Source of the DNA: Brevibacillus laterosporus LMG 15441
GTDB lineage: Bacteria; Bacillota; Bacilli; Brevibacillales; Brevibacillaceae
Length of the DNA stretch: 64,000 bases
Assembly (NCBI RefSeq): GCF_000219535.2
Contig: NZ_CP007806.1
Coordinates: forward strand, 1,770,501-1,834,500
Direction of reading: 5' to 3'
Below, piece after piece: positions 1 to 64,000 of this stretch (positions within the stretch are counted from its first letter, which is position 1; every line of letters begins with the position of its first letter). The notes under the pieces are model-generated. The model did no database searches and was not told where the DNA came from. It saw only the letters and a program-made list of their open reading frames with translations. The position numbers were made by a program, and so were the translations under genes.

Positions 1-1061
1 CTAATATTGAAAAAATATTTGCTGGTGTACAGGATGCTTACATGTCCCTTTATGGAGATCAGAGGGGACAAGATTGGCTTGGGCACGCTATGGGAGAATT
101 GGAGCGGGTACAACAATATGATGAACAGCTAGTTCCGATTGTAGAAACGATTCAAAGTGCCTATTATCAGGTAGAGGACACTGTTCAACAATTGCGTCAT
201 ATAAAGGACCGTTTGGATTTTGATCCTGCTATCCTAGCTGAAGTAGAAGGCAGATTAGACCAATTATCTGGATTAAAGCGCAAGTATGGTAAGTCCGTAG
301 ATGAGATTTTGGAATATGCAGCAGGTATACAGGATGAACTAGATGAAATCCAGCATTATGATGATCGTTTGCAACAAATGGAAAAAACACTCCGTGAAGC
401 CGAAGCTGATGTAGCTATTGAGGCGCTGGAATTAAGTACGCTCCGCCGTGAGTTAGCAGTAGAGCTTGCTAACTTAATTGAGCATGAGCTAAAAGAATTG
501 CATATGGAACGAGCACGTTTTGCAATTGAGATTAAGCATATTCCAGACGAGCGAGGTATTGAGGTTGAGGGGAATCGAGTTAGGGTGAGTTCTCGCGGGA
601 TTGATGAGATAGAATTTTTGATTGCGCCGAACCCAGGTGAACCTCTGCGCCCCTTAACTAAGATTGCGTCTGGAGGGGAATTATCCCGTGTCATGCTCGC
701 GATTAAAAGCATACTAGCTACTACCGAGCAGGTGGGTACTCTGATCTTTGACGAGGTAGATACGGGTGTAAGCGGTCGAGCTGCTCAAGCTATTGCGGAA
801 AAATTGGCACGAGTAGCGAAACATCGTCAAGTGCTATGTATTACGCATTTACCGCAAGTAGCTTCTATGGCGGATGCCCATTTTTATATTCAAAAGCAGA
901 TGGATGAACAGGAGACCAGCACAACGGTTGTCCTCATGTCTTCGGAAGAGCGTGTGAACGAGCTTGCTCGTATGCTTGGCGGAGCTGAAGTTACAGAGAA
1001 AACAAAAGAACATGCTAAGGAAATGATTCTCCTTGGAGAAGAGCGGAAAGCTGTCAATTGA
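1..1061 (+). CDS. recN: DNA repair protein RecN, 3' part (truncated by window start)
   Basis: The reading frame is already open at base 3 and runs to the TGA at 1059-1061, so this is the C-terminal 353 codons of RecN, an SMC-like ATPase that acts early in double-strand break repair. Visible are a long helical coiled-coil section rich in Glu, Leu and Arg, then the ATPase C-lobe: the ABC-type signature region around IASGGELSRVMLAIK, the Walker B stretch TLIFDEVDTGVSG and the H-loop VLCITHLPQVA. The Walker A half lies outside the window. In Bacillales recN directly precedes spoIVB, as here. The stop codon sits inside the arm of a terminator hairpin. Confidence 0.97.
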   Translation, partial: NIEKIFAGVQDAYMSLYGDQRGQDWLGHAMGELERVQQYDEQLVPIVETIQSAYYQVEDTVQQLRHIKDRLDFDPAILAEVEGRLDQLSGLKRKYGKSVDEILEYAAGIQDELDEIQHYDDRLQQMEKTLREAEADVAIEALELSTLRRELAVELANLIEHELKELHMERARFAIEIKHIPDERGIEVEGNRVRVSSRGIDEIEFLIAPNPGEPLRPLTKIASGGELSRVMLAIKSILATTEQVGTLIFDEVDTGVSGRAAQAIAEKLARVAKHRQVLCITHLPQVASMADAHFYIQKQMDEQETSTTVVLMSSEERVNELARMLGGAEVTEKTKEHAKEMILLGEERKAVN

Positions 1062-1076
1062 AATTGACAGCTTTTT
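1047..1076 (+). terminator. Rho-independent terminator of recN
   Basis: A perfect 13-bp stem (AAAGCTGTCAATT paired with AATTGACAGCTTT) with a 2-nt apex is followed by a T tract. The 5' arm overlaps the last codons and stop of recN, leaving almost no untranslated tail. Confidence 0.9.
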
Positions 1077-1170
1077 GGTGTTATAAACAGGTGGCGTGCA
1101 GGTAACATTAAATATTAGTAAGTGAGGTGTAGCTGTAGGTGTAGGTAGGGAAGCTAGGAGTGATTGCTGG

Positions 1171-2496
1171 GTGATACGAAATCACAAAAGAAAATGGATT
1201 GGATCTCTGCTCTTACTCTTGACCGCGTTTATTGTTACTTCAACCCCCTTTCATGATGTAACCTCTTTACCCAAAGAACTACGGTTGTTTGAAGGTTCCC
1301 TTAGCCAATTAAAGCTTTCCGTACCTGTAATGGGAACACTAGTAAACAGTAACCCCGAAATTTTGCAAGTAAACGGAATAGAAGCCCGTGAAGTACACGT
1401 CGATTTTAGCCAACCATTGCAAGTGGCACCCAAAAAAGTAGGGCAGGCTCGTCTGCAATGGCGAGTTGGCAAGCTTCCCATTAAAGAAGTTAAGGTTAAT
1501 GTGCTCCCCGATCTGAAAGTCATACCTGGCGGACAATCAATTGGTGTTAAGCTACAGACTGCTGGCGTTCTTGTAGTTGGCCATCATTTGGTTGATACAG
1601 GTAAAGAAAAAGTTTCACCTGGTGAAAAATCTGGCATTCATGTTGGAGATATGATTGTCAAAATGAATGATCTGTACATTAATGACATGAGTGAAGTCAA
1701 AAAGATTGTAAATGAAGCTGGTGCAAAGAACCAATCTATTCAACTCATGGTTGTACGTGGAAAAGAAAAGATCGTTTTGACACTTAAACCAGCACAAGAC
1801 AAAAAAGATAATCAGTATCGCATGGGACTTTATATTCGTGATTCCGCAGCAGGTGTGGGTACGTTAACTTTTTATGAGCCAGAATCAAAGGCATATGGAG
1901 CTCTTGGTCACGTCATTTCAGATGTAGATACAGGACAGCCTATCGTTGTGGGAGATGGACAAATCGTACAGGCTAGTGTTACTTCCATTGAGAAAGGGCA
2001 GAGTGGTAATCCAGGTGAGAAATTCGCCCGCTTTTACAATGAAAATGAAGTGTTAGGCAACATTTCTAAAAACACCCCGTTTGGCATTTTCGGAAAAATG
2101 TATGACAAACCCAAAAGAGCAAAGCGAAATGAACCATTGCCGGTAGCATTAGCTGAGCAGGTAAAAGAAGGTCCAGCAAAAATTTTAACAGTCGTGAATG
2201 GACAAGAGGTAGAAGAGTTTGAGATTGAAATTGTCAATGTTGTAAAACAGCATTTTCCTGCAACTAAAGGGATGATCATTAAGGTTAATGACAAGCGATT
2301 ATTAGAAAAAACAGGTGGAATTGTACAAGGTATGAGCGGCAGCCCTATTATTCAAGATGGGAAAGTGGTTGGAGCAGTTACGCATGTATTCGTCAATGAT
2401 CCTACTTCCGGCTATGGTTGTTTTATTGAATGGATGCTTCAGGATGCGGGTTTGACGATAAAACAACAACAATCTATGGGTCTCAAGGCGAGCTAA
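1171..2496 (+). CDS. spoIVB: SpoIVB serine peptidase (sigma-K checkpoint signal)
   Basis: SpoIVB is the forespore-secreted S55 protease that cleaves SpoIVFA and so triggers pro-sigma-K processing in the mother cell. The 441-aa protein has an N-terminal signal-anchor (about residues 10-25), a PDZ domain (about 128-210) and the S55 peptidase domain to the end. The catalytic Ser is in GMSGSPI (Ser391) and the family His is in GALGHVISD (His247). The start is GTG at 1171, preceded by a TAGGAGTG Shine-Dalgarno sequence. It lies between recN and spo0A, the classical order, with a terminator on each side, so it is probably monocistronic. Confidence 0.97.
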   Translation: MIRNHKRKWIGSLLLLLTAFIVTSTPFHDVTSLPKELRLFEGSLSQLKLSVPVMGTLVNSNPEILQVNGIEAREVHVDFSQPLQVAPKKVGQARLQWRVGKLPIKEVKVNVLPDLKVIPGGQSIGVKLQTAGVLVVGHHLVDTGKEKVSPGEKSGIHVGDMIVKMNDLYINDMSEVKKIVNEAGAKNQSIQLMVVRGKEKIVLTLKPAQDKKDNQYRMGLYIRDSAAGVGTLTFYEPESKAYGALGHVISDVDTGQPIVVGDGQIVQASVTSIEKGQSGNPGEKFARFYNENEVLGNISKNTPFGIFGKMYDKPKRAKRNEPLPVALAEQVKEGPAKILTVVNGQEVEEFEIEIVNVVKQHFPATKGMIIKVNDKRLLEKTGGIVQGMSGSPIIQDGKVVGAVTHVFVNDPTSGYGCFIEWMLQDAGLTIKQQQSMGLKAS

Positions 2497-2517
2497 ATGC
2501 TTGCTTGAGGCCTTTTT
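2481..2517 (+). terminator. Terminator of spoIVB
   Basis: CTCAAGGCGAGC and GCTTGCTTGAGG form an imperfect stem around a short AT loop, followed by CCTTTTT. The 5' arm overlaps the end of the coding region. Confidence 0.8.
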
Positions 2518-2625
2518 ACATTCTTGTTTTTGATGAATCAAATACGGAGGATAGCAAAAGTTCTACAGCAAATTACACGATGCCCCTCCTATAAAAATCT
2601 GATCATCGGTCCTTTTACTCTTATT

Positions 2626-2692
2626 TGTCGAATCATCAGAGATATCATTCAATCTTTCGTCATGGGCAGGAGTTAAAAATGACCTGTCGAAT
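2626..2692 (+). promoter_or_regulatory. spo0A promoter: sigma-H type with two 0A boxes
   Basis: Two exact TGTCGAA boxes (the Spo0A~P recognition core) lie at 2626-2632 and 2685-2691. Between and across them is a sigma-H pattern: AGGAGTT at 2668-2674, 11 bases, then GTCGAATAA with GAAT at 2689-2692. It follows the published sigma-H consensus with one mismatch. The downstream 0A box overlaps the -10 element. The arrangement predicts sigma-H transcription with direct Spo0A feedback, as known for the B. subtilis Ps promoter. Confidence 0.75.
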
Positions 2693-2785
2693 AATTTACC
2701 ATAAGGAATCAAGAGAAACGTACTTCTTCACAGGAAAGAAGTGTTAGATCATGCACTGTGATCGAATGCGTAAGGAGGAACGAAT

Positions 2786-3568
2786 TTGAGTAAGATAAGC
2801 GTAGTATTAGCTGATGACAATCGTGAGTTTGTAGGTCTTCTTGAAGAGTATATTAACACTCAGAGTGATATGAGCGTAAGCGGTGTCGCTTATAACGGAA
2901 ATGATGTATTAAAGATCGTCCAAGAGCGCGTTCCAGATATTATCATTTTGGACATTATCATGCCTCATCTGGATGGCTTGGCTGTATTAGAGCAAATTCA
3001 AGCGATGCGACTAACACCTCAACCTAAAATCATCATGCTGACAGCATTTGGCCAAGAAGAGATTACAAAGCGCGCGGTAGAACTTGGGGCATCTTACTAT
3101 ATATTAAAGCCTTTTGACATGGACATTCTTGCACAGCGAATTCGTCAGATGATCGGTAGCAAGACCTCTTTTATCCCCGTAATGAAAACTTCTTCTATGA
3201 TACAAAATAAAGGACGTAATTTAGATGCCAACATAACCAGCATTATCCATGAGATCGGAGTGCCTGCTCATATTAAAGGATATTTATATTTACGAGAAGC
3301 GATTACGATGGTCTATAACGATGTTGAACTATTGGGTTCTATCACAAAGGTACTATATCCGGATATTGCTAAAAAGTTTAATACAACAGCCAGTCGTGTA
3401 GAGCGTGCAATCCGTCATGCGATTGAGGTGGCTTGGTCAAGAGGTAATCTGGATTCCATTTCTAGCTTGTTTGGATATACGGTTTCTAATACAAAGGCAA
3501 AACCTACGAACAGCGAATTTATCGCGATGGTGGCGGATAAGCTGCGGATTGAGGCGAAGATTAGCTAA
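2786..3568 (+). CDS. spo0A: Stage 0 sporulation response regulator Spo0A
   Basis: This is the master regulator of sporulation entry, a phosphorelay-fed DNA-binding response regulator. The 260-aa protein has a receiver domain (about 4-120) with the acidic pair in LADDN and the phosphoacceptor Asp56 in IIILDIIMP, then the Spo0A_C effector domain (about 155-257) with recognition-helix text [18 protein letters not shown]. The start is TTG at 2786, behind AAGGAGGA with 6-nt spacing; no better start is nearby. It is monocistronic, with a hairpin terminator 260 bp downstream. Confidence 0.98.
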
Positions 3569-3858
3569 AGACGATATCTATGCTGTTTTCATGTTAAGAT
3601 AAGCGTCCTGTTCCCGTCAATTTTTGCTTGTGGCTCGGTCGAGATTCCAATAAATTTTTCATCGTCATTCCAATATAGTTGGTCTTTTCACCTCCGTATT
3701 TTTTACGTAGTTAGTCGGAAAGATCGCTTGACCCAAAGTGTTCCCGAATATTTATTGCGAATCAACTTTAACTGGAGGATAAGTTAGAAAATAGTAGAAT
3801 ACCTTCGCGGATAAACTCACGATTTCATTTCGCTAGTCCTTCGGGGCTGGCGTTTTTT
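3569..3858 (+). terminator. spo0A 3' region with terminator at 3831-3858
   Basis: The roughly 260 bases after spo0A hold no gene I can support. The block ends in a clear intrinsic terminator at 3831-3858: CGCTAGTCC, TTCG tetraloop, GGGCTGGCG, then TTTTTT. It would give spo0A an unusually long 3' untranslated tail unless an unseen small transcript ends here. Confidence 0.7.
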
Positions 3859-3886
3859 ATTTGGATTATACTGGGGAATTTAGTGA

Positions 3887-4000
3887 GAGTGGTTATTGAT
3901 CTACATTCAAACTGTAGAAGAGATACGGCTGGAAATGGAGAGCTATAGTCCGCATGCGGATTATGTACGTATGAATCGAGTGAGAGACCATAGTAAGTAA
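3887..4000 (+). pseudogene. Possible 3' fragment of a lost coding sequence
   Basis: An open frame without ATG runs from after the TGA at 3884 to a TAA at 3998-4000. Its last 18 residues include PHADYVRMNRVRDHSK, which reads more like a real protein tail than chance sequence. There is no convincing ribosome binding site, and TTG at 3896 would be the only start. I do not recognise the family. It could be a gene remnant or a chance ORF. Confidence 0.25.
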
Positions 4001-4020
4001 AGAAAAATTAATGCAAATAA

Positions 4021-4055
4021 CTAAAAGAATAAAAGAGCCTCCCTTTAAAGGAGGC
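4021..4055 (-). terminator. Terminator of the small secreted-peptide operon
   Basis: GCCTCC (4037-4042) pairs with GGAGGC (4050-4055). On the minus strand the stem is followed by CTTTTATTCTTTT. It lies just beyond the stop codon of the 39-aa peptide gene at 4062. Confidence 0.75.
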
Positions 4056-4061
4056 ATTAGC

Positions 4062-4181
4062 TTAACTTATTTGATCACATTGCTCAACCTGACAGAAACT
4101 TTGTGGTTCAGCAGCGATTGCGGCACTAGAAACTGATAAGATCATCAGGGCACTAATTCCTATAGTAAATATCTTTTTCAT
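4062..4181 (-). CDS. Small secreted peptide precursor, 39 aa, two Cys
   Basis: A minus-strand ORF encodes 39 residues: an MKKIF-type signal peptide with hydrophobic core ISALMILSVSSAAIAA, then a predicted mature part of about 15 residues with two cysteines (SFCQVEQCDQIS). An Ala-x-Ala cleavage site is visible at AIAAE. The upstream AAAAAGGGA is a weak Shine-Dalgarno sequence. It follows the 61-aa secreted peptide gene by 48 bp in the same direction and ends at a terminator, so the two are probably one transcript. The function is unknown; the size suits a signalling or antimicrobial peptide, but nothing in the sequence decides this. Confidence 0.6.
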   Translation of the reverse strand: MKKIFTIGISALMILSVSSAAIAAEPQSFCQVEQCDQIS

Positions 4182-4229
4182 ATAATCGATCCCTTTTTAG
4201 AAGTGTAGTGGTTTAATTTTCAGAAAAGG

Positions 4230-4415
4230 TTACCATGAACACATCTCTTGCATATTCCCTCTAGGAGCTGGTGGGCATTTAGGATGAGGACCTACTGGAC
4301 AATCCGTCTTACCGTTAGGATTGCACAAAGTCGCAAAAGTAGGCTTAGGCGAAATTGTAACCAAGCCCCCAACGATTAATGTAGCTGTAAGAAATACACC
4401 CATTAGTTTCTTCAT
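4230..4415 (-). CDS. Small secreted Cys/Pro-rich peptide, 61 aa
   Basis: A 61-aa minus-strand ORF has a clear signal peptide (MKKLMGVFLTATLIVGGLV) and a mature part of about 32 residues with four cysteines, rich in Pro and Gly (LCNPNGKTDCPVG, HPKCPPAPRG, EMCSW). A strong AAAGGAGATC Shine-Dalgarno sequence precedes the ATG. It is the first gene of a two-peptide unit with the 39-aa gene at 4062-4181. Four Cys in a secreted peptide suggest two disulfides. I do not recognise the family. The flanking DNA is very AT-rich compared with the chromosome core around it. Confidence 0.65.
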   Translation of the reverse strand: MKKLMGVFLTATLIVGGLVTISPKPTFATLCNPNGKTDCPVGPHPKCPPAPRGNMQEMCSW

Positions 4416-4625
4416 AAAAAATGATCTCCTTTGCTGTTAAATTATGTATTGTGCATCATTTATATTATTATATTATTTTTTATGTTTCAAACTTTTTAAA
4501 TAAAAGAGCAATAAATTATTGGTATAATCTAAAAGAGAAGTCCTTCGATTTTAAATGCTACGAAATAATTAGTACAGCAGGCTTATATAAGATGGGAATA
4601 ACAAACTTATTTAGTAATTATATGG

Positions 4626-4631
4626 TATAAT
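4626..4631 (+). promoter_or_regulatory. Extended -10 promoter of the NERD-domain gene
   Basis: TGGTATAAT at 4623-4631 matches an extended -10 (TGnTATAAT), 72 bp before the ATG of the NERD gene. I see no good -35 element. Confidence 0.45.
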
Positions 4632-4702
4632 CTTACTGTCAAGTAAGGTTAATGCTTTTACTTTTGTCCTAAAATTAATCAAATTTTCAAGGGGAAGCGT
4701 AT

Positions 4703-5683
4703 ATGTCTATATTCAATAAATTATTTGGTCAAAAAAGGACAATCCAAAGTCCGACATTTGTTAAGGATTTCTCAAAAGATAATCCTCAGCTTTCTGCCCT
4801 TAATGAGCTTTTAAACAAGGTTGCAGATGGAGAAAAGAAGGATTACATTGAGAGGGATATTAAGTCTCTTACATATGGACTTGCTGGCGAGAATAATGTC
4901 TACTTTGAACTAAAAAATTCATTCCTGCCAATTTTGTGTTTACACGATGTAAGGGTAGAGTATGAGGGTTATGTTGCTCAGCTTGATTTCGTTGTCATTT
5001 CTAATAAGTTTATCTGTATTTTAGAAACGAAGAAATTAAGTGGAAATATCTCGATTGACCAAGAAGGTAACTTTGTAAGAACCATAAAACTTAGATATGG
5101 AAAAGAAATTGTAGAGGGAATTTATAGTCCTGTAACTCAAAATGCAAGGCATATCGATATTATAAAACATGTCTTGTCAAAAGAATTGAAAATCAGCAAT
5201 ATACCAATTTTATCTCTTGTAGTCATGGCTAATCCCAAAACCATTATTAATAAATATAGTTGCCCTGCTGAGATAGAAAACTCAATTATCAAATACGATC
5301 AAATTAAAGCAACGCTGGAAAAATACCAGAATGATAAATCAAATACATATGACTTAGCTGAGAAGGATATGTATGCAATTTCAAATTTGCTAGTCAGGCT
5401 ACATACACCAAAGGAGATGGATTTCGTTGCAAAATATCGGTTTTCGAAAGATGATTTTCAAAAGAGGGATGAAACTTTACTTCGTGAAGAACTAAAATCG
5501 TACAGGCTTCAAACTTCAAGAGAAGAGAACATCAAGGCTTACTACATCTTCAATAATAATGAGATGGAAGATATGATAGCGAAATATCCGAGAACCAAAG
5601 AAGAGCTACTTACTGTTAAAGGCTTTGGACAAGTTAAAGTTGAAAAATACGGCGAGCGAATATTGAATATTTTTAATGGCTAA
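4703..5683 (+). CDS. NERD and HRDC domain protein (nuclease-related)
   Basis: The 326-aa protein has a NERD (nuclease-related) domain at about residues 55-170, with typical text YVAQLDFVVISNKFICILETK, where the Asp and the E-x-K resemble the PD-(D/E)xK nuclease core. It ends in an HRDC helical domain (about 271-324, including MIAKYPRTKEELLTVKGFG), a nucleic-acid-binding module found in RecQ helicases and RNase D. A DNA or RNA processing role is inferred. The start follows AAGGGGAAGCG. It stands alone in an AT-rich patch, compatible with horizontal acquisition. Confidence 0.8.
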   Translation: MSIFNKLFGQKRTIQSPTFVKDFSKDNPQLSALNELLNKVADGEKKDYIERDIKSLTYGLAGENNVYFELKNSFLPILCLHDVRVEYEGYVAQLDFVVISNKFICILETKKLSGNISIDQEGNFVRTIKLRYGKEIVEGIYSPVTQNARHIDIIKHVLSKELKISNIPILSLVVMANPKTIINKYSCPAEIENSIIKYDQIKATLEKYQNDKSNTYDLAEKDMYAISNLLVRLHTPKEMDFVAKYRFSKDDFQKRDETLLREELKSYRLQTSREENIKAYYIFNNNEMEDMIAKYPRTKEELLTVKGFGQVKVEKYGERILNIFNG

Positions 5684-5914
5684 TTGGATTATTATTACAA
5701 TAATTTACTATCAAAATCCAGATCAGGCTCATTTAAAAAAGAAACATTACACTGTTTTTTGAATGGTTTACTGATGGTGAAAACTTGATTATGTATAATA
5801 TTTACAAAAAGGATTGGTTTACAACAGATCCACATTTGTTACACATATTGGACGGACATCTCGTTGTATTCGTCTACTAAATTTGTGGACGCTTACACGC
5901 TATTTTACGATGAA

Positions 5915-5950
5915 AAGAGGGCGGGAATTACTTGACGACCGCCCTCTTCT
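5915..5950. terminator. Bidirectional terminator between NERD gene and twin-CX3C gene
   Basis: AAGAGGGCGG and CCGCCCTCTT form a perfect 10-bp stem. A T-rich side lies on the plus strand (CTTCTTC) and TTTTC on the minus strand. It sits at the 3' end of the minus-strand gene at 5982-6233. The rest of 5684-5914 holds nothing I can identify. Confidence 0.75.
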
Positions 5951-5981
5951 TCATATTGTTAGACAATAAAACTTGGATAAG

Positions 5982-6233
5982 TTATCTTCTGTGATGGAAA
6001 TGTAAACAATCTCGAAATTCTCGATGACATCTTCTGTTGCATCGGACATTATCGTGTCCGAACATGTGGTGACAGCGTCTTTCGCATCTTCGCCATTCTC
6101 TGATACATCTCTCACGGTGGTCAGGATGCCGTGGTACGAATGGGTCAAATTGGAAATACGGATCATCGTATGGATTCACATACCCGTCGTAATATACTTG
6201 TTGAATAATTGGCTTCTTACTTTTTCTTTTCAT
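5982..6233 (-). CDS. Small Arg/His-rich protein with twin CX3C motif
   Basis: This 83-aa protein has no signal peptide. The N-terminal half is rich in Tyr, Asp and Pro (YYDGYVNPYDDPYFQFDPF). The C-terminal half is very rich in Arg and His and has six cysteines spaced symmetrically: C-x6-C-x3-C-x10-C-x3-C-x6-C (CERRC and CNRRC are the twin CX3C). Such twin CX3C spacing typifies alpha-hairpin folds held by two disulfides. A GTGGGGGGG run precedes the ATG. The opposing 78-aa ORF at 6024-6260 lacks such features and is rejected. A spore-coat, metal-binding or nucleic-acid-binding role is possible; none is shown. Confidence 0.6.
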   Translation of the reverse strand: MKRKSKKPIIQQVYYDGYVNPYDDPYFQFDPFVPRHPDHRERCIREWRRCERRCHHMFGHDNVRCNRRCHREFRDCLHFHHRR

Positions 6234-6497
6234 GTTTTTACCCCCCCACTTTGGAAGTAATATGTTCTTTATAGTAAATGACGCTATGCCCTGTCCTGAC
6301 TAAACGAATTAACGGGGTGTTTCACCCAAATACTTGTAGTGGTGACGTTCGCCTAGGCTCTGTGTGTTACATGATCTACTATCACTGTCCTATCTATAGA
6401 TCTTATCCCTTTTTTGGGGGCTTATCTCTGTTCGGTCGAAAAGAGTAGGTGTTACTCAGTTGAGTTAATCCCAGTCCCAAATGAATATCTATGCAAT
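6234..6497. other. Intergenic region, no gene seen
   Basis: About 260 bases upstream of the minus-strand twin-CX3C gene, presumably holding its promoter. I found no ORF with a ribosome binding site, no repeat and no confident promoter motif. Confidence 0.4.
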
Positions 6498-6540
6498 GTG
6501 AAAAGCACCCAGCTACTTTTTGCTGAGTGCTTCTTTTCAC
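6498..6540 (-). terminator. Terminator of the P450-reductase gene
   Basis: GTGAAAAGCAC(CC)AGC pairs with TGCTGAGTGCTTCTTTTCAC around a short loop, 57 bp beyond the stop codon at 6597. On the minus strand the inner stem ends in TTTT. Confidence 0.7.
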
Positions 6541-6596
6541 GGGTGTTAATGGTCTATCTTTTTATCTGATGGGAAGAAGGGGTTTAAAAGCCCTTC

Positions 6597-9500
6597 TCAT
6601 GCGCCTGTCCAAACATCCTTTACATATTGTTCATCCCGTTGAAGCTTATCGAGCCAAGCCTGGGCTTTTTCTTTGCTTACAGAATGAATTGTTTGATAGG
6701 ATGAAATCAGTGTGGCTTCTACATCAGGAGCCATTCGACTCCCATCCCCACATACATAAAGTCGAGCTCCCTGATCTAGAAGACGAATCAACTCTTGTTC
6801 ATTTTGTTTCATGAGATGCTGAACATAGGTTTTCGGCTGGCCCTCTACTCGTGAAAAAGCGGTATGAATGGTCACGATACCTTCTTTTTCATATTGCGCA
6901 AACTCTTCTTGATACAAGTAATCCTGTTGCGGATGGCGGGCACCAAAGTAAAGATGGGCTTCACCAAGCTGTTTTCCTTGTTGCTGATAGTGCTTTCGTG
7001 CCTGAAGAAATCCCCGGAATGGTGCAACCCCGGTACCTGGTCCGATCATGATAAGAGGTGTTTCTGTATTTGTAGGTAGCGTGAAGTGAGATTCTGGTGT
7101 GCGTACAAATATAACAACAGGATCATTTGGCTTTAGATCGGCTAGATAATTTGACGCAACACCTCGATACTCCCCATGTCCACTCCAGGCTGGGCCGCGG
7201 ACTACGCTCACCGTTATGCTAGTACGATCTGGCAAGAGATGAGGGGAGCTGGAAATGGAATAGTAACGAGCTTTTAAAGGTGGAAGAAGCTCTAAAAAGC
7301 GTTCGAAAGGTAATTCACAGGCAGGATACTGTTCCATAAGATTAAACATAGATATGCGTATATTCATTATATTGGTTTTGTAGGTATCCTCTTCAAGTAA
7401 GGCTTCCAATTCCCGTTTATGAGGTGGGCAGGTTGTATAAGCAGCAAGTTCACGTAGTTGAGCACGGGTTGCTGCTTCCTGTAATTCTACGCTATGACTT
7501 AGCAGATCATATACACTTACCGGACGATCCAGCGGAAGATGCGCTGCACTGCGTCCACTGCCACTAAGAATTAGATAATCGTTACCATTCAAACCAAACC
7601 GATGTACAATACGTTCCACTAGCTGAGGACAGTTTTTGGGCAGAACACCTAAATGATCCCCCTCGTGGTAATGGACTCCTGCTGGAATAGCTATCTCGAT
7701 ATGACGAGTGCTACGTTCGCTAGTTTCTCCCTGAAGCTCTCTATTCTCTGTAACGTACGAACGAAGAGCATCATAGGACTCAGCGAGTGGAACTCCCGCA
7801 ATTCCATTAACATATTGGACAGAAAGCGTGCTGCGCTCTCGCTCCCGATTTTCGTTGATCTTGAGCCCTAAAGCGTTCATGACACCAGGCCACAATTGAT
7901 GACGCCAATCCTCAAGTTGTTTCTCAAAATCTCCGCTAGCGTCACCCTCTCCCTGCTTCATTAGCCGTGTCGCACCTTTTGCTTCGAGCTGCTTATCAAT
8001 CAGGTGAGGAACCTGCTGGTATGTGCTGGCCCAATTATGGTCACCACATCCGAATACAGTATAGTTGACCCCTGTAAATTCTTCAGGCTCTGCTTCTTTT
8101 AGCCATTGTACAAAGTCTTTGGCATTACTCGGTGGTTTTCCGTTATAAGAGGAGGTAATAATAAATACGGCTCCTTCTTTGGGTAGCTTACCTAAATAAT
8201 CATTTAAAGGAGCAACCTCGCTCTTGAATCCTTGGAAACGTGCATCCTCTGCAAGTTCTCTTGCAATCCCCTCTGCAGTGCCAAGATTGGAACCATATAG
8301 CACTAGCAAGGGCGTATTATGTGCGTCAACGATGGTAGAGGCTGTTGGCTGCGCTTGTGTTTTTTCGCGTTCCTTCTCTTTTCCGGTAATTTGAAAGGAG
8401 AGTTCATTCGTGCGTAAACGGACACGCATGGAAAAGCCTTCAGGTTTTAAAGTTAGTGTTTCTTTAATTTTTAGCTGATAATGATTATGGTCAATGATGT
8501 CAAAGTACTTTAAAATCATACCAAGTACTAAGGTCGCCTCTTGAAGCGCGAATTGCTGTCCTATGCAGGCTCGCTGCCCGTTTCCAAATGGTTTATACGC
8601 ATCATAGGGGATTTGACTTGGGTCTTCAAAGCGCTCAGGGCGAAACTCCTCGACGTCATCTCCCCAGACGCTTGTATCCCGATGAAGAGTAGGAATGAGT
8701 ACATTGACACTTTCGCCTTTTTTCAAAGGATATTTTCCATCCAGCAGTGTGTCTTCCTTCGCGTAAAGAGAGAAGGCAGGAGCTGTTGGCCACAGACGAA
8801 GAGACTCATTCAAAATCATCGATATGTACGTAAGATTTCGCACTTCAGTATAAGTTGGAGTAGAACCAGTTAAGACACGGTCTACCTCTTCATATGCTTT
8901 TTGAAGCTTATCCGGGTTCTTTAATAGAAAGTATAAAGCAAAGGATAAGAGACCGCTTGTGGTTTCATGACCAGCAATTAAGAAAGTAATAATCTGATAG
9001 CGAATATTTTCGTCATCCAAGCCTTCGCCCGTTTGGGGGTCTTTTCCCTTTAGCATATGGGAAAGTAAATCGTTTGCATCATGATCCTCGTGCTCTTTAC
9101 GTTCTGCTATTATTTTATCCACAAGGGTAAACATGGCTTGTATATCATGTTTAAATTGACGTTTTGTAATAACCATCAATTTATCTTTAATTTCTAGGCG
9201 CTGTAGCTGGCTCATTGCTTCATCCAGCGCACGAACCATGCTGGTAATGAAGGGATGCGGTTGTTCTCGATAAAAGCTATTAAACCGATAATTAAAGCCG
9301 CACAACCCAATGGTATCCAAAGTAAGCCTTGTCATATCCTCAGGTACGTCAATGCTTTCATCCGGGTTAAGGCGCGCCCATTTCTGGATAAGCTGTACAG
9401 CAATGTCTACCATCATGGAATGGTACCCTTGCATGGCTCTTTGGCTAAAGCTTGGGAGCAGGATATTATGAGCTTTTTGCCAATTGGGCTCATCCGTTGA

Positions 9501-9785
9501 GCTAGTAAAAAGACCATCGCCTGCAAATGTTCTTACTTTTTGCAAGGGAGGCCATACATTCTTATCAAAACGGGATTCATCACAAGCCTCTGCTACCAAC
9601 TTATGATTGGAAATATAGATGCTAACACGGCCTCCAGGGTATTCCAGCCGGAAGATAGGACCAAGTTCATGGGCTAGCTTCATGATGGATTGAATTGGCA
9701 TCTCTGGATTGATTAAAGGTAAATTTCCAAGGGGACCAAAGGTTTTTGGTTGCGGAATGTTTTGTAAGTGAGAAATCGTAATCAA
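6597..9785 (-). CDS. Self-sufficient cytochrome P450/NADPH-P450 reductase (CYP102A, P450BM3-like)
   Basis: This soluble single-chain fatty-acid hydroxylase has 1062 residues, close to P450BM3. The P450 domain (about 1-465) shows I-helix AGHETTSG, the ExxR-type segment [11 protein letters not shown] and heme loop [15 protein letters not shown] with the axial Cys. Relative to BM3, the substrate-anchoring Arg47/Tyr51 (GGRVSIY) and Phe87 (GDGLFTS) are kept. A flavodoxin/FMN domain follows (about 490-640, [12 protein letters not shown]), then the FAD/NADPH reductase ([23 protein letters not shown]). It starts with TTG only 1 nt from AGAGAGG, so the true N-terminus is uncertain. No Bm3R1-like repressor gene is adjacent. 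Confidence 0.95.
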
Positions 9786-10002
9786 TCCTCTCTAATACGT
9801 ATTTCTTGATGACTCTGCATCCTCTTTAGAGATTTCTACCTTATTTTTACAAGGATTGTCTGGTTTTATTCGGTTTGCAAGGAAAGATTACAAGTAATAA
9901 AATAACGTCTAAAAAATTAGGGAAACGAAAGCTCTGCAAGAAACGGGCTTTTTACTCGTCTGTTAATAGTTATTTCATATACAAAGGGAGAAGATGTAAG
10001 CT

Positions 10003-10992
10003 ATGACTGCTACAATAGGTTCAATTGTCGATATAAAAGGGATCAAGGTAGGTCATCAACAAGATGAGGAAGCACTGACAGGCTGTACCGTACTTCTAAT
10101 GGAGGAAGGTGCAGTATGCGGAGTCGACGTTCGTGGCTCAGCTCCAGGTACCCGTGAGACTGATTTGCTTTCCCCGATCAATAAAGTAGATCAAGTCCAT
10201 GCGATATGCTTGTCTGGGGGAAGCGCGTTTGGCTTGGATGTAGCTAGTGGGGTAATGCGTTATTTAGAGGAGCAGGGAATTGGACTTGATGTGAAAGTTG
10301 CAAAAGTGCCGATTGTACCAGCAGCAGTATTATTTGATCTTGCTATCGGGGATGCTTCGATCCGACCTACCATGGCCATGGGCTATGAAGCGGCAAAGCA
10401 GGCGAGTGAACAGGTGTTTGCTGAGGGAAATATTGGAGCGGGCTGTGGAGCTACTGTTGGAAAAATGGCCGGTTTTGAACGCGCGATGAAAGGGGGGCTA
10501 GGTACGGCGTCCCGTGAGCTGAGTAACGGGCTAGTAATTGGAGCAATTGTTGCTGTGAATGCAGTTGGAGAGGTACGGTGTCCTGTAACTGGAGCAAGAC
10601 TTGCAGGTGTGCGCGGGGAAAACGAGGAGTTACTAGATATCTATGATTGTATGGAAAAAGCTAGCTTTCAGTTCATTCCAACTGGAGCGAATACCACGAT
10701 TGGCGTAGTAGCTTGTAATGCTTCCTTAACCAAATCAGAAGCGAATAAGGTTGCTCAAATGGCACATGATGGACTAGCACGCACAATTTATCCCATTCAC
10801 ACCATGCATGACGGGGATACGATATTTGCGATTGGAACAGGAGAAGTACAGGCTTCTGTGGATGTAATCGGTGCATTAGCAGCAGAAGTACTGGCAGAAG
10901 CTGTTGTAAGAGCTATCAAGGCAGCGGAGCCAGCAGGTACGATTCCATCTTACCGGAGTCGACAAGTTGAGAAAGCAAAAATGATATTTTGA
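10003..10992 (+). CDS. P1 family (DmpA/NylC-type) aminopeptidase-esterase
   Basis: The 329-aa protein is an N-terminal-nucleophile hydrolase of peptidase family S58/P1, which self-cleaves to alpha and beta chains. Family hallmarks are the N-terminal IKGIKVGHQQDEEALTGCTV, the DVRGSAPGTRETDLL segment, LSGGSAFGLD and GAGCGATVGKM. The probable autocleavage site is in TGANTTIGVVACNA, between Asn and Thr (near residue 230), with Thr as nucleophile, as known for NylC-like members. Members hydrolyse N-terminal D- or L-amino-acid amides, beta-peptides or nylon oligomers; the substrate here is unknown. GGGAGAAGATG precedes the ATG. It appears monocistronic and divergent from the P450. Confidence 0.88.
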   Translation: MTATIGSIVDIKGIKVGHQQDEEALTGCTVLLMEEGAVCGVDVRGSAPGTRETDLLSPINKVDQVHAICLSGGSAFGLDVASGVMRYLEEQGIGLDVKVAKVPIVPAAVLFDLAIGDASIRPTMAMGYEAAKQASEQVFAEGNIGAGCGATVGKMAGFERAMKGGLGTASRELSNGLVIGAIVAVNAVGEVRCPVTGARLAGVRGENEELLDIYDCMEKASFQFIPTGANTTIGVVACNASLTKSEANKVAQMAHDGLARTIYPIHTMHDGDTIFAIGTGEVQASVDVIGALAAEVLAEAVVRAIKAAEPAGTIPSYRSRQVEKAKMIF

Positions 10993-11424
10993 TGAGATGA
11001 AAATACTCATTAAAGGAACGAAAGGCTTATGTTAAACCTATCCAAAAAAGGATCACCTACTGTAACCTGTAACTAAAAAAGTGCAGTGTAATTTTGTCAT
11101 TTTTATGAAATGTTATCAATCTTTCATTTGGGAAAAGCTTCAATAACCAAGCACACTGACTTTGTCTTTGTGCTATTTGGCTTGCTTTTCATCAAGCTAA
11201 ATCGTTATGAAATAAGCCTTTATGCTCTTTTCTCCATAGCTAGTCCTATACATCCTACCAGTGAATTTTTTATGCAATGGCAAAAATGGTACGTGTAAGT
11301 GAAAAAAGACTTGATTTTTTTAACATATAGAAATTAAAGCTTTTGTGATTTCATACCGATACTAGGGATAGCGCCCTATTTTACATATTTCTAGAAGCAG
11401 GGAAAAGAAAGAGAGGGGAAAGAG
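10993..11424. other. Intergenic region, no gene seen
   Basis: A 62-codon open frame at 11110-11298 lacks a Shine-Dalgarno sequence and family-like composition and is not accepted. The last 20 bases carry the ribosome binding site of the chemoreceptor. No clear terminator for the P1 hydrolase was found. Confidence 0.4.
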
Positions 11425-13176
11425 TTGTTTTCCAACATGAAAATATCTACTAGGAATTTATTGTTCACAGTTCTTAATACTATGTTGATCGGTGCTGTAT
11501 TAATCCTAGCAAGTTTCGTTATTCAAGGGCAAGTCCTTATTGAAATGCTAGAAAAAGATACGCGAGCCTTGTTACAGTCACAATCTGTACATGTTTCTGC
11601 GGAAGACATAGATGAGGCTGTTAGAAATCCTGATTTGAATGCTTCTATCCAGAAGAAACTGACAGAGGGGCTTGACCAGATCAGTAAAGAGCATCCTCAG
11701 ATTAAACAGGCGTATGTTTTTGGAGTGGAATTGAAAGAGGGAAATCAGACTTCTATTATTGCTCAGCCAACTCCAATTCACGAGTTTATGAAATCAGAAG
11801 GAATTAAATTGGGAGATATGCTCCCTCAGCCAGACGTCATTGTGAAGGGAGTTCAGAATCTTGTCACTGCCAAACAAGATACGATAACTTCTATTTATGA
11901 TGATGAGTTAGGTACTTGGATCTCGGCTCTTCATCCAATCATGGACAACAGTGGAAACGTTATTGCTTATTTTGGTATGGATGTTGATGCTAGTATGGTG
12001 ACCAATGGGCAGGACGCGCTATTGCTGAACTCTTCCATATTGCTGTTCTTTTTGCTACTTATCAATGTAGTTTTCCAATATTTGATTGTGAATCGTACCT
12101 TTAAACCCATTCAAGAGCTTATGCGTGGTATTAATGAAATGAGCAGAGGAAATTTAGATGTTCGTTTGCGCGAAGGAAAGGACGAGTTGGGTCAGGTAAA
12201 TAACAAATTTAATCAAATGGCAGAAAATATGCGTACGATTATGATGACGATCCGTGAATCCTCGAATCAGCTAGTGAAAAACTCACAGCAATTACATACG
12301 ATTATGGAAGAAAATAATCAGCATGCTACAACCATTACAGATAACATCCAAGAAATGTTCCAGCACACCAATCTGCAAAATATAGCTACAACAGAATGTG
12401 TGAAATCGTTGGATGAGATGGTGGTTAGTGTTGAAAGCATCGCCAATAATTCAACAGAGGTTCATCACACATCTTTGAACATGAAAGATCAGGCAGAGTC
12501 CGGTCAATACTCTGTCACTAAAGTGGCAGATCAAATGCAGCTCATTCAGCACTCTGTAGAGGAATCTGAAAATATTATTGATGTTCTCCAATCTCAGTCA
12601 GGTAAAATTGGTGAGATTGTCAAAATGATTTCCGAAATTGCAAACCAGACGAATTTACTTGCTTTAAATGCAGCTATTGAAGCCCAACGAGCAGGTGAAC
12701 ACGGTCGAGGCTTCTCAGTTGTTGCAGATGAGGTACGAAAACTAGCGGAACAATCTAAGCAATCGGCAGAAGAAATCAGCCAGCTCATCAAAGAGATTCA
12801 AGAACGTACAAATACAGCAGTAATCTCTATTCGCCAAGGTTCTGCACACGTGTTGGATGGTGTGAAAATCGTGCAAGAAACAGGTGAGATATTCCGCCAT
12901 ATGGTTCAGGCGAGTACAGAGGTATCCGACCGTATGCAAGAGGTATCTGCTTCCACGCAACAAATGGCAGCTGAAACAGAAGAGGTTACCTCTGTGGTAA
13001 AACAAGTATCGGAAAATGCACGTAAAAACACAAAATCAGCAGAAAACATCCAGGTCAAGTCAGATAATCAGTTAGCTTCTTACCAAGAAATTTTAGTTTC
13101 TGTTGACGGATTAAGTAAAATAGCGCAGGAGTTAGATAGCGCGCTTTCCCAACTTAAATTAGAAGAACACAAGTAG
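11425..13176 (+). CDS. Methyl-accepting chemotaxis protein
   Basis: A 583-aa transmembrane chemoreceptor: TM1 at about 11-32, an extracellular sensor of about 165 residues (Cache-like; [24 protein letters not shown] is a typical strand-turn-strand), TM2 at about 193-213, HAMP (about 215-267) and a cytoplasmic signalling domain whose hairpin tip reads [29 protein letters not shown] in two parts around residue 420. The start is TTG at 11425, 6 nt after AGGGG; the ATG four codons later is 18 nt away. The ligand is unknown. It stands alone and ends at a terminator. Confidence 0.95.
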
Positions 13177-13230
13177 GTTTTCATTTCTAAGAGAGTGTTG
13201 GGTCGTCAGCAGAATGCTAATATGGACTAC

Positions 13231-13269
13231 AAAAGAGGAGAGATCAGATGCTGGTCTCTCTTCTTTTTT
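13231..13269 (+). terminator. Terminator of the chemoreceptor gene
   Basis: AAAAGAGGAGAGATC pairs with GGTCTCTCTTCTTTTTT around AGATGCT. An ATG at 13248 that would extend the next ORF lies in this hairpin, which argues against it as a start. Confidence 0.75.
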
Positions 13270-13310
13270 CACCTTTTCATATACATTTTATTAGGAGGCA
13301 GGAGTTTATC

Positions 13311-16300
13311 ATGCACAATACACCAAGATACGAACCTATAACGTTCCCACTAGACAATAATCGCTTCGGTCAGATCACAGATACTGTGACTACAAGAAGC
13401 TCGTATGATTTGACTCCATATATGACAAAGTTATGGGAAAAGGGACAGGAAATTCATCTATTGGCTTTGTACATCATGTGGCTGCACAGAGTCAGCGGAA
13501 CCCAGCAGATTACATTGGGTACTCTTAGTCAGGAGAAATGGGTACCAGTAGCTATAAATGTTCAACAAGGAATGAACTATAATGATGTACTAGATCAGGT
13601 TGAAACAGCTTGGGAGCATGGAACAGAAGATGCTGATGCTTCTTATTCGTTCCATCAATTCCCAAGCACGTTTTGTCTGCAACAAGACTCACTCATGCAG
13701 ATTGAAGCACATACAGCTGCTCCCCTACATGCTGGGATCACCGTAAACAAAGCAAAAGCTAGCTGGGAAATGTATTATGATTCCAACAGCTTCCGTCAAC
13801 AGACAATTGATCGATTTATGGAACAAATGGAATGTTTAGCAGAACAAGCTGTGCTGCATCCGCAAACAAGCTTTACTGCTTATCCCATGCTATCTGAAAT
13901 GGAACAGAAACTGTATCAATCCATGAATCAGACGACAGAAGCATTTCCAGCAGAAAAGACGATTCTGGATGTCTTTCAAGAGATAGTAGAAGCGCATGGT
14001 GAGAGGCTTGCCTTACAGACTGATGAGACTAGGTATACGTATAAACAAGTAGATACAGCATCTAATCGGGTAGCTACAATGCTACAAGAGCATGGGATTA
14101 AGCCAGGGCAATATGTTTCTTTATTTATGGAACGAAGTATCGAAGCCAGCATAGCCGTACTTGGGATATTAAAAGCGGGCGCAGCTTATGTTCCATTAGA
14201 CCCGCATCATCCGCAAGAACGTAATGCCCATATTATTCAGGAAACGAATTCTCATGTAGTTCTTTCTAGTCTTGCCTATCGAGATTTAGTGGTACAAGCT
14301 ATTCCGAAAGCACAGGTCTTATGGATGGAAGACATTGAAATATATTCTGATACAGCGATAAAACCGGCTATTACGCCGTTGCATCCAGCCTATGTCATTT
14401 TTACCTCGGGGTCCACAGGAACGCCCAAGGGAGTTATTTTGCATCATCAGGGGGTAGTGAATTACGGGGTTGCTGTTAGAAAAATGATGAACGTAACAGA
14501 GCAGGATATCTTCACACAATTCATCACGTTTAGCTTTGATGCATCCGTTCATGAGTTATTTGGAGGCTTATTAAACGGCGTTACCTTACATTTTTTAACG
14601 AAAGAAGATAGAATGGATTCGATTTCGTTTGCAAGAGCAGTCAAGCGTGTAGGAGTTACGTGCATTCCCGGCATTCCTGCTGCCTTCTTTAACCAATTAG
14701 TTAAAACGTTGCCAAGCACAGAAGCAGACTGCTTCGCCACCGTAAAAAGCATAGGAGTAGGCGGAGAGCTTCTAGCAGGCGAGGTTGTTCGTTCCTTCCA
14801 GGCTAAATTTTCGAGTGATACGATCATTTACAATTTGTACGGGCCGACTGAATGCACCGTGACATCTACGTATCATGCTGTGACTAAACCAGTGAAAGCT
14901 GATACGACCAGCATCCCGATTGGAAAGCCTCTTGCAAACTATGAAATATATCTGGTTAACGAATCGTATCAACTGTGCCCGATTGGTGTTCCAGGAGAAA
15001 TTCTGATTAGCAGCGTAGGAATCTCGCACGGCTATCTGCACATGCCGGAGAAAACGAAGGAAGCCTTTATTTCAGACCCCTTCACACCAGGATCAGGAAA
15101 AATCTTTTATAAAACAGGTGACCTGGGACGCTTGCTAGAAGATGGAGAGGTAGAGTATTTAGAACGTAAAGATTTTCAGGTCAAAATTCGTGGGCATCGA
15201 ATTGAAATAGGAGAAATTGAGGAGCGATTAGCTACGTATCCTGAGATACAAAGCGTAACAGTTATTGTGAAAAAGGATCATGATAATCAGAATACATTGG
15301 TCGCTTTTTACACAACAAATACACAGCAGGAGATTGATCCGGCGCTTTTACAAGCTTTTTGCTCGCAGAAGCTGCCTCCTTACATGATTCCAGCACAATT
15401 TGGTTATCTACCGTCTATGCCTATTGCACCAACCGGTAAAATTGATCGAAAAAAGCTAGCTACTATTGAGCTAAAACCGGTGACAAGAACACAAACGTAT
15501 ATCGCGCCCAAAACGGAGGTTGAGCAGGAAATTGCCCGAGTATGGGAAATAGGATTAGGAATAGAGCGCGTAGGTGCAAATGATAATTTTTTTGAAATAG
15601 GAGGACATTCTCTTAAAATTATAGAGATATTAGTTGAAATAAAGCCAAAATATCCACTGCTAAAAATTAATGACTTCTTCACACATCCGACTGTCCAAGC
15701 ATTAGCGCATCGAATTGAAGAGCTGAGTCAGGAAGAGCAGAACACAGAACGCACTGATTCTGGGCTGATTGAGAGTAATCTACAAACAGAAGAAGTCCTT
15801 GCTGAATATCCAGAGCGTTTACAAACGACCAAAAAGGTTCTAAGACGCAATCAGCATACATTTTTACTAACGGGGGCGACAGGCTATCTTGGTTCTCATT
15901 TGTTAAATGAATTGCTGCAAACAGCATCGGGCACGATTTATTGCTTGGTACGTGGGGAAGATGTACAGAGTGCTACAGAACGTTTATATCAAAATTATTC
16001 CTTTTACTTTGGAGATAAGCTGAGTAGACAGCTTCATTCACGTGTGAGGGTGATGATAGGTGATTTGCAGGAAGTGCGCTTGGGATTAGGCAAAGAGGAT
16101 TGGCATGAGCTTGTTCAAAACATTGATGCCATCATGCACTGCGGAGCGGATGTAGCTCACTTTGGTGACTCTCAGCATTTCTATCGAGTAAATGTACAAA
16201 GCACGGAGACGTTACTTGATCTGGCCAGGGAAAAACAGGGTATTCATTTTCACTATGTTTCCACGATCGGTATTCCTGAAGAACTGTCTTATGCTGGGAA

Positions 16301-16985
16301 ATGGCACGCATTGCGCAATGCAGACCAAGTGGACTATTCCATTGTGCTAGACAATCATTATATCAATAGCAAATGGGAGTCAGAGAAGCTGGTGATGAGA
16401 GCTTTTGAACAGGAAGGTATACCAGTGACAATCTATCGTGCTGGTAATTTGAGTAGCCATTCGTTATCTGGTGCATTTCAACGAAACATGGAAACAAATG
16501 CGATGTATCGGATGTGTCGGGCGATGTTTTTGCTGGGAGTTGCCCCACATGCTGATTGGCTAGTAGACTTCACCCCTATTGATTTTGCAGGAAAGGCGAT
16601 TGCTAGCCTTGCATTACAAGAGGAAGCAGTCGGAGCCGTTTTCCATATTGTTAATCCAGAACAGATTCCGTATGTGGAGCTATTGAAGCATTTTCAGTCT
16701 TTTGGCTATCAGCTAAGTCTGGTTTCCCAACAAGAATATGAGCAATGGCTATTTGATGGAACGAAAAAAAATCGGGAAGGGATGGAGCTAGCTATTACGC
16801 AACTGGAGGGAGATGGCGCACGTAATTCGAATGTTCGATTTGCATGCCCTAAAACAACAGCCCTATTACAAAAGCTCCAGATTACATGCCCAACACCGAC
16901 GAAAACATATTTCCAGGCGATGGTGAGGCATGCAATAGAAAATGGATATTTCCCAATGCCAACACTTGCAGAGCCGATTTGCTAA
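13311..16985 (+). CDS. Single-module NRPS: truncated C, A, PCP and thioester reductase
   Basis: A stand-alone reductive NRPS of 1224 aa. Residues about 1-215 match only the C-terminal half of a condensation domain (LHRVSGTQQITLGT, LSEMEQ); the HHxxxDG half is missing. The adenylation domain (about 225-735) shows A3 FTSGSTGTPKG (364-374), A5 NLYGPTECT, A7 YKTGDLGR and A10 PTGKIDRKKL. The carrier domain has Ser767 in GGHSL. The reductase has GATGYLG (about 855) and a YINSK Tyr/Lys pair (1017/1021). It should activate an amino acid and release an aldehyde or alcohol reductively. The start at 13311 follows TTAGGAGGCAGG. No partner synthetase, PPTase or transporter is adjacent. Confidence 0.9.
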   Translation: MHNTPRYEPITFPLDNNRFGQITDTVTTRSSYDLTPYMTKLWEKGQEIHLLALYIMWLHRVSGTQQITLGTLSQEKWVPVAINVQQGMNYNDVLDQVETAWEHGTEDADASYSFHQFPSTFCLQQDSLMQIEAHTAAPLHAGITVNKAKASWEMYYDSNSFRQQTIDRFMEQMECLAEQAVLHPQTSFTAYPMLSEMEQKLYQSMNQTTEAFPAEKTILDVFQEIVEAHGERLALQTDETRYTYKQVDTASNRVATMLQEHGIKPGQYVSLFMERSIEASIAVLGILKAGAAYVPLDPHHPQERNAHIIQETNSHVVLSSLAYRDLVVQAIPKAQVLWMEDIEIYSDTAIKPAITPLHPAYVIFTSGSTGTPKGVILHHQGVVNYGVAVRKMMNVTEQDIFTQFITFSFDASVHELFGGLLNGVTLHFLTKEDRMDSISFARAVKRVGVTCIPGIPAAFFNQLVKTLPSTEADCFATVKSIGVGGELLAGEVVRSFQAKFSSDTIIYNLYGPTECTVTSTYHAVTKPVKADTTSIPIGKPLANYEIYLVNESYQLCPIGVPGEILISSVGISHGYLHMPEKTKEAFISDPFTPGSGKIFYKTGDLGRLLEDGEVEYLERKDFQVKIRGHRIEIGEIEERLATYPEIQSVTVIVKKDHDNQNTLVAFYTTNTQQEIDPALLQAFCSQKLPPYMIPAQFGYLPSMPIAPTGKIDRKKLATIELKPVTRTQTYIAPKTEVEQEIARVWEIGLGIERVGANDNFFEIGGHSLKIIEILVEIKPKYPLLKINDFFTHPTVQALAHRIEELSQEEQNTERTDSGLIESNLQTEEVLAEYPERLQTTKKVLRRNQHTFLLTGATGYLGSHLLNELLQTASGTIYCLVRGEDVQSATERLYQNYSFYFGDKLSRQLHSRVRVMIGDLQEVRLGLGKEDWHELVQNIDAIMHCGADVAHFGDSQHFYRVNVQSTETLLDLAREKQGIHFHYVSTIGIPEELSYAGKWHALRNADQVDYSIVLDNHYINSKWESEKLVMRAFEQEGIPVTIYRAGNLSSHSLSGAFQRNMETNAMYRMCRAMFLLGVAPHADWLVDFTPIDFAGKAIASLALQEEAVGAVFHIVNPEQIPYVELLKHFQSFGYQLSLVSQQEYEQWLFDGTKKNREGMELAITQLEGDGARNSNVRFACPKTTALLQKLQITCPTPTKTYFQAMVRHAIENGYFPMPTLAEPIC

Positions 16986-17107
16986 CAAGGCTGTGCTCCG
17001 TCAATCATCCTCTACGTATCAGTTGGTTTAAGAATAGCTCATCAGGATTTATAATAAGCTACAGGTAATAAAAGTCGTCAGACAAACCAGGTTAGAGGTG
17101 GAATAAC

Positions 17108-17785
17108 ATGGAATTAATTATTTTAGCAAAGTTGATGCTTTCTGCTTTCCTTGGAATCGTAATTGGAATTGAGCGTGAATTAAAACAGAAGCCACTAGGA
17201 TTAAAAACTAGCGTAATCATATCGGTTAGTAGCTGCTTACTGACGATTGTTTCGATTGAATCTGCCCAATTTTATGCGGAAACGTCTATGAACAATCGAA
17301 CAGATCCCATGCGTTTGGCTGCACAGATCGTTAGTGGAATCGGCTTTTTGGGTGCAGGGGTCATTTTGCGCCGAAATAATGATGTTATTTCTGGTCTAAC
17401 CACAGCTGCAATTATTTGGTCTAGTGCAGGGATTGGAATTGCGGTTGGCTCGGGCTTTTATTATGAGGCAGCGTTAGGAGCTGCGATGATTTTGTTCTCT
17501 GTACAGTTGCTTCCTTATTTAGTAAATATGATTGGGGTTCGAAAATTACAAGGAAAAGAATTAAAAATTCGCCTGTTCTTAGATGAGTATTCCCATATGA
17601 CAGGGATCATCCAGAAATTCAAAGAAGAAGATATGAAGATTAAGAATGTCTGGTTAAAGGATGTTGATAAGCACAGGGTACAGATGGATTTACGTCTAGT
17701 CGTGTACGATCATATTTACATTACTGATATTTATGAGATGGTCCATAATTTAAACGGGGTGGCACGTGTAGAGATTGACAGCTAG
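17108..17785 (+). CDS. MgtC/SapB family membrane protein
   Basis: The 225-aa protein has four to five predicted helices in the N-terminal 140 residues and the family signatures LGIVIGIERELKQKPLGLKTSV and RLAAQIVSGIGFLGAGVI (each read in part), then a soluble C-terminal ACT-like domain of about 75 residues (IRLFLDEYSHMTGIIQKF). Family members affect Mg2+ limitation responses and, in enterics, inhibit the F1Fo ATPase. No Mg2+ riboswitch is evident in the 120-bp upstream region. The start follows GGTTAGAGGTGG. It is probably transcribed on its own. Confidence 0.9.
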   Translation: MELIILAKLMLSAFLGIVIGIERELKQKPLGLKTSVIISVSSCLLTIVSIESAQFYAETSMNNRTDPMRLAAQIVSGIGFLGAGVILRRNNDVISGLTTAAIIWSSAGIGIAVGSGFYYEAALGAAMILFSVQLLPYLVNMIGVRKLQGKELKIRLFLDEYSHMTGIIQKFKEEDMKIKNVWLKDVDKHRVQMDLRLVVYDHIYITDIYEMVHNLNGVARVEIDS

Positions 17786-17860
17786 TGTGAGGTTACGTAT
17801 ACTGATTGATAAGTTTACAGGAATCTATACATGATCATAATGATAACACGCGCAATGATG

Positions 17861-18159
17861 AAGAGGAGTATGCAGGCAAGAATGCTTAAGAGAGCTGATG
17901 GTTGGTGAAAATCAGTGCGGGAAGCTTGCAGAATGGACTTTTGAGCGTCCAGACCGATAGTGTGAACGAAAACATGGTAACACACAGGTAGGCTCTGGCG
18001 GAGCGTCTCACCGATAGAAGAGACAGGTATTCGAGCAAAGGCATGGAGAGCTAGCACTTACTCCGATACAATTGAGCGCGCTGTGTAGACAGCGAATAAA
18101 GGTGGCACCACGGGTTTCTCGTCCTTATTTTATAAAGATAAGGATGGGAAGCCCTTTTT
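17861..18159 (+). promoter_or_regulatory. Tryptophan T-box riboswitch upstream of trpS
   Basis: A complete T-box leader: AGTA-type box GAGGAGTA (17863-17870), the stem I distal part, and specifier loop GAATGGA with Trp codon TGG at 17934-17936. The T-box core AAAGGTGGCACCACGG (18098-18113) has a TGGC bulge that complements the GCCA 3' end expected for tRNA-Trp. A terminator follows, GGGTTTCTCGTCCTTAT paired with ATAAGGATGGGAAGCCC, then TTTTT (18112-18159). Uncharged tRNA-Trp should favour the antiterminator and read-through into trpS. A minus-strand ORF over this region is a shadow. Confidence 0.93.
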
Positions 18160-18204
18160 GTATTTCTTGTAAACAAAATAGAGGTAATCAGGACAAGGAG
18201 CGTG

Positions 18205-18369
18205 ATGAGAATGGAAGATGGTTGGTGGTGGCTTTATCAACTGAATGAGATAAATAAACAGAGGGAGATCAATGCCTTTCATACCCCACGATCTCCGCTC
18301 TCAAAACGAAAGAGGCTGATTATCTATGAAAAATCAAAAACTGGTATCAGGTATCCGTTCTACTGGTGA
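18205..18369 (+). CDS. Putative Trp-codon leader peptide (uORF) of trpS
   Basis: Between the T-box terminator and trpS, an ORF starts at ATG 18205 (or in-frame ATG 18211) behind AAGGAG (18195-18200). It reads MRMEDGWWWLYQL in its first 13 codons, with three consecutive TGG codons at 18223-18231. It ends at TGA 18367-18369, 41 bp inside trpS in another frame, so its translation crosses the trpS ribosome binding site. The layout recalls the B. subtilis anti-TRAP operon, where a T-box is followed by a leader peptide with three Trp codons. A hairpin GGAGATC/GATCTCC lies at 18264-18296. Function is inferred. Confidence 0.6.
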   Translation: MRMEDGWWWLYQLNEINKQREINAFHTPRSPLSKRKRLIIYEKSKTGIRYPFYW

Positions 18370-19321
18370 ATTACATTTGGGTAACTATTATGGAGCAATG
18401 AAAGGCATTGAGAAGCTTGTAAACACATACGATGCTAATTTTTTTATAGCAGATTTGCATACATTGACCACACATCCTAGCCGCGAGCATATGTCTAAAA
18501 ATGCTCTAGAAGCTGCCGCCAGTTATTTGGCTGCAGGACTGAATCCTGAGCATTGTACGTTTTATACACAATCTTCTCTGTCAGCCGAGGTTGCGGAATT
18601 ATCCTTATATCTAGGAATGGTCATGCCTTTAGGTGAGCTGATGAGATGTCCAACCTTTAAAGAAAAAGCGAAGAAGCATCCTGATAATGTGAATTATGGT
18701 TTAGTGGGATACCCTGTACTGATGACAGCAGATATTCTGCTGCATAAAGGTGAAGTAGTGCCTGTTGGTGAAGATCAATTAGTGCATTTGGAGATGGCAC
18801 GGCAAATTGCTAGGCGTTTCAATAATAGGTATGGTGAGGTTTTTGCATACCCGCAACCGTTGGCAGAGAATGCTGTTCGTATTCCTGCACTACATGGTCA
18901 GGGTAAAATGAGTAAATCAGACGGAGTTGATACGTATATTAGTTTACAGGATGAGCAAAGCCAGATCGCTCAGAAAGTAAAAAAGGCATACTCTGATCCA
19001 ACTCGTCTCTATCTGCAACAACCAGGCCATCCGAGTGTACAAGGCTGTAATGTTTATCATCTGCACACATATTTTACGAATGAGCAGGGTCAACAGCAGC
19101 TTAGAGAGCAATGCTCCACGGCATCAATCGGGTGTGTAGCTTGTAAACAGCGACTAGCTGAAGAAATCGAACAAATTGTGGAGCCATTCCGTACCCGCAA
19201 ACAGCAACTTACAGAAGAACAAATAATCGATACCCTGCAACAGGGTGCCGAGAAAGCTCGGTTATCTGCACAAAAGGTTCTTCAAGAGGTAAGAAATGCC
19301 ATAGGAATTCTAATGGTGTAA
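18326..19321 (+). CDS. trpS: Tryptophanyl-tRNA synthetase
   Basis: This 331-aa class Ic synthetase charges tRNA-Trp. The HIGH-type motif is in TGELHLGNYYG (about residue 17) and the KMSKS loop in GQGKMSKSDG (about 193). Length and text fit the bacterial TrpRS family. It carries a C-terminal insert with three cysteines (EQCSTASIGCVACK), as seen in a subset of Firmicute TrpRS. The ATG at 18326 follows AAAGAGG (18309-18315). Expression should respond to Trp-tRNA charging through the T-box and perhaps through the overlapping Trp-rich uORF. Confidence 0.96.
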   Translation: MKNQKLVSGIRSTGELHLGNYYGAMKGIEKLVNTYDANFFIADLHTLTTHPSREHMSKNALEAAASYLAAGLNPEHCTFYTQSSLSAEVAELSLYLGMVMPLGELMRCPTFKEKAKKHPDNVNYGLVGYPVLMTADILLHKGEVVPVGEDQLVHLEMARQIARRFNNRYGEVFAYPQPLAENAVRIPALHGQGKMSKSDGVDTYISLQDEQSQIAQKVKKAYSDPTRLYLQQPGHPSVQGCNVYHLHTYFTNEQGQQQLREQCSTASIGCVACKQRLAEEIEQIVEPFRTRKQQLTEEQIIDTLQQGAEKARLSAQKVLQEVRNAIGILMV

Positions 19322-19363
19322 ATTTTGTGGATGATTTTATATTCTTTGTATTTACAATTATGG

Positions 19364-19369
19364 TATAAT
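19364..19369 (+). promoter_or_regulatory. Extended -10 promoter of the CYTH-like secreted protein gene
   Basis: TGGTATAAT (19361-19369) matches an extended -10 about 137 bp before the GTG start at 19506. No good -35 is visible. Confidence 0.4.
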
Positions 19370-19505
19370 TAGCCGTTAGAAATCATCATGTAACCGGAGT
19401 GAAAAAAAGACAGCTTGTTAACGACTAAAAATGTGCAGCTTGTATAAATAGATGTATAAGAAAGATAACTAATTTTTGTACTTGTAATACAAAGGAGCTG
19501 GTTAC

Positions 19506-20372
19506 GTGAAAACGATCCCTGCGCTCAAGCATGCAACTATGGCATTTGCTGTCTGTCTAGGTCTTTGTTCCTCTCTTTTTGGTCTTTCCGAATCCGCACA
19601 AGCGGCTGGTAATTTAGAGCCGGATTATGAAGTGAAGCTATTACTGGATTCGAATAAGGTGCTATCTTCTGAGCATAAGCTGTTGCCTGATGTGCTTAAA
19701 GCATTCAATCTGCCTGACTCTGCCATAAAAATGAATGTACAGTTTCTGGATACAGAAGACCAGGATTTGAATCATACAGGTTGGATTAGTCGCATCCGCA
19801 AGTCGGACAGTAAAGAGCATATGGAAATCACCTATAAAAAAAGATATCCTATTGAAAACAATAACATTGATGCTGCCTTAACAAAGGCTAATAAGGAAGG
19901 CTTTGATGCTACAGACACGAATTATGAAGCACAGGTGGAATGGGGCTACAAGCAAAAAACATTAAGTATTTCCAGAAAGAAAAAAATAAAACAATCAGGT
20001 TTTCAAGGAACACAATTGCCGGCTCTCTCAGACTCCATTAAACTACTAACCGCCAATATACCTGGAAAGCTGGATAAATGGCTGTACCCTGGATGGGGGA
20101 GTGAAAAAGTAGGACAAGCAAGAATATACGGTCCTGTTCTGGCAGAACGATACACGGGAACATGGAATGGGCAGAAGATTGATGTGGAAATTTGGCCGAT
20201 TAAATCTGCTTCTGGAAACAATTTGGATTATATTGTAGAAGCTTCCTTTAAAACTACCAACAGCAGAGAAGCTTCAGAGGAACAAAAGAGGCTAAAGGCT
20301 TACCTAGAAGAAAAGGGATGGTTTTTGCCAAAAGACTCATTGAAAACCGCTTTGATTTTGGAAAGATATTAG
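19506..20372 (+). CDS. Secreted CYTH-like protein
   Basis: A 288-aa protein with a signal peptide (hydrophobic core AFAVCLGLCSSLFGL, cleavage near AQAAG). The mature part begins with alternating YEVKLLLDS, has an R-x-R strand (GWISRIRKS), a Lys-rich strand (MEITYKKRYP) and a late strand-helix KIDVEIWPIKS, all reminiscent of the CYTH/triphosphate tunnel fold. The full ExExK catalytic motif is not present (only E-x-K), so enzymatic activity is doubtful. It starts with GTG behind AAAGGAGCTGG and ends at a bidirectional terminator shared with the next, convergent gene. The fold assignment is inferred by eye. Confidence 0.6.
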   Translation: MKTIPALKHATMAFAVCLGLCSSLFGLSESAQAAGNLEPDYEVKLLLDSNKVLSSEHKLLPDVLKAFNLPDSAIKMNVQFLDTEDQDLNHTGWISRIRKSDSKEHMEITYKKRYPIENNNIDAALTKANKEGFDATDTNYEAQVEWGYKQKTLSISRKKKIKQSGFQGTQLPALSDSIKLLTANIPGKLDKWLYPGWGSEKVGQARIYGPVLAERYTGTWNGQKIDVEIWPIKSASGNNLDYIVEASFKTTNSREASEEQKRLKAYLEEKGWFLPKDSLKTALILERY

Positions 20373-20394
20373 TTCTATCTCTATTATATTCTGA

Positions 20395-20431
20395 CAAAAA
20401 ATCCTTGAAGAGAAGCTTCAAGGATTTTTTC
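20395..20431. terminator. Bidirectional terminator
   Basis: AAAAAATCCTTGAAG and CTTCAAGGATTTTTT form a perfect stem around AGAAG, between two convergent genes. Confidence 0.9.
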
Positions 20432-20443
20432 TTTATTATTTAC

Positions 20444-21079
20444 TTACCTTATGAACATAAACTGAATGGATTGCTTAAGCTGATTTAGCATGTCCACGCT
20501 TTCTTTAAATTCCGGGCTTTCTGGTTTCTCCAAATAAGGTGCTTCACTCGGTGTTTGCAATGCATAAACCTTTCCGTCCTGCATTCCTAACATCGTAAAG
20601 AGTCCTGTATCTGCATACTCATCTTTATCCCATACGGTTTTAGTAATGATGAGCACTCTGAAGAAAAATTCAGGTTTTACTGCCTTATTTTTCGGTACAT
20701 ATTGAAAAATAACTTCATTTGCTTTTTTTTCTACTTTGATCTTATCCTTCCATTCAGAAGGGAGACTGATCAGAGCCTTTTGATCCTCAATCACATATGC
20801 ATCCTTGCCAGTTATTGCTCCATTTTGGCTAGAGGCTTTGCTTTTTACGTTCACGATCTTGTTTTTTTGATCCCATTGCACCTCTCCTCCGAGAGATTCT
20901 GCCAAACCCCGTGCAGGTACGAGTACCCGACCATTAATGATTTGAGCTTGCGCGTCAGTTTTCACTTCTTTCCCATCGACCATCACTTTGATGGCTGGAG
21001 CAGCGTAAGTCATGCCTGATATGAGCAGTGCTGTAGCTAATACGCCGCAAAACATCCCTTTTTTCCCTATCATCTTCAT
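20444..21079 (-). CDS. Secreted protein with copper amine oxidase N-terminal-like domain
   Basis: A 211-aa protein with a signal peptide (GVLATALLISGMTYAAP) and a copper_amine_oxidN-type stalk domain at about 28-85 (IKVMVDGKEVKTDAQ, INGRVLVPARGLAESLGGEV, WDQKNKIVNV). This domain is common in extracellular proteins of Paenibacillaceae and is thought to be structural or wall-related. The remaining 120 residues are of unknown type. AAAGGAGACAGATACAAC precedes the ATG. It probably stands alone. The second half of the 694-aa secreted protein at 46622-48706 carries the same domain. Confidence 0.8.
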   Translation of the reverse strand: MKMIGKKGMFCGVLATALLISGMTYAAPAIKVMVDGKEVKTDAQAQIINGRVLVPARGLAESLGGEVQWDQKNKIVNVKSKASSQNGAITGKDAYVIEDQKALISLPSEWKDKIKVEKKANEVIFQYVPKNKAVKPEFFFRVLIITKTVWDKDEYADTGLFTMLGMQDGKVYALQTPSEAPYLEKPESPEFKESVDMLNQLKQSIQFMFIR

Positions 21080-21281
21080 GTTGTATCTGTCTCCTTTAGT
21101 GTAAATCTCTGTTTATTGACAGCTTTTTAGATCTAAAGCATACAGAATATTCAAGAGAAAAAGCAAACATCAAATCTGGCTGTATTTTCCTAATATCCTG
21201 CATCTCACGAAATCTGGTCTATTCAGCATGGCTATACAAATGGTTCCTCAAGCCAGCACGACATACAACGCAAAAGAAAAA

Positions 21282-21320
21282 TGACCCGAGTTTCCTTAAG
21301 CAGGACTCAAGTCATTTTTT
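21282..21320. terminator. Terminator of the LCP gene
   Basis: AAAATGACcCGAGT and ACTCaaGTCATTTT form an interrupted stem with T tracts on both strands. It lies just beyond the LCP stop codon at 21325 on the minus strand. Confidence 0.75.
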
Positions 21321-21324
21321 TATT

Positions 21325-22311
21325 TTACCTATCCTGAACCACTAATTCCTGCACGAATTCACGAAGCTTCTTATTATCTCGCACACTCAGGACAGAGGCC
21401 CCTTTCACCGACGTGCCGTCAATTAATTCCATCGGCGGTACTTGTGCTAAGCCGGCTATGTGGCATTCCACACCGAGCTTTGCCAGCTTCAGCATATCGG
21501 GGATATTCAGATTTGTCTGGATGTAAGGTGCTACACTCTCCAAAATTTGCTTCATCCGCAATAGGTTCCAGTCGGATTTCAGCTTTTCAGCGATGGCAAG
21601 CAACAGGTTACGTTGTCGCTCGGTCCGGGTGAAATCGCTCATTGCGTCATGGCGGAAACGCACGTATTGCAGCGCTTTATCTCCATCCAGCATTTGTTGC
21701 CCTTTTCGCAGATGGATGTCGTATTGGTTACCGTCGGTTTTGTCGGTGTAGTCCATGTTTTTCTCGACATAAAAATCAATGCAGCCAATTCCATCGATGA
21801 GTGATTTGAATCCTTCGAAATCGGTATATACATAATATTGAATATCAAGACCGAGCAAGTCGCCTATCGTTTTCATGGCAAGGTTAGGTCCCCCTAGTGC
21901 GAGTGCGGTGTTGATTCTTCCTTTGCCATGACCTTCGATTTCGACATAAGTATCCCGAAGAACAGACATAAGATGTGCTTTTTTCGTGGTGGGGTCAATC
22001 GTTACTACCAGCATGGAATCGGAACGCGCTTGATCGTTCTTCTTCACCCCCCGATTGTCGCCGCCCATAAGCAGAATGCTGACACGCTCGGTGCCTTCCC
22101 ATATGACAGGCTTCAGCGCGTCATTCTCCTGCTCCTCGATTAGAATGGTATCCTTTGGTTTGTCCAGACTGTCAAGTACATAGTAGGTGCCAATGAGCTG
22201 ATAGCCGAAAAAAATGATGATGCTCAAAAGCAAAACTCTGAAGCTGATCAGCACGAACCTCCATGTTTTCTTTTTATGATTCTTTTGCTTTTTTTCCAAA
22301 ATCCATGACAT
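21325..22311 (-). CDS. LytR-CpsA-Psr (LCP) family cell-wall glycopolymer ligase
   Basis: LCP enzymes attach teichoic acid-like polymers to peptidoglycan at the outer membrane face. The 328-aa protein has a cytoplasmic Lys-rich start, one TM helix (about 18-40) and an LCP domain: SILLMGGDNRG, RSDSMLVVTIDP, MSVLRDTYVEIEGHGKGRINTA (read in parts) and LQYVRFRHDAMSDFTRTERQ with the conserved Arg residues. Its promoter region contains a 66-bp element almost identical to one before the acyltransferase gene at 25657, which suggests shared control by the neighbouring two-component system. The gene looks somewhat G+C-richer than its left-hand neighbours. Confidence 0.93.
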   Translation of the reverse strand: MSWILEKKQKNHKKKTWRFVLISFRVLLLSIIIFFGYQLIGTYYVLDSLDKPKDTILIEEQENDALKPVIWEGTERVSILLMGGDNRGVKKNDQARSDSMLVVTIDPTTKKAHLMSVLRDTYVEIEGHGKGRINTALALGGPNLAMKTIGDLLGLDIQYYVYTDFEGFKSLIDGIGCIDFYVEKNMDYTDKTDGNQYDIHLRKGQQMLDGDKALQYVRFRHDAMSDFTRTERQRNLLLAIAEKLKSDWNLLRMKQILESVAPYIQTNLNIPDMLKLAKLGVECHIAGLAQVPPMELIDGTSVKGASVLSVRDNKKLREFVQELVVQDR

Positions 22312-22374
22312 GTTGCTCCTCCAATAATCTCATCAATTTTTCGTTAATGTTCACATTGTTATTTGCGTCTGGGG

Positions 22375-22440
22375 ATGCAATCAGTGTAGTCTGCGAATAT
22401 ATGATAAATAAGATGGACTTGTAATGAAGTTGTAAATTGT
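22375..22440 (-). promoter_or_regulatory. Conserved 66-bp promoter element, copy B (LCP gene)
   Basis: Read on the minus strand from 22440 to 22375, this stretch matches 25542-25607 without gaps at about 57 of 66 positions. It contains two TTACAA half-sites 11 bp apart and a -10-like TATATT 17 bp after the second half-site. It lies 64 bp upstream of the LCP ATG. The tandem half-sites in the -35 region suit activation by an OmpR-type regulator, most simply the one encoded at 22653. This is inference. Confidence 0.7.
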
Positions 22441-22652
22441 CGAATTTATATAAATTACATGAGCAGTGATAGATTAACTCTTTTACAGCTGTTGATAGGG
22501 GGAATGAGCCGTTCAAGAAACAATCCAATTCCTATTTCACTTGTTGCATGTTTCACAAAGATATATATTATCTCTATAAAAATATTCTTTTATCATGTAA
22601 TATCAGTAACAAAACATATAAACCATTCATGAAATGTTAGGTGATTACGAAG

Positions 22653-23309
22653 ATGCAAAAGAAGATATTGATTGTCGAGGACGATATTCATATAGCCAAA
22701 ATTATTAAAATGAATCTTACGCTCGTGAACTTTTTAACGACCGAGGTACATGACGGTCTTTCGGCACTGGAGGCGGTGAAGCGAGAGAAGTTTGATCTTA
22801 TCCTGTTGGACGTTATGATTCCGAAGCTGGACGGCTTTTCGCTGATGGAAAAAATGAAATCCTACCACATACCAGTGATTTTCCTGAGCGCGAAAAACTC
22901 TGTGTACGATAAAGTCAACGGACTTAAACTAGGAGCGGATGATTACATTGTTAAGCCCTTTGAAGCAATTGAACTCTTGGCTCGAATCGAAACAGTGCTA
23001 CGTAGATATGGCAAAGAAGACTCTATCATCAAGTTTCAAAACATTGAAGTGGCTCTGGACAAACGAGAGGCGACTATCCAGGGCCAACCGGTAGAGCTGA
23101 CTCCAAAGGAATACGATTTGCTGGTCGTATTGCTGAAAAATAAGAACATAGCACTATCCAGAGAGCAGTTCCTTGACAAAGTATGGGGCTGCGATTTCTA
23201 TGGTGAAACAAGAACGGTCGATATGCACATCAAATCGCTACGCAAAAAACTCCAGCTACATGACCAAATCAAGACGATTTATAAAATTGGGTACCGGCTG
23301 GAGGATTGA
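22653..23309 (+). CDS. OmpR/PhoB-family response regulator
   Basis: The 218-aa protein has a receiver domain (about 1-118) with the acidic pair Glu9/Asp10/Asp11 (VEDD), phosphoacceptor Asp53 (LILLDVMIP) and the conserved Lys in DDYIVKPF. The winged-helix DNA-binding domain (about 125-217) includes VELTPKEYDLLVVLLKN and RTVDMHIKSLRKKL. The ATG at 22653 is preferred over the in-frame GTG at 22641, because the AGGTG Shine-Dalgarno sequence overlaps that GTG. The stop is 3 bp before the kinase ATG. It probably controls the flanking LCP and acyltransferase genes through the shared 66-bp element. Confidence 0.93.
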   Translation: MQKKILIVEDDIHIAKIIKMNLTLVNFLTTEVHDGLSALEAVKREKFDLILLDVMIPKLDGFSLMEKMKSYHIPVIFLSAKNSVYDKVNGLKLGADDYIVKPFEAIELLARIETVLRRYGKEDSIIKFQNIEVALDKREATIQGQPVELTPKEYDLLVVLLKNKNIALSREQFLDKVWGCDFYGETRTVDMHIKSLRKKLQLHDQIKTIYKIGYRLED

Positions 23310-23312
23310 TGG

Positions 23313-24752
23313 ATGAAGTTTTGGCAGAAAATATACTTGTTTTCCATTCTTGCATTCGTTCTCATCTTTCATATTTTTTCGATAATGGTCATCGAGCGGA
23401 ATCACATGAAAATGCTAGAACAGGAAATCAATAGCGCATTAAGCCAGTACATCAGCATTCATTCTAGCGTAAATGCGATCCTTCCAATTCTTCGTATCTA
23501 TGATTCCGTCGATTACGAAAAAACAGTATTAACGAATATTGCTAACGAATTTGTCGAGAAGAACAGCGAGCAACGAACCTATTTGCAGATTCTAAATGAT
23601 AGCAATCAGGCGATTTTCAGCAATACCGATTTCAAGATGCCATTTGAGCGTAAGGAGCTGGACAAGCTAGGTACGGATGAAATCAGATATATTTTACGAG
23701 ATATTGATGAACGTACGATATTGTTTGCAACGAATATAACGTACATTAATCATAAAAGTTACGTATTCACTTACATGAAGGATCTTACGCCGGTGTATCA
23801 GGAGCGCGTAGATCAGTACAGCTTTTTCGTCAAGGTGGATGTGGCCGCCTGCATTCTTTATATGCTTATTATGTATGTTGTGAGCAAAGGCCTGACGAAG
23901 CCGATCGATCGTCTAAATCGAACGGCTCGGGTTATTGCACAGGGGGATTTTTCAGAACGCGTTCAGATAACAACAAAGGATGAAATCGGCGTGCTGGCCA
24001 AAAATTTTAACGAAATGGCTTCGGTGGTCGAGGATAAAATCAATGACTTGGAGCTACACAACCAACAGAAGCAAAGGTTTATCAATAACTTTACTCACGA
24101 ATTAAAAACACCATTGACCTCGATTATCGGATTCGCCAATTTTCTGAGAACAACTAAATACAAAGAAGATATATTTTTAGATGCTCTGGATGTCATTTAT
24201 TCAGAAGGAAAGCGGCTAGAATCCTTTTCGTTAAAGCTGATGGATTTGGTTTTCCTAGAGGAGCACCATTTTCAAATGGAGGAACATGATCTTAAGGCCA
24301 CAATTGCCGAAATGGAACCTGTGCTGAAAATGAAAGCGAGAGAAAAGCAGATTAGCATCGTTATTGATTGCGAAGAAGGGTCTCTTCTTATGGATAAGGA
24401 TGTAATGAAAAGCTTGATTTTCAATCTTGTAGATAATGCGCTTAAAGCTTCCGCCAAACAGCAGAGCATTACACTTCGTACCTACTGGAGCGATAACCAT
24501 TGCATCCTCGAAATAATTGATCAGGGCATAGGGATTGCCAAAGAGCATCAGGATAAAATATTTGAACCGTTTTTCATGACGGATATAGCAAGAACGAGAA
24601 GCAATAATGGAGCGGGCTTAGGTCTCTCCATATGTCACAGTATTGCAGACATTCATAAAGCAAGTATCAAAGTGATTAGCGAGGTCAATCAAGGTACGAC
24701 AATTCAGGTTATTTTTAATGGAACGGGTCAAAAGACTGGGGTGCAACAATGA
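23313..24752 (+). CDS. Sensor histidine kinase
   Basis: A 479-aa membrane kinase partnered with the preceding regulator. It has TM1 at about 8-28, an extracellular sensor of about 140 residues without a recognised fold, TM2 at about 172-190, HAMP (about 192-245, LTKPIDRLNRTARVIAQGDF), HisKA with the phospho-acceptor His262 (NNFTHELKTPLTSI) and a HATPase domain with N box FNLVDNALKAS, G1 DQGIGIA and G2 NGAGLGLS. The stop overlaps the ATG of the lipoprotein gene by 4 bp, which points to translational coupling. The stimulus is unknown; regulation of envelope genes suggests wall stress. Confidence 0.93.
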   Translation: MKFWQKIYLFSILAFVLIFHIFSIMVIERNHMKMLEQEINSALSQYISIHSSVNAILPILRIYDSVDYEKTVLTNIANEFVEKNSEQRTYLQILNDSNQAIFSNTDFKMPFERKELDKLGTDEIRYILRDIDERTILFATNITYINHKSYVFTYMKDLTPVYQERVDQYSFFVKVDVAACILYMLIMYVVSKGLTKPIDRLNRTARVIAQGDFSERVQITTKDEIGVLAKNFNEMASVVEDKINDLELHNQQKQRFINNFTHELKTPLTSIIGFANFLRTTKYKEDIFLDALDVIYSEGKRLESFSLKLMDLVFLEEHHFQMEEHDLKATIAEMEPVLKMKAREKQISIVIDCEEGSLLMDKDVMKSLIFNLVDNALKASAKQQSITLRTYWSDNHCILEIIDQGIGIAKEHQDKIFEPFFMTDIARTRSNNGAGLGLSICHSIADIHKASIKVISEVNQGTTIQVIFNGTGQKTGVQQ

Positions 24753-25480
24753 AAAAATATCTATTTTCTATTGTAAGCATGGCGTTTTTATTAATGACGA
24801 CAGGTTGCACTGGATTTTACAATGCTATCGAGAAGGACACTGTCATGGTTAAAAAAATAAATAGCGAACACAAGAGCAAATATGAAGGTACGCTTTCGCA
24901 AGATGCCGTGAGGATGCTCAGCGTAAATGCCGTCAACAAATATTTTAATGAGAAGCTTACTGTAGATGATGTCCAATTTGAGCTGTCGGTGATTGACCAG
25001 AACAAGCTGAAGGATCTAGTCGAAAAAGTATTCAAGGGACTAAATCAGGAAGTAAGTGAACATGTCGAAAAGGAGCTAAACAAAATTCCCAGTGGCCTGT
25101 ACTATATGACGCTAACGGTTTCGACCGGTCCCAATGATATTTACGATATCATCTTGAATGCCAGAGACGGAGATGTTCTTAAAATCTTAAAAGGAAACGG
25201 AGCGAACTTCTTTGGTGACACATCTCCCGGTCGTAATCTGTTTGAACTTGCTGATCAGTTTATCCAGGAAAAAGGAGATTCTGAGCTGGCGTCCGATCTA
25301 ACATTGGACCAGGATGCTGTGCGGTTTGGCACCAAGACGGAAGTTTATTATAAGAGCAAGACGAACAAAACGTGGAAATATAACGTGATGATCAATCAAA
25401 GAACAATGAAAGTGATTGGCTTTACCAAAGATATCATGGCAATACTCAATTATTATTCAGGATCGACCTCTTATCGATAA
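24749..25480 (+). CDS. Lipoprotein cotranscribed with the two-component system
   Basis: A 243-aa lipoprotein with a signal sequence ending in lipobox MTTGC (Cys20). The mature part has no domain I recognise; it is mixed alpha/beta with a C-terminal strand-rich section (TKTEVYYKSKTNKTWKYNVM). The 4-bp ATGA overlap with the kinase gene and the shared terminator mark it as the third gene of the operon. By analogy with other kinase-associated lipoproteins it may tune or relay the sensor input. That is an inference from position alone. Confidence 0.8.
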   Translation: MKKYLFSIVSMAFLLMTTGCTGFYNAIEKDTVMVKKINSEHKSKYEGTLSQDAVRMLSVNAVNKYFNEKLTVDDVQFELSVIDQNKLKDLVEKVFKGLNQEVSEHVEKELNKIPSGLYYMTLTVSTGPNDIYDIILNARDGDVLKILKGNGANFFGDTSPGRNLFELADQFIQEKGDSELASDLTLDQDAVRFGTKTEVYYKSKTNKTWKYNVMINQRTMKVIGFTKDIMAILNYYSGSTSYR

Positions 25481-25486
25481 TCCTAA

Positions 25487-25518
25487 GACTGGCCGCTAGT
25501 TGTGGCTGGTCTTTTTTT
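25487..25518 (+). terminator. Terminator of the regulator-kinase-lipoprotein operon
   Basis: AGACTGGCC and GGCTGGTCT form an imperfect stem around GCTAGTTGT, followed by TTTTTTT. Confidence 0.75.
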
Positions 25519-25541
25519 GTGCGTATCGACCTTACATCTCA

Positions 25542-25607
25542 ACATTTTACAACTTGATTACAAGTCCATCTCACTTATCATATAATCCCGTACTACACTG
25601 AATGCAT
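25542..25607 (+). promoter_or_regulatory. Conserved 66-bp promoter element, copy A (acyltransferase gene)
   Basis: This is the plus-strand partner of the element at 22375-22440. TTACAA half-sites lie at 25547-25552 and 25558-25563, and TATAAT at 25581-25586, 17 bp after the second half-site. That half-site therefore replaces a -35. The segment ACTACACTGA/TTGCAT just after the -10 is also conserved and may include the start site. The acyltransferase start is 50 bp downstream. Confidence 0.72.
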
Positions 25608-25656
25608 ACTCCAAGTTATGGTGTGTTACAAATAATTAGAGGGAGGTCAAGTTTCA

Positions 25657-27528
25657 GTGGAAGCAACGTATCGATTAAATAAATCGCATGTAAATATAGA
25701 GGATGGCAAACGACGATATATGCCGGGATTGGACGGGATACGGGCACTAGCTGTTCTTGTCGTTGTGGCATATCATTTTGGGTGGAGAGGAGCCTCAGGA
25801 GGACTACTGGGAGTTAATGTGTTCTTCGTTCTGTCCGGTTACCTCATCATGGATTTATTGGTGGAAGAGTATCGGAGCAAAGGGCGGATCGATCTGAAAC
25901 GATTCTGGTTCCGTCGCGCACGCAGACTACTTCCAGCCCTGCTACTTATGCTACTTGTTGTTTCCGTCATTCTGTTTATATCGGATAGCAGTCGATTCGT
26001 CTCGATTCGGGGAGATATTTGGGCTGCGATCATGTACATGAGTAACTGGTACTTTATTTATCACGATGTGTCATACTTCGAGAGCTTTGGTCCAGCTTCT
26101 CCTTTCGGTCATCTCTGGTCACTGGCAGTCGAGGAGCAATTCTATCTATTGCTACCATTGTTACTGTTTGGCATCATAAGATTCACAAACCCTACGTGTG
26201 GAAAACTTGCGCTGTATTTGTTGATCGGTGCAGCAGTATCTTTTGGTACGATGGTACTGCTATACGATCCTAATACGGACCCGAGCAGGGTGTATTATGG
26301 TACGGATACGCGGGCATTCGGATTTTTGATCGGAGCTGCACTCGCGCTTGCATGGCCAAGTCGTATTCTTGCCACACCCTTGTCACGTAAGGGTACCGTT
26401 GTCCTCGATGTTGTAGGTGCTATCGGTGGAGCTATTGTCGCTTACATGATTGTCTTTACCGGAGAATATGACGAGTGGCTGTATAGGGGAGGCATGGTTG
26501 TCCTTTCAGTCGCGGCGGCATTGGTCATTGCCGCTGCTGTAAGCCCGTTCACTACTGTGAGCAAGCTGCTTGCATGGAAACCTCTTAGGTGGGTCGGTCA
26601 GCGATCATATGGCATTTACCTATTGCATTATCCGATTATCGTTTTAACAGCTCCTGCAAATCCTAATATGAAAGCCGGCTTACTCCTTCAGCTTGTTTTA
26701 CTCGTGGTGATGATATGGCTAGCAGCGCTGTCTTATAAATTCGTAGAGTCACCTTTTGTAGAGTCATCTACTTTAATCGAAGGCTGGAAACGAAGTAAGA
26801 TCGAACTACGGAAAAGGGTAAACCAGACCGCCTTCATTCGACGTCGAAGATTATCTGTATTACTGTCAATTGGCATGATTGTTCTCTTATGCGTCTCTTG
26901 TGCCCAGCGTGAGAGCGAGACTACGGGAGCGTCATCCAAAGAAGTGAAACAAGAAATGATCCAAGGCGAAACTACCGACAAGCTTAAGGAGGAACCGAAG
27001 GAAGAACCAGAGCTGCATGAATTGCTGATACAGTCGCAGGATGTCCAGACACCGTCTTTACTATCCGATGGGGTAACTGCTATTGGGGATTCGGTCTTGC
27101 TCGGTGTTGCTCCAGAACTAGAGAAGCTTGTACCAGGTATTATGATCGATGCGAAGGTCAGCCGGCAAATGAAAGATGCACTAGCTATTGTACAACAGCT
27201 TGAATCTGAAAACCGGCTTGGGAAGTGTGTCATCGTTGAGCTTGGTACGAATGGTCCCTTTACATCGGATACGCTAACTAACCTACTCGATACCCTTGGT
27301 GCAGAACGGCAGATTATTCTTATTAATACACGAGTTCCGCGGAATTGGCAGGATAAGGTGAACCAAGAGCTGAGTAGGGCAGGTGAGGAGCGTTCCAATG
27401 TTAAGATAATCGATTGGTATTCCTATAGTGCGAACCAATCGGGCTGGCTAACTAAAGATGGCATTCATTTACAACCTGAAGGAGCAAAAGCATACGCCTC
27501 GCTGGTCGCCGAAACGATCAGTAATTAA
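25657..27528 (+). CDS. OatA-like membrane acyltransferase with SGNH domain
   Basis: The 623-aa enzyme resembles peptidoglycan O-acetyltransferases. Residues about 20-370 form a ten-helix Acyltransferase-3 domain (MPGLDGIRALAVLVVVAYHF with the conserved His; SLAVEEQFYLLLPL). A TM helix (about 395-415) precedes a Lys/Glu-rich linker. The extracellular SGNH-like domain (about 465-620) has block I AIGDSVLLG, a block with ELGTNG and block V KDGIHLQPEG (Asp/His). The start is GTG at 25657, 13 nt after GAGGGAGG (25641-25648). The shared 66-bp promoter element links it to the adjacent two-component system and LCP gene. Confidence 0.92.
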   Translation: MEATYRLNKSHVNIEDGKRRYMPGLDGIRALAVLVVVAYHFGWRGASGGLLGVNVFFVLSGYLIMDLLVEEYRSKGRIDLKRFWFRRARRLLPALLLMLLVVSVILFISDSSRFVSIRGDIWAAIMYMSNWYFIYHDVSYFESFGPASPFGHLWSLAVEEQFYLLLPLLLFGIIRFTNPTCGKLALYLLIGAAVSFGTMVLLYDPNTDPSRVYYGTDTRAFGFLIGAALALAWPSRILATPLSRKGTVVLDVVGAIGGAIVAYMIVFTGEYDEWLYRGGMVVLSVAAALVIAAAVSPFTTVSKLLAWKPLRWVGQRSYGIYLLHYPIIVLTAPANPNMKAGLLLQLVLLVVMIWLAALSYKFVESPFVESSTLIEGWKRSKIELRKRVNQTAFIRRRRLSVLLSIGMIVLLCVSCAQRESETTGASSKEVKQEMIQGETTDKLKEEPKEEPELHELLIQSQDVQTPSLLSDGVTAIGDSVLLGVAPELEKLVPGIMIDAKVSRQMKDALAIVQQLESENRLGKCVIVELGTNGPFTSDTLTNLLDTLGAERQIILINTRVPRNWQDKVNQELSRAGEERSNVKIIDWYSYSANQSGWLTKDGIHLQPEGAKAYASLVAETISN

Positions 27529-28223
27529 GGCAGACTGTATCTTTATCGGACAAGGTTATGCAAGATGCTGCTACTTGTTTGAAGCAGCGAAAGGACAGGT
27601 AGCACGCTTGCTGACTGGTTTACAGATAGAGGAGCCAGACTCCAAGTTCTAAGCAAGTTTCTTATCAAAAGCGGAACGTAAGTGGAGTAGCGTGCAGCGG
27701 AAACTGCTCCACTTTTCGTTTAACTTACGCATAGCGAAACAATTCATCTAGGGAAAACTAGCTCTAAAACGTTGCATGGGATGGTTAATATTACAACGTT
27801 ATGTAAAACGGATAAGCCTCAATATAATAATGTCAAATTACGCTTTTTTATGTTCCTGTGATACAGATGTTGACAGCAGAACGTTATTACTAAATAACAT
27901 GAGCGAAAGAGCAGGCCTTCTGACAGCTGTTTCGTTTTAGCATTTCCTCGAATCGCTCCCATCCTAACGACCTATAAATTCGAATGTTCCGGAAAAACAA
28001 GCCTCCTACTATATAAAAAACCAGTCCATTTTCAACTACACAGGCACAAATGAGATGTATGTAAAAACAAGATGGAAGCGCAAAACAATCCTCAACTTAC
28101 AAATTTGTAATATTAGTGTCACCTAATTAAATAGTAAACATTTTCCCTTTAGCCTAGAATACAAGTTGTTCAAGTAAATGAAGTAAAAAGGAATGATGTA
28201 GAGAGGTGATGATTTTTGAAAAA
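27529..28223. other. Intergenic region with terminator and palindrome
   Basis: About 695 bases without a supported gene. At 27676-27720 an interrupted hairpin (AACG, AGTGGAG, then CTCCACT, CGTT) probably ends the acyltransferase transcript. At 28097-28110 lies a perfect 14-bp palindrome, TTACAAATTTGTAA, a plausible operator for the exporter operon that follows. A 64-codon ORF at 27458-27652 is a shadow of the acyltransferase 3' end. Confidence 0.5.
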
Positions 28224-28301
28224 ATGAGTAAAATCTATAGAACTATTGCAAGATTTATACGTAAATCCTTTATAAAGATATTTGTAAGGAGGCTATTATG
28301 A
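28224..28301 (+). CDS. Putative 25-aa cationic amphipathic peptide
   Basis: An ORF of 25 codons (first half MSKIYRTIARFIRK) encodes eight Lys/Arg residues, no acidic ones, and hydrophobic residues spaced every 3-4 positions, as in a linear cationic helix. Its TGA overlaps the ATG of the MacA-like gene (ATGA), and the AAGGAGG of that gene lies within its last codons. The upstream GAGGTGAT (28203-28210) is 13 nt from the ATG, longer than ideal; an in-frame ATG at 28209 is too close to it. The sequence resembles leaderless bacteriocins, but it could also be a short coupling ORF or chance. Its neighbours form an exporter. Confidence 0.4.
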   Translation: MSKIYRTIARFIRKSFIKIFVRRLL

Positions 28302-29563
28302 AGAAACGTTGGTGGGGTGTTATTGCAGCTGGAGTACTAGTCGCCGGCGCCTATGGTTATTTGAAATTGACCGCTGTCGACGCAACAGGCCTTCCTGTTT
28401 CCGTCATTCCTGTTGTAAAAGGAAGCATTGAAAACAAAGTAATGGCATCAGGAATGGTTAAAGCCAAGCAAGAGGTTACGCTTTTCTCCCCAAATAATGG
28501 GACCTTGCTGCAATTTAACGTACAAGAAGGGGACAAGGTTACAGCAAATCAAGTCATTGCTCGTATAGATGTTACCGATCTATCAAGCGAAATGGCATCC
28601 ATTGATGCGCAAATCGCTTCGCAGCATGCTGAACTAAATCGTGTTAAATCAGGTAAAGAACCTGAAACGATTGCCCAACAGGAAGAACGCGTTCGTCAAG
28701 AGAAAGAAAAGGTTGACTCTGCCGAGAAGGAATACAACCGTACCAAACAATTGGTAGAGGCTGGTGCTTCTCCTGCCACTGATTTGGACAAGGCTAAGGA
28801 CTCATTATCCCAAGCGCAATCATCTCTTAAAATGTCCCAGAGCGAATTAGCCCTCAATAAAAAAGGTCCAAAAAGCACAGATATTGCTTCCGTTCAAGCA
28901 CAGATTAACCAGCTACAGGTAAAAAAAGCGGAGCTAGCGAAGCAAAGCTCTCAATCCACCGTGGTGGCTCCTTTCTCCGGTTCCGTTTTAAAGGTGGATG
29001 CTAAGAATGGTCAAGCCGTGACGAAGGGTACAGAAATCATTACGATGGGTGATGTGACAAAATTACAAGTAGTAGCAGATATTAACGAATCAGATGTAAA
29101 AGAGATTCAATTGGGACAAAAAGCACTTGTAAGCGGCACTTCTATGGGCAAAGAAAAAGCAGCAGCTACAGTAACCCGTATTTCGCCGCTGGCTACAAAG
29201 ATTCAAAAAGGGGAAACGACAGGAAAAACAAAAGTGAATGTTACATTGGAATTGGATCAGGCTGTCTCTGTACTAAAACCTGGCTTTAATGTCGATGTCG
29301 ATATTATGATCACCAATAAAAACAACATTCTTGTTGTCCCTTTCCAAGCGGTTGTGAATGATCCAAGCGGTTCCTTTGTCTGGGTTGTAGAAAACGGTCT
29401 GGCGAAAAAACGTCCCGTACAAACCGGTACAGAAAGTGACTTGAATGTAGAAATCACAAGCGGTCTAAATGAAGGAGACAGTGTCATTAGCAGCCCTTCC
29501 GCTGATTTGATGGAAGGCATGCCTGTAATGGCAATGGAAGCAGGCGTACCTGGAGCAGTATAA
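28298..29563 (+). CDS. MacA/HlyD-family efflux adaptor
   Basis: A 421-aa membrane-anchored adaptor of a MacAB-type ABC exporter. It has one N-terminal TM helix (about 5-22), a lipoyl/barrel-sandwich half (LFSPNNGTLLQFNVQEGDKV, about 60-80), a coiled-coil hairpin (about 100-205, rich in Gln, Glu and Lys), the second half (VVAPFSGSVLKVDAKNGQAV), a beta-barrel and a membrane-proximal domain. AAGGAGG precedes the ATG. It is the first large gene of a three-gene operon with an ATPase and permease, the arrangement seen in bacteriocin or antibiotic export and immunity systems. The substrate is unknown. Confidence 0.92.
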   Translation: MKKRWWGVIAAGVLVAGAYGYLKLTAVDATGLPVSVIPVVKGSIENKVMASGMVKAKQEVTLFSPNNGTLLQFNVQEGDKVTANQVIARIDVTDLSSEMASIDAQIASQHAELNRVKSGKEPETIAQQEERVRQEKEKVDSAEKEYNRTKQLVEAGASPATDLDKAKDSLSQAQSSLKMSQSELALNKKGPKSTDIASVQAQINQLQVKKAELAKQSSQSTVVAPFSGSVLKVDAKNGQAVTKGTEIITMGDVTKLQVVADINESDVKEIQLGQKALVSGTSMGKEKAAATVTRISPLATKIQKGETTGKTKVNVTLELDQAVSVLKPGFNVDVDIMITNKNNILVVPFQAVVNDPSGSFVWVVENGLAKKRPVQTGTESDLNVEITSGLNEGDSVISSPSADLMEGMPVMAMEAGVPGAV

Positions 29564-29577
29564 AAGGAGGGAAACAG

Positions 29578-30300
29578 ATGCTAACCGTTACTGATATTCG
29601 TAAGACCTTTATGAACGGTGATTCTGAGCTACCCATCCTAAAAGGAGTTAATTTTACCGTTAATAAAGGGGAATTCGTCGCAATCATGGGGCCCTCTGGT
29701 TCTGGTAAATCCACCTTTATGAACATGCTGGGTTGCTTGGATCGCCCCTCTTCCGGTTCTTATGTACTGGACGGAGTAGAGGTCACTACCTTAAACGAAA
29801 ATCAACAAGCTGATCTTCGAAACCAAAAAATTGGGTTCGTCTTTCAGGCATTTAATCTATTGCCCCGTATTTCTGCGATTCGCAATGTAGAATTGCCTAT
29901 GCTTTATGCAGGCATCTCGGCAAGCGAACGCAAAAAACGTGCAGAAGAAGCGCTCATTAGCGTAGGTCTAAAAGAGCGTATGGAACACAAGCCGCCTATG
30001 ATGTCCGGCGGTCAAAAGCAACGTGTAGCCATCGCCCGTTCTCTCGTGAATCGCCCGGCGATTTTGCTAGCGGATGAACCAACGGGAAACCTGGACAGCC
30101 GTTCTACTAGAGAGGTTATGGCCATTTTCCAAGAATTGCACGCACAGGGAGTTACCATTATTCTGGTCACGCATGAATTGGATACCGCTCAGCACGCAGA
30201 ACGTATTGTTGTCTTTAAAGATGGTGTCATTATAAAGGATGAAAAAGTAAAAGAACGACTCTTTGCTGTCGCAGATGAAAACGAGGTGTTCGCTACATGA
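29578..30300 (+). CDS. ABC transporter ATP-binding protein (MacB/LolD-type)
   Basis: The 240-aa ATPase has Walker A GPSGSGKST (about 38-46), Q-loop FVFQAFNLLPR, signature MSGGQKQRVAIARSL, Walker B ILLADEPTGNLDS and H-loop LVTHE. The FNLLP text marks the LolD/MacB/FtsE type that works with an FtsX-fold permease. It follows the adaptor by 14 bp with AAAGGAGGGAAACAG as ribosome binding site, and its stop overlaps the permease ATG by 4 bp. Confidence 0.95.
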   Translation: MLTVTDIRKTFMNGDSELPILKGVNFTVNKGEFVAIMGPSGSGKSTFMNMLGCLDRPSSGSYVLDGVEVTTLNENQQADLRNQKIGFVFQAFNLLPRISAIRNVELPMLYAGISASERKKRAEEALISVGLKERMEHKPPMMSGGQKQRVAIARSLVNRPAILLADEPTGNLDSRSTREVMAIFQELHAQGVTIILVTHELDTAQHAERIVVFKDGVIIKDEKVKERLFAVADENEVFAT

Positions 30301-31487
30301 ACCTCATCGAAAGCTTTCGCATTGCTATAGATGGTATTTGGTCCAATAAATTGCGCTCCATTTTAACCATGCTAGGAATTATTATCGGCATCGCTTCCGT
30401 CATTGCCATTATGACAATGGGTAAGGGCGGAAAAGAAATGATGACAAGTCAGTTCGGAAATGTAGCCGATGCTAAGTTTACCGCGATGGTAAGCTGGGAG
30501 ACCGAAGAACCTGTCAAGGATGATGATTTGACCATCGATGATGCCGTTACCCTGGAAAGAATTAATCCTTACGTTCAAAATGTTATGGCTCAAATCTACG
30601 GTGGCGGAACCATCAAGGATAAGAAAAAGGATATCAGTGCTCAAGTATATGGGACAACGGGTAACTTTTTAGAGGTAAATTCGAGCTATAAGATTGAGAA
30701 GGGTCGTTTCTACACCAGAGATGACGATAAAGAACAGCGAGATGTTGTGGTATTAGACAAGGGCTTAGCAGATAAATTGTTTCCTCAGGGAAATGCTGTA
30801 GGAAATCGGATTTACATGTCAGATGCCTCCTTTGTGGTCATTGGGGTTCTAAAAAATGATATGCAGGGCTTTATGGGCGGCGGCATGCAGGATCTGGTGT
30901 ACATGCCGGCACGAACCTATCTTAACCATAACGAAAAAGCAACGGTAAACATGTTCCATATTCAGGCCAAATCAAATGCTACGATTCAAGCCGCGATGGA
31001 CTTTACCAAGCAATATCTAAATCGTGTACATAAGCATACCGATCATTACATGGTAAAAAACAGCGCCGATGATCTAAAAGAGATCACGAAGATGCTTGAC
31101 ATGCTTACGATGGTCTTCTCGGTTATCGCCGGAATTTCTCTTTTAGTGGGCGGTATCGGGGTAATGAACATCATGCTCGTCTCCGTAACGGAGCGCACAC
31201 GCGAAATCGGGATTCGAAAAGCCCTAGGTGCCAAAAAACGGGATATCCTGACCCAATTTTTGATCGAATCCATTATTGTCTGCTTAATTGGTGGCGGTGT
31301 AGGGGTCGGTCTTGGACTTGGGTTAGCTTCGATTATTATCTCATTTGCAGGCATGCCTCCTGTTACATCCTGGGATAGTATTCTAATCGCATTTGGCTTC
31401 TCTAGTGCAATCGGGATCTTCTTTGGAATCTATCCGGCAAACAAAGCAGCCAAGCTGGATCCAATTGAAGCATTGCGTTACGAATAA
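30297..31487 (+). CDS. MacB/FtsX-family ABC permease
   Basis: The 396-aa permease has the type VII ABC topology: TM1 at about 18-40 (LRSILTMLGIIIGIASVIAI), a large extracellular MacB_PCD domain (about 45-270) and three C-terminal helices (about 275-390), with coupling-helix text VSVTERTREIGIRKALGAKKRDI. It has no fused ATPase domain, unlike E. coli MacB. It is the last gene of the operon and is followed by a terminator. Such systems move substrates across the envelope mechanically rather than through the inner membrane. Confidence 0.94.
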   Translation: MNLIESFRIAIDGIWSNKLRSILTMLGIIIGIASVIAIMTMGKGGKEMMTSQFGNVADAKFTAMVSWETEEPVKDDDLTIDDAVTLERINPYVQNVMAQIYGGGTIKDKKKDISAQVYGTTGNFLEVNSSYKIEKGRFYTRDDDKEQRDVVVLDKGLADKLFPQGNAVGNRIYMSDASFVVIGVLKNDMQGFMGGGMQDLVYMPARTYLNHNEKATVNMFHIQAKSNATIQAAMDFTKQYLNRVHKHTDHYMVKNSADDLKEITKMLDMLTMVFSVIAGISLLVGGIGVMNIMLVSVTERTREIGIRKALGAKKRDILTQFLIESIIVCLIGGGVGVGLGLGLASIIISFAGMPPVTSWDSILIAFGFSSAIGIFFGIYPANKAAKLDPIEALRYE

Positions 31488-31498
31488 TGCAACGAATA

Positions 31499-31552
31499 GA
31501 AATAGGATGCCGTGTCACTAATTTGAGTGGGAGTTCGGCATCCTATTTTTTA
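31499..31552 (+). terminator. Terminator of the MacAB-type operon
   Basis: AAATAGGATGCCG pairs with CGGCATCCTATTT around a 24-nt loop, followed by TTTT. Confidence 0.8.
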
Positions 31553-31607
31553 TGGAGTGTTCGATTATTTCTGGCTCAAAGGAACAGTTCCGTCCAGTAT
31601 GGAACGT

Positions 31608-32564
31608 TTATTTTCCCCTTTTTTCAACAAAGACGTTAAATTCCATTCCGTACTCTTCTTTAAAGATTTTCGCGTACTTTTCATTTATTTTCGAAGCTTT
31701 TTGTTTTGCTGCCTCCATGTTTTCTAACATTCCTACTTCAATATAAAACATATTTTCGGTGTCTTTTAAGACACGAATTCCTTTCTCCTTAAACAGCGCT
31801 TCTTCCATTGAAGCCAAGTGCTCCCCGAGTGGATATGCGGCAGTTCTGATGGAATATACAGTTTTTAGCTGTGCCTGTTTATCTTTTGAAAGATTCAATA
31901 CGATTTGGGCAGGGTCCGAATATTCCTTTACTTCATATGTCACTGGTGATGTAAAGACAAATACGAAACGATCAGAAGAATCGTCTAATGTAATCAACCG
32001 GTATGCATCTGCTATCAAATCGCTTTTCTTCAGTTCCTCAAAGGTTTGCTGATCAAACCATCTTACGCCATTTAAGGTAAAAGTCATTGTGTATGGATTT
32101 TCCTGATAGGATACGTTAAAAGCAGGGGCGGTTTTTTGTGGTGCTTCTCCCAATTCCTCGTTACCTTGGGCAAAGTTGATGACAATTTGCTCGGCATCTT
32201 TTTCTTTTACGAGCGTAATTGGCTTGATGCTACTTCCGTCCGTTCTTTCGCCGCCATCGGCATACCCGCCATTAAATTGCAATACCTTTACAAGGCTTCC
32301 TAGAAACGGTACATGTGCTGCAGCAGCAACAAAGCTCGGCAATGTGTTAACGGCAACGCCAAACAATATAAACATGGCAGCGACCCCGCCAAGCCCTTTC
32401 ATTACCATTCTGTTAGTTTTCATTTTCATTGGTCTTTCTCCCTTATTTCGCGATGATAATTCTGCATTAGCCCTTGCTTTAGCCGATTGGATTACAGCAT
32501 CTAGCTCCTTGGGTATTTCGATGCTTTCATAGCTCTTTTTTACTTCATTTAATTGATTGTTCAA
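31608..32564 (-). CDS. Anti-sigma factor, DUF4179-like, cognate to the upstream ECF sigma
   Basis: A 318-aa membrane protein has a cytoplasmic N-terminus of about 60 residues, one TM helix (VMKGLGGVAAMFILFGVAV) followed by the DUF4179-type text LPSFVAAAAHVPFLGSLV, and an extracellular domain of about 230 residues with strands such as VTYEVKEYSDPAQIVLNLS, reminiscent of AMIN. The start is taken as TTG at 32564, because CAGGAGG lies 9 nt upstream inside the sigma gene; the longest ORF would start 8 codons earlier on the wrong side of that site. It overlaps the sigma gene, so they are translationally coupled. Confidence 0.8.
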   Translation of the reverse strand: MNNQLNEVKKSYESIEIPKELDAVIQSAKARANAELSSRNKGERPMKMKTNRMVMKGLGGVAAMFILFGVAVNTLPSFVAAAAHVPFLGSLVKVLQFNGGYADGGERTDGSSIKPITLVKEKDAEQIVINFAQGNEELGEAPQKTAPAFNVSYQENPYTMTFTLNGVRWFDQQTFEELKKSDLIADAYRLITLDDSSDRFVFVFTSPVTYEVKEYSDPAQIVLNLSKDKQAQLKTVYSIRTAAYPLGEHLASMEEALFKEKGIRVLKDTENMFYIEVGMLENMEAAKQKASKINEKYAKIFKEEYGMEFNVFVEKRGK

Positions 32565-33078
32565 GATGTTCAACCTCCTGCAAATCAATTTTTAATTTTT
32601 GAAGTCCCCGATAGAGACGCGTTTTAACAGTACTTACGGGCACATCCAAGATTTCTGCTACGGACTCCAGTGTCATATCTTCGAAAAATCGTAAGATAAT
32701 TACTGTCTTATATTTTAGATCGAGTTTTTCTAGTGCCTGTCTCACATCGAAGATATCATCCCGATTTTTATCCGAATGCTGCATAACATTTTCCAAAATA
32801 CTCGTGTCCATAACTACCATTCTCCGCATCTTTCGCAAGGAATTATGAGAGCAATTAATCGCGATACGATACAGCCATGATTTGAGAAATTCAGGTTTTC
32901 TCAGTGTATCAATTGAAACGATGGCTTTATATATCGTTTCCTGTACGATATCCAGTGCATCTTCTCTGTTTTTTACAAAACTGTAAGCAAGTCTGTACAA
33001 TTGCTCCTTGTTTTCTTCAATAAGTTTATAAAGATGATCGCTCTCCTTCGAGGAATGATTGGGAGTATGCGCGCGCAT
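32545..33078 (-). CDS. ECF-type RNA polymerase sigma factor
   Basis: A 177-aa sigma-70 family factor. Region 2 (about 20-90) reads YRLAYSFVKNREDALDIVQE and KSWLYRIAINCSHNSLRK; region 4 (about 115-170) reads LKYKTVIILRFFEDMTLESV and PVSTVKTRLYRGLQKLK. The start is ATG at 33078 with AAAGGAGAGA in front; a 26-codon longer ORF lacks a site and would run through the probable promoter. The adjacent, overlapping anti-sigma gene and the -35/-10 motif upstream suggest an autoregulated envelope-stress unit of the SigV/SigX kind. The exact subgroup is not assignable by eye. Confidence 0.92.
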   Translation of the reverse strand: MRAHTPNHSSKESDHLYKLIEENKEQLYRLAYSFVKNREDALDIVQETIYKAIVSIDTLRKPEFLKSWLYRIAINCSHNSLRKMRRMVVMDTSILENVMQHSDKNRDDIFDVRQALEKLDLKYKTVIILRFFEDMTLESVAEILDVPVSTVKTRLYRGLQKLKIDLQEVEHLEQSIK

Positions 33079-33126
33079 ATCGTTCTCTCCTTTCAAACAA
33101 ATGCTCCAATCGTTTGGTTCCACTAT

Positions 33127-33155
33127 TAGACAAGGCAGTAGAACAGAAAGTTTCA
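33127..33155 (-). promoter_or_regulatory. Probable autoregulatory ECF promoter
   Basis: On the minus strand, TGAAAC (33155-33150) is followed after 17 bases by TGTCTA (33132-33127). This resembles the Bacillus ECF consensus TGAAAC-N16-CGTCTA. It lies about 50 bp before the sigma factor ATG. Confidence 0.55.
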
Positions 33156-33280
33156 TTTTTAAAAAAAGGGGATAGGCCTTTTTTTATTCAAAGAAGATGG
33201 GAGTACAAGGAAGGTGCCCAGTTTTTATTGTTATGTAATCCTTTGTTGAAAACAACCTGCTTATCAGACGGACGATATGT

Positions 33281-33330
33281 AAAAAGTTACCCCCCTTTAA
33301 CCTTAGTAGTAAAAGGGGGGTAACTTTTTT
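33281..33330 (-). terminator. Strong bidirectional hairpin ending the Gln/His-rich protein gene
   Basis: AAAAAGTTACCCCCCTTT pairs perfectly with AAAGGGGGGTAACTTTTT around AACCTTAGTAGTA. T tracts lie on both strands. It sits 15 bp beyond the stop at 33345 on the minus strand. Confidence 0.88.
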
Positions 33331-33344
33331 AAGCTTGGAACAAA

Positions 33345-33698
33345 TCATTTACTTAACGATTTATGTCCGGCAGCTAATTCCTCGTCGCTTGGAACCTTGC
33401 CTTTAAAAGCTAGAGAAGCCTTTGAAACCTGGTTATTGTATGCAACCTGATTTTCCTGCTGTTGCCTGTCAATGGATTGGTTCATAAGTTGCTGAGAATA
33501 AACCGGCATTGCCGCTGAATTTTGAGTCATTTGCTGGGAAGACTGCATTAAAAGCGTTGCCTGTTTATCATGTAAATCAGCCTGTTGACGATGGATCAGA
33601 GCTTGGTGCTCGTGAGCCTGAGCTTGAGTGAGATGGGCTTGAGCTTGTTGCTTATGCATATTGATTTGTTGGTTGTATTGTGATGTAAGCATGTGCAT
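33345..33698 (-). CDS. Small Gln/His-rich heptad-repeat protein
   Basis: A 117-aa protein whose residues about 15-55 form consecutive seven-residue units (QQAQAHL, TQAQAHE, HQALIHR, QQADLHD, KQATLLM) with His recurring at the sixth position. A helical, possibly metal-binding stalk is predicted. The remainder is Gln/Asn/Ser-rich. The start at 33698 is chosen because AAAGGAGG lies 8 nt upstream; a longer frame to 33725 has no site. It follows the 38-aa gene by 34 bp in the same direction. I do not recognise the family; composition suggests a spore or coat-associated protein, unproven. Confidence 0.65.
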   Translation of the reverse strand: MHMLTSQYNQQINMHKQQAQAHLTQAQAHEHQALIHRQQADLHDKQATLLMQSSQQMTQNSAAMPVYSQQLMNQSIDRQQQENQVAYNNQVSKASLAFKGKVPSDEELAAGHKSLSK

Positions 33699-33732
33699 GA
33701 GATAGCCTCCTTTCCACTGGTTCACTTTAGCG

Positions 33733-33849
33733 CTATCGGGAAATAGGTTTTGCTTGCGATTCCTTGCTCATGGTATGGGAAGATCGCGTTTGTGAGGGGT
33801 TATTTTTATCGCTTTGCTTAGGTTTGACTCCGTTATGCTTGGACATCAT
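33733..33849 (-). CDS. Small hydrophilic protein, 38 aa
   Basis: A minus-strand ORF begins MMSKHNGVKPKQSDKNNP and is almost wholly polar and basic (Lys, Ser, Asn, Gln, His), ending in QAKPISR. GAAAGGAAG lies 4 nt before the first ATG and 7 nt before the second. It is probably the first gene of a unit with the Gln/His-rich protein. Size and composition recall minor small acid-soluble spore proteins, but I cannot assign it to a named family. Confidence 0.55.
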   Translation of the reverse strand: MMSKHNGVKPKQSDKNNPSQTRSSHTMSKESQAKPISR

Positions 33850-33965
33850 GACACTTCCTTTCTTCAATGGTTAGCTGTTGAAAATGTCTTTCATAGCATC
33901 CCCAATTCCGCAAAACACATGGCGTCAATTAGTCAAAAAGGAATGAAAAACTTTTACCAATCCCA

Positions 33966-34214
33966 TCAGTGATCATAATGCTGTATCACCCAATCTATAA
34001 AGGATGCGAGACGCAGATCGGTTGCTTTTTCAGCAGGATAGGAGTAGAGTAGGCCGGGTAAACGTGCCTTGGGAAATATCAATTGTAACTAATGTTCCCT
34101 GTAGCTGTTCCTGTTGAACGAAACGTGAAGGTAGCAGAGCAATCCCTACATTTTGTAACACCATCTGCTTAACATTTTCATAATCCACTCTTAAAGGAAG
34201 CGTATAAGGCTAGG
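33966..34214 (-). pseudogene. Decayed LysR-type regulator, C-terminal remnant
   Basis: On the minus strand one frame reads PYTLPLRVDYENVKQMVLQ then NVGIALLPSRFVQQEQLQG and TFTRPTLL, text typical of the end of a LysR substrate-binding domain. It hits a TGA at about 34047. The next frame continues YSYPAEKATDLRLASFIDWV to TGA at 33966, so one frameshift breaks the tail. Upstream, the frame is closed by TAG immediately before the Pro codon, and no DNA-binding domain is present. This is a gene relic, not an active regulator. Confidence 0.7.
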
Positions 34215-34462
34215 GATGCGACTGATAGTTGGAGCGACAAAATGCTAGAGGTTATACAACCAAAAGGGTTGCAGGAAAATAAAAGATAGAAAAGTTGACC
34301 AAGTAGGAAAGTTGCCAATCTATAGAGTGATAGGAAACTTGTGAATTTACTTGTCACAATTGCTGTTATGACTTGTTTCAATATTGGCTACATTATATAA
34401 TTGAATTGCCATTGTTTGCTACTCTTGGACAGGTATATTATTTGCAAAGGGGTTGAATTGGG

Positions 34463-34633
34463 ATGCAATGGGTTATGGACGTAACCATGTTTCTGATAAC
34501 TCTGTTTATTTTGGCTGGGGTCTTTCGTTCCATAAAGGCGAAAAACAGGTTTGCCACAGCGTTTGGCTTGGTGTCATTAGCAGTATTTGTCTACGCCGAT
34601 TTCCTTATTCTTAAATTCGCAACAGGTGCGTAA
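34463..34633 (+). CDS. Small two-helix membrane protein, DUF2759-like
   Basis: A 56-aa ORF has two predicted TM helices (VTMFLITLFILAGVF and FGLVSLAVFVYADFLIL) joined by the basic turn RSIKAKNRFATA. Size, topology and turn resemble the YqgW/DUF2759 family of Bacillales. AAAGGGG lies 12 nt upstream of the ATG. A terminator follows immediately. The function is unknown. Confidence 0.6.
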   Translation: MQWVMDVTMFLITLFILAGVFRSIKAKNRFATAFGLVSLAVFVYADFLILKFATGA

Positions 34634-34660
34634 TTGTAAAATGTAAGTGGTTTCATCATG

Positions 34661-34693
34661 AGAAGCTTTTGCTTTTGCAAAGCTTCTTTTTTT
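34661..34693 (+). terminator. Terminator of the small membrane protein gene
   Basis: AGAAGCTTTTGC and GCAAAGCTTCT form a stem around TTTT, followed by TTTTTTT. Confidence 0.85.
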
Positions 34694-34799
34694 ATGTTTA
34701 TTTCGTGTAAGAATCCAAAGTCAATTCGAATGACGTTCTCCTATTGACGCATGATCAAGAAGGGGTTACGTCATACTAGAAATAGGAGGTGGAGTAATA

Positions 34800-35972
34800 A
34801 TGAGATGGCGTAAAGGCAAGTCCGATTCTGTTCACATTAAGGGAACCCTCATGACAGATTCAAAAACCAAGTGGCTGTGCCAACGATTAAAGGCAGGGCA
34901 TATTGCCATGATTGACCATAAAAATCTGGATGTAACAGCGGCTGAAGACCTGATTGCATCTCAAGTACAAGCAGTTATCAATCTCTCCCCCTTTTTGACA
35001 GGCGATTTTTTGACAGAAGGAGCAGCCCTTCTTTTACAAGAGAACATAATACTTTATGAGATCGAACATACAGCAGCTGTTACAAGAGATTTACAAGAGT
35101 TTTTAGACGGAAAGCAAATCGAAATTATCAATGATTGCTTACATGCTCTTCCTGCCAAACAACCAATCAAGATTGCTCTACGTCCATTTCGTATGTCAGA
35201 TTACGAAACGAGAGCGCAGCAAGCTATAAATCACGAGCCAAAACATTACATACAGTTTCTAACAAATACGCTATCGTTTCTGGAACAAGAAAAAAACCTT
35301 TTTACAGCTAAACTTCCATCTGTCTGCATCCGTGCGTCGTTTACGAATCGATTTGTTGTGCTTGTGAACCGTGGGCCCTCTGCACGAGACGATCTTCACT
35401 CATTATCCTCATTTATAAAGAAGTATCGACCAATTCTGCTTGCGGTAGATGGGGGAGCTGATGTCATCCTGAGCTGTGGATGGATTCCTGACGTTATTTT
35501 AGGTGATTTAGATAGCGTATCGGATCGGGCCCTGTTTTCTGGAGCAGACATTATCTTGCACGCTTATAAAAATGGAATCGCACCTGGTCGAAGTCGGTTA
35601 GATAGGCTGGGGGTGTCGTATCAGCTCTTACCCGCTCCTGGTACGAGTGAGGACGTAGCAATGCTAGTTGCTTATCAAGGTCAGGCTACTCGGATTATTA
35701 CAGTCGGGAGTCATACCAACATGCAAGATTTCTTGGAAAAAGGAAGAAAGGGAATGGCTAGTACTTTTCTTATTCGTACTCGCATTGGACATAAGCTGAT
35801 TGACGCAAAGGGCGTTCATTACTTGATTCAGCAAAAAGAAATGTACAAGCCTTCTGTGGCTACTGTTGTGGCAAGCTCTTTGTGCTTACTTCTTCTGCTT
35901 TTATTCATGCATCCAACCATTCGTACTGTTGGCTATATGCTCTGGACGCACGTTAGTAGGGGAATGGTATGA
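34800..35972 (+). CDS. steA: SteA-like cytokinetic ring / thiamine-pyrophosphokinase-fold protein
   Basis: The 390-aa protein matches the SteA family (putative cytokinetic ring protein): an N-terminal beta-rich part (ISLE-like GHIAMIDHKNLDVTAAEDLI), a middle TPPK-fold domain (LLAVDGGADVILSCGWIPDV, ILGDLDSVSDRAL), and one C-terminal TM helix (VATVVASSLCLLLLLLFM). In Corynebacterium SteA and SteB affect cell separation. AGGAGGTGG precedes the ATG. The gene is translationally coupled (ATGA overlap) to two glycosyltransferase genes, suggesting a joint role in division-linked envelope glycan synthesis. The role is inferred from family and context. Confidence 0.82.
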   Translation: MRWRKGKSDSVHIKGTLMTDSKTKWLCQRLKAGHIAMIDHKNLDVTAAEDLIASQVQAVINLSPFLTGDFLTEGAALLLQENIILYEIEHTAAVTRDLQEFLDGKQIEIINDCLHALPAKQPIKIALRPFRMSDYETRAQQAINHEPKHYIQFLTNTLSFLEQEKNLFTAKLPSVCIRASFTNRFVVLVNRGPSARDDLHSLSSFIKKYRPILLAVDGGADVILSCGWIPDVILGDLDSVSDRALFSGADIILHAYKNGIAPGRSRLDRLGVSYQLLPAPGTSEDVAMLVAYQGQATRIITVGSHTNMQDFLEKGRKGMASTFLIRTRIGHKLIDAKGVHYLIQQKEMYKPSVATVVASSLCLLLLLLFMHPTIRTVGYMLWTHVSRGMV

Positions 35973-36646
35973 GAGTTAGCGCGATTATTCCAGCCTTTAA
36001 TGAGCAGGATTGGATTGAGGAAACCGTTTCTACATTAAGAGGGTCATCGTTCATCCATGAGTTGATTGTAGTAGATGATGGGAGTATCGATTGTACTGCT
36101 GACATCGCTCGGCCTTGGGTGGATCAGCTCATTATCATGCCTAAGAATGTTGGCAAGGGAGCTGCTTTGCATGCGGGTTGGAAGGAAGCGACAGGTGATA
36201 TTATTTTGTTTTTGGATGCTGATTTACAAAAGAGCGCCTGTGAAGTAGATAAATTACTGACTCCTGTCGTCAGAAAAGATTGTGATATGTCGATAGCTAT
36301 ATTACCTAAAGCCCCTCGTAAGGCTGGCTTTGGACTAGCTAAAAAGCTGGCCCATCAAGGGATAGTACAGATGACTCTACAGAAGCTGCAAGCCCCTTTA
36401 TCCGGACAAAGAGCTTTTAGACGCGATTTATTTTCCTGTGTTCGGTTCGTGGATTGTGGGTTTGGGATTGAGGTAGCAATGACAATTGATATTTTACGAG
36501 CTGGATATCGAATCATAGAAGTTCCGGTGAATTTCACACATCGTTATACAACAAACAATCTTCACGGATTTTTGCATAGGGGCAAAGAGTTTTGGCATGT
36601 GTACCGAACCTTACAACGCAAGCGGCAGGAGGTGGAAAAGAGATGA
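35969..36646 (+). CDS. Family 2 glycosyltransferase
   Basis: A 225-aa GT-A fold enzyme: AIIPAFNEQDWIEETVSTL, VVDDGSIDCT, KNVGKGAALHAGW and the metal-binding LFLDADLQ (DxD-like). It lacks C-terminal TM helices, unlike DPM-synthase-like relatives with anchors. Its ATG overlaps the steA stop and its own stop overlaps the next ATG, so the three genes are coupled. Sugar donor and acceptor are unknown; the WecA-like neighbour suggests a polyprenyl-phosphate acceptor. Confidence 0.9.
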   Translation: MRVSAIIPAFNEQDWIEETVSTLRGSSFIHELIVVDDGSIDCTADIARPWVDQLIIMPKNVGKGAALHAGWKEATGDIILFLDADLQKSACEVDKLLTPVVRKDCDMSIAILPKAPRKAGFGLAKKLAHQGIVQMTLQKLQAPLSGQRAFRRDLFSCVRFVDCGFGIEVAMTIDILRAGYRIIEVPVNFTHRYTTNNLHGFLHRGKEFWHVYRTLQRKRQEVEKR

Positions 36647-37578
36647 ATAATAGCTCCATACCATTACTATCCTGTATTGCCATCATGCTACCGCTGATCT
36701 TGCACGATGTATTTTTCCTTCGAGGAATTAAAATATTGAAGAAACACGAGATTGTCAGATTAAATTATCAGGAGGAATTGATACCAACAGGCTGCGGGTG
36801 GTTTTTATTTTTTTATATTACCAGTACCTATTTGCTGCTCTTGCTATTATGGTGCTTTCAGCCTTCTGTAGCATTACCTTGGAAATTGGGGGTGTTTTTT
36901 CTTTGTGGTTCTTTTGCAATCGCCGCGCTGGGCTGGCAGGATGACTGCGCGCACGATAAGCATATTAAGGGATTCCGCGGACATGTCGGTATCCTAGTTA
37001 CTGAACGAAGAATGACCAGTGGCTTTTTAAAAGCCTGGGCAGGGGGCAATATCTCTCTTATTATTTGTCTGGCGTTATACGATAATGTGCTGGAGATTCT
37101 GTTTCATACCATCCTCCTTGCCTTGTCGATTAATCTAATAAACCTATTTGATCTGCGACCTGGAAGAGCCAGTAAGGTATTTTTGAGCTTATTTATTCTT
37201 GTGTTAGTATCGACTCCTTTTTTTAGCGTACCAGTGTCGTGGATCATGATTTATCCCATTATAAGTGCGACCCTTCTTTTATTTTATCATGATGCAAAAC
37301 GTATGGTCATGCTAGGAGATACAGGCTCCAATTATCTTGGATTTATTTTAGGGTACACGTTAATCAGTACTACTCCCTTGAACATCAAAATTGTTTTTTT
37401 TCTACTGTTTCTGTTTCTGCATATATTGGCAGAGCGTTATTCATTTACGACCTTTATCCGAAATCGCCCTCTTTTGCATAAACTAGATTTATTGGGAGGA
37501 AAAAAAGCTCCGCCTATGCATAGCGAAGCTTCTTACTCATCATCTTCATCGGGATCTCGCTTCATAAAGCGCGGTTGA
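36643..37578 (+). CDS. MraY/WecA-like polyprenyl-phosphate glycosyltransferase (GT4)
   Basis: The 311-aa membrane protein has about nine helices, the DD pair of the family in WQDDCAHDKHIKGFRGH and the C-terminal motif MLGDTGSNYLGFILGY, typical of phospho-sugar transferases that load polyprenyl phosphate. The ATG at 36643 overlaps the previous stop and follows AGGAGGTGG; a longer frame to 36592 is the GT2 coding region. The 3' end converges on and overlaps yqzF by 46 bp, and the yqzF terminator lies inside this coding sequence. Confidence 0.88.
   Translation: MNNSSIPLLSCIAIMLPLILHDVFFLRGIKILKKHEIVRLNYQEELIPTGCGWFLFFYITSTYLLLLLLWCFQPSVALPWKLGVFFLCGSFAIAALGWQDDCAHDKHIKGFRGHVGILVTERRMTSGFLKAWAGGNISLIICLALYDNVLEILFHTILLALSINLINLFDLRPGRASKVFLSLFILVLVSTPFFSVPVSWIMIYPIISATLLLFYHDAKRMVMLGDTGSNYLGFILGYTLISTTPLNIKIVFFLLFLFLHILAERYSFTTFIRNRPLLHKLDLLGGKKAPPMHSEASYSSSSSGSRFIKRG
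37501..37531 (-). terminator. Terminator of yqzF inside the convergent GT4 gene
   Basis: AAGCTTCGC and GCGGAGCTTTTTT form a minus-strand stem with T tract just past the stop at 37533. It encodes the last codons of the GT4 protein on the plus strand. Confidence 0.75.
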
Positions 37579-37841
37579 ACGCGATTGCGTTTACGGTCAT
37601 GATGCAAAATAAAGCCTCCAATAAATGCAATAGGCACAACAAATAAAAAGGCTCCTAAAGTGAAGTGCCCCCACATAAATTGATTGATATCAGGATTAAA
37701 GTATTGATAGAGTGTATCGCGCATTATCTTAAAGCCCCAGCCTGCGATGACAGCGGGAATTACCATGATGAGCAACGCAACCAGTCTTTGACCAAGCAAC
37801 CAAGACACATCCTTTTGTAAAGGTTTGTTTATTTCCATCAT
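37533..37841 (-). CDS. yqzF: DUF2627 membrane protein (YqzF-like)
   Basis: A 102-aa protein has two TM helices (LVALLIMVIPAVIAGWGF and FTLGAFLFVVPIAFIGGFIL) and a charged tail (HHDRKRNRVQPRFMKRDPDE). It matches DUF2627, which in B. subtilis lies next to the bkdR regulator exactly as here, divergent from it. Two tandem ATGs are possible starts, and no strong Shine-Dalgarno sequence separates them. The function is unknown. Confidence 0.85.
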   Translation of the reverse strand: MMEINKPLQKDVSWLLGQRLVALLIMVIPAVIAGWGFKIMRDTLYQYFNPDINQFMWGHFTLGAFLFVVPIAFIGGFILHHDRKRNRVQPRFMKRDPDEDDE

Positions 37842-37942
37842 AAAACATCTGGGGATGCTTGTCTAACCTACAAAATACGATAAAATGTAAGGTGGAAGAT
37901 TCAGCCATAGCAGCAGTCCTCAATGAAAGGGGTGGGTTTTAT

Positions 37943-40021
37943 ATGCATAAAGTTATTGTAGTGGGGGCTGGAAAAGGCGGTACACTACTAATCCACTTAT
38001 TGTTGCAGATGGAGGGTGTAAAGCTGATTGCTGTGATCGACCACAATGCTGATGCCCCAGGTATACTAGTGGCTAACTCTCTTGGGATACAGGTAGGGAC
38101 GGATTATGTTCCTTATTTGGCTGATGTGGATTTGATTTTAGAAGCAACTGGCGATCCTCATGCCTATGATGACATTTTAAAGAAAAAGCGTGCTGAAACG
38201 GTTTTAATACCAGGTAACTTTACGAGTATTATCATGAGATTGATTCGTGAGCACGAAAAGCTTATTCAGACACTTCGTCAAAAGCAACGAGAGTATGATA
38301 CCATGCTAAACTCCACTCATGACGCAATTATTGCTGTCAATGAAGAGGGGAAGGTAACGATCTTTAATCGAGCTAGTGAAAAGCTGATGGGGTTGTCTAA
38401 GAATGAAGTGATTGGTACGCGTGCGGAGCATACGATTCCGAATACACGTTTACACTATGTACTAAAATCCGGTCAGCCAGAGATTAATCAGGAGCAGGCC
38501 TTAACAAATGACACTCGTATTATTACGAATCGGGTACCTGTACGAAATGATGCTGGGGAAGTGGTCGGGGCTGTCTCCGTCTTCCGAGATATTACCGAAA
38601 TTATATCTTTACTTGAAGAGGTAACCGATTTAAAAGAATTACAAAGCTTATTGCAAGGAATTTTACATTCCTCTGACGAGGCGATTTCTGTTGTTGATGG
38701 AGATGGGATCGGACTATTGATTAACCCAGCCTATACACGCATTACGGGAATGACACCCAAGGATGTTATAGGCAAGCCAGCTACTGTGGATATTTCTGAA
38801 GGTGAGAGTATGCATATGCAAGTGCTGCGTACCAAAAAACCAGTTCGCGGTGTACGTATGAAGCTAGGGCCAATGCGTAAGGATGTGGTGGTAAACGTAG
38901 CCCCGGTGCTGGTTAATGGAGAATTGCGTGGCAGTGTAGGCGTTATTCATGATATATCTGAATTTAAGACCTTATCTGAAGAATTAGAGACGGCTAAACG
39001 ACTGATCCGCACTCTGGAAGCAAAGTATACCTTCGATGATATTATCGGGGATAGTGAAACGATGAAGGGTGCGATTGAACAGGCTAAGCTGGCTGCCATG
39101 ACTCCAGCTACGGTCATTTTGCGTGGTGAATCAGGAACGGGTAAGGAATTGTTTGCCCATGCGATTCATAATGGAAGCTCGCGAAAGTACAATCAATTCA
39201 TTCGGGTTAATTGTGCATCCTTATCAGAGACCCTGTTAGAGAGTGAACTGTTTGGGTATGAGGAGGGAGCCTTCACTGGTGCAAAACGTGGGGGCAAACG
39301 CGGTCTATTTGAGGAAGCTAGTGGCGGTACCATTTTCCTAGATGAAATTGGTGAGCTATCAATGGGTATGCAGGCTAAGCTTTTACGCGTATTACAGGAA
39401 AAAGAGATTATCCGTGTTGGTGGCACCAAAGCGATTCCAATCGATGTTCGCATTATTGCAGCTACACATGTTCATATGGAAACAGCAATACAAGCTGGCA
39501 AATTCCGAGAAGATTTGTATTATCGCTTACATGTGCTCCCGATTTACATACCACCTTTGCGTCAACGGCAGGAGGACTTGGAAGCGCTTGCTAGTTTTTT
39601 GCTCCAAAAATTTAATCTCGAATATGGTCGCCACGTTCAGCAAATCAACAAATCCACACTAGAAGTCCTAAAAGGATACCGTTGGCCAGGTAACGTTCGT
39701 GAGCTCGAAAATATTTTGGGACGGGCTATTATTCACATGAAATTTACAGAGATAGAGATCATGCCGCATCATTTGCCACCCTTGGAACGAACTGATGCTT
39801 CTCAAACGGAAGCGGTCAATCAGAAACCAACTAATAGGAAAAGTAGAACCTTAAAGCAAGCCGTCGAAGAGGCGGAGAAACAATGTATTTTACAAGAGTT
39901 ACATAAGGCAAAGGGCAATCGAACAGAAGCAGCTAAGCAGTTAGGTGTATCCTTACGCAATCTTTATTACAAAATGGAGAAACTAGGCATTTTGGAAACG
40001 AATCCACAAGATGGTTTGTGA
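37943..40021 (+). CDS. bkdR: Sigma-54-dependent activator BkdR
   Basis: This 692-aa enhancer-binding protein controls branched-chain keto-acid catabolism. It has an N-terminal Rossmann-like domain ([17 protein letters not shown], about 1-100), two PAS domains (about 120-230 and 240-345), the AAA+ domain with Walker A GESGTGKE, the sigma-54 contact loop GAFTGA and Walker [12 protein letters not shown], and a Fis-type HTH at the end ([20 protein letters not shown]). The start at 37943 follows AAAGGGGTGGG; the longer ORF has no site. It sits directly before its predicted target promoter. Confidence 0.95.
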
Positions 40022-40026
40022 AGATC

Positions 40027-40067
40027 TGCAAAATTTTGCGTGCAAAGGATTGCAAAGTAGTGCAAAA
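40027..40067 (+). promoter_or_regulatory. Probable BkdR upstream activating sequence
   Basis: TGCAAA occurs at 40027, 40041, 40051 and 40061; the last three are direct repeats at an exact 10-bp period, and an inverted TTTTGC at 40034-40039 makes the first a near palindrome. The block lies about 80 bp upstream of the -24 element, a normal distance for an enhancer-binding protein. It begins 6 bp after the bkdR stop. Confidence 0.65.
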
Positions 40068-40139
40068 TATTTCATCATAGATAAAGTGAAACGTGTTGTT
40101 CACATCCTCTCCACCGATTGTTCACAAATATCTTGTGGG

Positions 40140-40157
40140 TTGGCATGCTTATTGCTT
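40140..40157 (+). promoter_or_regulatory. Sigma-54 (-24/-12) promoter of bcd
   Basis: TTGGCATGCTTATTGCTT matches the sigma-54 consensus TTGGCAC-N5-TTGC, with GG at 40142-40143 and GC at 40154-40155, ten bases apart. It lies 93 bp before the bcd ATG and downstream of the repeats attributed to BkdR. Confidence 0.85.
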
Positions 40158-40248
40158 TAGAAAAAAGGTAGGTTGTGTAAGCGAATTCATAGAAAGAAAA
40201 ACAAACCCCAAAAATCGTTTTGGAATAGAAACAGCAGGAGGGCTACTC

Positions 40249-41340
40249 ATGAAAATCTTTGATTATATGCAAAAATACGATTACGAACAATTGGTGTTTT
40301 GTCAGGATGAGACTTCTGGATTAAAAGCAATTATTGCAATTCATGATACAACGCTTGGCCCAGCTTTGGGTGGTACACGGATGTGGATGTATAATTCCGA
40401 AGAAGAGGCAATTGAAGATGCACTTCGCTTGTCTCGTGGTATGACGTATAAAGCTGCGGCAGCAGGACTTAATTTGGGCGGAGGAAAAGCGGTTATTATC
40501 GGTGATCCTCGTAAAGATAAGAGCGAAGAGTTATTCCGAGCATTCGGGCGTTTTGTCCAAGGCTTGAACGGACGTTATATTACGGCTGAAGATGTAGGAA
40601 CAACTGTTGCTGATATGGATTTAATTTATCAAGAAACTAACTATGTAACAGGCGTATCACCAGCATTTGGTTCTGGTGGAAATCCTTCTCCTGTAACAGC
40701 CTATGGAGTGTATCGCGGGATGAAGGCAGCAGTAAAACGCGGCTTTGGTCATGATGATCTCTCCGGTAAAACAATTGCTGTTCAAGGGGTAGGGAATGTT
40801 GCTTACAATTTGTGCCGCTATTTGCATGAAGAAGGCGCAAATCTAATTGTAACGGATATTAACACGGAAAATGTTCAACGTGCGGTTGTGGACTTTGGAG
40901 CTAAAGCGGTAGGAGTCAATGAAATCTTCGGCGTTGAGTGCGATATCTTCTCTCCATGTGCATTAGGTGCAATTATCAATGATGACACCATTCCACAATT
41001 TAAAGCCAAAGTAATTGCTGGAGCGGCTAATAATCAATTAAAAGAAGAACGTCACGGCGACATTATCCAGGAAATGGGCATCGTCTATGCACCTGATTAT
41101 GTAATTAACGCTGGTGGTGTCATTAACGTTGCAGATGAATTGCATGGCTACAACCGTGAACGTGCTATGAAGAAGGTAGAGACGATTTACGATAATATGA
41201 ACCGCGTGTTTGAGATTGCAGATCGCGATAATATTCCTACGTACAAAGCGGCTGATCGCATGGCAGAGGAGCGTATTGCTCGTCTAGCTAGATCACGTAA
41301 AACGTTTTTGCGTGATCCAAAAGCAAGCTTACCAAAGTAA
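40249..41340 (+). CDS. bcd: Leucine dehydrogenase
   Basis: The 363-aa enzyme deaminates Leu, Val and Ile to their 2-oxo acids with NAD+. Family signatures are [11 protein letters not shown], the catalytic Lys in [13 protein letters not shown] (about residue 80), the [10 protein letters not shown] loop and the Rossmann [11 protein letters not shown]. Length matches the family. The ATG at 40249 follows GCAGGAGGG; the longer frame from 40093 runs through the sigma-54 promoter. It is followed by a terminator, so it is uncoupled from the keto-acid dehydrogenase genes. Confidence 0.97.
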
Positions 41341-41373
41341 GAACAACTTGACTGAAAAAAGCATTGGTAGTAC

Positions 41374-41408
41374 GGTAGTGCAAGAATGTAATTGATTCTT
41401 GCACTACC
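41374..41408. other. Perfect 14-bp inverted repeat downstream of bcd
   Basis: GGTAGTGCAAGAAT and ATTCTTGCACTACC form a perfect stem with a 7-nt loop, but no T tract follows. It may stabilise the bcd mRNA 3' end or be an operator. A true terminator lies 60 bp further on. Confidence 0.6.
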
Positions 41409-41462
41409 TACACGATCTACTTCATGCCAAGTCCCAAGATAAAAAGGCAGAACAAATGAGAA

Positions 41463-41508
41463 AAGAGTAGGAGTTGGACCATTTCTTGACACATCCAACT
41501 CTTTTTTT
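41463..41508 (+). terminator. Terminator between bcd and lpdV
   Basis: GAGTTGGA (41471-41478) and TCCAACTC (41494-41501) pair and are followed by TTTTTTT. It separates bcd from the dehydrogenase operon. Confidence 0.8.
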
Positions 41509-41527
41509 AGTACCAGGTCATGGAATG

Positions 41528-41536
41528 TGGTATAAT
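41528..41536 (+). promoter_or_regulatory. Extended -10 promoter of lpdV-bkdAA-bkdAB-bkdB
   Basis: TGGTATAAT is a good extended -10, 58 bp before the lpdV start. No clear -35. It suggests that the dehydrogenase genes can be transcribed by the vegetative holoenzyme apart from sigma-54 read-through. Confidence 0.5.
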
Positions 41537-41593
41537 GTGTCTCGGTAAGGCAAAAGCAACACATAGCTACTACAGGGTAAAGGAGATATGAAC

Positions 41594-43015
41594 ATGTCCC
41601 AAGAATTTGATCTTGTCGTGCTTGGTGGAGGAATTGGCGGCTATGTAGCGGCGATCCGTGCCACACAATTAGGCATGTCGGTAGCCATCGTCGAAAAGGA
41701 TAAAATGGGCGGAACGTGCCTACACCGCGGATGCATACCATCCAAAGCATTATTGCGTAGTGCCGAGGTTTTTGCCACGATCAAGGAAAGTGAAAAATAT
41801 GGGGTCCGCACAGGTAATGTAGAGCTGGATTTTGGGCTGGTACAACAGCGCAAACGCTCGATAACGGAGCAATTGCATAAAGGCGTAGAATACTTGATGA
41901 GCAAAGGAAAAATCAAAATATATCAAGGATTTGGTCGCGTAATGGGACCAAGCATATTTTCTCCGCAAGCTGGTGCGGTGCGCATTGAGACAACGGATGG
42001 TGAACAAGAAATCATCGTTCCTCGCTTCTTATTGATTGCAACTGGCTCTAGACCACGCGTTTTACCTGGCCTAAATATAGATGGAATACATATAATGACG
42101 AGCGATGAAGCGTTGGAAATGGAACAGCTCCCAGCGTCTATGATCATCGTTGGTGGTGGAGTTATCGGTATGGAATGGGCATCCTTGTTAAGAGACTTTG
42201 GTGTGGATGTGACCGTAATCGAGTACGGGGATCGCATTTTGCCAACAGAGGATGCTGATATCAGTAAGGAATTAACTCGCATACTTAAAAAACGAAAAGT
42301 AAAAATCGTGACAAATGCAAAAGTAATGTCCGAAACCGCTCAGGTGGCGGAAGGTCAGGTAAGCGTACAAGCGGAGGTAAAGGGAGAAATTCAAACCTTT
42401 ATCGCTGAAAAAATGCTCTTGTCTGTTGGCCGTCAAGCTAATGTAGATAATTTAGGCATAGAAGCCACTGAAATTAAGGTAGATCAGGGGCATATTGCAG
42501 TTAATTCTACCTATCAAACGGCTGAACCGCATATCTATGCAGTAGGAGACGTGATTGGTGGAATTCAATTGGCTCACGTAGCTGCTCACGAAGGAATTTT
42601 GGCCGTTGAGCATATGAATAATCGACCAGTGGAGACACTTGATCCGGCAAAGGTAGCCAAATGCACCTATAGCCGTCCCGAAGTAGCAAGTGTAGGCTTA
42701 AGTGAAGCAGAAGCGAAACAACAGGGTTATCGCGTTAAAACAGGCAAATTTAGTTTTAAATCACTAGGCAAAGCATTAGTTTTTGGAGAAAACGATGGAT
42801 TTGTAAAATTAGTTGTCGATGAACAAACCAATGATGTACTTGGTGTACACATGATTGGGCCGCATGTTACTGAAATGATTTCAGAAGGAGCATTAGCGCG
42901 TGTATTGGATGCGACCCCATGGGAGATCGCCCATACCATTCATCCGCACCCGACATTGTCGGAAGCCTTTGCGGAAGCGGCTCTGGATGTTGACAATCTG
43001 GCTATTCATTCTTAA
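41594..43015 (+). CDS. lpdV: Dihydrolipoyl dehydrogenase (E3) of the branched-chain complex
   Basis: A 473-aa FAD disulfide reductase: FAD motif VVLGGGIGGYVAA, redox disulfide GGTCLHRGCIPSK, NAD motif IIVGGGVIGMEWAS, second FAD motif IYAVGDVIGG and the C-terminal HPHPTLSE active-site His-Glu. It reoxidises the lipoyl arm of the E2. The start is ATG 41594, 8 nt after AAAGGAG; ATG 41588 is too close. It is the first gene of a four-gene operon, 18 bp before bkdAA. Confidence 0.96.
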   Translation: MSQEFDLVVLGGGIGGYVAAIRATQLGMSVAIVEKDKMGGTCLHRGCIPSKALLRSAEVFATIKESEKYGVRTGNVELDFGLVQQRKRSITEQLHKGVEYLMSKGKIKIYQGFGRVMGPSIFSPQAGAVRIETTDGEQEIIVPRFLLIATGSRPRVLPGLNIDGIHIMTSDEALEMEQLPASMIIVGGGVIGMEWASLLRDFGVDVTVIEYGDRILPTEDADISKELTRILKKRKVKIVTNAKVMSETAQVAEGQVSVQAEVKGEIQTFIAEKMLLSVGRQANVDNLGIEATEIKVDQGHIAVNSTYQTAEPHIYAVGDVIGGIQLAHVAAHEGILAVEHMNNRPVETLDPAKVAKCTYSRPEVASVGLSEAEAKQQGYRVKTGKFSFKSLGKALVFGENDGFVKLVVDEQTNDVLGVHMIGPHVTEMISEGALARVLDATPWEIAHTIHPHPTLSEAFAEAALDVDNLAIHS

Positions 43016-43033
43016 ATGCAGGGAGGAAACCTT

Positions 43034-44026
43034 ATGACAAAGAATCGTCATCAGGCTGTAGGTTTAACCGATGAGCAAGTGCTGGACATGTATCGTTACA
43101 TGCTCTTGGCAAGAAAAGTGGATGAGCGCCTTTGGCTGTTAAACCGAGCTGGTAAAGTTCCATTCGTTATTTCCTGCCAAGGACAGGAAGCCGCTCAGGT
43201 TGGGGCTGCTTTTGCCTTTGATAAAGAAAAAGATTATTTATGCCCGTACTATCGTGATTTTGGAGCGGTTATGGTCTTTGGGCAAACAGCTCGTGATACG
43301 TTGCTGTCAGCTTTTGCAAAGGCTGAAGATCCTAACAGTGGTGGCCGTCAAATGCCTGGTCATTTTGGCGGGAAGAAATACCGAATTTTAACAGGATCGA
43401 GTCCCGTTACGACACAGGTGCCACATGCTGTTGGAATTGCCTTAGCAGGTCGAATGACAGGTGAGAATCATGCAGTTTTCACCTCTTTTGGCGAAGGGTC
43501 TAGCAATCAAGGTGATTTCCATGAAGGGGCTAACTTTGCAGGGGTGCATAAATTGCCGGTTATTTTCTTCTGCGAAAATAATAAATATGCCATTTCCGTC
43601 CCCTTGAAAAAGCAATTGGCCTGCGAAAGCGTGGCTGACCGCGCAGTTGGTTATGGATTCCCAGGGGTTAGCGTAGACGGTAACGACCCTATTGAAGTGT
43701 ATCGTGTCATGAAAGAAGCGGTTGATCGAGCAAAGGCTGGGGAAGGACCTACCTTAGTCGAAGCCGTAACCTATCGTCTCGTACCTCATTCAAGTGATGA
43801 TGATGATCGTGTATACCGTGATCGTGGAGAAGTGGACGAAGCGAAAAAACAAGACCCCATCATCACCTTTTCCCAATATTTAAAAGAGGCAGGCCTCTTA
43901 ACGGATGAGTCAGAGTCGGCTCTATCTAACGAAGTGCAAGCAATTGTAGATGAAGCGACGGAATACGCTGAGCAGGCACCATATCCAGCGCCGGAATCTA
44001 CTTTGATGCACGTATACGGATCGTAA
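43034..44026 (+). CDS. bkdAA: Branched-chain 2-oxoacid dehydrogenase E1 alpha
   Basis: The 330-aa thiamine-diphosphate subunit has the ThDP motif GEGSSNQGDFHEGANFAGV (GDG-type to NN) ending in FFCENNKYAIS, and the phosphorylation-loop equivalent YRLVPHSSDDDDRVYR. With E1 beta it decarboxylates 2-oxoisocaproate, 2-oxoisovalerate and 2-oxo-3-methylvalerate. The start at 43034 follows GGGAGGAAACC. The products prime branched-chain fatty acids or are degraded. Confidence 0.96.
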   Translation: MTKNRHQAVGLTDEQVLDMYRYMLLARKVDERLWLLNRAGKVPFVISCQGQEAAQVGAAFAFDKEKDYLCPYYRDFGAVMVFGQTARDTLLSAFAKAEDPNSGGRQMPGHFGGKKYRILTGSSPVTTQVPHAVGIALAGRMTGENHAVFTSFGEGSSNQGDFHEGANFAGVHKLPVIFFCENNKYAISVPLKKQLACESVADRAVGYGFPGVSVDGNDPIEVYRVMKEAVDRAKAGEGPTLVEAVTYRLVPHSSDDDDRVYRDRGEVDEAKKQDPIITFSQYLKEAGLLTDESESALSNEVQAIVDEATEYAEQAPYPAPESTLMHVYGS

Positions 44027-44038
44027 GGGGGAGTTAAG

Positions 44039-45022
44039 ATGGCAGTTATTTCTTTTATTGATGCAATTACTATGGCGATGAAAGAAGAAATGCGTCGTGA
44101 TCCTAAAGTATTTCTGTTGGGAGAAGACGTAGGAGTACGCGGAGGGGTTTTCCGTGCATCAAATGGTATGATTGAAGAGTTTGGAGAGCAACGTGTTATC
44201 GACACACCATTAGCTGAATCAGCGATTGTAGGCGTAGCAATCGGAGCAGCAGCGGTAGGCATGCGTCCTATTGCCGAGATACAATTTGCTGATTTCATTT
44301 TGCCAGCGGTGAACCAAATTGTTTCCGAGGCCGCTAAAATGCGTTATCGTTCCAATAACGATTGGAATTGCCCGCTTACTGTTCGAGCTCCGTTTGGTGG
44401 AGGGGTACATGGGGCCTTGTACCATTCGCAATCCTTAGAAGCGATGTTTACGAACGTTCCAGGGTTAAAAGTGGTCGTTCCTTCAACCCCATATGATGCA
44501 AAAGGTTTATTAAAAGCAGCTATCCGTGACGAAGATCCGGTTCTGTTTTTTGAGCATAAACGCTGCTATCGCTTAATTAAAGGCGAAGTGCCAGAGGAAG
44601 ATTACACAGTACCAATTGGCAAGGCAGATGTAAAGCGAGAAGGAGACGATATTACCGTCATTTCCTATGGGCTCTCCCTGCATTTTGCTTTGCAGGCTGC
44701 GGAAAAGCTCGCTCAAGAAGGAATGTCTGCCCATGTTCTGGATCTGCGTACACTTTATCCGCTAGACAAGGAAGCGATTGTAGAAGCGGCATCTAAGACG
44801 GGGAAAGTGTTAATCATCCATGAAGATAATAAGGAAGGTGGAGTTGGTGGCGAGGTAGCTGCTATTATCGCTGAGCATTGTCTATTCGATTTGGATGCGC
44901 CAATTAAGCGTCTGTGCGGACCGGATGTACCGGCAATGCCATACAGCCCACCGATGGAAAAATTCTTTATGTTAAGTCCAGAAAAAGTATTGGAAGCGAT
45001 GCGTGAATTAGCGCACTTCTAG
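44039..45022 (+). CDS. bkdAB: Branched-chain 2-oxoacid dehydrogenase E1 beta
   Basis: The 327-aa transketolase-like beta subunit carries the family text FLLGEDVGVRGGVFRA, ETPLAES-like VIDTPLAESAIVG, FADFILPAVNQIVSEAAKMR (in parts) and the C-terminal domain DLRTLYPLDKEAIVEAASKT. It pairs with BkdAA to make the alpha2beta2 E1. The gap to bkdAA is 12 bp, with GGGGGAG as ribosome binding site. Confidence 0.96.
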   Translation: MAVISFIDAITMAMKEEMRRDPKVFLLGEDVGVRGGVFRASNGMIEEFGEQRVIDTPLAESAIVGVAIGAAAVGMRPIAEIQFADFILPAVNQIVSEAAKMRYRSNNDWNCPLTVRAPFGGGVHGALYHSQSLEAMFTNVPGLKVVVPSTPYDAKGLLKAAIRDEDPVLFFEHKRCYRLIKGEVPEEDYTVPIGKADVKREGDDITVISYGLSLHFALQAAEKLAQEGMSAHVLDLRTLYPLDKEAIVEAASKTGKVLIIHEDNKEGGVGGEVAAIIAEHCLFDLDAPIKRLCGPDVPAMPYSPPMEKFFMLSPEKVLEAMRELAHF

Positions 45023-45040
45023 GCAAAAGGAGGACGAACC

Positions 45041-46393
45041 ATGGCAACGAAAGTACTCATGCCACAATTGGGCGAGAGCGTTACAGAAGGGACCATCACC
45101 AAGTGGCTTGTAAATGTGGGCGATGTGGTCAACAAGTATGATCCGTTAGCTGAAGTAAATACGGATAAGGTAACCGCCGAAGTGCCCTCCACTGTATCGG
45201 GACGCATTAAGGAGATCGTAGTTCCTGAAGGAGAGACGGTTAGTGTCGGTACTCTTATTCTTTATATAGAAGAAGGAACGGAAAGTGTCAGCAATTCAGC
45301 AGGCAGTGTAGAAGTAAGCTTGCCGGAATCTGCCACATCAATGCCGTCTTCAGCTCCTGCCTCGACAGGTGGAGCTGTGAAAAATGAAACCAAGGGGCAA
45401 TCGGGAAGTAAACAACGCTATTCCCCTGCTGTGATGCGTCTTGCTCAGGAGCATAATATTGATCTAGCCCATGTGACAGGCACTGGCTTAGAAGGACGAA
45501 TTACGCGTAAAGATGTACAAAAGGTGATTGATCAAGGTGGCTTACCGCAAGCAACCGATGCGAACAAATTAGCAACTACTCCACAGTCTGCGGCAATGCC
45601 GACTAGTACACCAGCACCATCTATGCCAGCAACACCGCAGTCCAATAGTCTCAGTCCAATGACCTCTTCAGCACCAAGTCAAGTATCTGTAGCAGCAGGA
45701 GACCAGAGCATCCCTGTGACGCCAGTTCGTAAAACGATAGCGTCACGCATGGTACAAAGTAAGCATGAATCCCCGCATGCTTGGATGATGGTTGAGGTGG
45801 ATGTGACCAATCTTGTTCATTTCCGCAATCGTATAAAGGATGAATTCAAGCAAAAAGAAGGCGTTTCTTTAACCTTCCTGCCATTCTTTATCAAGGCAGT
45901 GGTAGAAGCATTGAAAGAATTTCCGATGCTTAACTCCTCTTGGGCAGGCGATCAAATCATCGTTCGTAAAAACATAAACATTTCTATTGCTGTAGCGAGC
46001 GAGGATGCTTTATTTGTTCCAGTTATTAAAGATGCTGATCAAAAATCAGTGTACGGCATTGCCAAATCAATTGAAGATTTAGCATACAGAGCGCGAGCAG
46101 GTAAGCTAACGATGGATGATATGAGCGGCGGAACCTTTACCGTAAATAATACTGGATCATTTGGTTCTGTGCTGTCACAGCCTATCATCAATGCACCGCA
46201 AGCGGCGATTATGAGCGTGGAATCCATCGTGAAACGTCCAGTAGTTATAAACGATATGATTGCTGTTCGTTCCATGGTTAATCTGTGTTTATCTCTTGAT
46301 CATCGTGTTCTGGATGGGTTAGTATGTGGCCGATTCCTGCAAAGTGTAAAGGCGAAATTGGAAGCCATTGGCCCAGAAACGAAGGTTTACTAA
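45041..46393 (+). CDS. bkdB: Branched-chain 2-oxoacid dehydrogenase E2 (lipoamide acyltransferase)
   Basis: The 450-aa core subunit has one lipoyl domain (about 3-78) with the lipoyl Lys in EVNTDKVTAEVPS, a Ser/Ala/Pro-rich linker, the E3/E1-binding domain (about 125-160, YSPAVMRLAQEHNIDLAHV), a second Pro/Ser/Thr linker and the catalytic CAT domain (about 225-450) with SLDHRVLDG. It transfers the branched acyl group to CoA. It closes the operon at a strong terminator. Confidence 0.96.
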   Translation: MATKVLMPQLGESVTEGTITKWLVNVGDVVNKYDPLAEVNTDKVTAEVPSTVSGRIKEIVVPEGETVSVGTLILYIEEGTESVSNSAGSVEVSLPESATSMPSSAPASTGGAVKNETKGQSGSKQRYSPAVMRLAQEHNIDLAHVTGTGLEGRITRKDVQKVIDQGGLPQATDANKLATTPQSAAMPTSTPAPSMPATPQSNSLSPMTSSAPSQVSVAAGDQSIPVTPVRKTIASRMVQSKHESPHAWMMVEVDVTNLVHFRNRIKDEFKQKEGVSLTFLPFFIKAVVEALKEFPMLNSSWAGDQIIVRKNINISIAVASEDALFVPVIKDADQKSVYGIAKSIEDLAYRARAGKLTMDDMSGGTFTVNNTGSFGSVLSQPIINAPQAAIMSVESIVKRPVVINDMIAVRSMVNLCLSLDHRVLDGLVCGRFLQSVKAKLEAIGPETKVY

Positions 46394-46408
46394 CACGAAA
46401 TAAAATGG

Positions 46409-46446
46409 AAAAAATGAGGAAGATAGGTAATCTTCCTCATTTTTTT
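46409..46446 (+). terminator. Terminator of the bkd operon
   Basis: AAAATGAGGAAGAT and AATCTTCCTCATTTT form a near-perfect stem with a short loop, followed by TTT. Confidence 0.9.
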
Positions 46447-46621
46447 GGTTTTTTTATGTAACTTTTTCACGATTTGTTCGTATTAAATAATGGATACTAT
46501 TTTAAAATTGCCTTAATGTTATGAACAACTTTGTCTTATTAACATTCTGTTAATGGTACACTGAAAGGGAGAGTTGAATTTATCCAAAGGCAAAAAATCG
46601 AGAGTGAACAGGAGGAGAATT

Positions 46622-48706
46622 ATGAATAAACAACTAAAGAGAGGCGCATTCCTACTGCTAGCATCGACTCTAGCAATTACACCTTTGGTCTCTGTTCCGC
46701 AGAGTACATACGCAGCTAAGGGTTTGTCTGTTGATGCAAAAGATACGAAAACAGATAAGACAACGACCTACACCCTTGAATTTGAAGCAGAAGATGATCT
46801 AAAAAAGGGTGATGAGATCGTTGTAAATTTTGGTACAGATTTTGACTTGAGAGACGTTGATGAAGATTCGATCAAAGTAAATGGAAGCAAGCCAAAAGAC
46901 GTATCTGTTAGCCGTGGAAAAATCACCATTGAAATCAGTAAGAAAATTGATGATGGTGATGATGTAGAAATTGTTATCAAGGATGTCGGTAACCCTGATG
47001 ATGACGACGAATATGATATCTCTGTAGATGATGGAGAAGGAAAATCAACAGACTCAATTAAAATCGGGAAAAGTAAAAGCTCTTCTTCCAAAAGCAAAAC
47101 TGAGAAAAGCGCCTTTTCCGTCGACTTTGGAAGCAAATATCAAGATGAAAAAACATCTCTTGAAATTTCCCGAATTGATTTAAATGACAAGCTAGACGAT
47201 ACAAAGTATGTAGAAGTGACATTCCCTTACTCTAGCATGGTACCTAATAAAATCAGCACAAGTGACGTTGAATTAAATGGATATTCTCCAAAAGACGTTG
47301 AGGTATCTGGAAGAACAGTTAAAATTAAGCCTAGCTCGAAAGCGGACGGCGATAAAAGGCTGACGATTAAATTTAACAAAGATGCGGGGATCAGAACCCC
47401 TTCTTCTAGTAGCTCTTTTAAAGTAGAAGTTGATTATAGAAATACGACCTACGTTTCAAAAGAATTTGAAATGAAAAAAGGTTCCTCCTCTGTAGATAGT
47501 GACTACAGTGTCACTTTATCCGATAACAAAGCAGGAGCTCGCAGTTCTGTGGCAATGGATGTAAGATTAAGGGATGAACTTAGAGGCGGCAATGATATTT
47601 ATGTAGAATTTCCTACCCAAGATATGGTTCCAGGCTATATTTTTAGCTCATCTGTAACAATCAATGGAACTCCTGCGAGATCTACTGGAGTTTCGGGTCG
47701 TACGGTAACCTTGTCAACACCTTATAACTTCTCTAGTACAGATCGTGTACGTATCGAATTTAAAAACGACGCGTTCCTTAAAATGCCTACATCAACAGGC
47801 AACTACGATCTGGCTGTAAAATATAGAGATACAACTTATCGTTCTAAATCGTTTACTGTAGCAGCAGGAGGAGTAACACCAACAAATCCGACTAATCCTA
47901 CGTATCCGACAAACCCAACAAACCCAACTAATCCTACAGTACCTGTGGTTCCTGCTAACAATAGCACAGCGACTGTAGCACTTAGCAAGCCTAATCCAAA
48001 TGCAATTACTGGTATGACTGTTGGAATTAAGGCGCTAGGCGTTGGTCTTAGCACATCTGATTATATTGAAGTGGTTATGCCAACAACCTTCCGTGTCCCT
48101 ACGACTATTCCAACAACAGCTGTGACCGTTAATGGCACATATCCAAGCTATGTTGGTACTCGTGGACAAAACTTGGTTATCTACCCATCAGTTAACCTAC
48201 CTGCAGGTCAAGCAGTAAGCGTAGCAGTAAATGAAAATGCAAAAATCCAAACACCTGGAGCATCTAATATTTACAATGTAGGCGTTTATACATCTGCTGA
48301 AAAAAATCCGTTGTTCATTCGTCAAGTAACGGTCGGTGCGCAAAACGGAATCAGCTTTAAAGTAGGTGCAGCATCCTTTAAAACACAAGGAAAAACCTTC
48401 CCATTGGCTGTAGCTCCTTACACAGTGAATGGTAATACGATGGTACCAGCTACCTTTGTACGTGATGGGTTGAAAGTAAGCACAACCTACACAAAAGCGG
48501 CTGCTACTGTAAAATATGGAAAAACAACAATGAGCTTCAAAGTAGGTTCAAAGGTTGTCAACATCAATGGTAAGAACTATACTCTGCCAACCGCTGTACA
48601 ATTGAAAAACAATGTACCAATGTTACCAATTCGTACAATCACTGATAACTTGCGCTTCAACCTAGCATGGGATAACGCTTCTTCCAGCGTCATTATTTTT
48701 AAATAA
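46622..48706 (+). CDS. Large secreted repeat protein with copper amine oxidase-like C-terminal domain
   Basis: A 694-aa secreted protein. After the signal peptide (ending near STYAAKG) come four diverged beta-rich repeats of about 110-130 residues. Each runs from a strand-rich start through a (V/I)xVxFP/MP strand and a VNG or LNG turn to a final VxVxY strand. A tandem linker of PTN/PTY triplets separates repeats 3 and 4. The end (about 595-694) is a copper_amine_oxidN-type domain (MVPATFVRDGLKV, NVPMLPIRTITD). Repeats 1-2 are very Asp/Lys/Ser-rich. ATG 46622 follows AGGAGGAG. A surface or spore adhesion role is guessed. Confidence 0.8.
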   Translation: MNKQLKRGAFLLLASTLAITPLVSVPQSTYAAKGLSVDAKDTKTDKTTTYTLEFEAEDDLKKGDEIVVNFGTDFDLRDVDEDSIKVNGSKPKDVSVSRGKITIEISKKIDDGDDVEIVIKDVGNPDDDDEYDISVDDGEGKSTDSIKIGKSKSSSSKSKTEKSAFSVDFGSKYQDEKTSLEISRIDLNDKLDDTKYVEVTFPYSSMVPNKISTSDVELNGYSPKDVEVSGRTVKIKPSSKADGDKRLTIKFNKDAGIRTPSSSSSFKVEVDYRNTTYVSKEFEMKKGSSSVDSDYSVTLSDNKAGARSSVAMDVRLRDELRGGNDIYVEFPTQDMVPGYIFSSSVTINGTPARSTGVSGRTVTLSTPYNFSSTDRVRIEFKNDAFLKMPTSTGNYDLAVKYRDTTYRSKSFTVAAGGVTPTNPTNPTYPTNPTNPTNPTVPVVPANNSTATVALSKPNPNAITGMTVGIKALGVGLSTSDYIEVVMPTTFRVPTTIPTTAVTVNGTYPSYVGTRGQNLVIYPSVNLPAGQAVSVAVNENAKIQTPGASNIYNVGVYTSAEKNPLFIRQVTVGAQNGISFKVGAASFKTQGKTFPLAVAPYTVNGNTMVPATFVRDGLKVSTTYTKAAATVKYGKTTMSFKVGSKVVNINGKNYTLPTAVQLKNNVPMLPIRTITDNLRFNLAWDNASSSVIIFK

Positions 48707-48723
48707 GAACGTAGCTTAAAGCC

Positions 48724-48784
48724 AAATACCCCCAGAAAAGATGGACATCCATGCAAGTCCATCTTTTGACTGGGGGTATTTTTT
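48724..48784 (+). terminator. Terminator of the secreted repeat protein gene
   Basis: AAATACCCCCAG, then AAGATGGAC, pair with GTCCATCTT, then CTGGGGGTATTT, followed by TTT. It also faces the minus-strand small gene at 48807. Confidence 0.85.
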
Positions 48785-48806
48785 AATGGTTATAGGAGAG
48801 TGTTTC

Positions 48807-48893
48807 CTAAATGTATTGAAAAATCATCGGAACAATGAGAGCCAATACAAGAATAACGACCAGAATTTTGGCGATAGTAGATTGATGTTTCAA
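48807..48893 (-). CDS. 28-aa single-pass membrane miniprotein (Prli42-like candidate)
   Basis: A minus-strand ORF starts at TTG 48893, 10 nt after AAAGGAG, and encodes a short polar N-terminus (MKHQSTIAK) and one hydrophobic helix (ILVVILVLALIVPMIF). Size and topology fit the Firmicute miniprotein Prli42, linked to the stressosome in Listeria. From memory, its gene often lies near the methylmalonyl-CoA and acyl-CoA carboxylase genes in Bacillales. Sequence similarity is only partial, so the name is tentative. Confidence 0.45.
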   Translation of the reverse strand: MKHQSTIAKILVVILVLALIVPMIFQYI

Positions 48894-49104
48894 TATGGGA
48901 CAGCTCCTTTTCTTATGTTCAATAATGTTGCAAAAGGCTTTACTGTAACCAGAGGGAGGTAAAGCCATCATTTCTAAAAATTGAATCTGCTTACTTAAAT
49001 GTACAAATGCTACTACCGTTGATTGAAAAACGGCGAGGCTATGCTAGAATAAAATAGAGGAGAATTCTTAATTTTTCCATTATGCTGGCATTGGGGGAGA
49101 ACAC

Positions 49105-50757
49105 GTGTCTGATCATAATTTTACCCAAATCTATCAGGACTGGCAACAACGGTTGAATCAACGGCTCGAGAAAATACCGGAACGCAAGAAAAGGTTTTCC
49201 ACCTCTTCCGATTTGGAAGTCGAGCAGCTTTATCTGCCTAAAGAAGTGAATCAATCATATATGGATCAAATCGGTCTTCCCGGAGAATATCCATATACTC
49301 GTGGCGTTCAACCTACGATGTATAGAGGGCGCTTTTGGACGATGCGTCAGTATGCTGGATTTGGCTCAGCAGAAGAAACGAATAAACGGTTTCGCTACCT
49401 GTTAGAGCAGGGACAGACTGGACTAAGCGTTGCTTTTGACCTACCTACACAAATTGGGTATGACTCCGATGATTCTATGTCGGTGGGAGAAGTAGGGAAG
49501 GTTGGTGTTGCAATTGATTCCTTGGAAGACATGGAAACCTTATTACAGGGGATTCCGCTCGATAAAGTGAGTACCTCTATGACCATTAATGCACCGGCTT
49601 CTGTATTATTGGCCATGTACATCGTTGTTGCAGAGAAACAAGGAACACCGTCACACGCCCTAAGCGGCACAATTCAAAATGACATTTTAAAGGAATATAT
49701 TGCTAGGGGTACTTACATTTTTCCACCGCAGCCCTCTATGCGTCTGATTACAGACATTTTTGCGTACTGTGCGCAACATGTGCCTAAATGGAACACGATC
49801 AGCATTAGTGGGTACCATATTCGAGAAGCGGGTTCTAGTGCTGTACAAGAGGTAGCGTTTACTCTAGCGGATGGCAGAGCATATGTAGAAGCAGCATTGC
49901 AAGCAGGCCTTGATATCGATCTTTTTGCTCCGCAGTTATCTTTCTTTTTTAATGCACATAATCATTTCTTTGAAGAAGTCGCAAAATTTAGAGCTGCCAG
50001 AAGAATCTGGTCAAATTTAATGAGAAATGTTTATGGAGCAAAGCAGCCAAAATCTTGGCAGTTCCGTGTTCATACACAAACAGGCGGTTCTACCTTAACG
50101 GCGCAGCAGCCAGATAATAATATTGTGCGAGTTACTTTACAAGCGTTGGCGGCTGTATTGGGTGGAACACAGAGCTTGCATACCAATTCCCGTGATGAAG
50201 CTCTTGCTCTGCCCACTGAGGACTCTGCACGTATTGCCCTACGCACTCAGCAGATTATTGCCCATGAAAGCGGGGTTACAGATACGGTCGATCCATTGGG
50301 CGGCTCGTATTATGTGGAAGCCTTAACTGACGAGATTGAAAAAGGCGTTCTGGCTTATATGGACAAAATCGAGAAAATGGGTGGCGCAGTTGCGGCAGTC
50401 GAAGCAGGATATATGCAACGTGAGATACACAAGCAAGCCTATGAAACACAACGTAATATTGAGTCTGGAGAAGAAGTGGTAGTAGGCGTCAATCGGTTCA
50501 CGCTTGAGAATGAGACGCAGCCTGAGCTTTTACGAGTAGATCCATCGATTGGTACAAAACAGACGGAGCGACTGGGAAACCTGCGTAATCGTCGAGATGC
50601 GGTTTTTGTTGATCAAACGCTCGGTCGATTAAAGACAGCCGCAGAGGGCACAGAAAATGTAATGCCGTTTATTCTCGACTGTGTACGCGCTTATGCCACG
50701 ATTGGAGAAATCTGTGGGGTTTTACGTCAGGTTTTTGGGGAGTACCGGGCGGTTTAA
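49105..50757 (+). CDS. Methylmalonyl-CoA mutase, catalytic (large) subunit without B12 domain
   Basis: The 550-aa TIM-barrel subunit interconverts methylmalonyl-CoA and succinyl-CoA using adenosylcobalamin. Key text: [56 protein letters not shown] and [10 protein letters not shown]-like [20 protein letters not shown]. The Tyr in RQYAG and Arg in ARGTYIFPP correspond to the residues that distinguish methylmalonyl- from isobutyryl-CoA mutases (Phe and Gln there), so methylmalonyl-CoA is the likely substrate. No B12-binding domain is attached; it is on the next gene. GTG start behind GGGGGAGA. Confidence 0.92.
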
Positions 50758-50782
50758 TCGGGTCGAAGGAGGAAAGACAACG

Positions 50783-51625
50783 ATGAAACAAAAAATTCGT
50801 GTATTAGTAGCAAAGCCAGGTTTGGATGGCCATGATCGCGGTGCACTCGTTATCGCTCAATCCTTACGTGATGCAGGGATGGAGGTCGTATATACCGGCT
50901 TGCGTCAAACCCCTGCACAAATTGTACATGCGGCGATTCAAGAGGACGTTGATTTTATTGGTTTGTCCTGCTTATCTGGGGCGCATAATGAATTATTTCC
51001 TGAAGTAATTCGTTTGTTACGAGAGCAGCAGGCTGAGGATATTATGGTTTTTGGCGGCGGAGTGATTCCGCAAGAAGATATTCCTTTCCTAAAAGAACAG
51101 GGGATTGCTGAAATTTTTACACCGGGTACTCCAACACAGGCGGCTGTAGACTTTGTTCGAAGCAAGGCGAGACCCAAAAGGGATAGCTGGCACGAAACTC
51201 CCAAACGAATTGCTCATATAGGCATCGCTGTCCAGTCAATTGAAGCGGTCCTTCCCTTTTACACGGAACAATTAGGTCTACAGCTTAAGGGAAGGGAAAA
51301 AGTGGAATCAGAGCAGGTCGAGGTTGCCTTTTTGCAAATTGGAGAAACGAATCTGGAACTATTGGAGCCTCTCTCCCCGGAGAGCCCAATCGCTAGCTTT
51401 ATTACAAAACGAGGCGAGGGTATTCATCATATTGCATTGGATGTGGATGATATTGAGGGACGATTGCAGCAATTTAAACAGAATGGAGTACAGCTTGTCC
51501 ATGAACAGGCGAAGCTAGGGGCGCATGGAGCACAGATAGCCTTTTTGCATCCTAAAGCGGCGAATGGCGTATTATTCGAGCTATGCCAGTATGAACAGCA
51601 GAAGGAGGGGCTGGCAGATGAGTGA
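50783..51625 (+). CDS. Fusion of B12-binding mutase subunit and methylmalonyl-CoA epimerase
   Basis: A 280-aa protein joins two functions. Residues about 5-130 are the mutase cobalamin-binding domain with D-x-H-x-x-G motif LDGHDRG (His17 as lower axial ligand), the LSCLSGAH segment and FGGGVIP. Residues about 140-275 are a VOC-fold epimerase ([44 protein letters not shown]) with metal-binding His and Glu. The frame is continuous. The ATG at 50783 follows GAAGGAGGAAAG; a longer ORF overlaps the mutase gene. It overlaps the next gene by 8 bp. Confidence 0.92.
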
Positions 51626-53174
51626 TGAGATGTACACTAAGATTGACGAGCTATACGAGCGGAAGAATAAAATAGAATTGGGCGGCGGAGATGAACGAAT
51701 CGAAGCCCAGCATAGACGTGGAAAGCTCACAGCTCGTGAAAGAATTGATCTGTTAGTGGATTCAGGAACCTTCGTAGAGCTTCAGCCATTCGTAAAGCAT
51801 CGCAGCAATCTGTTTGGACTAGATAAGCTGGAAGCCCCTGGGGAAGGCGTTGTGACAGGATACGGAAAAGTTCAGGGACGGACGATTTATGTGTTTGCCC
51901 AAGACTTTACTGTCTTTGGTGGGGCGTTAGGTGAAATGCACGCTAAGAAAATTGCTAATATTATGGATTTGGCGGCGAAAAATGGCGCCCCTGTGGTAGG
52001 CTTAAATGATTCTGGAGGAGCACGCATCCAAGAAGGGGTCGTTTCCCTAGATGGCTATGGGCATATTTTTTATCGGAATTCTATCTATTCAGGTGTTATT
52101 CCACAAATTTCGGTCATTCTTGGACCATGCGCTGGAGGAGCCGTTTATTCGCCTGCTATCACTGATTTTGTGTTTATGGTAGAAAAAAGCTCGCAGATGT
52201 TTATCACGGGCCCCAAGGTCATTGAAACTGTTACAGGGGAAAGAATTTCTAGTGAAGATCTTGGCGGGGCAAAGGTTCATTCCAGCATAAGTGGAGTTGC
52301 TCATTTTACGTCTGAATCGGAGGCGGAAGTGCTGGAAGAAGTTCGCCGTCTCCTTCAGTTTTTGCCTCAAAACCACCGCGAAGAGCCTCCTGTTATTTTG
52401 TTTGACGGGGAAGAGGGGAATTGGCTAGAGGAGATGCTAGACATTGTTCCTGTCGCTGGGACTAAGGTATACGACGTGAAAAAGGTGTTGAAACTTATTG
52501 TAGATGATGGAGATTTCATGGAAATTCAATCACAATTTGCTAGAAATGTTGTGGTTGGATTTGGGCGGTTAAAAGGTCAACCTTTAGGCTTTATTGCCAA
52601 TCAGCCTAAAGTAATGGCAGGGGGACTTGATATTGATTCGTCTGATAAATTGGCACGTTTTATTCGCACTTGTGATTGTTTTAATATTCCGTTAGTTACC
52701 TTTGTGGACGTGACCGGCTTTTTTCCTGGAGTAAATCAGGAGCATGGGGGAATTATCCGACATGGAGCCAAAATTCTGTATGCATACTCAGAAGCAACTG
52801 TACCAAAAATAAGCATCATTACTCGTAAAGCATATGGCGGTGCTTACGTTGCGCTAAATTCCAAAGCCATTGGTGCTGATGTTGTATATGCTTGGCCTAA
52901 TGCGGAGATAGCGGTGATGGGGCCAGAGGGCGCAGCTAGTGTCATTTTTGCAAAAGAAATTGAGAAAAGTGAAGATGCTTTGGAGACTAGACAACGAAAA
53001 ATTACTGAATACCGTGAAAAATTTGCCAATCCTTATGTAGCAGCAGAGCATGGCATGGTAGATGATATTATTGATCCGAGAGAAACGAGAAAATACCTTA
53101 TTCATTCTCTGGACATGCTAAAGACGAAACGTGAGGAGCGCCCTGCAAAAAAACATGGCAATATTCCCTTATAG
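51618..53174 (+). CDS. Acyl-CoA carboxylase, carboxyltransferase beta subunit
   Basis: A 518-aa crotonase-fold carboxyltransferase of the propionyl-CoA carboxylase beta / methylmalonyl-CoA decarboxylase alpha family: [16 protein letters not shown], oxyanion-hole stretches [13 protein letters not shown] and [24 protein letters not shown], and the second half [19 protein letters not shown]. It should transfer CO2 from biotin to propionyl-CoA to give (S)-methylmalonyl-CoA for the fused epimerase and mutase. The biotin carboxylase and carrier subunits are not in the window. Start at 51618 with AAGGAGGGG. Confidence 0.92.
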
Positions 53175-53280
53175 CTATGCGAAATGGGAAAGAAAAAAAG
53201 TTCCGACTGAATAGTACAGACTCCTTTTTTACGGTATACTAAAAGGGTTACATAGAGAATTGGGAACGGAGGAAGTCAAT

Positions 53281-54396
53281 GTGATTAATCAAGAACGAAT
53301 TCTTGCAGAGTTTTTGGAACTTGTACAGATTGACAGTGAAACAAAAGAAGAAGCAGCGATTGCTGAGGTATTAAAGGATAAATTGGCAAGCTTGGGCTTT
53401 TCTGTAGAGGAAGATGATGTTGCTTCCAAAACAGAACATAGTGCGAACAATTTGTTTGCTAACCTAGAAGGTACTGCTAAGGGTCCTGCCATTTTGTTTA
53501 GCTGCCACATGGATACCGTCGTTCCAGGCAAAGGTGTAAAGCCTTCCATTAAAGATGGGTATGTTGTAACAGATGGTACTACGATACTGGGTGCTGACGA
53601 TAAAGCAGGTATCGCGGCGATCTTTGAAGCGATTCGTACATTAAAAGAGAAAAACCTACCCCACCCATCTATCCAGGTTGTATTAACCGTTGGTGAGGAA
53701 TCTGGCCTAGTTGGATCACGTCACATGGATGCGAGCAAATTAAAGGCAGAAATGGGCTTTATTTTGGATTCAACAGGGAAAGTGGGCGAAATTGTCAAAG
53801 CTGGAGCTGGCCAATACCGCATTGTTACCAAAATCCACGGAAAAGCTGCTCATGCCGGTGTGAATCCAGAGGATGGCATAAGTGCTATCACTGTGGCTAG
53901 CAAGGCTATTTCACGTATGCCGCTTGGACGTATTGATGAAGATACTACTGCAAACATTGGCCGTTTTGAAGGTGGTCGCGCTTACAATATCGTTACAGAT
54001 TACGTGGAGATTTGGTCTGAGGCACGTAGTATGGTAAATGAAAAATTAGAAGCACAAGTGAAAAAAATGACGACTGCTTTTGAAGAAGTGGCTTCTGAGC
54101 TTGGGGCGACTTGTGAAAATGATGTTAAGTTTATGTATTCCGGCTATAAATTTGATGAAGGTACGCCAGTGCTACAAAAAGCAATTGCTGCGGTTAAACG
54201 TGTAGATCGCGAGCCGAAGCTAACCAATAGTGGCGGGGGCAGTGACGGTAACGTGTTTAACGGACATGGCATCCCATCTGTCAACTTTGGTATCGGGTAT
54301 GAAGAGATACATACAAAAAATGAACGCATGCCTTTAGAGGAGCTATACAAGGCTTCTGAATTGGTACTAGCGGTTATCGCTGAATGTGTAGAATAA
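53281..54396 (+). CDS. M20 family peptidase (PepT-like, YqjE type)
   Basis: A 371-aa zinc peptidase has ligands in SCHMDTV and GADDKAG, the catalytic Glu in GEESGLVG, a dimerisation domain (HGKAAHAGVNPEDG) and the last metal His in EEIHTKNERM. Family members cleave tripeptides or other small peptides in the cytosol. The start is GTG 53281, 8 nt after GGAGG; the longer frame lacks a site. In B. subtilis the yqjD-yqjE order, carboxylase then this peptidase, is the same. Confidence 0.92.
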   Translation: MINQERILAEFLELVQIDSETKEEAAIAEVLKDKLASLGFSVEEDDVASKTEHSANNLFANLEGTAKGPAILFSCHMDTVVPGKGVKPSIKDGYVVTDGTTILGADDKAGIAAIFEAIRTLKEKNLPHPSIQVVLTVGEESGLVGSRHMDASKLKAEMGFILDSTGKVGEIVKAGAGQYRIVTKIHGKAAHAGVNPEDGISAITVASKAISRMPLGRIDEDTTANIGRFEGGRAYNIVTDYVEIWSEARSMVNEKLEAQVKKMTTAFEEVASELGATCENDVKFMYSGYKFDEGTPVLQKAIAAVKRVDREPKLTNSGGGSDGNVFNGHGIPSVNFGIGYEEIHTKNERMPLEELYKASELVLAVIAECVE

Positions 54397-54403
54397 CGAA
54401 TAG

Positions 54404-54438
54404 GAAAAGAGCTTGGTCATCGCACCAAGCTCTTTTTT
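54404..54438 (+). terminator. Terminator of the PepT-like gene
   Basis: AAAAGAGCTTGGT and ACCAAGCTCTTTT form a perfect stem around CATCGC, followed by TT. Confidence 0.9.
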
Positions 54439-54533
54439 GTATGTCCTAGAAAGTTTGGAAGAGGAGGGGCATAGGTATGGAATGTATAATGTTCCATCTT
54501 TTTTAAGAAATAAAATGGATGAGGATGAAGAGA

Positions 54534-55643
54534 ATGCAACAAATGATGGCAGGTCATATTCTTACCTGTATAGAAGAACGAACAGGAGTTACAGAAGTAC
54601 TCGTTCAGCGAGCAGATGGTAAAAAACAACGTGCTATTTATTATGGTCAAAAAGAAGATGTAAGGGTGGGGAAATCAGTGTTGCTTAATGTTTCAGCAAC
54701 TCATTTGGAGTTAGGAACCGGTGGGACAGACTTTATAATGGCTCTGGAACCTTTTTGTAATAGACAACATTACCCATCAAAATACGGGCATATTATGAAA
54801 ATGCGCTATACTCCCTGGCAGATGGCCGTGGATACACTAGAAGAACAGGAGAGTCCCTATCATGGGCTATTTGCTCAGGAGGAATTGTCTTTAGCGGGGA
54901 GTTTTGTACTGATAGCAGAATTACATAGTATGCTGCCTGCATTATGCGTTCAATTAAAAGAACGGATGCCAGAAGCACGAATTGTTTATATGATGACGGA
55001 CCATACCGCACTGCCACTCTCCCTATCACAGCATGTACACTGGCTTGTAAGCAACGAATATGTACACGCCACCATTACGACCGGTCAGGCTTTTGGGGGA
55101 GATGGAGAATGCGTCAATACCGTAACGGGCCTACTAGCTGCAAAACATGTGTATCAAGCGGATTGGATCATTTGTACGCCTGGACCTGGCGGAGTAGGTA
55201 CAGGTACGCCTTATGGCTTCACAGGCTTACAATTAGCGGATATTTTGCATCATGTGGATATTCTGGGCGGAGTACCGTTTTTTTTACCAAGAATTAGCTT
55301 TGGAGATAAAAGAGAACGGCACTATGGCATTAGTCATCATACAACCACCCTGTTAAAGAAATTTGTGCTTCGACCTGTACTTCTACCGATACCTCTGTTT
55401 GGAGATGCACGTGATCTACATATCGAAAGCCAGATAGAACAATCATCTTTGGCGAAAAAACATATTATCCTCAGACAAAAAGCAGGGACAGTATCAGAGA
55501 TTGATAGTCTGTATAAAAGGCATCACCTAGAGAAGCTTTCCTCGATGGGACGGAATTGGAAGGAAGACCCGACTCCCTTTATAACCGCTGATATAATGGC
55601 CAAAACTGCCTGGTGGCTTAAGCAACTAGTCGAAATGAACTAA
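54534..55643 (+). CDS. DUF3866 family protein
   Basis: The 369-aa protein matches DUF3866, which is conserved in Firmicutes near nudF and spoIIM. Visible are an N-terminal beta-barrel (VLVQRADGKKQRAIYY, VRVGKSVLLNVSATHLELGTGG in parts) and a Rossmann-like body (VYMMTDHTALPLSLSQHV, TGQAFGGDGECVNTVTGL, CTPGPGGVGTGTPYGF). The function is unknown. Three in-frame ATGs (54519, 54525, 54534) are candidates; 54534 is preferred because GAGG lies 9 nt before it. A TATAAT at 54485-54490 may be its -10. Confidence 0.82.
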   Translation: MQQMMAGHILTCIEERTGVTEVLVQRADGKKQRAIYYGQKEDVRVGKSVLLNVSATHLELGTGGTDFIMALEPFCNRQHYPSKYGHIMKMRYTPWQMAVDTLEEQESPYHGLFAQEELSLAGSFVLIAELHSMLPALCVQLKERMPEARIVYMMTDHTALPLSLSQHVHWLVSNEYVHATITTGQAFGGDGECVNTVTGLLAAKHVYQADWIICTPGPGGVGTGTPYGFTGLQLADILHHVDILGGVPFFLPRISFGDKRERHYGISHHTTTLLKKFVLRPVLLPIPLFGDARDLHIESQIEQSSLAKKHIILRQKAGTVSEIDSLYKRHHLEKLSSMGRNWKEDPTPFITADIMAKTAWWLKQLVEMN

Positions 55644-55650
55644 GTACCGT

Positions 55651-55788
55651 TTAGACCTTGGGCTGATTTATTTGCTGTAAATAGTCATGTAATGTGATGG
55701 GCTGCTCAGATAAGCCACGCAGAGCGGCCTGAATTTCATTTACTTTCCCAACCAAGCGTAACTGTTTCAAATCTGTATATAATTTCAT
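55651..55788 (-). CDS. mciZ: Candidate MciZ, peptide inhibitor of FtsZ (45 aa)
   Basis: A minus-strand ORF encodes 45 residues beginning MKLYTDLKQLRLVGKVNEIQ and ending LHDYLQQINQPKV. The short N-terminal strand, the LRLVGKxxEIxAxL core and the C-terminal helix match B. subtilis MciZ (LVGKAWEIRAKL core, from memory), the mother-cell peptide that caps FtsZ during sporulation. The location beside nudF also fits. AAAGGGGGAC precedes the ATG. A weak sigma-E-like pair (GGTACACT, 14 bp, CATAACTC) lies upstream. It was too short for routine ORF calling. Confidence 0.6.
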   Translation of the reverse strand: MKLYTDLKQLRLVGKVNEIQAALRGLSEQPITLHDYLQQINQPKV

Positions 55789-56060
55789 CCTAATGTCCCC
55801 CTTTGGATTTAGAAGAGTTATGTACAACTGATTGAGAGTGTACCTAGAACTGTAGTTTTATGTAAGAAGTTGTGGTCATTGAAATTCGAGGAGAGATTTT
55901 CTGAGAAAGGGTTGTACAAGCTATTCTTGATGCTAAGATATGGAGAGGGATTCGAAAAAAGAACTAAAAGGTGAATGATTTCAAAGGTAAATAGGTATTT
56001 TTATGAAAAGTATGGTGTGCAAAAGCAGCAAAAAACATTGTCCTTTAGGAGGAAACATCC

Positions 56061-56624
56061 ATGAAACAAGCTCAGCACGATTCGTTATATGAAAAAACGA
56101 TTGCTACGAAAAAAATCTACGACGGCAAAATTATTTCGGTTCAGGTTGACGATGTAGAACTACCGAATGGTCATACAGCTAAACGGGAGATTGTGAAGCA
56201 TCAAGGTGCTGTAGCGGTTATGCCGATTACAGAGGATGGCAAATTGATCGTTGTGCGTCAATTTCGTAAACCATTGGAGCGATCTATTGTAGAAATTCCT
56301 GCTGGTAAGCTTGAGAGGGGAGAAGATCCTTTAGAGTGTGCCAAGCGTGAATTAGAAGAAGAGACTGGCTTTAAAGCCAAGGAGTATAAACATATCAGCT
56401 CGTTTTATACCTCACCGGGGTTTGCAGATGAGCTTTTACATCTGTACATGGCTACGGGATTGGTCGAGGGAGAATGCAAACCTGACGAAGATGAATTTGT
56501 TGAAGTGATGTACGTGACACTTGAAGAAGCTAGAAAACTTCATGAAGCGGGAGAGATTCGAGACGCTAAAACCGTTCTTGCTTTGTTTGTAATGGAAAAT
56601 GAGCGTTTGAATCAGCGTCTGTAA
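56061..56624 (+). CDS. nudF: ADP-ribose pyrophosphatase (Nudix)
   Basis: A 187-aa Nudix hydrolase with the box G-x5-E-x7-REUXEEXGU in GEDPLECAKRELEEETGF and the ADP-ribosase-type proline downstream (SFYTSPGFADE). It converts ADP-ribose to AMP and ribose 5-phosphate. AGGAGGAAACATCC precedes the ATG. The stop is 2 bp before the endonuclease Q start, so the two are likely coupled. Confidence 0.95.
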   Translation: MKQAQHDSLYEKTIATKKIYDGKIISVQVDDVELPNGHTAKREIVKHQGAVAVMPITEDGKLIVVRQFRKPLERSIVEIPAGKLERGEDPLECAKRELEEETGFKAKEYKHISSFYTSPGFADELLHLYMATGLVEGECKPDEDEFVEVMYVTLEEARKLHEAGEIRDAKTVLALFVMENERLNQRL

Positions 56625-56626
56625 TC

Positions 56627-57808
56627 ATGCTGTCCTCTTTCTTTGCGGATTTACATATACACATTGGCGGAACGATGTCAGGTAAGGCTGTGAAAATTAC
56701 GGCTTCCAGAAAAATGACGCTTCATAGTATTTTGGAGGAAGCCTCTGAGCGTAAGGGAATGGAGATCATTGGTGTGATAGACGCGCATGCTCCCGAGGTG
56801 CAGGCTGAATTGCAGGAATTGATTGATCGAAAAATGGCTATAGCTCATCCCGATGGAGGCATCTATTATAAACGAACACTTCTACTGCTCGGCTGTGAGG
56901 TTGAAATTAAGGAACCTAATAGGGGAGAAGCTCATTTTTTGTGTTATATACCTGATTTGCGCAGGATGCGTCTCTTCACGGAGTGGTTGGCTGTTCGTTG
57001 CAAGAATGTACACCTAAGCTCACAACGCGTATATACAAGCCTTCTTGAGCTCCAGCATTTTATTGACCGGCACGAGGGACTTATGATACCAGCACACATC
57101 TTTACACCTCATAAAGGGCTTTATGGGAGCTGTACGGATCATCTTAGCGAGGTTGCCGATCCTAGCTTGGTCTATGCAGTTGAGCTAGGTTTAAGTGCAA
57201 ATACAAAGATGACAGATCGGCTACAGGAGTTGCATGAGAAAACCTTTGTGACAAATTCAGATGCCCATTCCTTACAAAAGATTGGTAGGGAATATCAAGC
57301 GATCTTGCTAAAGCAACCAAGCTTCCAGGAGTGGGCGATGGCGATGCGGCGTGAGCAAGGCAGAAGGGTTGCGTCTAATTATGGGCTATCTCCACAGCTA
57401 GGTAAGTATCACCAAACAGCGTGTCAGGGATGTGGGTCCATGGAACAAGAGAATGAGCTGGGACGGTGCCCTGCGTGTGGGTATAAACGGATGGTAAGAG
57501 GTGTTAGCCAACGGATAGATCAGTTAGCTGATGTGCCAATCGGGGTGCATCCTACTCATCGTCCACCGTATGTAGAGCAGATTCCTTTAGAGTTTTTACC
57601 AGGGATAGGCCCTAAAATGCGGCAAAAAATCTATGAAAAAATCGGAACCGAAATGGATGTTCTTCACCGAGTAGATGAGGAGATTTTGTGTCAGATATTA
57701 GGTGAAAAAGTGACGAGTACGATTGTAAAGGCAAGGCGTGGCGAGCTATTGATTCAAGCAGGTCGAGCTGGGATCTATGGAAAGGTGATGGAAGAAAAAG
57801 GGGAGTAA
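56627..57808 (+). CDS. Endonuclease Q family protein (PHP domain)
   Basis: The 393-aa protein has an N-terminal PHP metal-dependent domain (FADLHIHIGG, VIDAHAPEV, GCEVEIKE, IPAHIFTPHKG, NSDAH), a four-Cys zinc-binding segment (CQGCGSMEQENELGRCPACG) and a C-terminal helix-hairpin-helix part (FLPGIGPKMRQKIYEK). This is the architecture of endonuclease Q, which nicks DNA 5' of deaminated or abasic bases. It may act with the adjacent Nudix enzyme in housekeeping repair. The ATG lies 2 bp after the nudF stop without a strong own site. Confidence 0.9.
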   Translation: MLSSFFADLHIHIGGTMSGKAVKITASRKMTLHSILEEASERKGMEIIGVIDAHAPEVQAELQELIDRKMAIAHPDGGIYYKRTLLLLGCEVEIKEPNRGEAHFLCYIPDLRRMRLFTEWLAVRCKNVHLSSQRVYTSLLELQHFIDRHEGLMIPAHIFTPHKGLYGSCTDHLSEVADPSLVYAVELGLSANTKMTDRLQELHEKTFVTNSDAHSLQKIGREYQAILLKQPSFQEWAMAMRREQGRRVASNYGLSPQLGKYHQTACQGCGSMEQENELGRCPACGYKRMVRGVSQRIDQLADVPIGVHPTHRPPYVEQIPLEFLPGIGPKMRQKIYEKIGTEMDVLHRVDEEILCQILGEKVTSTIVKARRGELLIQAGRAGIYGKVMEEKGE

Positions 57809-57884
57809 CACCTATTTATTAGTCATAGAATAGACAAGCGGTGCATAGATTGTAAGTATCCTGACAGCCAAGGAGGGGGCCGTC

Positions 57885-58511
57885 TTGCGTAACCGCTTTG
57901 GACATGGCATCCAACTTTATTTAAAAGAAAACCAATCCCTTTTCCTATTTACCATCGTCCTATTTACAATGGGTATTATCTTTGGAGCTGTGCTTGTTAA
58001 TTCGCTTGATTTGTCACAGCGCCATGAATTGCTTGGCTTTCTCAATTATTTTTTCTCTAACTTTGATAAAAGCGGCATAACGGATTCCTCCCTACATTTT
58101 CAACAAGCGTTTGGATATCACTTAAAAACAATTTTGATACTGTGGGTATTAGGAATGTCCATTATTGGATTGCCTATGATTTTGCTCCTATTATTTCTTA
58201 AGGGTATCATTGTTGGTTTTACCGTTGGATTTCTCGTAGGAGAATTGCAATGGAAGGGAGTGACGTTTGCTCTGCTCGGTGTTCTTCCGCAAAATATGTT
58301 AGTGGTTCCCGCTATGCTCATTGCCGGCGTTGCAGGTATTTCATTTTCTCTTCGTTTGGTTCGTACTAGATTAGTTACACGTCGAGATAGCATTATGCCC
58401 CATTTCGCTCATTATTCGATTTTAATGGGGAGCATGTTTATAATCCTGATAGCTGCTGCTTTATTGGAGACTTTTTTGTCGCCATTATTAATGCAGTACG
58501 CTATTAATTAA
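57885..58511 (+). CDS. spoIIM: Stage II sporulation protein M
   Basis: This 208-aa integral membrane protein is part of the SpoIIDMP engulfment machine that remodels septal peptidoglycan. It has a cytoplasmic basic N-terminus and five TM helices (LFLFTIVLFTMGIIFGAVL first; MLVVPAMLIAGVAGISFSL fourth). The start is TTG 57885, 8 nt after AAGGAGG. Mother-cell sigma-E control is expected; I saw no confident promoter in the 76-bp gap. Confidence 0.95.
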   Translation: MRNRFGHGIQLYLKENQSLFLFTIVLFTMGIIFGAVLVNSLDLSQRHELLGFLNYFFSNFDKSGITDSSLHFQQAFGYHLKTILILWVLGMSIIGLPMILLLLFLKGIIVGFTVGFLVGELQWKGVTFALLGVLPQNMLVVPAMLIAGVAGISFSLRLVRTRLVTRRDSIMPHFAHYSILMGSMFIILIAAALLETFLSPLLMQYAIN

Positions 58512-58540
58512 GAATAATTATAAGATAAGAACTTATGTAT

Positions 58541-58570
58541 TTGACTAAATAGATTTCTCTCCTCTATAAT
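58541..58570 (+). promoter_or_regulatory. Sigma-A promoter of fur
   Basis: TTGACT (58541-58546), 18 bp, TATAAT (58565-58570), 36 bp before the fur ATG. I saw no convincing Fur box overlapping it. Confidence 0.7.
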
Positions 58571-58605
58571 AAGTACAGGTTTGATGCGAACGGGGAGGGG
58601 CATAC

Positions 58606-59067
58606 ATGGAAGAAAAAATAGAAAAGATAAAGCAACAATTACATTCGCACCACTATAAATTGACTCCGCAACGCGAAGCTACAGTTCGTGTCTTACTGGA
58701 GAATGAAGCAGATCATCTCAGCGCTGAGGATGTCTACTTAAAGGTAAAAGACAAAGCTCCTGAGATTGGCTTAGCGACGGTATATCGGACCTTGGAGCTA
58801 TTGAGTGAGCTGCGGATTATCCATAAAATGAACTTTGGCGATGGAGTAGCGCGTTATGACCTCCGAGATGATAATGCTAAACATCACCATCATCACTTAA
58901 TATGCTTACATTGTGGTACGGTGGATGAGATATTCGAAGATTTGTTAGTGGGAACAGAAGAGAAGGTAAAAGCGGACTACAAATTTGCTGTAACAGATCA
59001 CCGACTCAGTTTTTATGGAATCTGCCATCGTTGTCTTGATAAAGTTAATTTGGAAGACTACAAGTAA
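58606..59067 (+). CDS. fur: Fur family transcriptional regulator (ferric uptake regulator)
   Basis: The 153-aa regulator has a winged-helix domain (about 15-85, LTPQREATVRVLLENE, GLATVYRTLELLSEL) and a C-terminal metal-binding dimerisation domain with a run of five His (KHHHHHLICLHCG) and two CxxC pairs (CLHC, CHRC) for structural zinc. Position directly before yqzK and xerD matches B. subtilis fur rather than perR or zur. It has its own sigma-A promoter and is followed by a terminator. Confidence 0.93.
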   Translation: MEEKIEKIKQQLHSHHYKLTPQREATVRVLLENEADHLSAEDVYLKVKDKAPEIGLATVYRTLELLSELRIIHKMNFGDGVARYDLRDDNAKHHHHHLICLHCGTVDEIFEDLLVGTEEKVKADYKFAVTDHRLSFYGICHRCLDKVNLEDYK

Positions 59068-59099
59068 AAACTTCTCCATAGTAAAGGAGAAGTTTTTTT
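59067..59099 (+). terminator. Terminator of fur
   Basis: AAAAACTTCTCC and GGAGAAGTTTTT pair around ATAGTAAA, followed by TT. The stem begins within two bases of the stop codon. Confidence 0.88.
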
Positions 59100-59172
59100 C
59101 TTGTTCATGAAAGTCATGAATAGGGACAAAAAGGCATAAAATAGCAACAACCGTGCTCAAGGGGCTGTTGCA

Positions 59173-59412
59173 ATGAGTTTTCCATTTCGCCGTTTTATGG
59201 AATTAATTCGATTCTTTTTGCTTTTTGTCACTTGTTCCTTGTTTAGCTATGGAGTAGTATCCTACTTATCACACCATCTTTTGCCGGCAAATCCCTATAG
59301 AGAACCTACCGGGAATGCTGTTAAGGTGGTAAAATGGCTGAACAATAAACCCGTATCTGAGTTGGACTGGTATTTAGAGCGCCTTCAGCTTTTTTTCTTG
59401 GAAGGAGAATGA
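59173..59412 (+). CDS. yqzK: DUF4227 membrane protein (YqzK-like)
   Basis: A 79-aa protein has one TM helix (LIRFFLLFVTCSLFSYGVV) and a soluble tail (EPTGNAVKVVKWL, ELDWYLERLQLFF). It matches DUF4227, always found between fur and xerD in Bacillales. AGGGGCTGTTGCA precedes the ATG. The function is unknown. Confidence 0.85.
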   Translation: MSFPFRRFMELIRFFLLFVTCSLFSYGVVSYLSHHLLPANPYREPTGNAVKVVKWLNNKPVSELDWYLERLQLFFLEGE

Positions 59413-59461
59413 AAAAGCAGGATTTTGTAAGTGCGCTGTTGAAATGTATAAGGTACCACTC

Positions 59462-59470
59462 TGGTATAAT
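59462..59470 (+). promoter_or_regulatory. Extended -10 promoter of xerD
   Basis: TGGTATAAT lies 24 bp before the xerD ATG; TTGAAA upstream is 20 bp away, too far for a normal -35. Confidence 0.45.
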
Positions 59471-59494
59471 TAATCCAGGAGGAGAAGTGGCTTC

Positions 59495-60382
59495 ATGGAT
59501 ACGCTAATCGATCAGTTTACCCACTTTCTCGCAGTAGAAAAAGGACTTGCAGCAAATACGCTGGAATCCTATCAACATGACTTGGTAATGTACGCTGCTT
59601 ATTTGAATGACCAGGGAATTAGCAAGATAGAAGATACTACACGTACTCATATCGTTGGCTATCTCTTCATGCTTCAAGAGAAAGGACGGGCTACGGCTAC
59701 CTTATCTAGAAATATGGCATCCATACGTGCCTTTTATCAGTTCTTGGTTCGAGACCGTCATATGACAACTGATCCATCCATTCATCTGGAAACACCCAAA
59801 ATCGAGAAAAGGTTGCCTAAGGTGCTGTCAGTAGAAGAGGTAGAGCGGTTATTAGATGGTCCAAAAGGAAATGTACCTATAGCATATCGTGATAAAGCCA
59901 TGCTAGAATTACTATATGCGACCGGAATTCGCGTTTCCGAGTTAGTATCCTTACAACTGGGGGATATTAATTTGGACATGGGCTTTGTCAAATGTATGGG
60001 GAAAGGTTCCAAGGAACGCATGATTCCACTTGGTAGCATTGCCATTCAAGTAATCCGAACCTATTTGGATCGGGGGCGTCCACAGCTTGTTAAGGCAAGT
60101 TCAGACCAGGCGTTGTTTTTAAATCATTTAGGCACACAGATTACGCGCCAGGGATTTTGGAAAATTATTAAAAAATATGCCTTACAAGAGGGAATCCAAA
60201 AGGAGATTACACCGCATACCTTGCGACACTCCTTTGCAACACATCTTTTAGAAAATGGTGCAGACTTGCGATCTGTACAGGAAATGTTGGGACATGCCGA
60301 TATTTCTACCACTCAAATTTATACGCATGTAACGCGTACGCGCATCAAAGATGTCTATGCAAAAACACATCCTCGTGCCTAA
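59495..60382 (+). CDS. xerD: Tyrosine recombinase XerD
   Basis: A 295-aa site-specific recombinase that with XerC resolves chromosome dimers at dif. The N-terminal SAM-like DNA-binding domain (about 1-90, VEKGLAANTLESYQHDL) is followed by the catalytic domain with Arg in ATGIRVSELV, Lys in GKGSKER, HxLR in HTLRHSFATHLL, and HxxR-type GHADISTTQIYTHV with the nucleophilic Tyr. AGGAGGAG precedes the ATG. It starts the xerD-deoB-punA run. Confidence 0.96.
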   Translation: MDTLIDQFTHFLAVEKGLAANTLESYQHDLVMYAAYLNDQGISKIEDTTRTHIVGYLFMLQEKGRATATLSRNMASIRAFYQFLVRDRHMTTDPSIHLETPKIEKRLPKVLSVEEVERLLDGPKGNVPIAYRDKAMLELLYATGIRVSELVSLQLGDINLDMGFVKCMGKGSKERMIPLGSIAIQVIRTYLDRGRPQLVKASSDQALFLNHLGTQITRQGFWKIIKKYALQEGIQKEITPHTLRHSFATHLLENGADLRSVQEMLGHADISTTQIYTHVTRTRIKDVYAKTHPRA

Positions 60383-60439
60383 AGAGATGGACGTACACTT
60401 TACAAGGCAGACTTCAAGTGCATAAGGAGGAACACACAA

Positions 60440-61615
60440 ATGAATCGTTTTTCGCGTGTATTTTTAATTGTGTTGGATAGTGTTGGAATTGGTGAATTGC
60501 CTGACGCTAAGAAATTTAATGATGAAGGTTCTCATACACTTGGTCATATTGCACAAAAGGTAGATGGGTTCGCACTTCCGCATCTTGCAGAATTAGGTCT
60601 GGGTACTATTGCTCCGCTACATAATGTACCAGCTGTGGCTGCACCTCGCGCACACTATGGCAAAATGAAAGAAATCTCTATGGGGAAAGATACAACAACT
60701 GGACATTGGGAAATTATGGGGTTGCATGTATCTACTCCGTTTAATACATATCCAGATGGATTTCCACAAGAATTAATTGAGGAATTCGAGCAACGCATCG
60801 GGCGTAAAGTATTAGGTAACAAGGTAGCATCTGGAACTGAAATTCTGGATGAATTAGGCGAAGAGCATATGAAAACAGGTGCAGTAATTGTGTATACGTC
60901 TGCTGATAGCGTATTCCAAGTTGCTGCTCATGAAGAAATCGTACCGCTAGAAGAGCTATACAAGATCTGTGAGATTGCCCGTGAGCTTACACTGCGTGAC
61001 GAATATGCGGTTACACGTGTAATTGCTCGTCCGTTTTTAGGAAAACCAGGGGCATTTGAACGTACTTCAAATCGTCATGACTACTCTGTGAAACCATTTG
61101 ACAATACGGTTATGAACAACCTTGTAGAGGCAGGACTCACTTCCATTGCGATTGGTAAAATCTCTGATATTTATGCAGGAGAGGGTGTAAGTAAAGAGAT
61201 TCGATCCAAGGACAACATGGATGGAGTAGATAAACTACTTCAAAGCATGCAAGAATCCTTTACAGGGCTTAGCTTTGTAAATCTAGTTGATTTCGATGCC
61301 AAATATGGTCATCGCCGCGATCCAGAAGGGTACGGAAAAGCGTTAATGGAGTTTGACGCACGCGTTCCTGAGCTACTGGCAGCTTTAAAAGAAAATGATT
61401 TACTTATCATAACAGCTGATCATGGAAATGACCCAACTCATCATGGTACTGATCATACTCGCGAATATGTACCTATACTGGCTTACTACAAAAACTTGGA
61501 GACAGGCAAAAATCTAGGTGTGCGTGAAACATTTGCTGACCTAGGGGCAACCATTGCCGAAAACTTCGAAGTGAAAATGCCGAAAATCGGTCAAAGTTTC
61601 TTAGCTCAATTGTAG
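60440..61615 (+). CDS. deoB: Phosphopentomutase
   Basis: The 391-aa alkaline-phosphatase-fold enzyme interconverts (deoxy)ribose 1- and 5-phosphates. Metal and phosphoryl-acceptor residues appear in [26 protein letters not shown] (Thr acceptor), [15 protein letters not shown] and [33 protein letters not shown] precedes the ATG. The 13-bp gap to punA indicates an operon for nucleoside salvage. Confidence 0.97.
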
Positions 61616-61628
61616 GGGGAGAGCATAC

Positions 61629-62438
61629 ATGTCCAAAATTCTTGAAGCAAAGGCGTTTATTGAGGAAAAGCTTACTGAAAAGCCAACCATCGGCTTAGTT
61701 TTAGGCTCAGGTCTAGGTGTTTTGGCAGATGAAATTGAAGAAACTACTGTTATTCCATACAACGAGATTCCCCATTTTACAAAATCAACAGTAGTCGGAC
61801 ATAAAGGGCAGCTTGTTATTGGAAAATTGAAAGGCAAGCAGGTAGTAGCGATGCAAGGACGCTTTCACTACTATGAAGGGCATGAATTGGAAGCTGTTGT
61901 GTTCCCGATTCGTGTCATGAAAGCGATTGGTGTAGAAACCATCATTGTTACGAATGCAGCAGGTGGCATCAATGAATCCTATAAACCAGGTGATTTGATG
62001 TTAATTTCTGATCATCTCAATCTGACGTATCGCAATCCGTTAATCGGAGGAAATGATGAGTCTTTAGGCGCTCGCTTCCCTGATATGTCTGAAGCTTATT
62101 CCAAACGCTTACGTAAGCTTTCTAAAGAGATTGCAGCTACATTGGGCATCCAATTACAAGAAGGCGTGTATGCAGGGCTATTAGGCCCATCCTATGAAAC
62201 TCCTGCTGAGATTCGCATGTTGCGTATTCTGGGCGGAGATGCTGTTGGGATGTCTACAGTACCAGAGGTAATCGTGGCTCGCCATATGAACATAGAGGTA
62301 CTCGGTATTTCTTGCATCAGCAATATGGCGGCAGGAATTCTTGATCAACCATTATCCCATGACGAGGTAATGGAGACGACTGAGAAGGTAAAAGCGGAGT
62401 TTCTTTCCTTAGTAAAAAGTGTAATTGAAAAGATGTAA
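61629..62438 (+). CDS. punA: Purine-nucleoside phosphorylase
   Basis: The 269-aa trimeric-type PNP cleaves purine ribo- and deoxyribonucleosides to base and pentose 1-phosphate, feeding DeoB. Family text: LVLGSGLGVLADEI, VGHKGQLVIGKLKG, MQGRFHYYEGH, TNAAGGINESYKPGDLM, GLLGPSYETPAEIRML, DAVGMSTVPEVIVARH. GGGGGAGAGC precedes the ATG. It is the last gene of the operon before a strong terminator. Confidence 0.96.
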   Translation: MSKILEAKAFIEEKLTEKPTIGLVLGSGLGVLADEIEETTVIPYNEIPHFTKSTVVGHKGQLVIGKLKGKQVVAMQGRFHYYEGHELEAVVFPIRVMKAIGVETIIVTNAAGGINESYKPGDLMLISDHLNLTYRNPLIGGNDESLGARFPDMSEAYSKRLRKLSKEIAATLGIQLQEGVYAGLLGPSYETPAEIRMLRILGGDAVGMSTVPEVIVARHMNIEVLGISCISNMAAGILDQPLSHDEVMETTEKVKAEFLSLVKSVIEKM

Positions 62439-62492
62439 TCTTTCATAATCTGTCGACGAGTGAAACATAAGGAATGCTTTCAAACATTCACA

Positions 62493-62528
62493 AAAACCCC
62501 TTTGGCTTTTCTGCCCAAAGGGGTTTTT
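62493..62528. terminator. Bidirectional terminator between punA and the IclR gene
   Basis: AAAAACCCCTTTGG pairs with CCCAAAGGGGTTTTT around CTTTTCTG, with T tracts on both strands, between convergent genes. Confidence 0.9.
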
Positions 62529-62531
62529 ATG

Positions 62532-63287
62532 CTAGTGGTGATACCCTAAACCAAGTGATAATTGGGAAACGGTTCGTAATACTTTCTGCTGAAAATCATT
62601 CATATGAGGAAGCATACGTTCAGATGGACCGATTAGACTGATGGAAGCGATGGCTTGTCCGGTTGCATCAAAAATAGGGGCAGCAATAGCCGTCACACCA
62701 ACATTGCGCAGATTGGAGCTAACTTCATAGCCGTTTCTCCTAATCGTTGTCAGACGCTGTTTCATTTCCTCAGTAGAAGTAAGGGATTGAGGTGTGTATG
62801 CTTTTAGCCCAGATGCAAGAACTTCATCAATAAAAGTCTCGGATTGATAAGCAAGCAAACACCGAGCACTACTTGTCGCATATAAAGGAAACCGCCGATA
62901 GGCATCAACGGTAAAGCGAATAGGATATTCAGAGTCGATTTTGTCCACATAAATAGCATCTTTACCATCCATAATACAAAGACATACCAATTCTTTGGTC
63001 TCGCCTGCCAGTTCTACAAGATGGGGTTTTGTATATTCTACGGTATTGTGATCACGTAATACCTTTGAACCTAATTCAAGTAAGGTATAACCAAGCGCAT
63101 ATTGCTTGGTTTTTTGGTTTTGGCGAATAAAGCCCTCGCTCTCAAGTGTGGTTAGTAATTTATGTGCGGCGCTTTTGGACATCGCCAGTTTTTTACTTAT
63201 TTCTGTTACACCCAATTCTCTAGGAGAATCTAAAAAGAGTTGCATAAGATGACAGCTTTTTTTAACGGAAGATAAGAAGTTGTCCAT
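62532..63287 (-). CDS. IclR family transcriptional regulator
   Basis: The 251-aa regulator has a winged-helix N-terminus (about 8-68, LGVTEISKKLAMSKSAAHKLL, in parts) and the IclR ligand-binding domain (about 80-248, DAIYVDKIDSEYPIRFTVD, RFPLYATSSARCLLAY, GVTAIAAPIFDATGQAIASI). AGGAAAGGAATAATCGG precedes the ATG. It is divergent from an ABC-transporter binding-protein gene with a 213-bp gap, the usual layout of a local regulator and its target. The effector is unknown. Confidence 0.93.
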   Translation of the reverse strand: MDNFLSSVKKSCHLMQLFLDSPRELGVTEISKKLAMSKSAAHKLLTTLESEGFIRQNQKTKQYALGYTLLELGSKVLRDHNTVEYTKPHLVELAGETKELVCLCIMDGKDAIYVDKIDSEYPIRFTVDAYRRFPLYATSSARCLLAYQSETFIDEVLASGLKAYTPQSLTSTEEMKQRLTTIRRNGYEVSSNLRNVGVTAIAAPIFDATGQAIASISLIGPSERMLPHMNDFQQKVLRTVSQLSLGLGYHH

Positions 63288-63500
63288 CCGATTATTCCTT
63301 TCCTATGAAAAGTCATACACGATTGACTGATATTCCAAAAAATAGGGGAAAAGCCCTGATGTAACGGTATTGTATCATGGACACATAATTTTCACAAATA
63401 ATTGATTTTTGAAAATATTCATGCTAAAATTCACATATCGTTCCTATATGGATAACAGAGTTCACTATAAAAGAACAATAAAAGAGAGTATGGGGTGCTT

Positions 63501-64000
63501 ATGATGAAGAAACAAGCGTGGTCAGTTTTATCGGTTATTGCACTTTCGGCAATATTGGTGGCAGGCTGTGGAAGCTCAGCACAACCAGCGGGAAGCAATG
63601 AGGCAAAATCTCAATTCGAAGACAAGCTCGTTATTGCTGGAAATGGCGCTACCGTAGAAAAATTGATGAAAGACGAGATTTTTAAAAAATTTAATGAAAA
63701 ACATCCGAATGTAAAGCTCTCCTATGTATCAGGTGTTTCTACGGAAATTGTAGCCAAGATAAAGGCACAGAAAAACTCTCCACAAATAGACGTAGCCATC
63801 ATAGAGGGCGGTGAGCAAGAAAAAGGCCGTACAGAAGGATTATGGCAACCGATTACAGCAACAGATATCCCCAATGCGGCTAACGTAGCTGATGACTTAA
63901 AAGTGTTAGAAAATTCAGGAGTTACGGTTAATTTCACACCTATGGGCATCTCCTATAATACTGACCTCATTAAGGAAAAGGGGTTACCTGTGCCAGAATC
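63501..64000 (+). CDS. ABC transporter substrate-binding lipoprotein, 5' part (truncated by window end)
   Basis: The open frame runs from ATG 63501 (or 63504) off the window. It encodes a lipoprotein signal with lipobox LVAGC, a short Ser/Ala/Gln linker, and the start of a family-1 extracellular solute-binding domain (LVIAGNGATVEKLMKDEIF, VKLSYVSGVSTEIVAKIK, DVAIIEGGE, FTPMGISYNTD). The text is of the iron/polyamine/phospho-sugar-binding type. The substrate cannot be read from this part. It is probably controlled by the divergent IclR regulator. Confidence 0.88.
   Translation, partial: MMKKQAWSVLSVIALSAILVAGCGSSAQPAGSNEAKSQFEDKLVIAGNGATVEKLMKDEIFKKFNEKHPNVKLSYVSGVSTEIVAKIKAQKNSPQIDVAIIEGGEQEKGRTEGLWQPITATDIPNAANVADDLKVLENSGVTVNFTPMGISYNTDLIKEKGLPVPE

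Follow-up and report, generated by a model that had tools for sequence, protein, structure and literature searches.

The window that we analyzed is a stretch of 64,000 nt from Brevibacillus laterosporus LMG 15441, and our subject is the control region of one of its genes, a trpS gene for a tryptophanyl-tRNA synthetase (TrpRS). On the forward strand, the gene is preceded by a Trp T-box leader with its terminator, and then by a second element, an open reading frame (the leader ORF) with Trp codons close to its start, which runs across the ribosome-binding site and the start codon of trpS. The features are as follows.

17775-17803, +, putative promoter-like site TTGACA-17-TATACT, 5′ of the T-box (11/12 consensus matches)
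17846-18129, +, Trp T-box leader (RF00230; cmscan 111.6 bits, E 1.4e-25, Rfam gathering 93)
17934-17936, +, T-box specifier codon TGG (Trp), from the sequence and the RF00230 alignment
18112-18159, +, T-box terminator, a hairpin (18112-18154) with a 20-pair stem, then TTTTT
18195-18200, +, AAGGAG, ribosome-binding site of the leader ORF, 10 nt 5′ of the ATG at 18211 (orthologs are similar in layout)
18211-18369, +, leader ORF MEDGWWWLYQLN..., 52 codons, with a 44-nt overlap with trpS
18223-18231, +, three Trp codons (TGG TGG TGG), leader codons 5, 6, and 7, of which 5 and 6 are the conserved pair
18264-18296, +, arms GGAGATC (18264-18270) and GATCTCC (18290-18296), which may form a hairpin (Brevibacillus leaders only)
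18309-18315, +, AAAGAGG, probable trpS ribosome-binding site, within the leader ORF (from the sequence)
18326-19321, +, auxiliary (class A) tryptophanyl-tRNA synthetase gene trpS, 331 aa (TIGR00233, 282.2 bits, cut-off 176.75)

The RF00230 match is the sole Rfam match at gathering in the 64,000-nt window. Promoter-like sites of the quality of TTGACA-17-TATACT are frequent in this region, with 5 of them in 17700-18500 versus 1.9 expected. The Trp specifier TGG at 17934 and the AAGGAG at 18195-18200, both named in the original prediction, can be read directly in the sequence. The leader opens ATG GAA GAT GGT TGG TGG TGG (18211-18231). We picked the ATG at 18211 (MEDGWWW) by its match to the start position of other trpS leaders, and the upstream in-frame starts at 18202 and 18205 are also possible. 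The proposed ORF with three consecutive TGG codons (18223-18231) that crosses the trpS ribosome-binding site is present, and it does end out of frame inside trpS, after 44 nt with the stop counted and not after 41 bp. By position, a ribosome that completes the leader would cover the trpS initiation site, given that the ORF covers both the Shine-Dalgarno (SD) sequence and the start, with its stop at +44. Used as a search pattern, ATGNNNGAYGGNTGGTGG matches once in the window and not at all in 100 shuffles of it.

The string GATGGTTGGTG is found both at 17897-17907, in the Stem I region of the T-box, and at 18217-18227, in the leader ORF; it is missing from those class B T-boxes (defined below) that were read, and the repeat is probably a coincidence. 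Also near the gene are a P450-reductase fusion (6597-9785, reverse strand) and a protein with adenylation, carrier, and terminal reductase domains (13248-16985, forward strand).

Auxiliary trpS genes and their T-boxes

The genome has two trpS genes, one canonical, at C1:9062 (382 bits), and the copy in the window (282 bits), and their products are 35% identical. The gene had been correctly predicted to be trpS, and what has to be added is that it is a second, auxiliary copy. The canonical gene has no T-box at Rfam gathering.

We call class A the orthologs of the window trpS at at least 58% identity, and class B a sister family of auxiliary TrpRS. Class A is found in 3 of the 5 Brevibacillus genomes (3 of the 39 genomes of the family), and also, using patterns that reach close relatives only, in Tumebacillus, Paenibacillus koleovorans, Pseudalkalibacillus, Halalkalibacterium, and Tepidibacillus. 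An even draw of 398 Bacilli genomes has class A in 10, counting the window genome and one with broken copies, and class B in 27; class B is absent from all 8 genomes of the B. subtilis-type family in this sample (f15). All 13 searched genomes with a class A gene have a second trpS match over the cut-off. In a quick protein tree, the 12 class A and 27 class B rows form one clade apart from the canonical TrpRS (SH-aLRT 99). Duplicates were joined (L034, L035, L037, and L011 duplicate L012, L014, L017, and L004), and C_L058, on a short contig and with its orientation misread, was excluded from the protein tree.

In some lineages the backup gene decays. The class A trpS of Halalkalibacterium halodurans (L016) has an early in-frame TAG at residue 68, and the class A copies of G178 (L039 and L040) are broken pieces; the leaders of L016 and L040 are still recognisable. 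L039, the second copy, lacks its 5′ part and was dropped, and the broken gene L040 is included in the leader counts and kept out of the protein tree and the frame count.

A T-box at Rfam gathering precedes 12 of the 13 class A genes, the 13th being the broken L040, and 24 of the 27 class B genes. Among canonical trpS, 3 of the 15 examined have one, and in these three the stretch that was read has no DGWW leader ORF. At the same threshold, no T-box precedes any of the 15 more distant TrpRS loci (L018-L032). One class B locus, L103 (G013; also L085), has a T-box that apparently lacks the specifier region, with no Rfam match and with about 150 extra nt after the terminator, ahead of an intact DGWW leader. 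As this case indicates, the DGWW leader may persist without the T-box.

The sequences of the auxiliary enzymes offer a lead as to their role. The Gln of the motif SGxQPSG, found in 11/11 canonical TrpRS, is Arg in 12/12 class A and 27/27 class B proteins, and class B has Gln in 27/27 at a position where class A and the canonical enzymes have His. At the SGxQPSG Gln position, the 15 more distant TrpRS have Arg in 7, Gln in 7, and Lys in 1. Both positions matter for indolmycin binding in the Geobacillus TrpRS. Class A and class B could then be backup enzymes resistant to TrpRS inhibitors, the residue positions being only a lead in that direction.

Conservation of the leader ORF and of its frame

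Every upstream region, of which 13 distinct ones are class A and 27 are class B, has the leader ORF, including that of L113, whose leader has no stop before trpS. The original prediction was to be refuted by a lack of conservation of the Trp triplet or of the ORF frame in close relatives; leader and frame are both kept, also outside Brevibacillus, and the serial arrangement before trpS, a T-box first and a Trp leader ORF second, is confirmed.

All 40 leaders begin with M/V-x-D-G-W-W or a one-residue variant of it (3/40 are variants), and 37 have the exact x-D-G-W-W. Codon 1 is ATG in 30 and GTG in 10. Codon 3 encodes Asp in 39 and Glu in 1 (GAT 28, GAC 11, GAA 1), and codon 4 Gly in 39 and Cys in 1 (GGT 18, GGC 21, TGC 1). 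These two counts have to be read with the search pattern in mind, which for the codon counts fixed codon 3 as GAN, codon 4 as GGN or TGY, and codon 5 as TGG (a looser pattern was used elsewhere). We also note that the 39 Gly codons are GGT (18) or GGC (21) and never GGA or GGG. Codon 5 is TGG in 40/40, as fixed by a pattern that matched in every upstream region, and codon 6 is TGG in 39/40, the exception being L013 with W-R-W. Only some leaders have, like that of the window, a third Trp codon. Of the proposed Trp triplet sensor, then, the conserved TGG codons stand, and the conserved unit is the Trp pair at codons 5-6 and not the triplet.

The Asp and Gly codons differ at the wobble base, which points to a constraint at the amino-acid level. 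Over codons 2-6, pN/pS is 0.15 in frame versus 0.98 and 0.63 in the other two frames, for pairs that are not independent. Over the first 17 codons of close class B leaders, pN/pS is 0.58 in frame versus 0.89 and 0.96. The leader region of the three Brevibacillus genomes has pN 0.075 and pS 0.017 in the leader frame, that is, no purifying selection, and its lowest ratio (0.15) is in the third frame, that of neither the leader nor trpS, with changes too few to interpret. Past codon 6, the 37 leaders with an out-of-frame overlap with trpS continue for another 16-68 codons, and L115 and L116 for 6. The leader ORF has no Pfam match.

Searching the 398 Bacilli genomes with ATGNNNGAYGGNTGGTGG gives 50 places in 47 genomes, and 9 for the reversed pattern (hand count). 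Of these 50 places, 27 are behind a T-box and ahead of an auxiliary trpS or of rtpA, 15 of them among the 30 loci that were extracted and 12 matched by position to loci of the class A and class B surveys. The remaining 23 have no T-box core upstream.

The frame of the leader relative to trpS is also conserved. From leader start to trpS start there are 58-115 nt, and 36 of 39 leaders (L040 not counted) keep the same frame with respect to trpS. Mapped onto the TrpRS tree, the distance has changed in length at least 17 times and in frame 2 times; if any length were equally good, the probability of at least 15 of 17 length changes being in threes would be 4.5e-6. Some of these distances hinge on the choice of the trpS start codon, and with the trpS SD as the end point, located by a cruder finder, there are 18 length changes and 4 frame changes. 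In all 10 class A genes outside Brevibacillus, the leader stop (TAA or TAG) is at nt 6-8 of trpS, 8 nt inside the gene, and trpS residues 2 and 3, which are encoded there, vary across the 10 genes. The three Brevibacillus genes have no stop at nt 6-8, and the leader reads on to +44. In class B, 24/27 leaders extend 68-149 nt beyond the first aligned codon of trpS; of the other three, L115 and L116 end ahead of the trpS SD and L113 shares the trpS frame. Taken together, 37 of 40 leaders cross the trpS ribosome-binding site and start without fusion to trpS, and trpS mostly has a good SD of its own.

Kinship with the anti-TRAP gene rtpA

The pattern search also reached an rtpA locus (L078), in which a T-box is followed by MDDGWWCITDQ and then by rtpA. 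An anti-TRAP search in 80 genomes of the same family finds 27 genomes over the cut-off, and the leader begins M-x-[DES]-[GD]-W in 23 of the 24 T-box-bearing rtpA loci. Three anti-TRAP matches without a T-box core (L148, L150, and L151) are outside these 24, and a Rfam scan of 16 of the 24 matched in 16/16. As examples, the heads of the rtpA leaders are MYDGWWWHSR in L127 and MDDGWWCITDQ in L078 and L138, next to MEDGWWW for the trpS of the window. With three Trp codons in a row, the 10-codon leader of L127 agrees with RtpLP, for which three Trp codons are reported (PMC2311275).

The original prediction drew a parallel with the anti-TRAP operon of B. subtilis, and the T-boxes indicate that it is more than an analogy, with those of rtpA nested among those of class B trpS, in addition to the leader head that they have in common. 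In a DNA tree of the T-boxes (without L108 and L114, which have no regex core), 23 rtpA and 13 class B trpS T-boxes are together on a 36-row branch (98/95). Class B T-boxes as one clade without rtpA are rejected (AU p 0.0018). Leaving out L115 and L116, which are long rows, and L149, class B alone is again rejected (AU p 0.00016), and the class B and rtpA T-boxes make up one side of a branch (99/91). For class A T-boxes as one group, there is no rejection (p 0.27 and 0.21), and class A and the three canonical T-boxes are poorly resolved in this tree. The possible link of class A to rtpA lies in the shared leader head and in the single clade that class A and class B TrpRS form (SH-aLRT 99). The tree is not firmly rooted; in the simplest reading of it, the control region of rtpA probably came from a class B auxiliary trpS, and a transfer in the opposite direction is less likely.

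One rtpA locus is different. The T-box of L149 (G475), an rtpA from another genus, differs in type from the other 23 and branches elsewhere in the tree. A grouping of the 24 rtpA T-boxes is rejected (AU p 0.0004) because L149 stands apart, and is not rejected once L149 is removed (p 0.35). L149 has no DGWW leader; a short ORF (MKKG) with no Trp pair lies behind TGGAGG between its T-box and rtpA. The control region of L149 is possibly a separate acquisition.

Proposed stalling and occlusion, and the alternatives

The layout of the trpS loci is that of rtpA (yczA, anti-TRAP) of Bacillus subtilis: a T-box, a terminator, a leader ORF with its own SD and the M-x-[DES]-[GD]-W head, and then the gene. 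Both would respond to uncharged tRNA-Trp. According to PMC2311275, complete translation of the leader peptide RtpLP prevents RtpA translation, and PMC11255114 describes AT expression as regulated by tRNA-dependent ribosome stalling. The two systems differ in the gene downstream, which here is an auxiliary TrpRS and not anti-TRAP. They also differ in the leader: codons 5 and 6 both encode Trp in 39/40 trpS leaders versus 11/23 for rtpA, and one frame is kept in 36/39 trpS leaders whereas the rtpA leaders vary, some stopping before the rtpA SD.

By analogy with RtpLP, we infer that the control region is a tandem sensor of uncharged tRNA-Trp acting on both transcription and translation of a backup TrpRS gene, and we give this reading a probability of about 0.74. 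In the transcription step, uncharged tRNA-Trp would bind the T-box and RNA polymerase would pass the terminator. In the translation step, a ribosome would begin the leader ORF 58-115 nt ahead of the trpS start. With Trp-tRNA plentiful, it would pass codons 5-6 and cover the trpS SD and start, blocking trpS initiation. With Trp-tRNA short, it would stall at codon 5 or 6, leaving the trpS start free and keeping further ribosomes off the leader. Assuming a usual footprint, about 30 nt would stay uncovered between a ribosome stalled near the leader start and the trpS start codon, even in the shortest leader. The outcome would be that trpS is made only upon a real failure of tRNA-Trp charging. Stalling, occlusion, and the direction of the regulation are all carried over from RtpLP in this scheme.

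Some of the data do not sit well with occlusion. The leaders of L115 and L116 end before the trpS SD and that of L113 is in frame with trpS, the rtpA leaders have the same head but not the same frame, and the Brevibacillus leaders combine a lack of purifying selection in the leader frame with extra pairing potential. In addition, the 8-nt overlap of class A would equally suit translational coupling. Under coupling, the leader would be a positive element that brings ribosomes to the trpS start by reinitiation at overlapping stop and start codons, as the 8-nt overlap in 10/13 class A genes could suggest. We consider coupling unlikely. Stalling at the Trp codons would then turn off TrpRS exactly when charging fails, most trpS genes come with a good SD, and the leader stop is 44 nt inside trpS in 3/3 Brevibacillus genes and, in 24/27 class B genes, 68-149 nt beyond the first aligned codon, which is probably too far for ordinary reinitiation.

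A refolding of the RNA that depends on the position of the ribosome, hiding or freeing the trpS SD by the logic of classical attenuators, was part of the original prediction. Both of the pairings it named are present in the window, the arms GGAGATC/GATCTCC and the pair CTTTC (18276-18280) with GAAAG (18308-18312). Their conservation does not hold up, with the arms found only in Brevibacillus and the second pairing broken in L005, where the partner reads CTATC. And among the 63 leaders that we folded, the leader ORF regions of the trpS classes have no excess structure compared to shuffles, with a mean z of +0.30 for the 13 class A and +0.66 for the 27 class B. The computed accessibility of the class B SD barely shifts, from 0.53 to 0.58, when the region of the stalled ribosome is removed (this measure was used for class B only, its class A and rtpA means being undefined owing to misplaced gene starts). 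What there is for refolding comes from the three Brevibacillus sequences, close to one another and too few to judge by, where 18290-18305 can pair either with the leader start region or with GGAGATC at 18264-18270, and where z is -0.54 to -1.76 (-0.54 in the window), and from the rtpA leaders, with a mean z of -0.56 over 23 rows, several with a misplaced gene start (for example R_L128, R_L131, R_L135, and R_L139; that of A_L033 is also misplaced). Altogether refolding is quite improbable, and the lack of structure beyond chance favours occlusion over it. A classical transcription attenuator of the trpL type was also rejected. Only two terminator-like sites lie in 17700-18500, the one of the T-box (18112-18154) and a second, small one that overlaps with it, and there is none after the leader start up to 18500.

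That the leader ORF encodes a functional small protein and not a regulatory leader is very improbable. The MxDGWW head kept at the amino-acid level would fit such a protein, as would the pN/pS of the first 17 codons in close class B leaders (0.58 vs. 0.89 and 0.96), but past codon 6 both length and sequence are variable, the Brevibacillus leader frame has pN 0.075 versus pS 0.017, and no Pfam family matches. Finally, a chance ORF behind an ordinary T-box, an idea to which the three canonical trpS (of 15) with a T-box and no DGWW ORF in the stretch read lend something, is refuted by the conservation of the leader in 13/13 and 27/27 orthologous regions and by the 0 matches in 100 shuffles.

Other TrpRS genes help to place the tandem sensor. 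In Streptomyces coelicolor, trpRS1 is reportedly controlled by attenuation. A 2005 paper (PMC1262725) predicts a leader-peptide attenuator for trpS2 of S. avermitilis and has no aminoacyl-tRNA synthetase gene of Firmicutes under classical attenuation. The Bacilli genes studied here resemble the Streptomyces ones in being second TrpRS genes under a leader peptide with Trp codons; they differ in that the predicted Streptomyces attenuator is transcriptional and without a T-box, whereas here the T-box comes first and the leader would be translational. With the canonical trpS genes under T-box control they share the upstream Trp T-box, unlike the three canonical examples in having a leader ORF. In the literature searched, which is mostly that without subscription papers, we found no case of a T-box plus a leader peptide on trpS, which is no proof of absence, and there rtpA is the only case of tandem transcriptional and translational sensing of uncharged tRNA-Trp. 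The principle of a T-box in tandem with an RtpLP-type leader is known, and its gene context, an auxiliary trpS, is new.

In Bacilli, two sister families of auxiliary TrpRS consistently have this composite layout, and the control region of rtpA looks like an offshoot of one of them. The 40 trpS leaders provide a comparative set for asking why a single signal should have two stacked sensors. In Streptomyces, auxiliary TrpRS genes that confer indolmycin resistance are described (PMC9437257, PMC6804068), and a backup TrpRS silenced by two stacked sensors would fit that picture. Tentatively, and with more doubt than confidence, we suggest that the T-box plus MxDGWW leader may be an old device that holds an inhibitor-resistant backup TrpRS silent until tRNA-Trp charging collapses, that the anti-TRAP sensor may have been taken from such a gene, and that Asp-Gly may be part of the sensor, as a nascent-chain or start-proximal pausing element, and not spacing. 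The finding points to probable backup TrpRS enzymes in these Bacilli, for which the inducer may be, for example, antibiotics that inhibit TrpRS.
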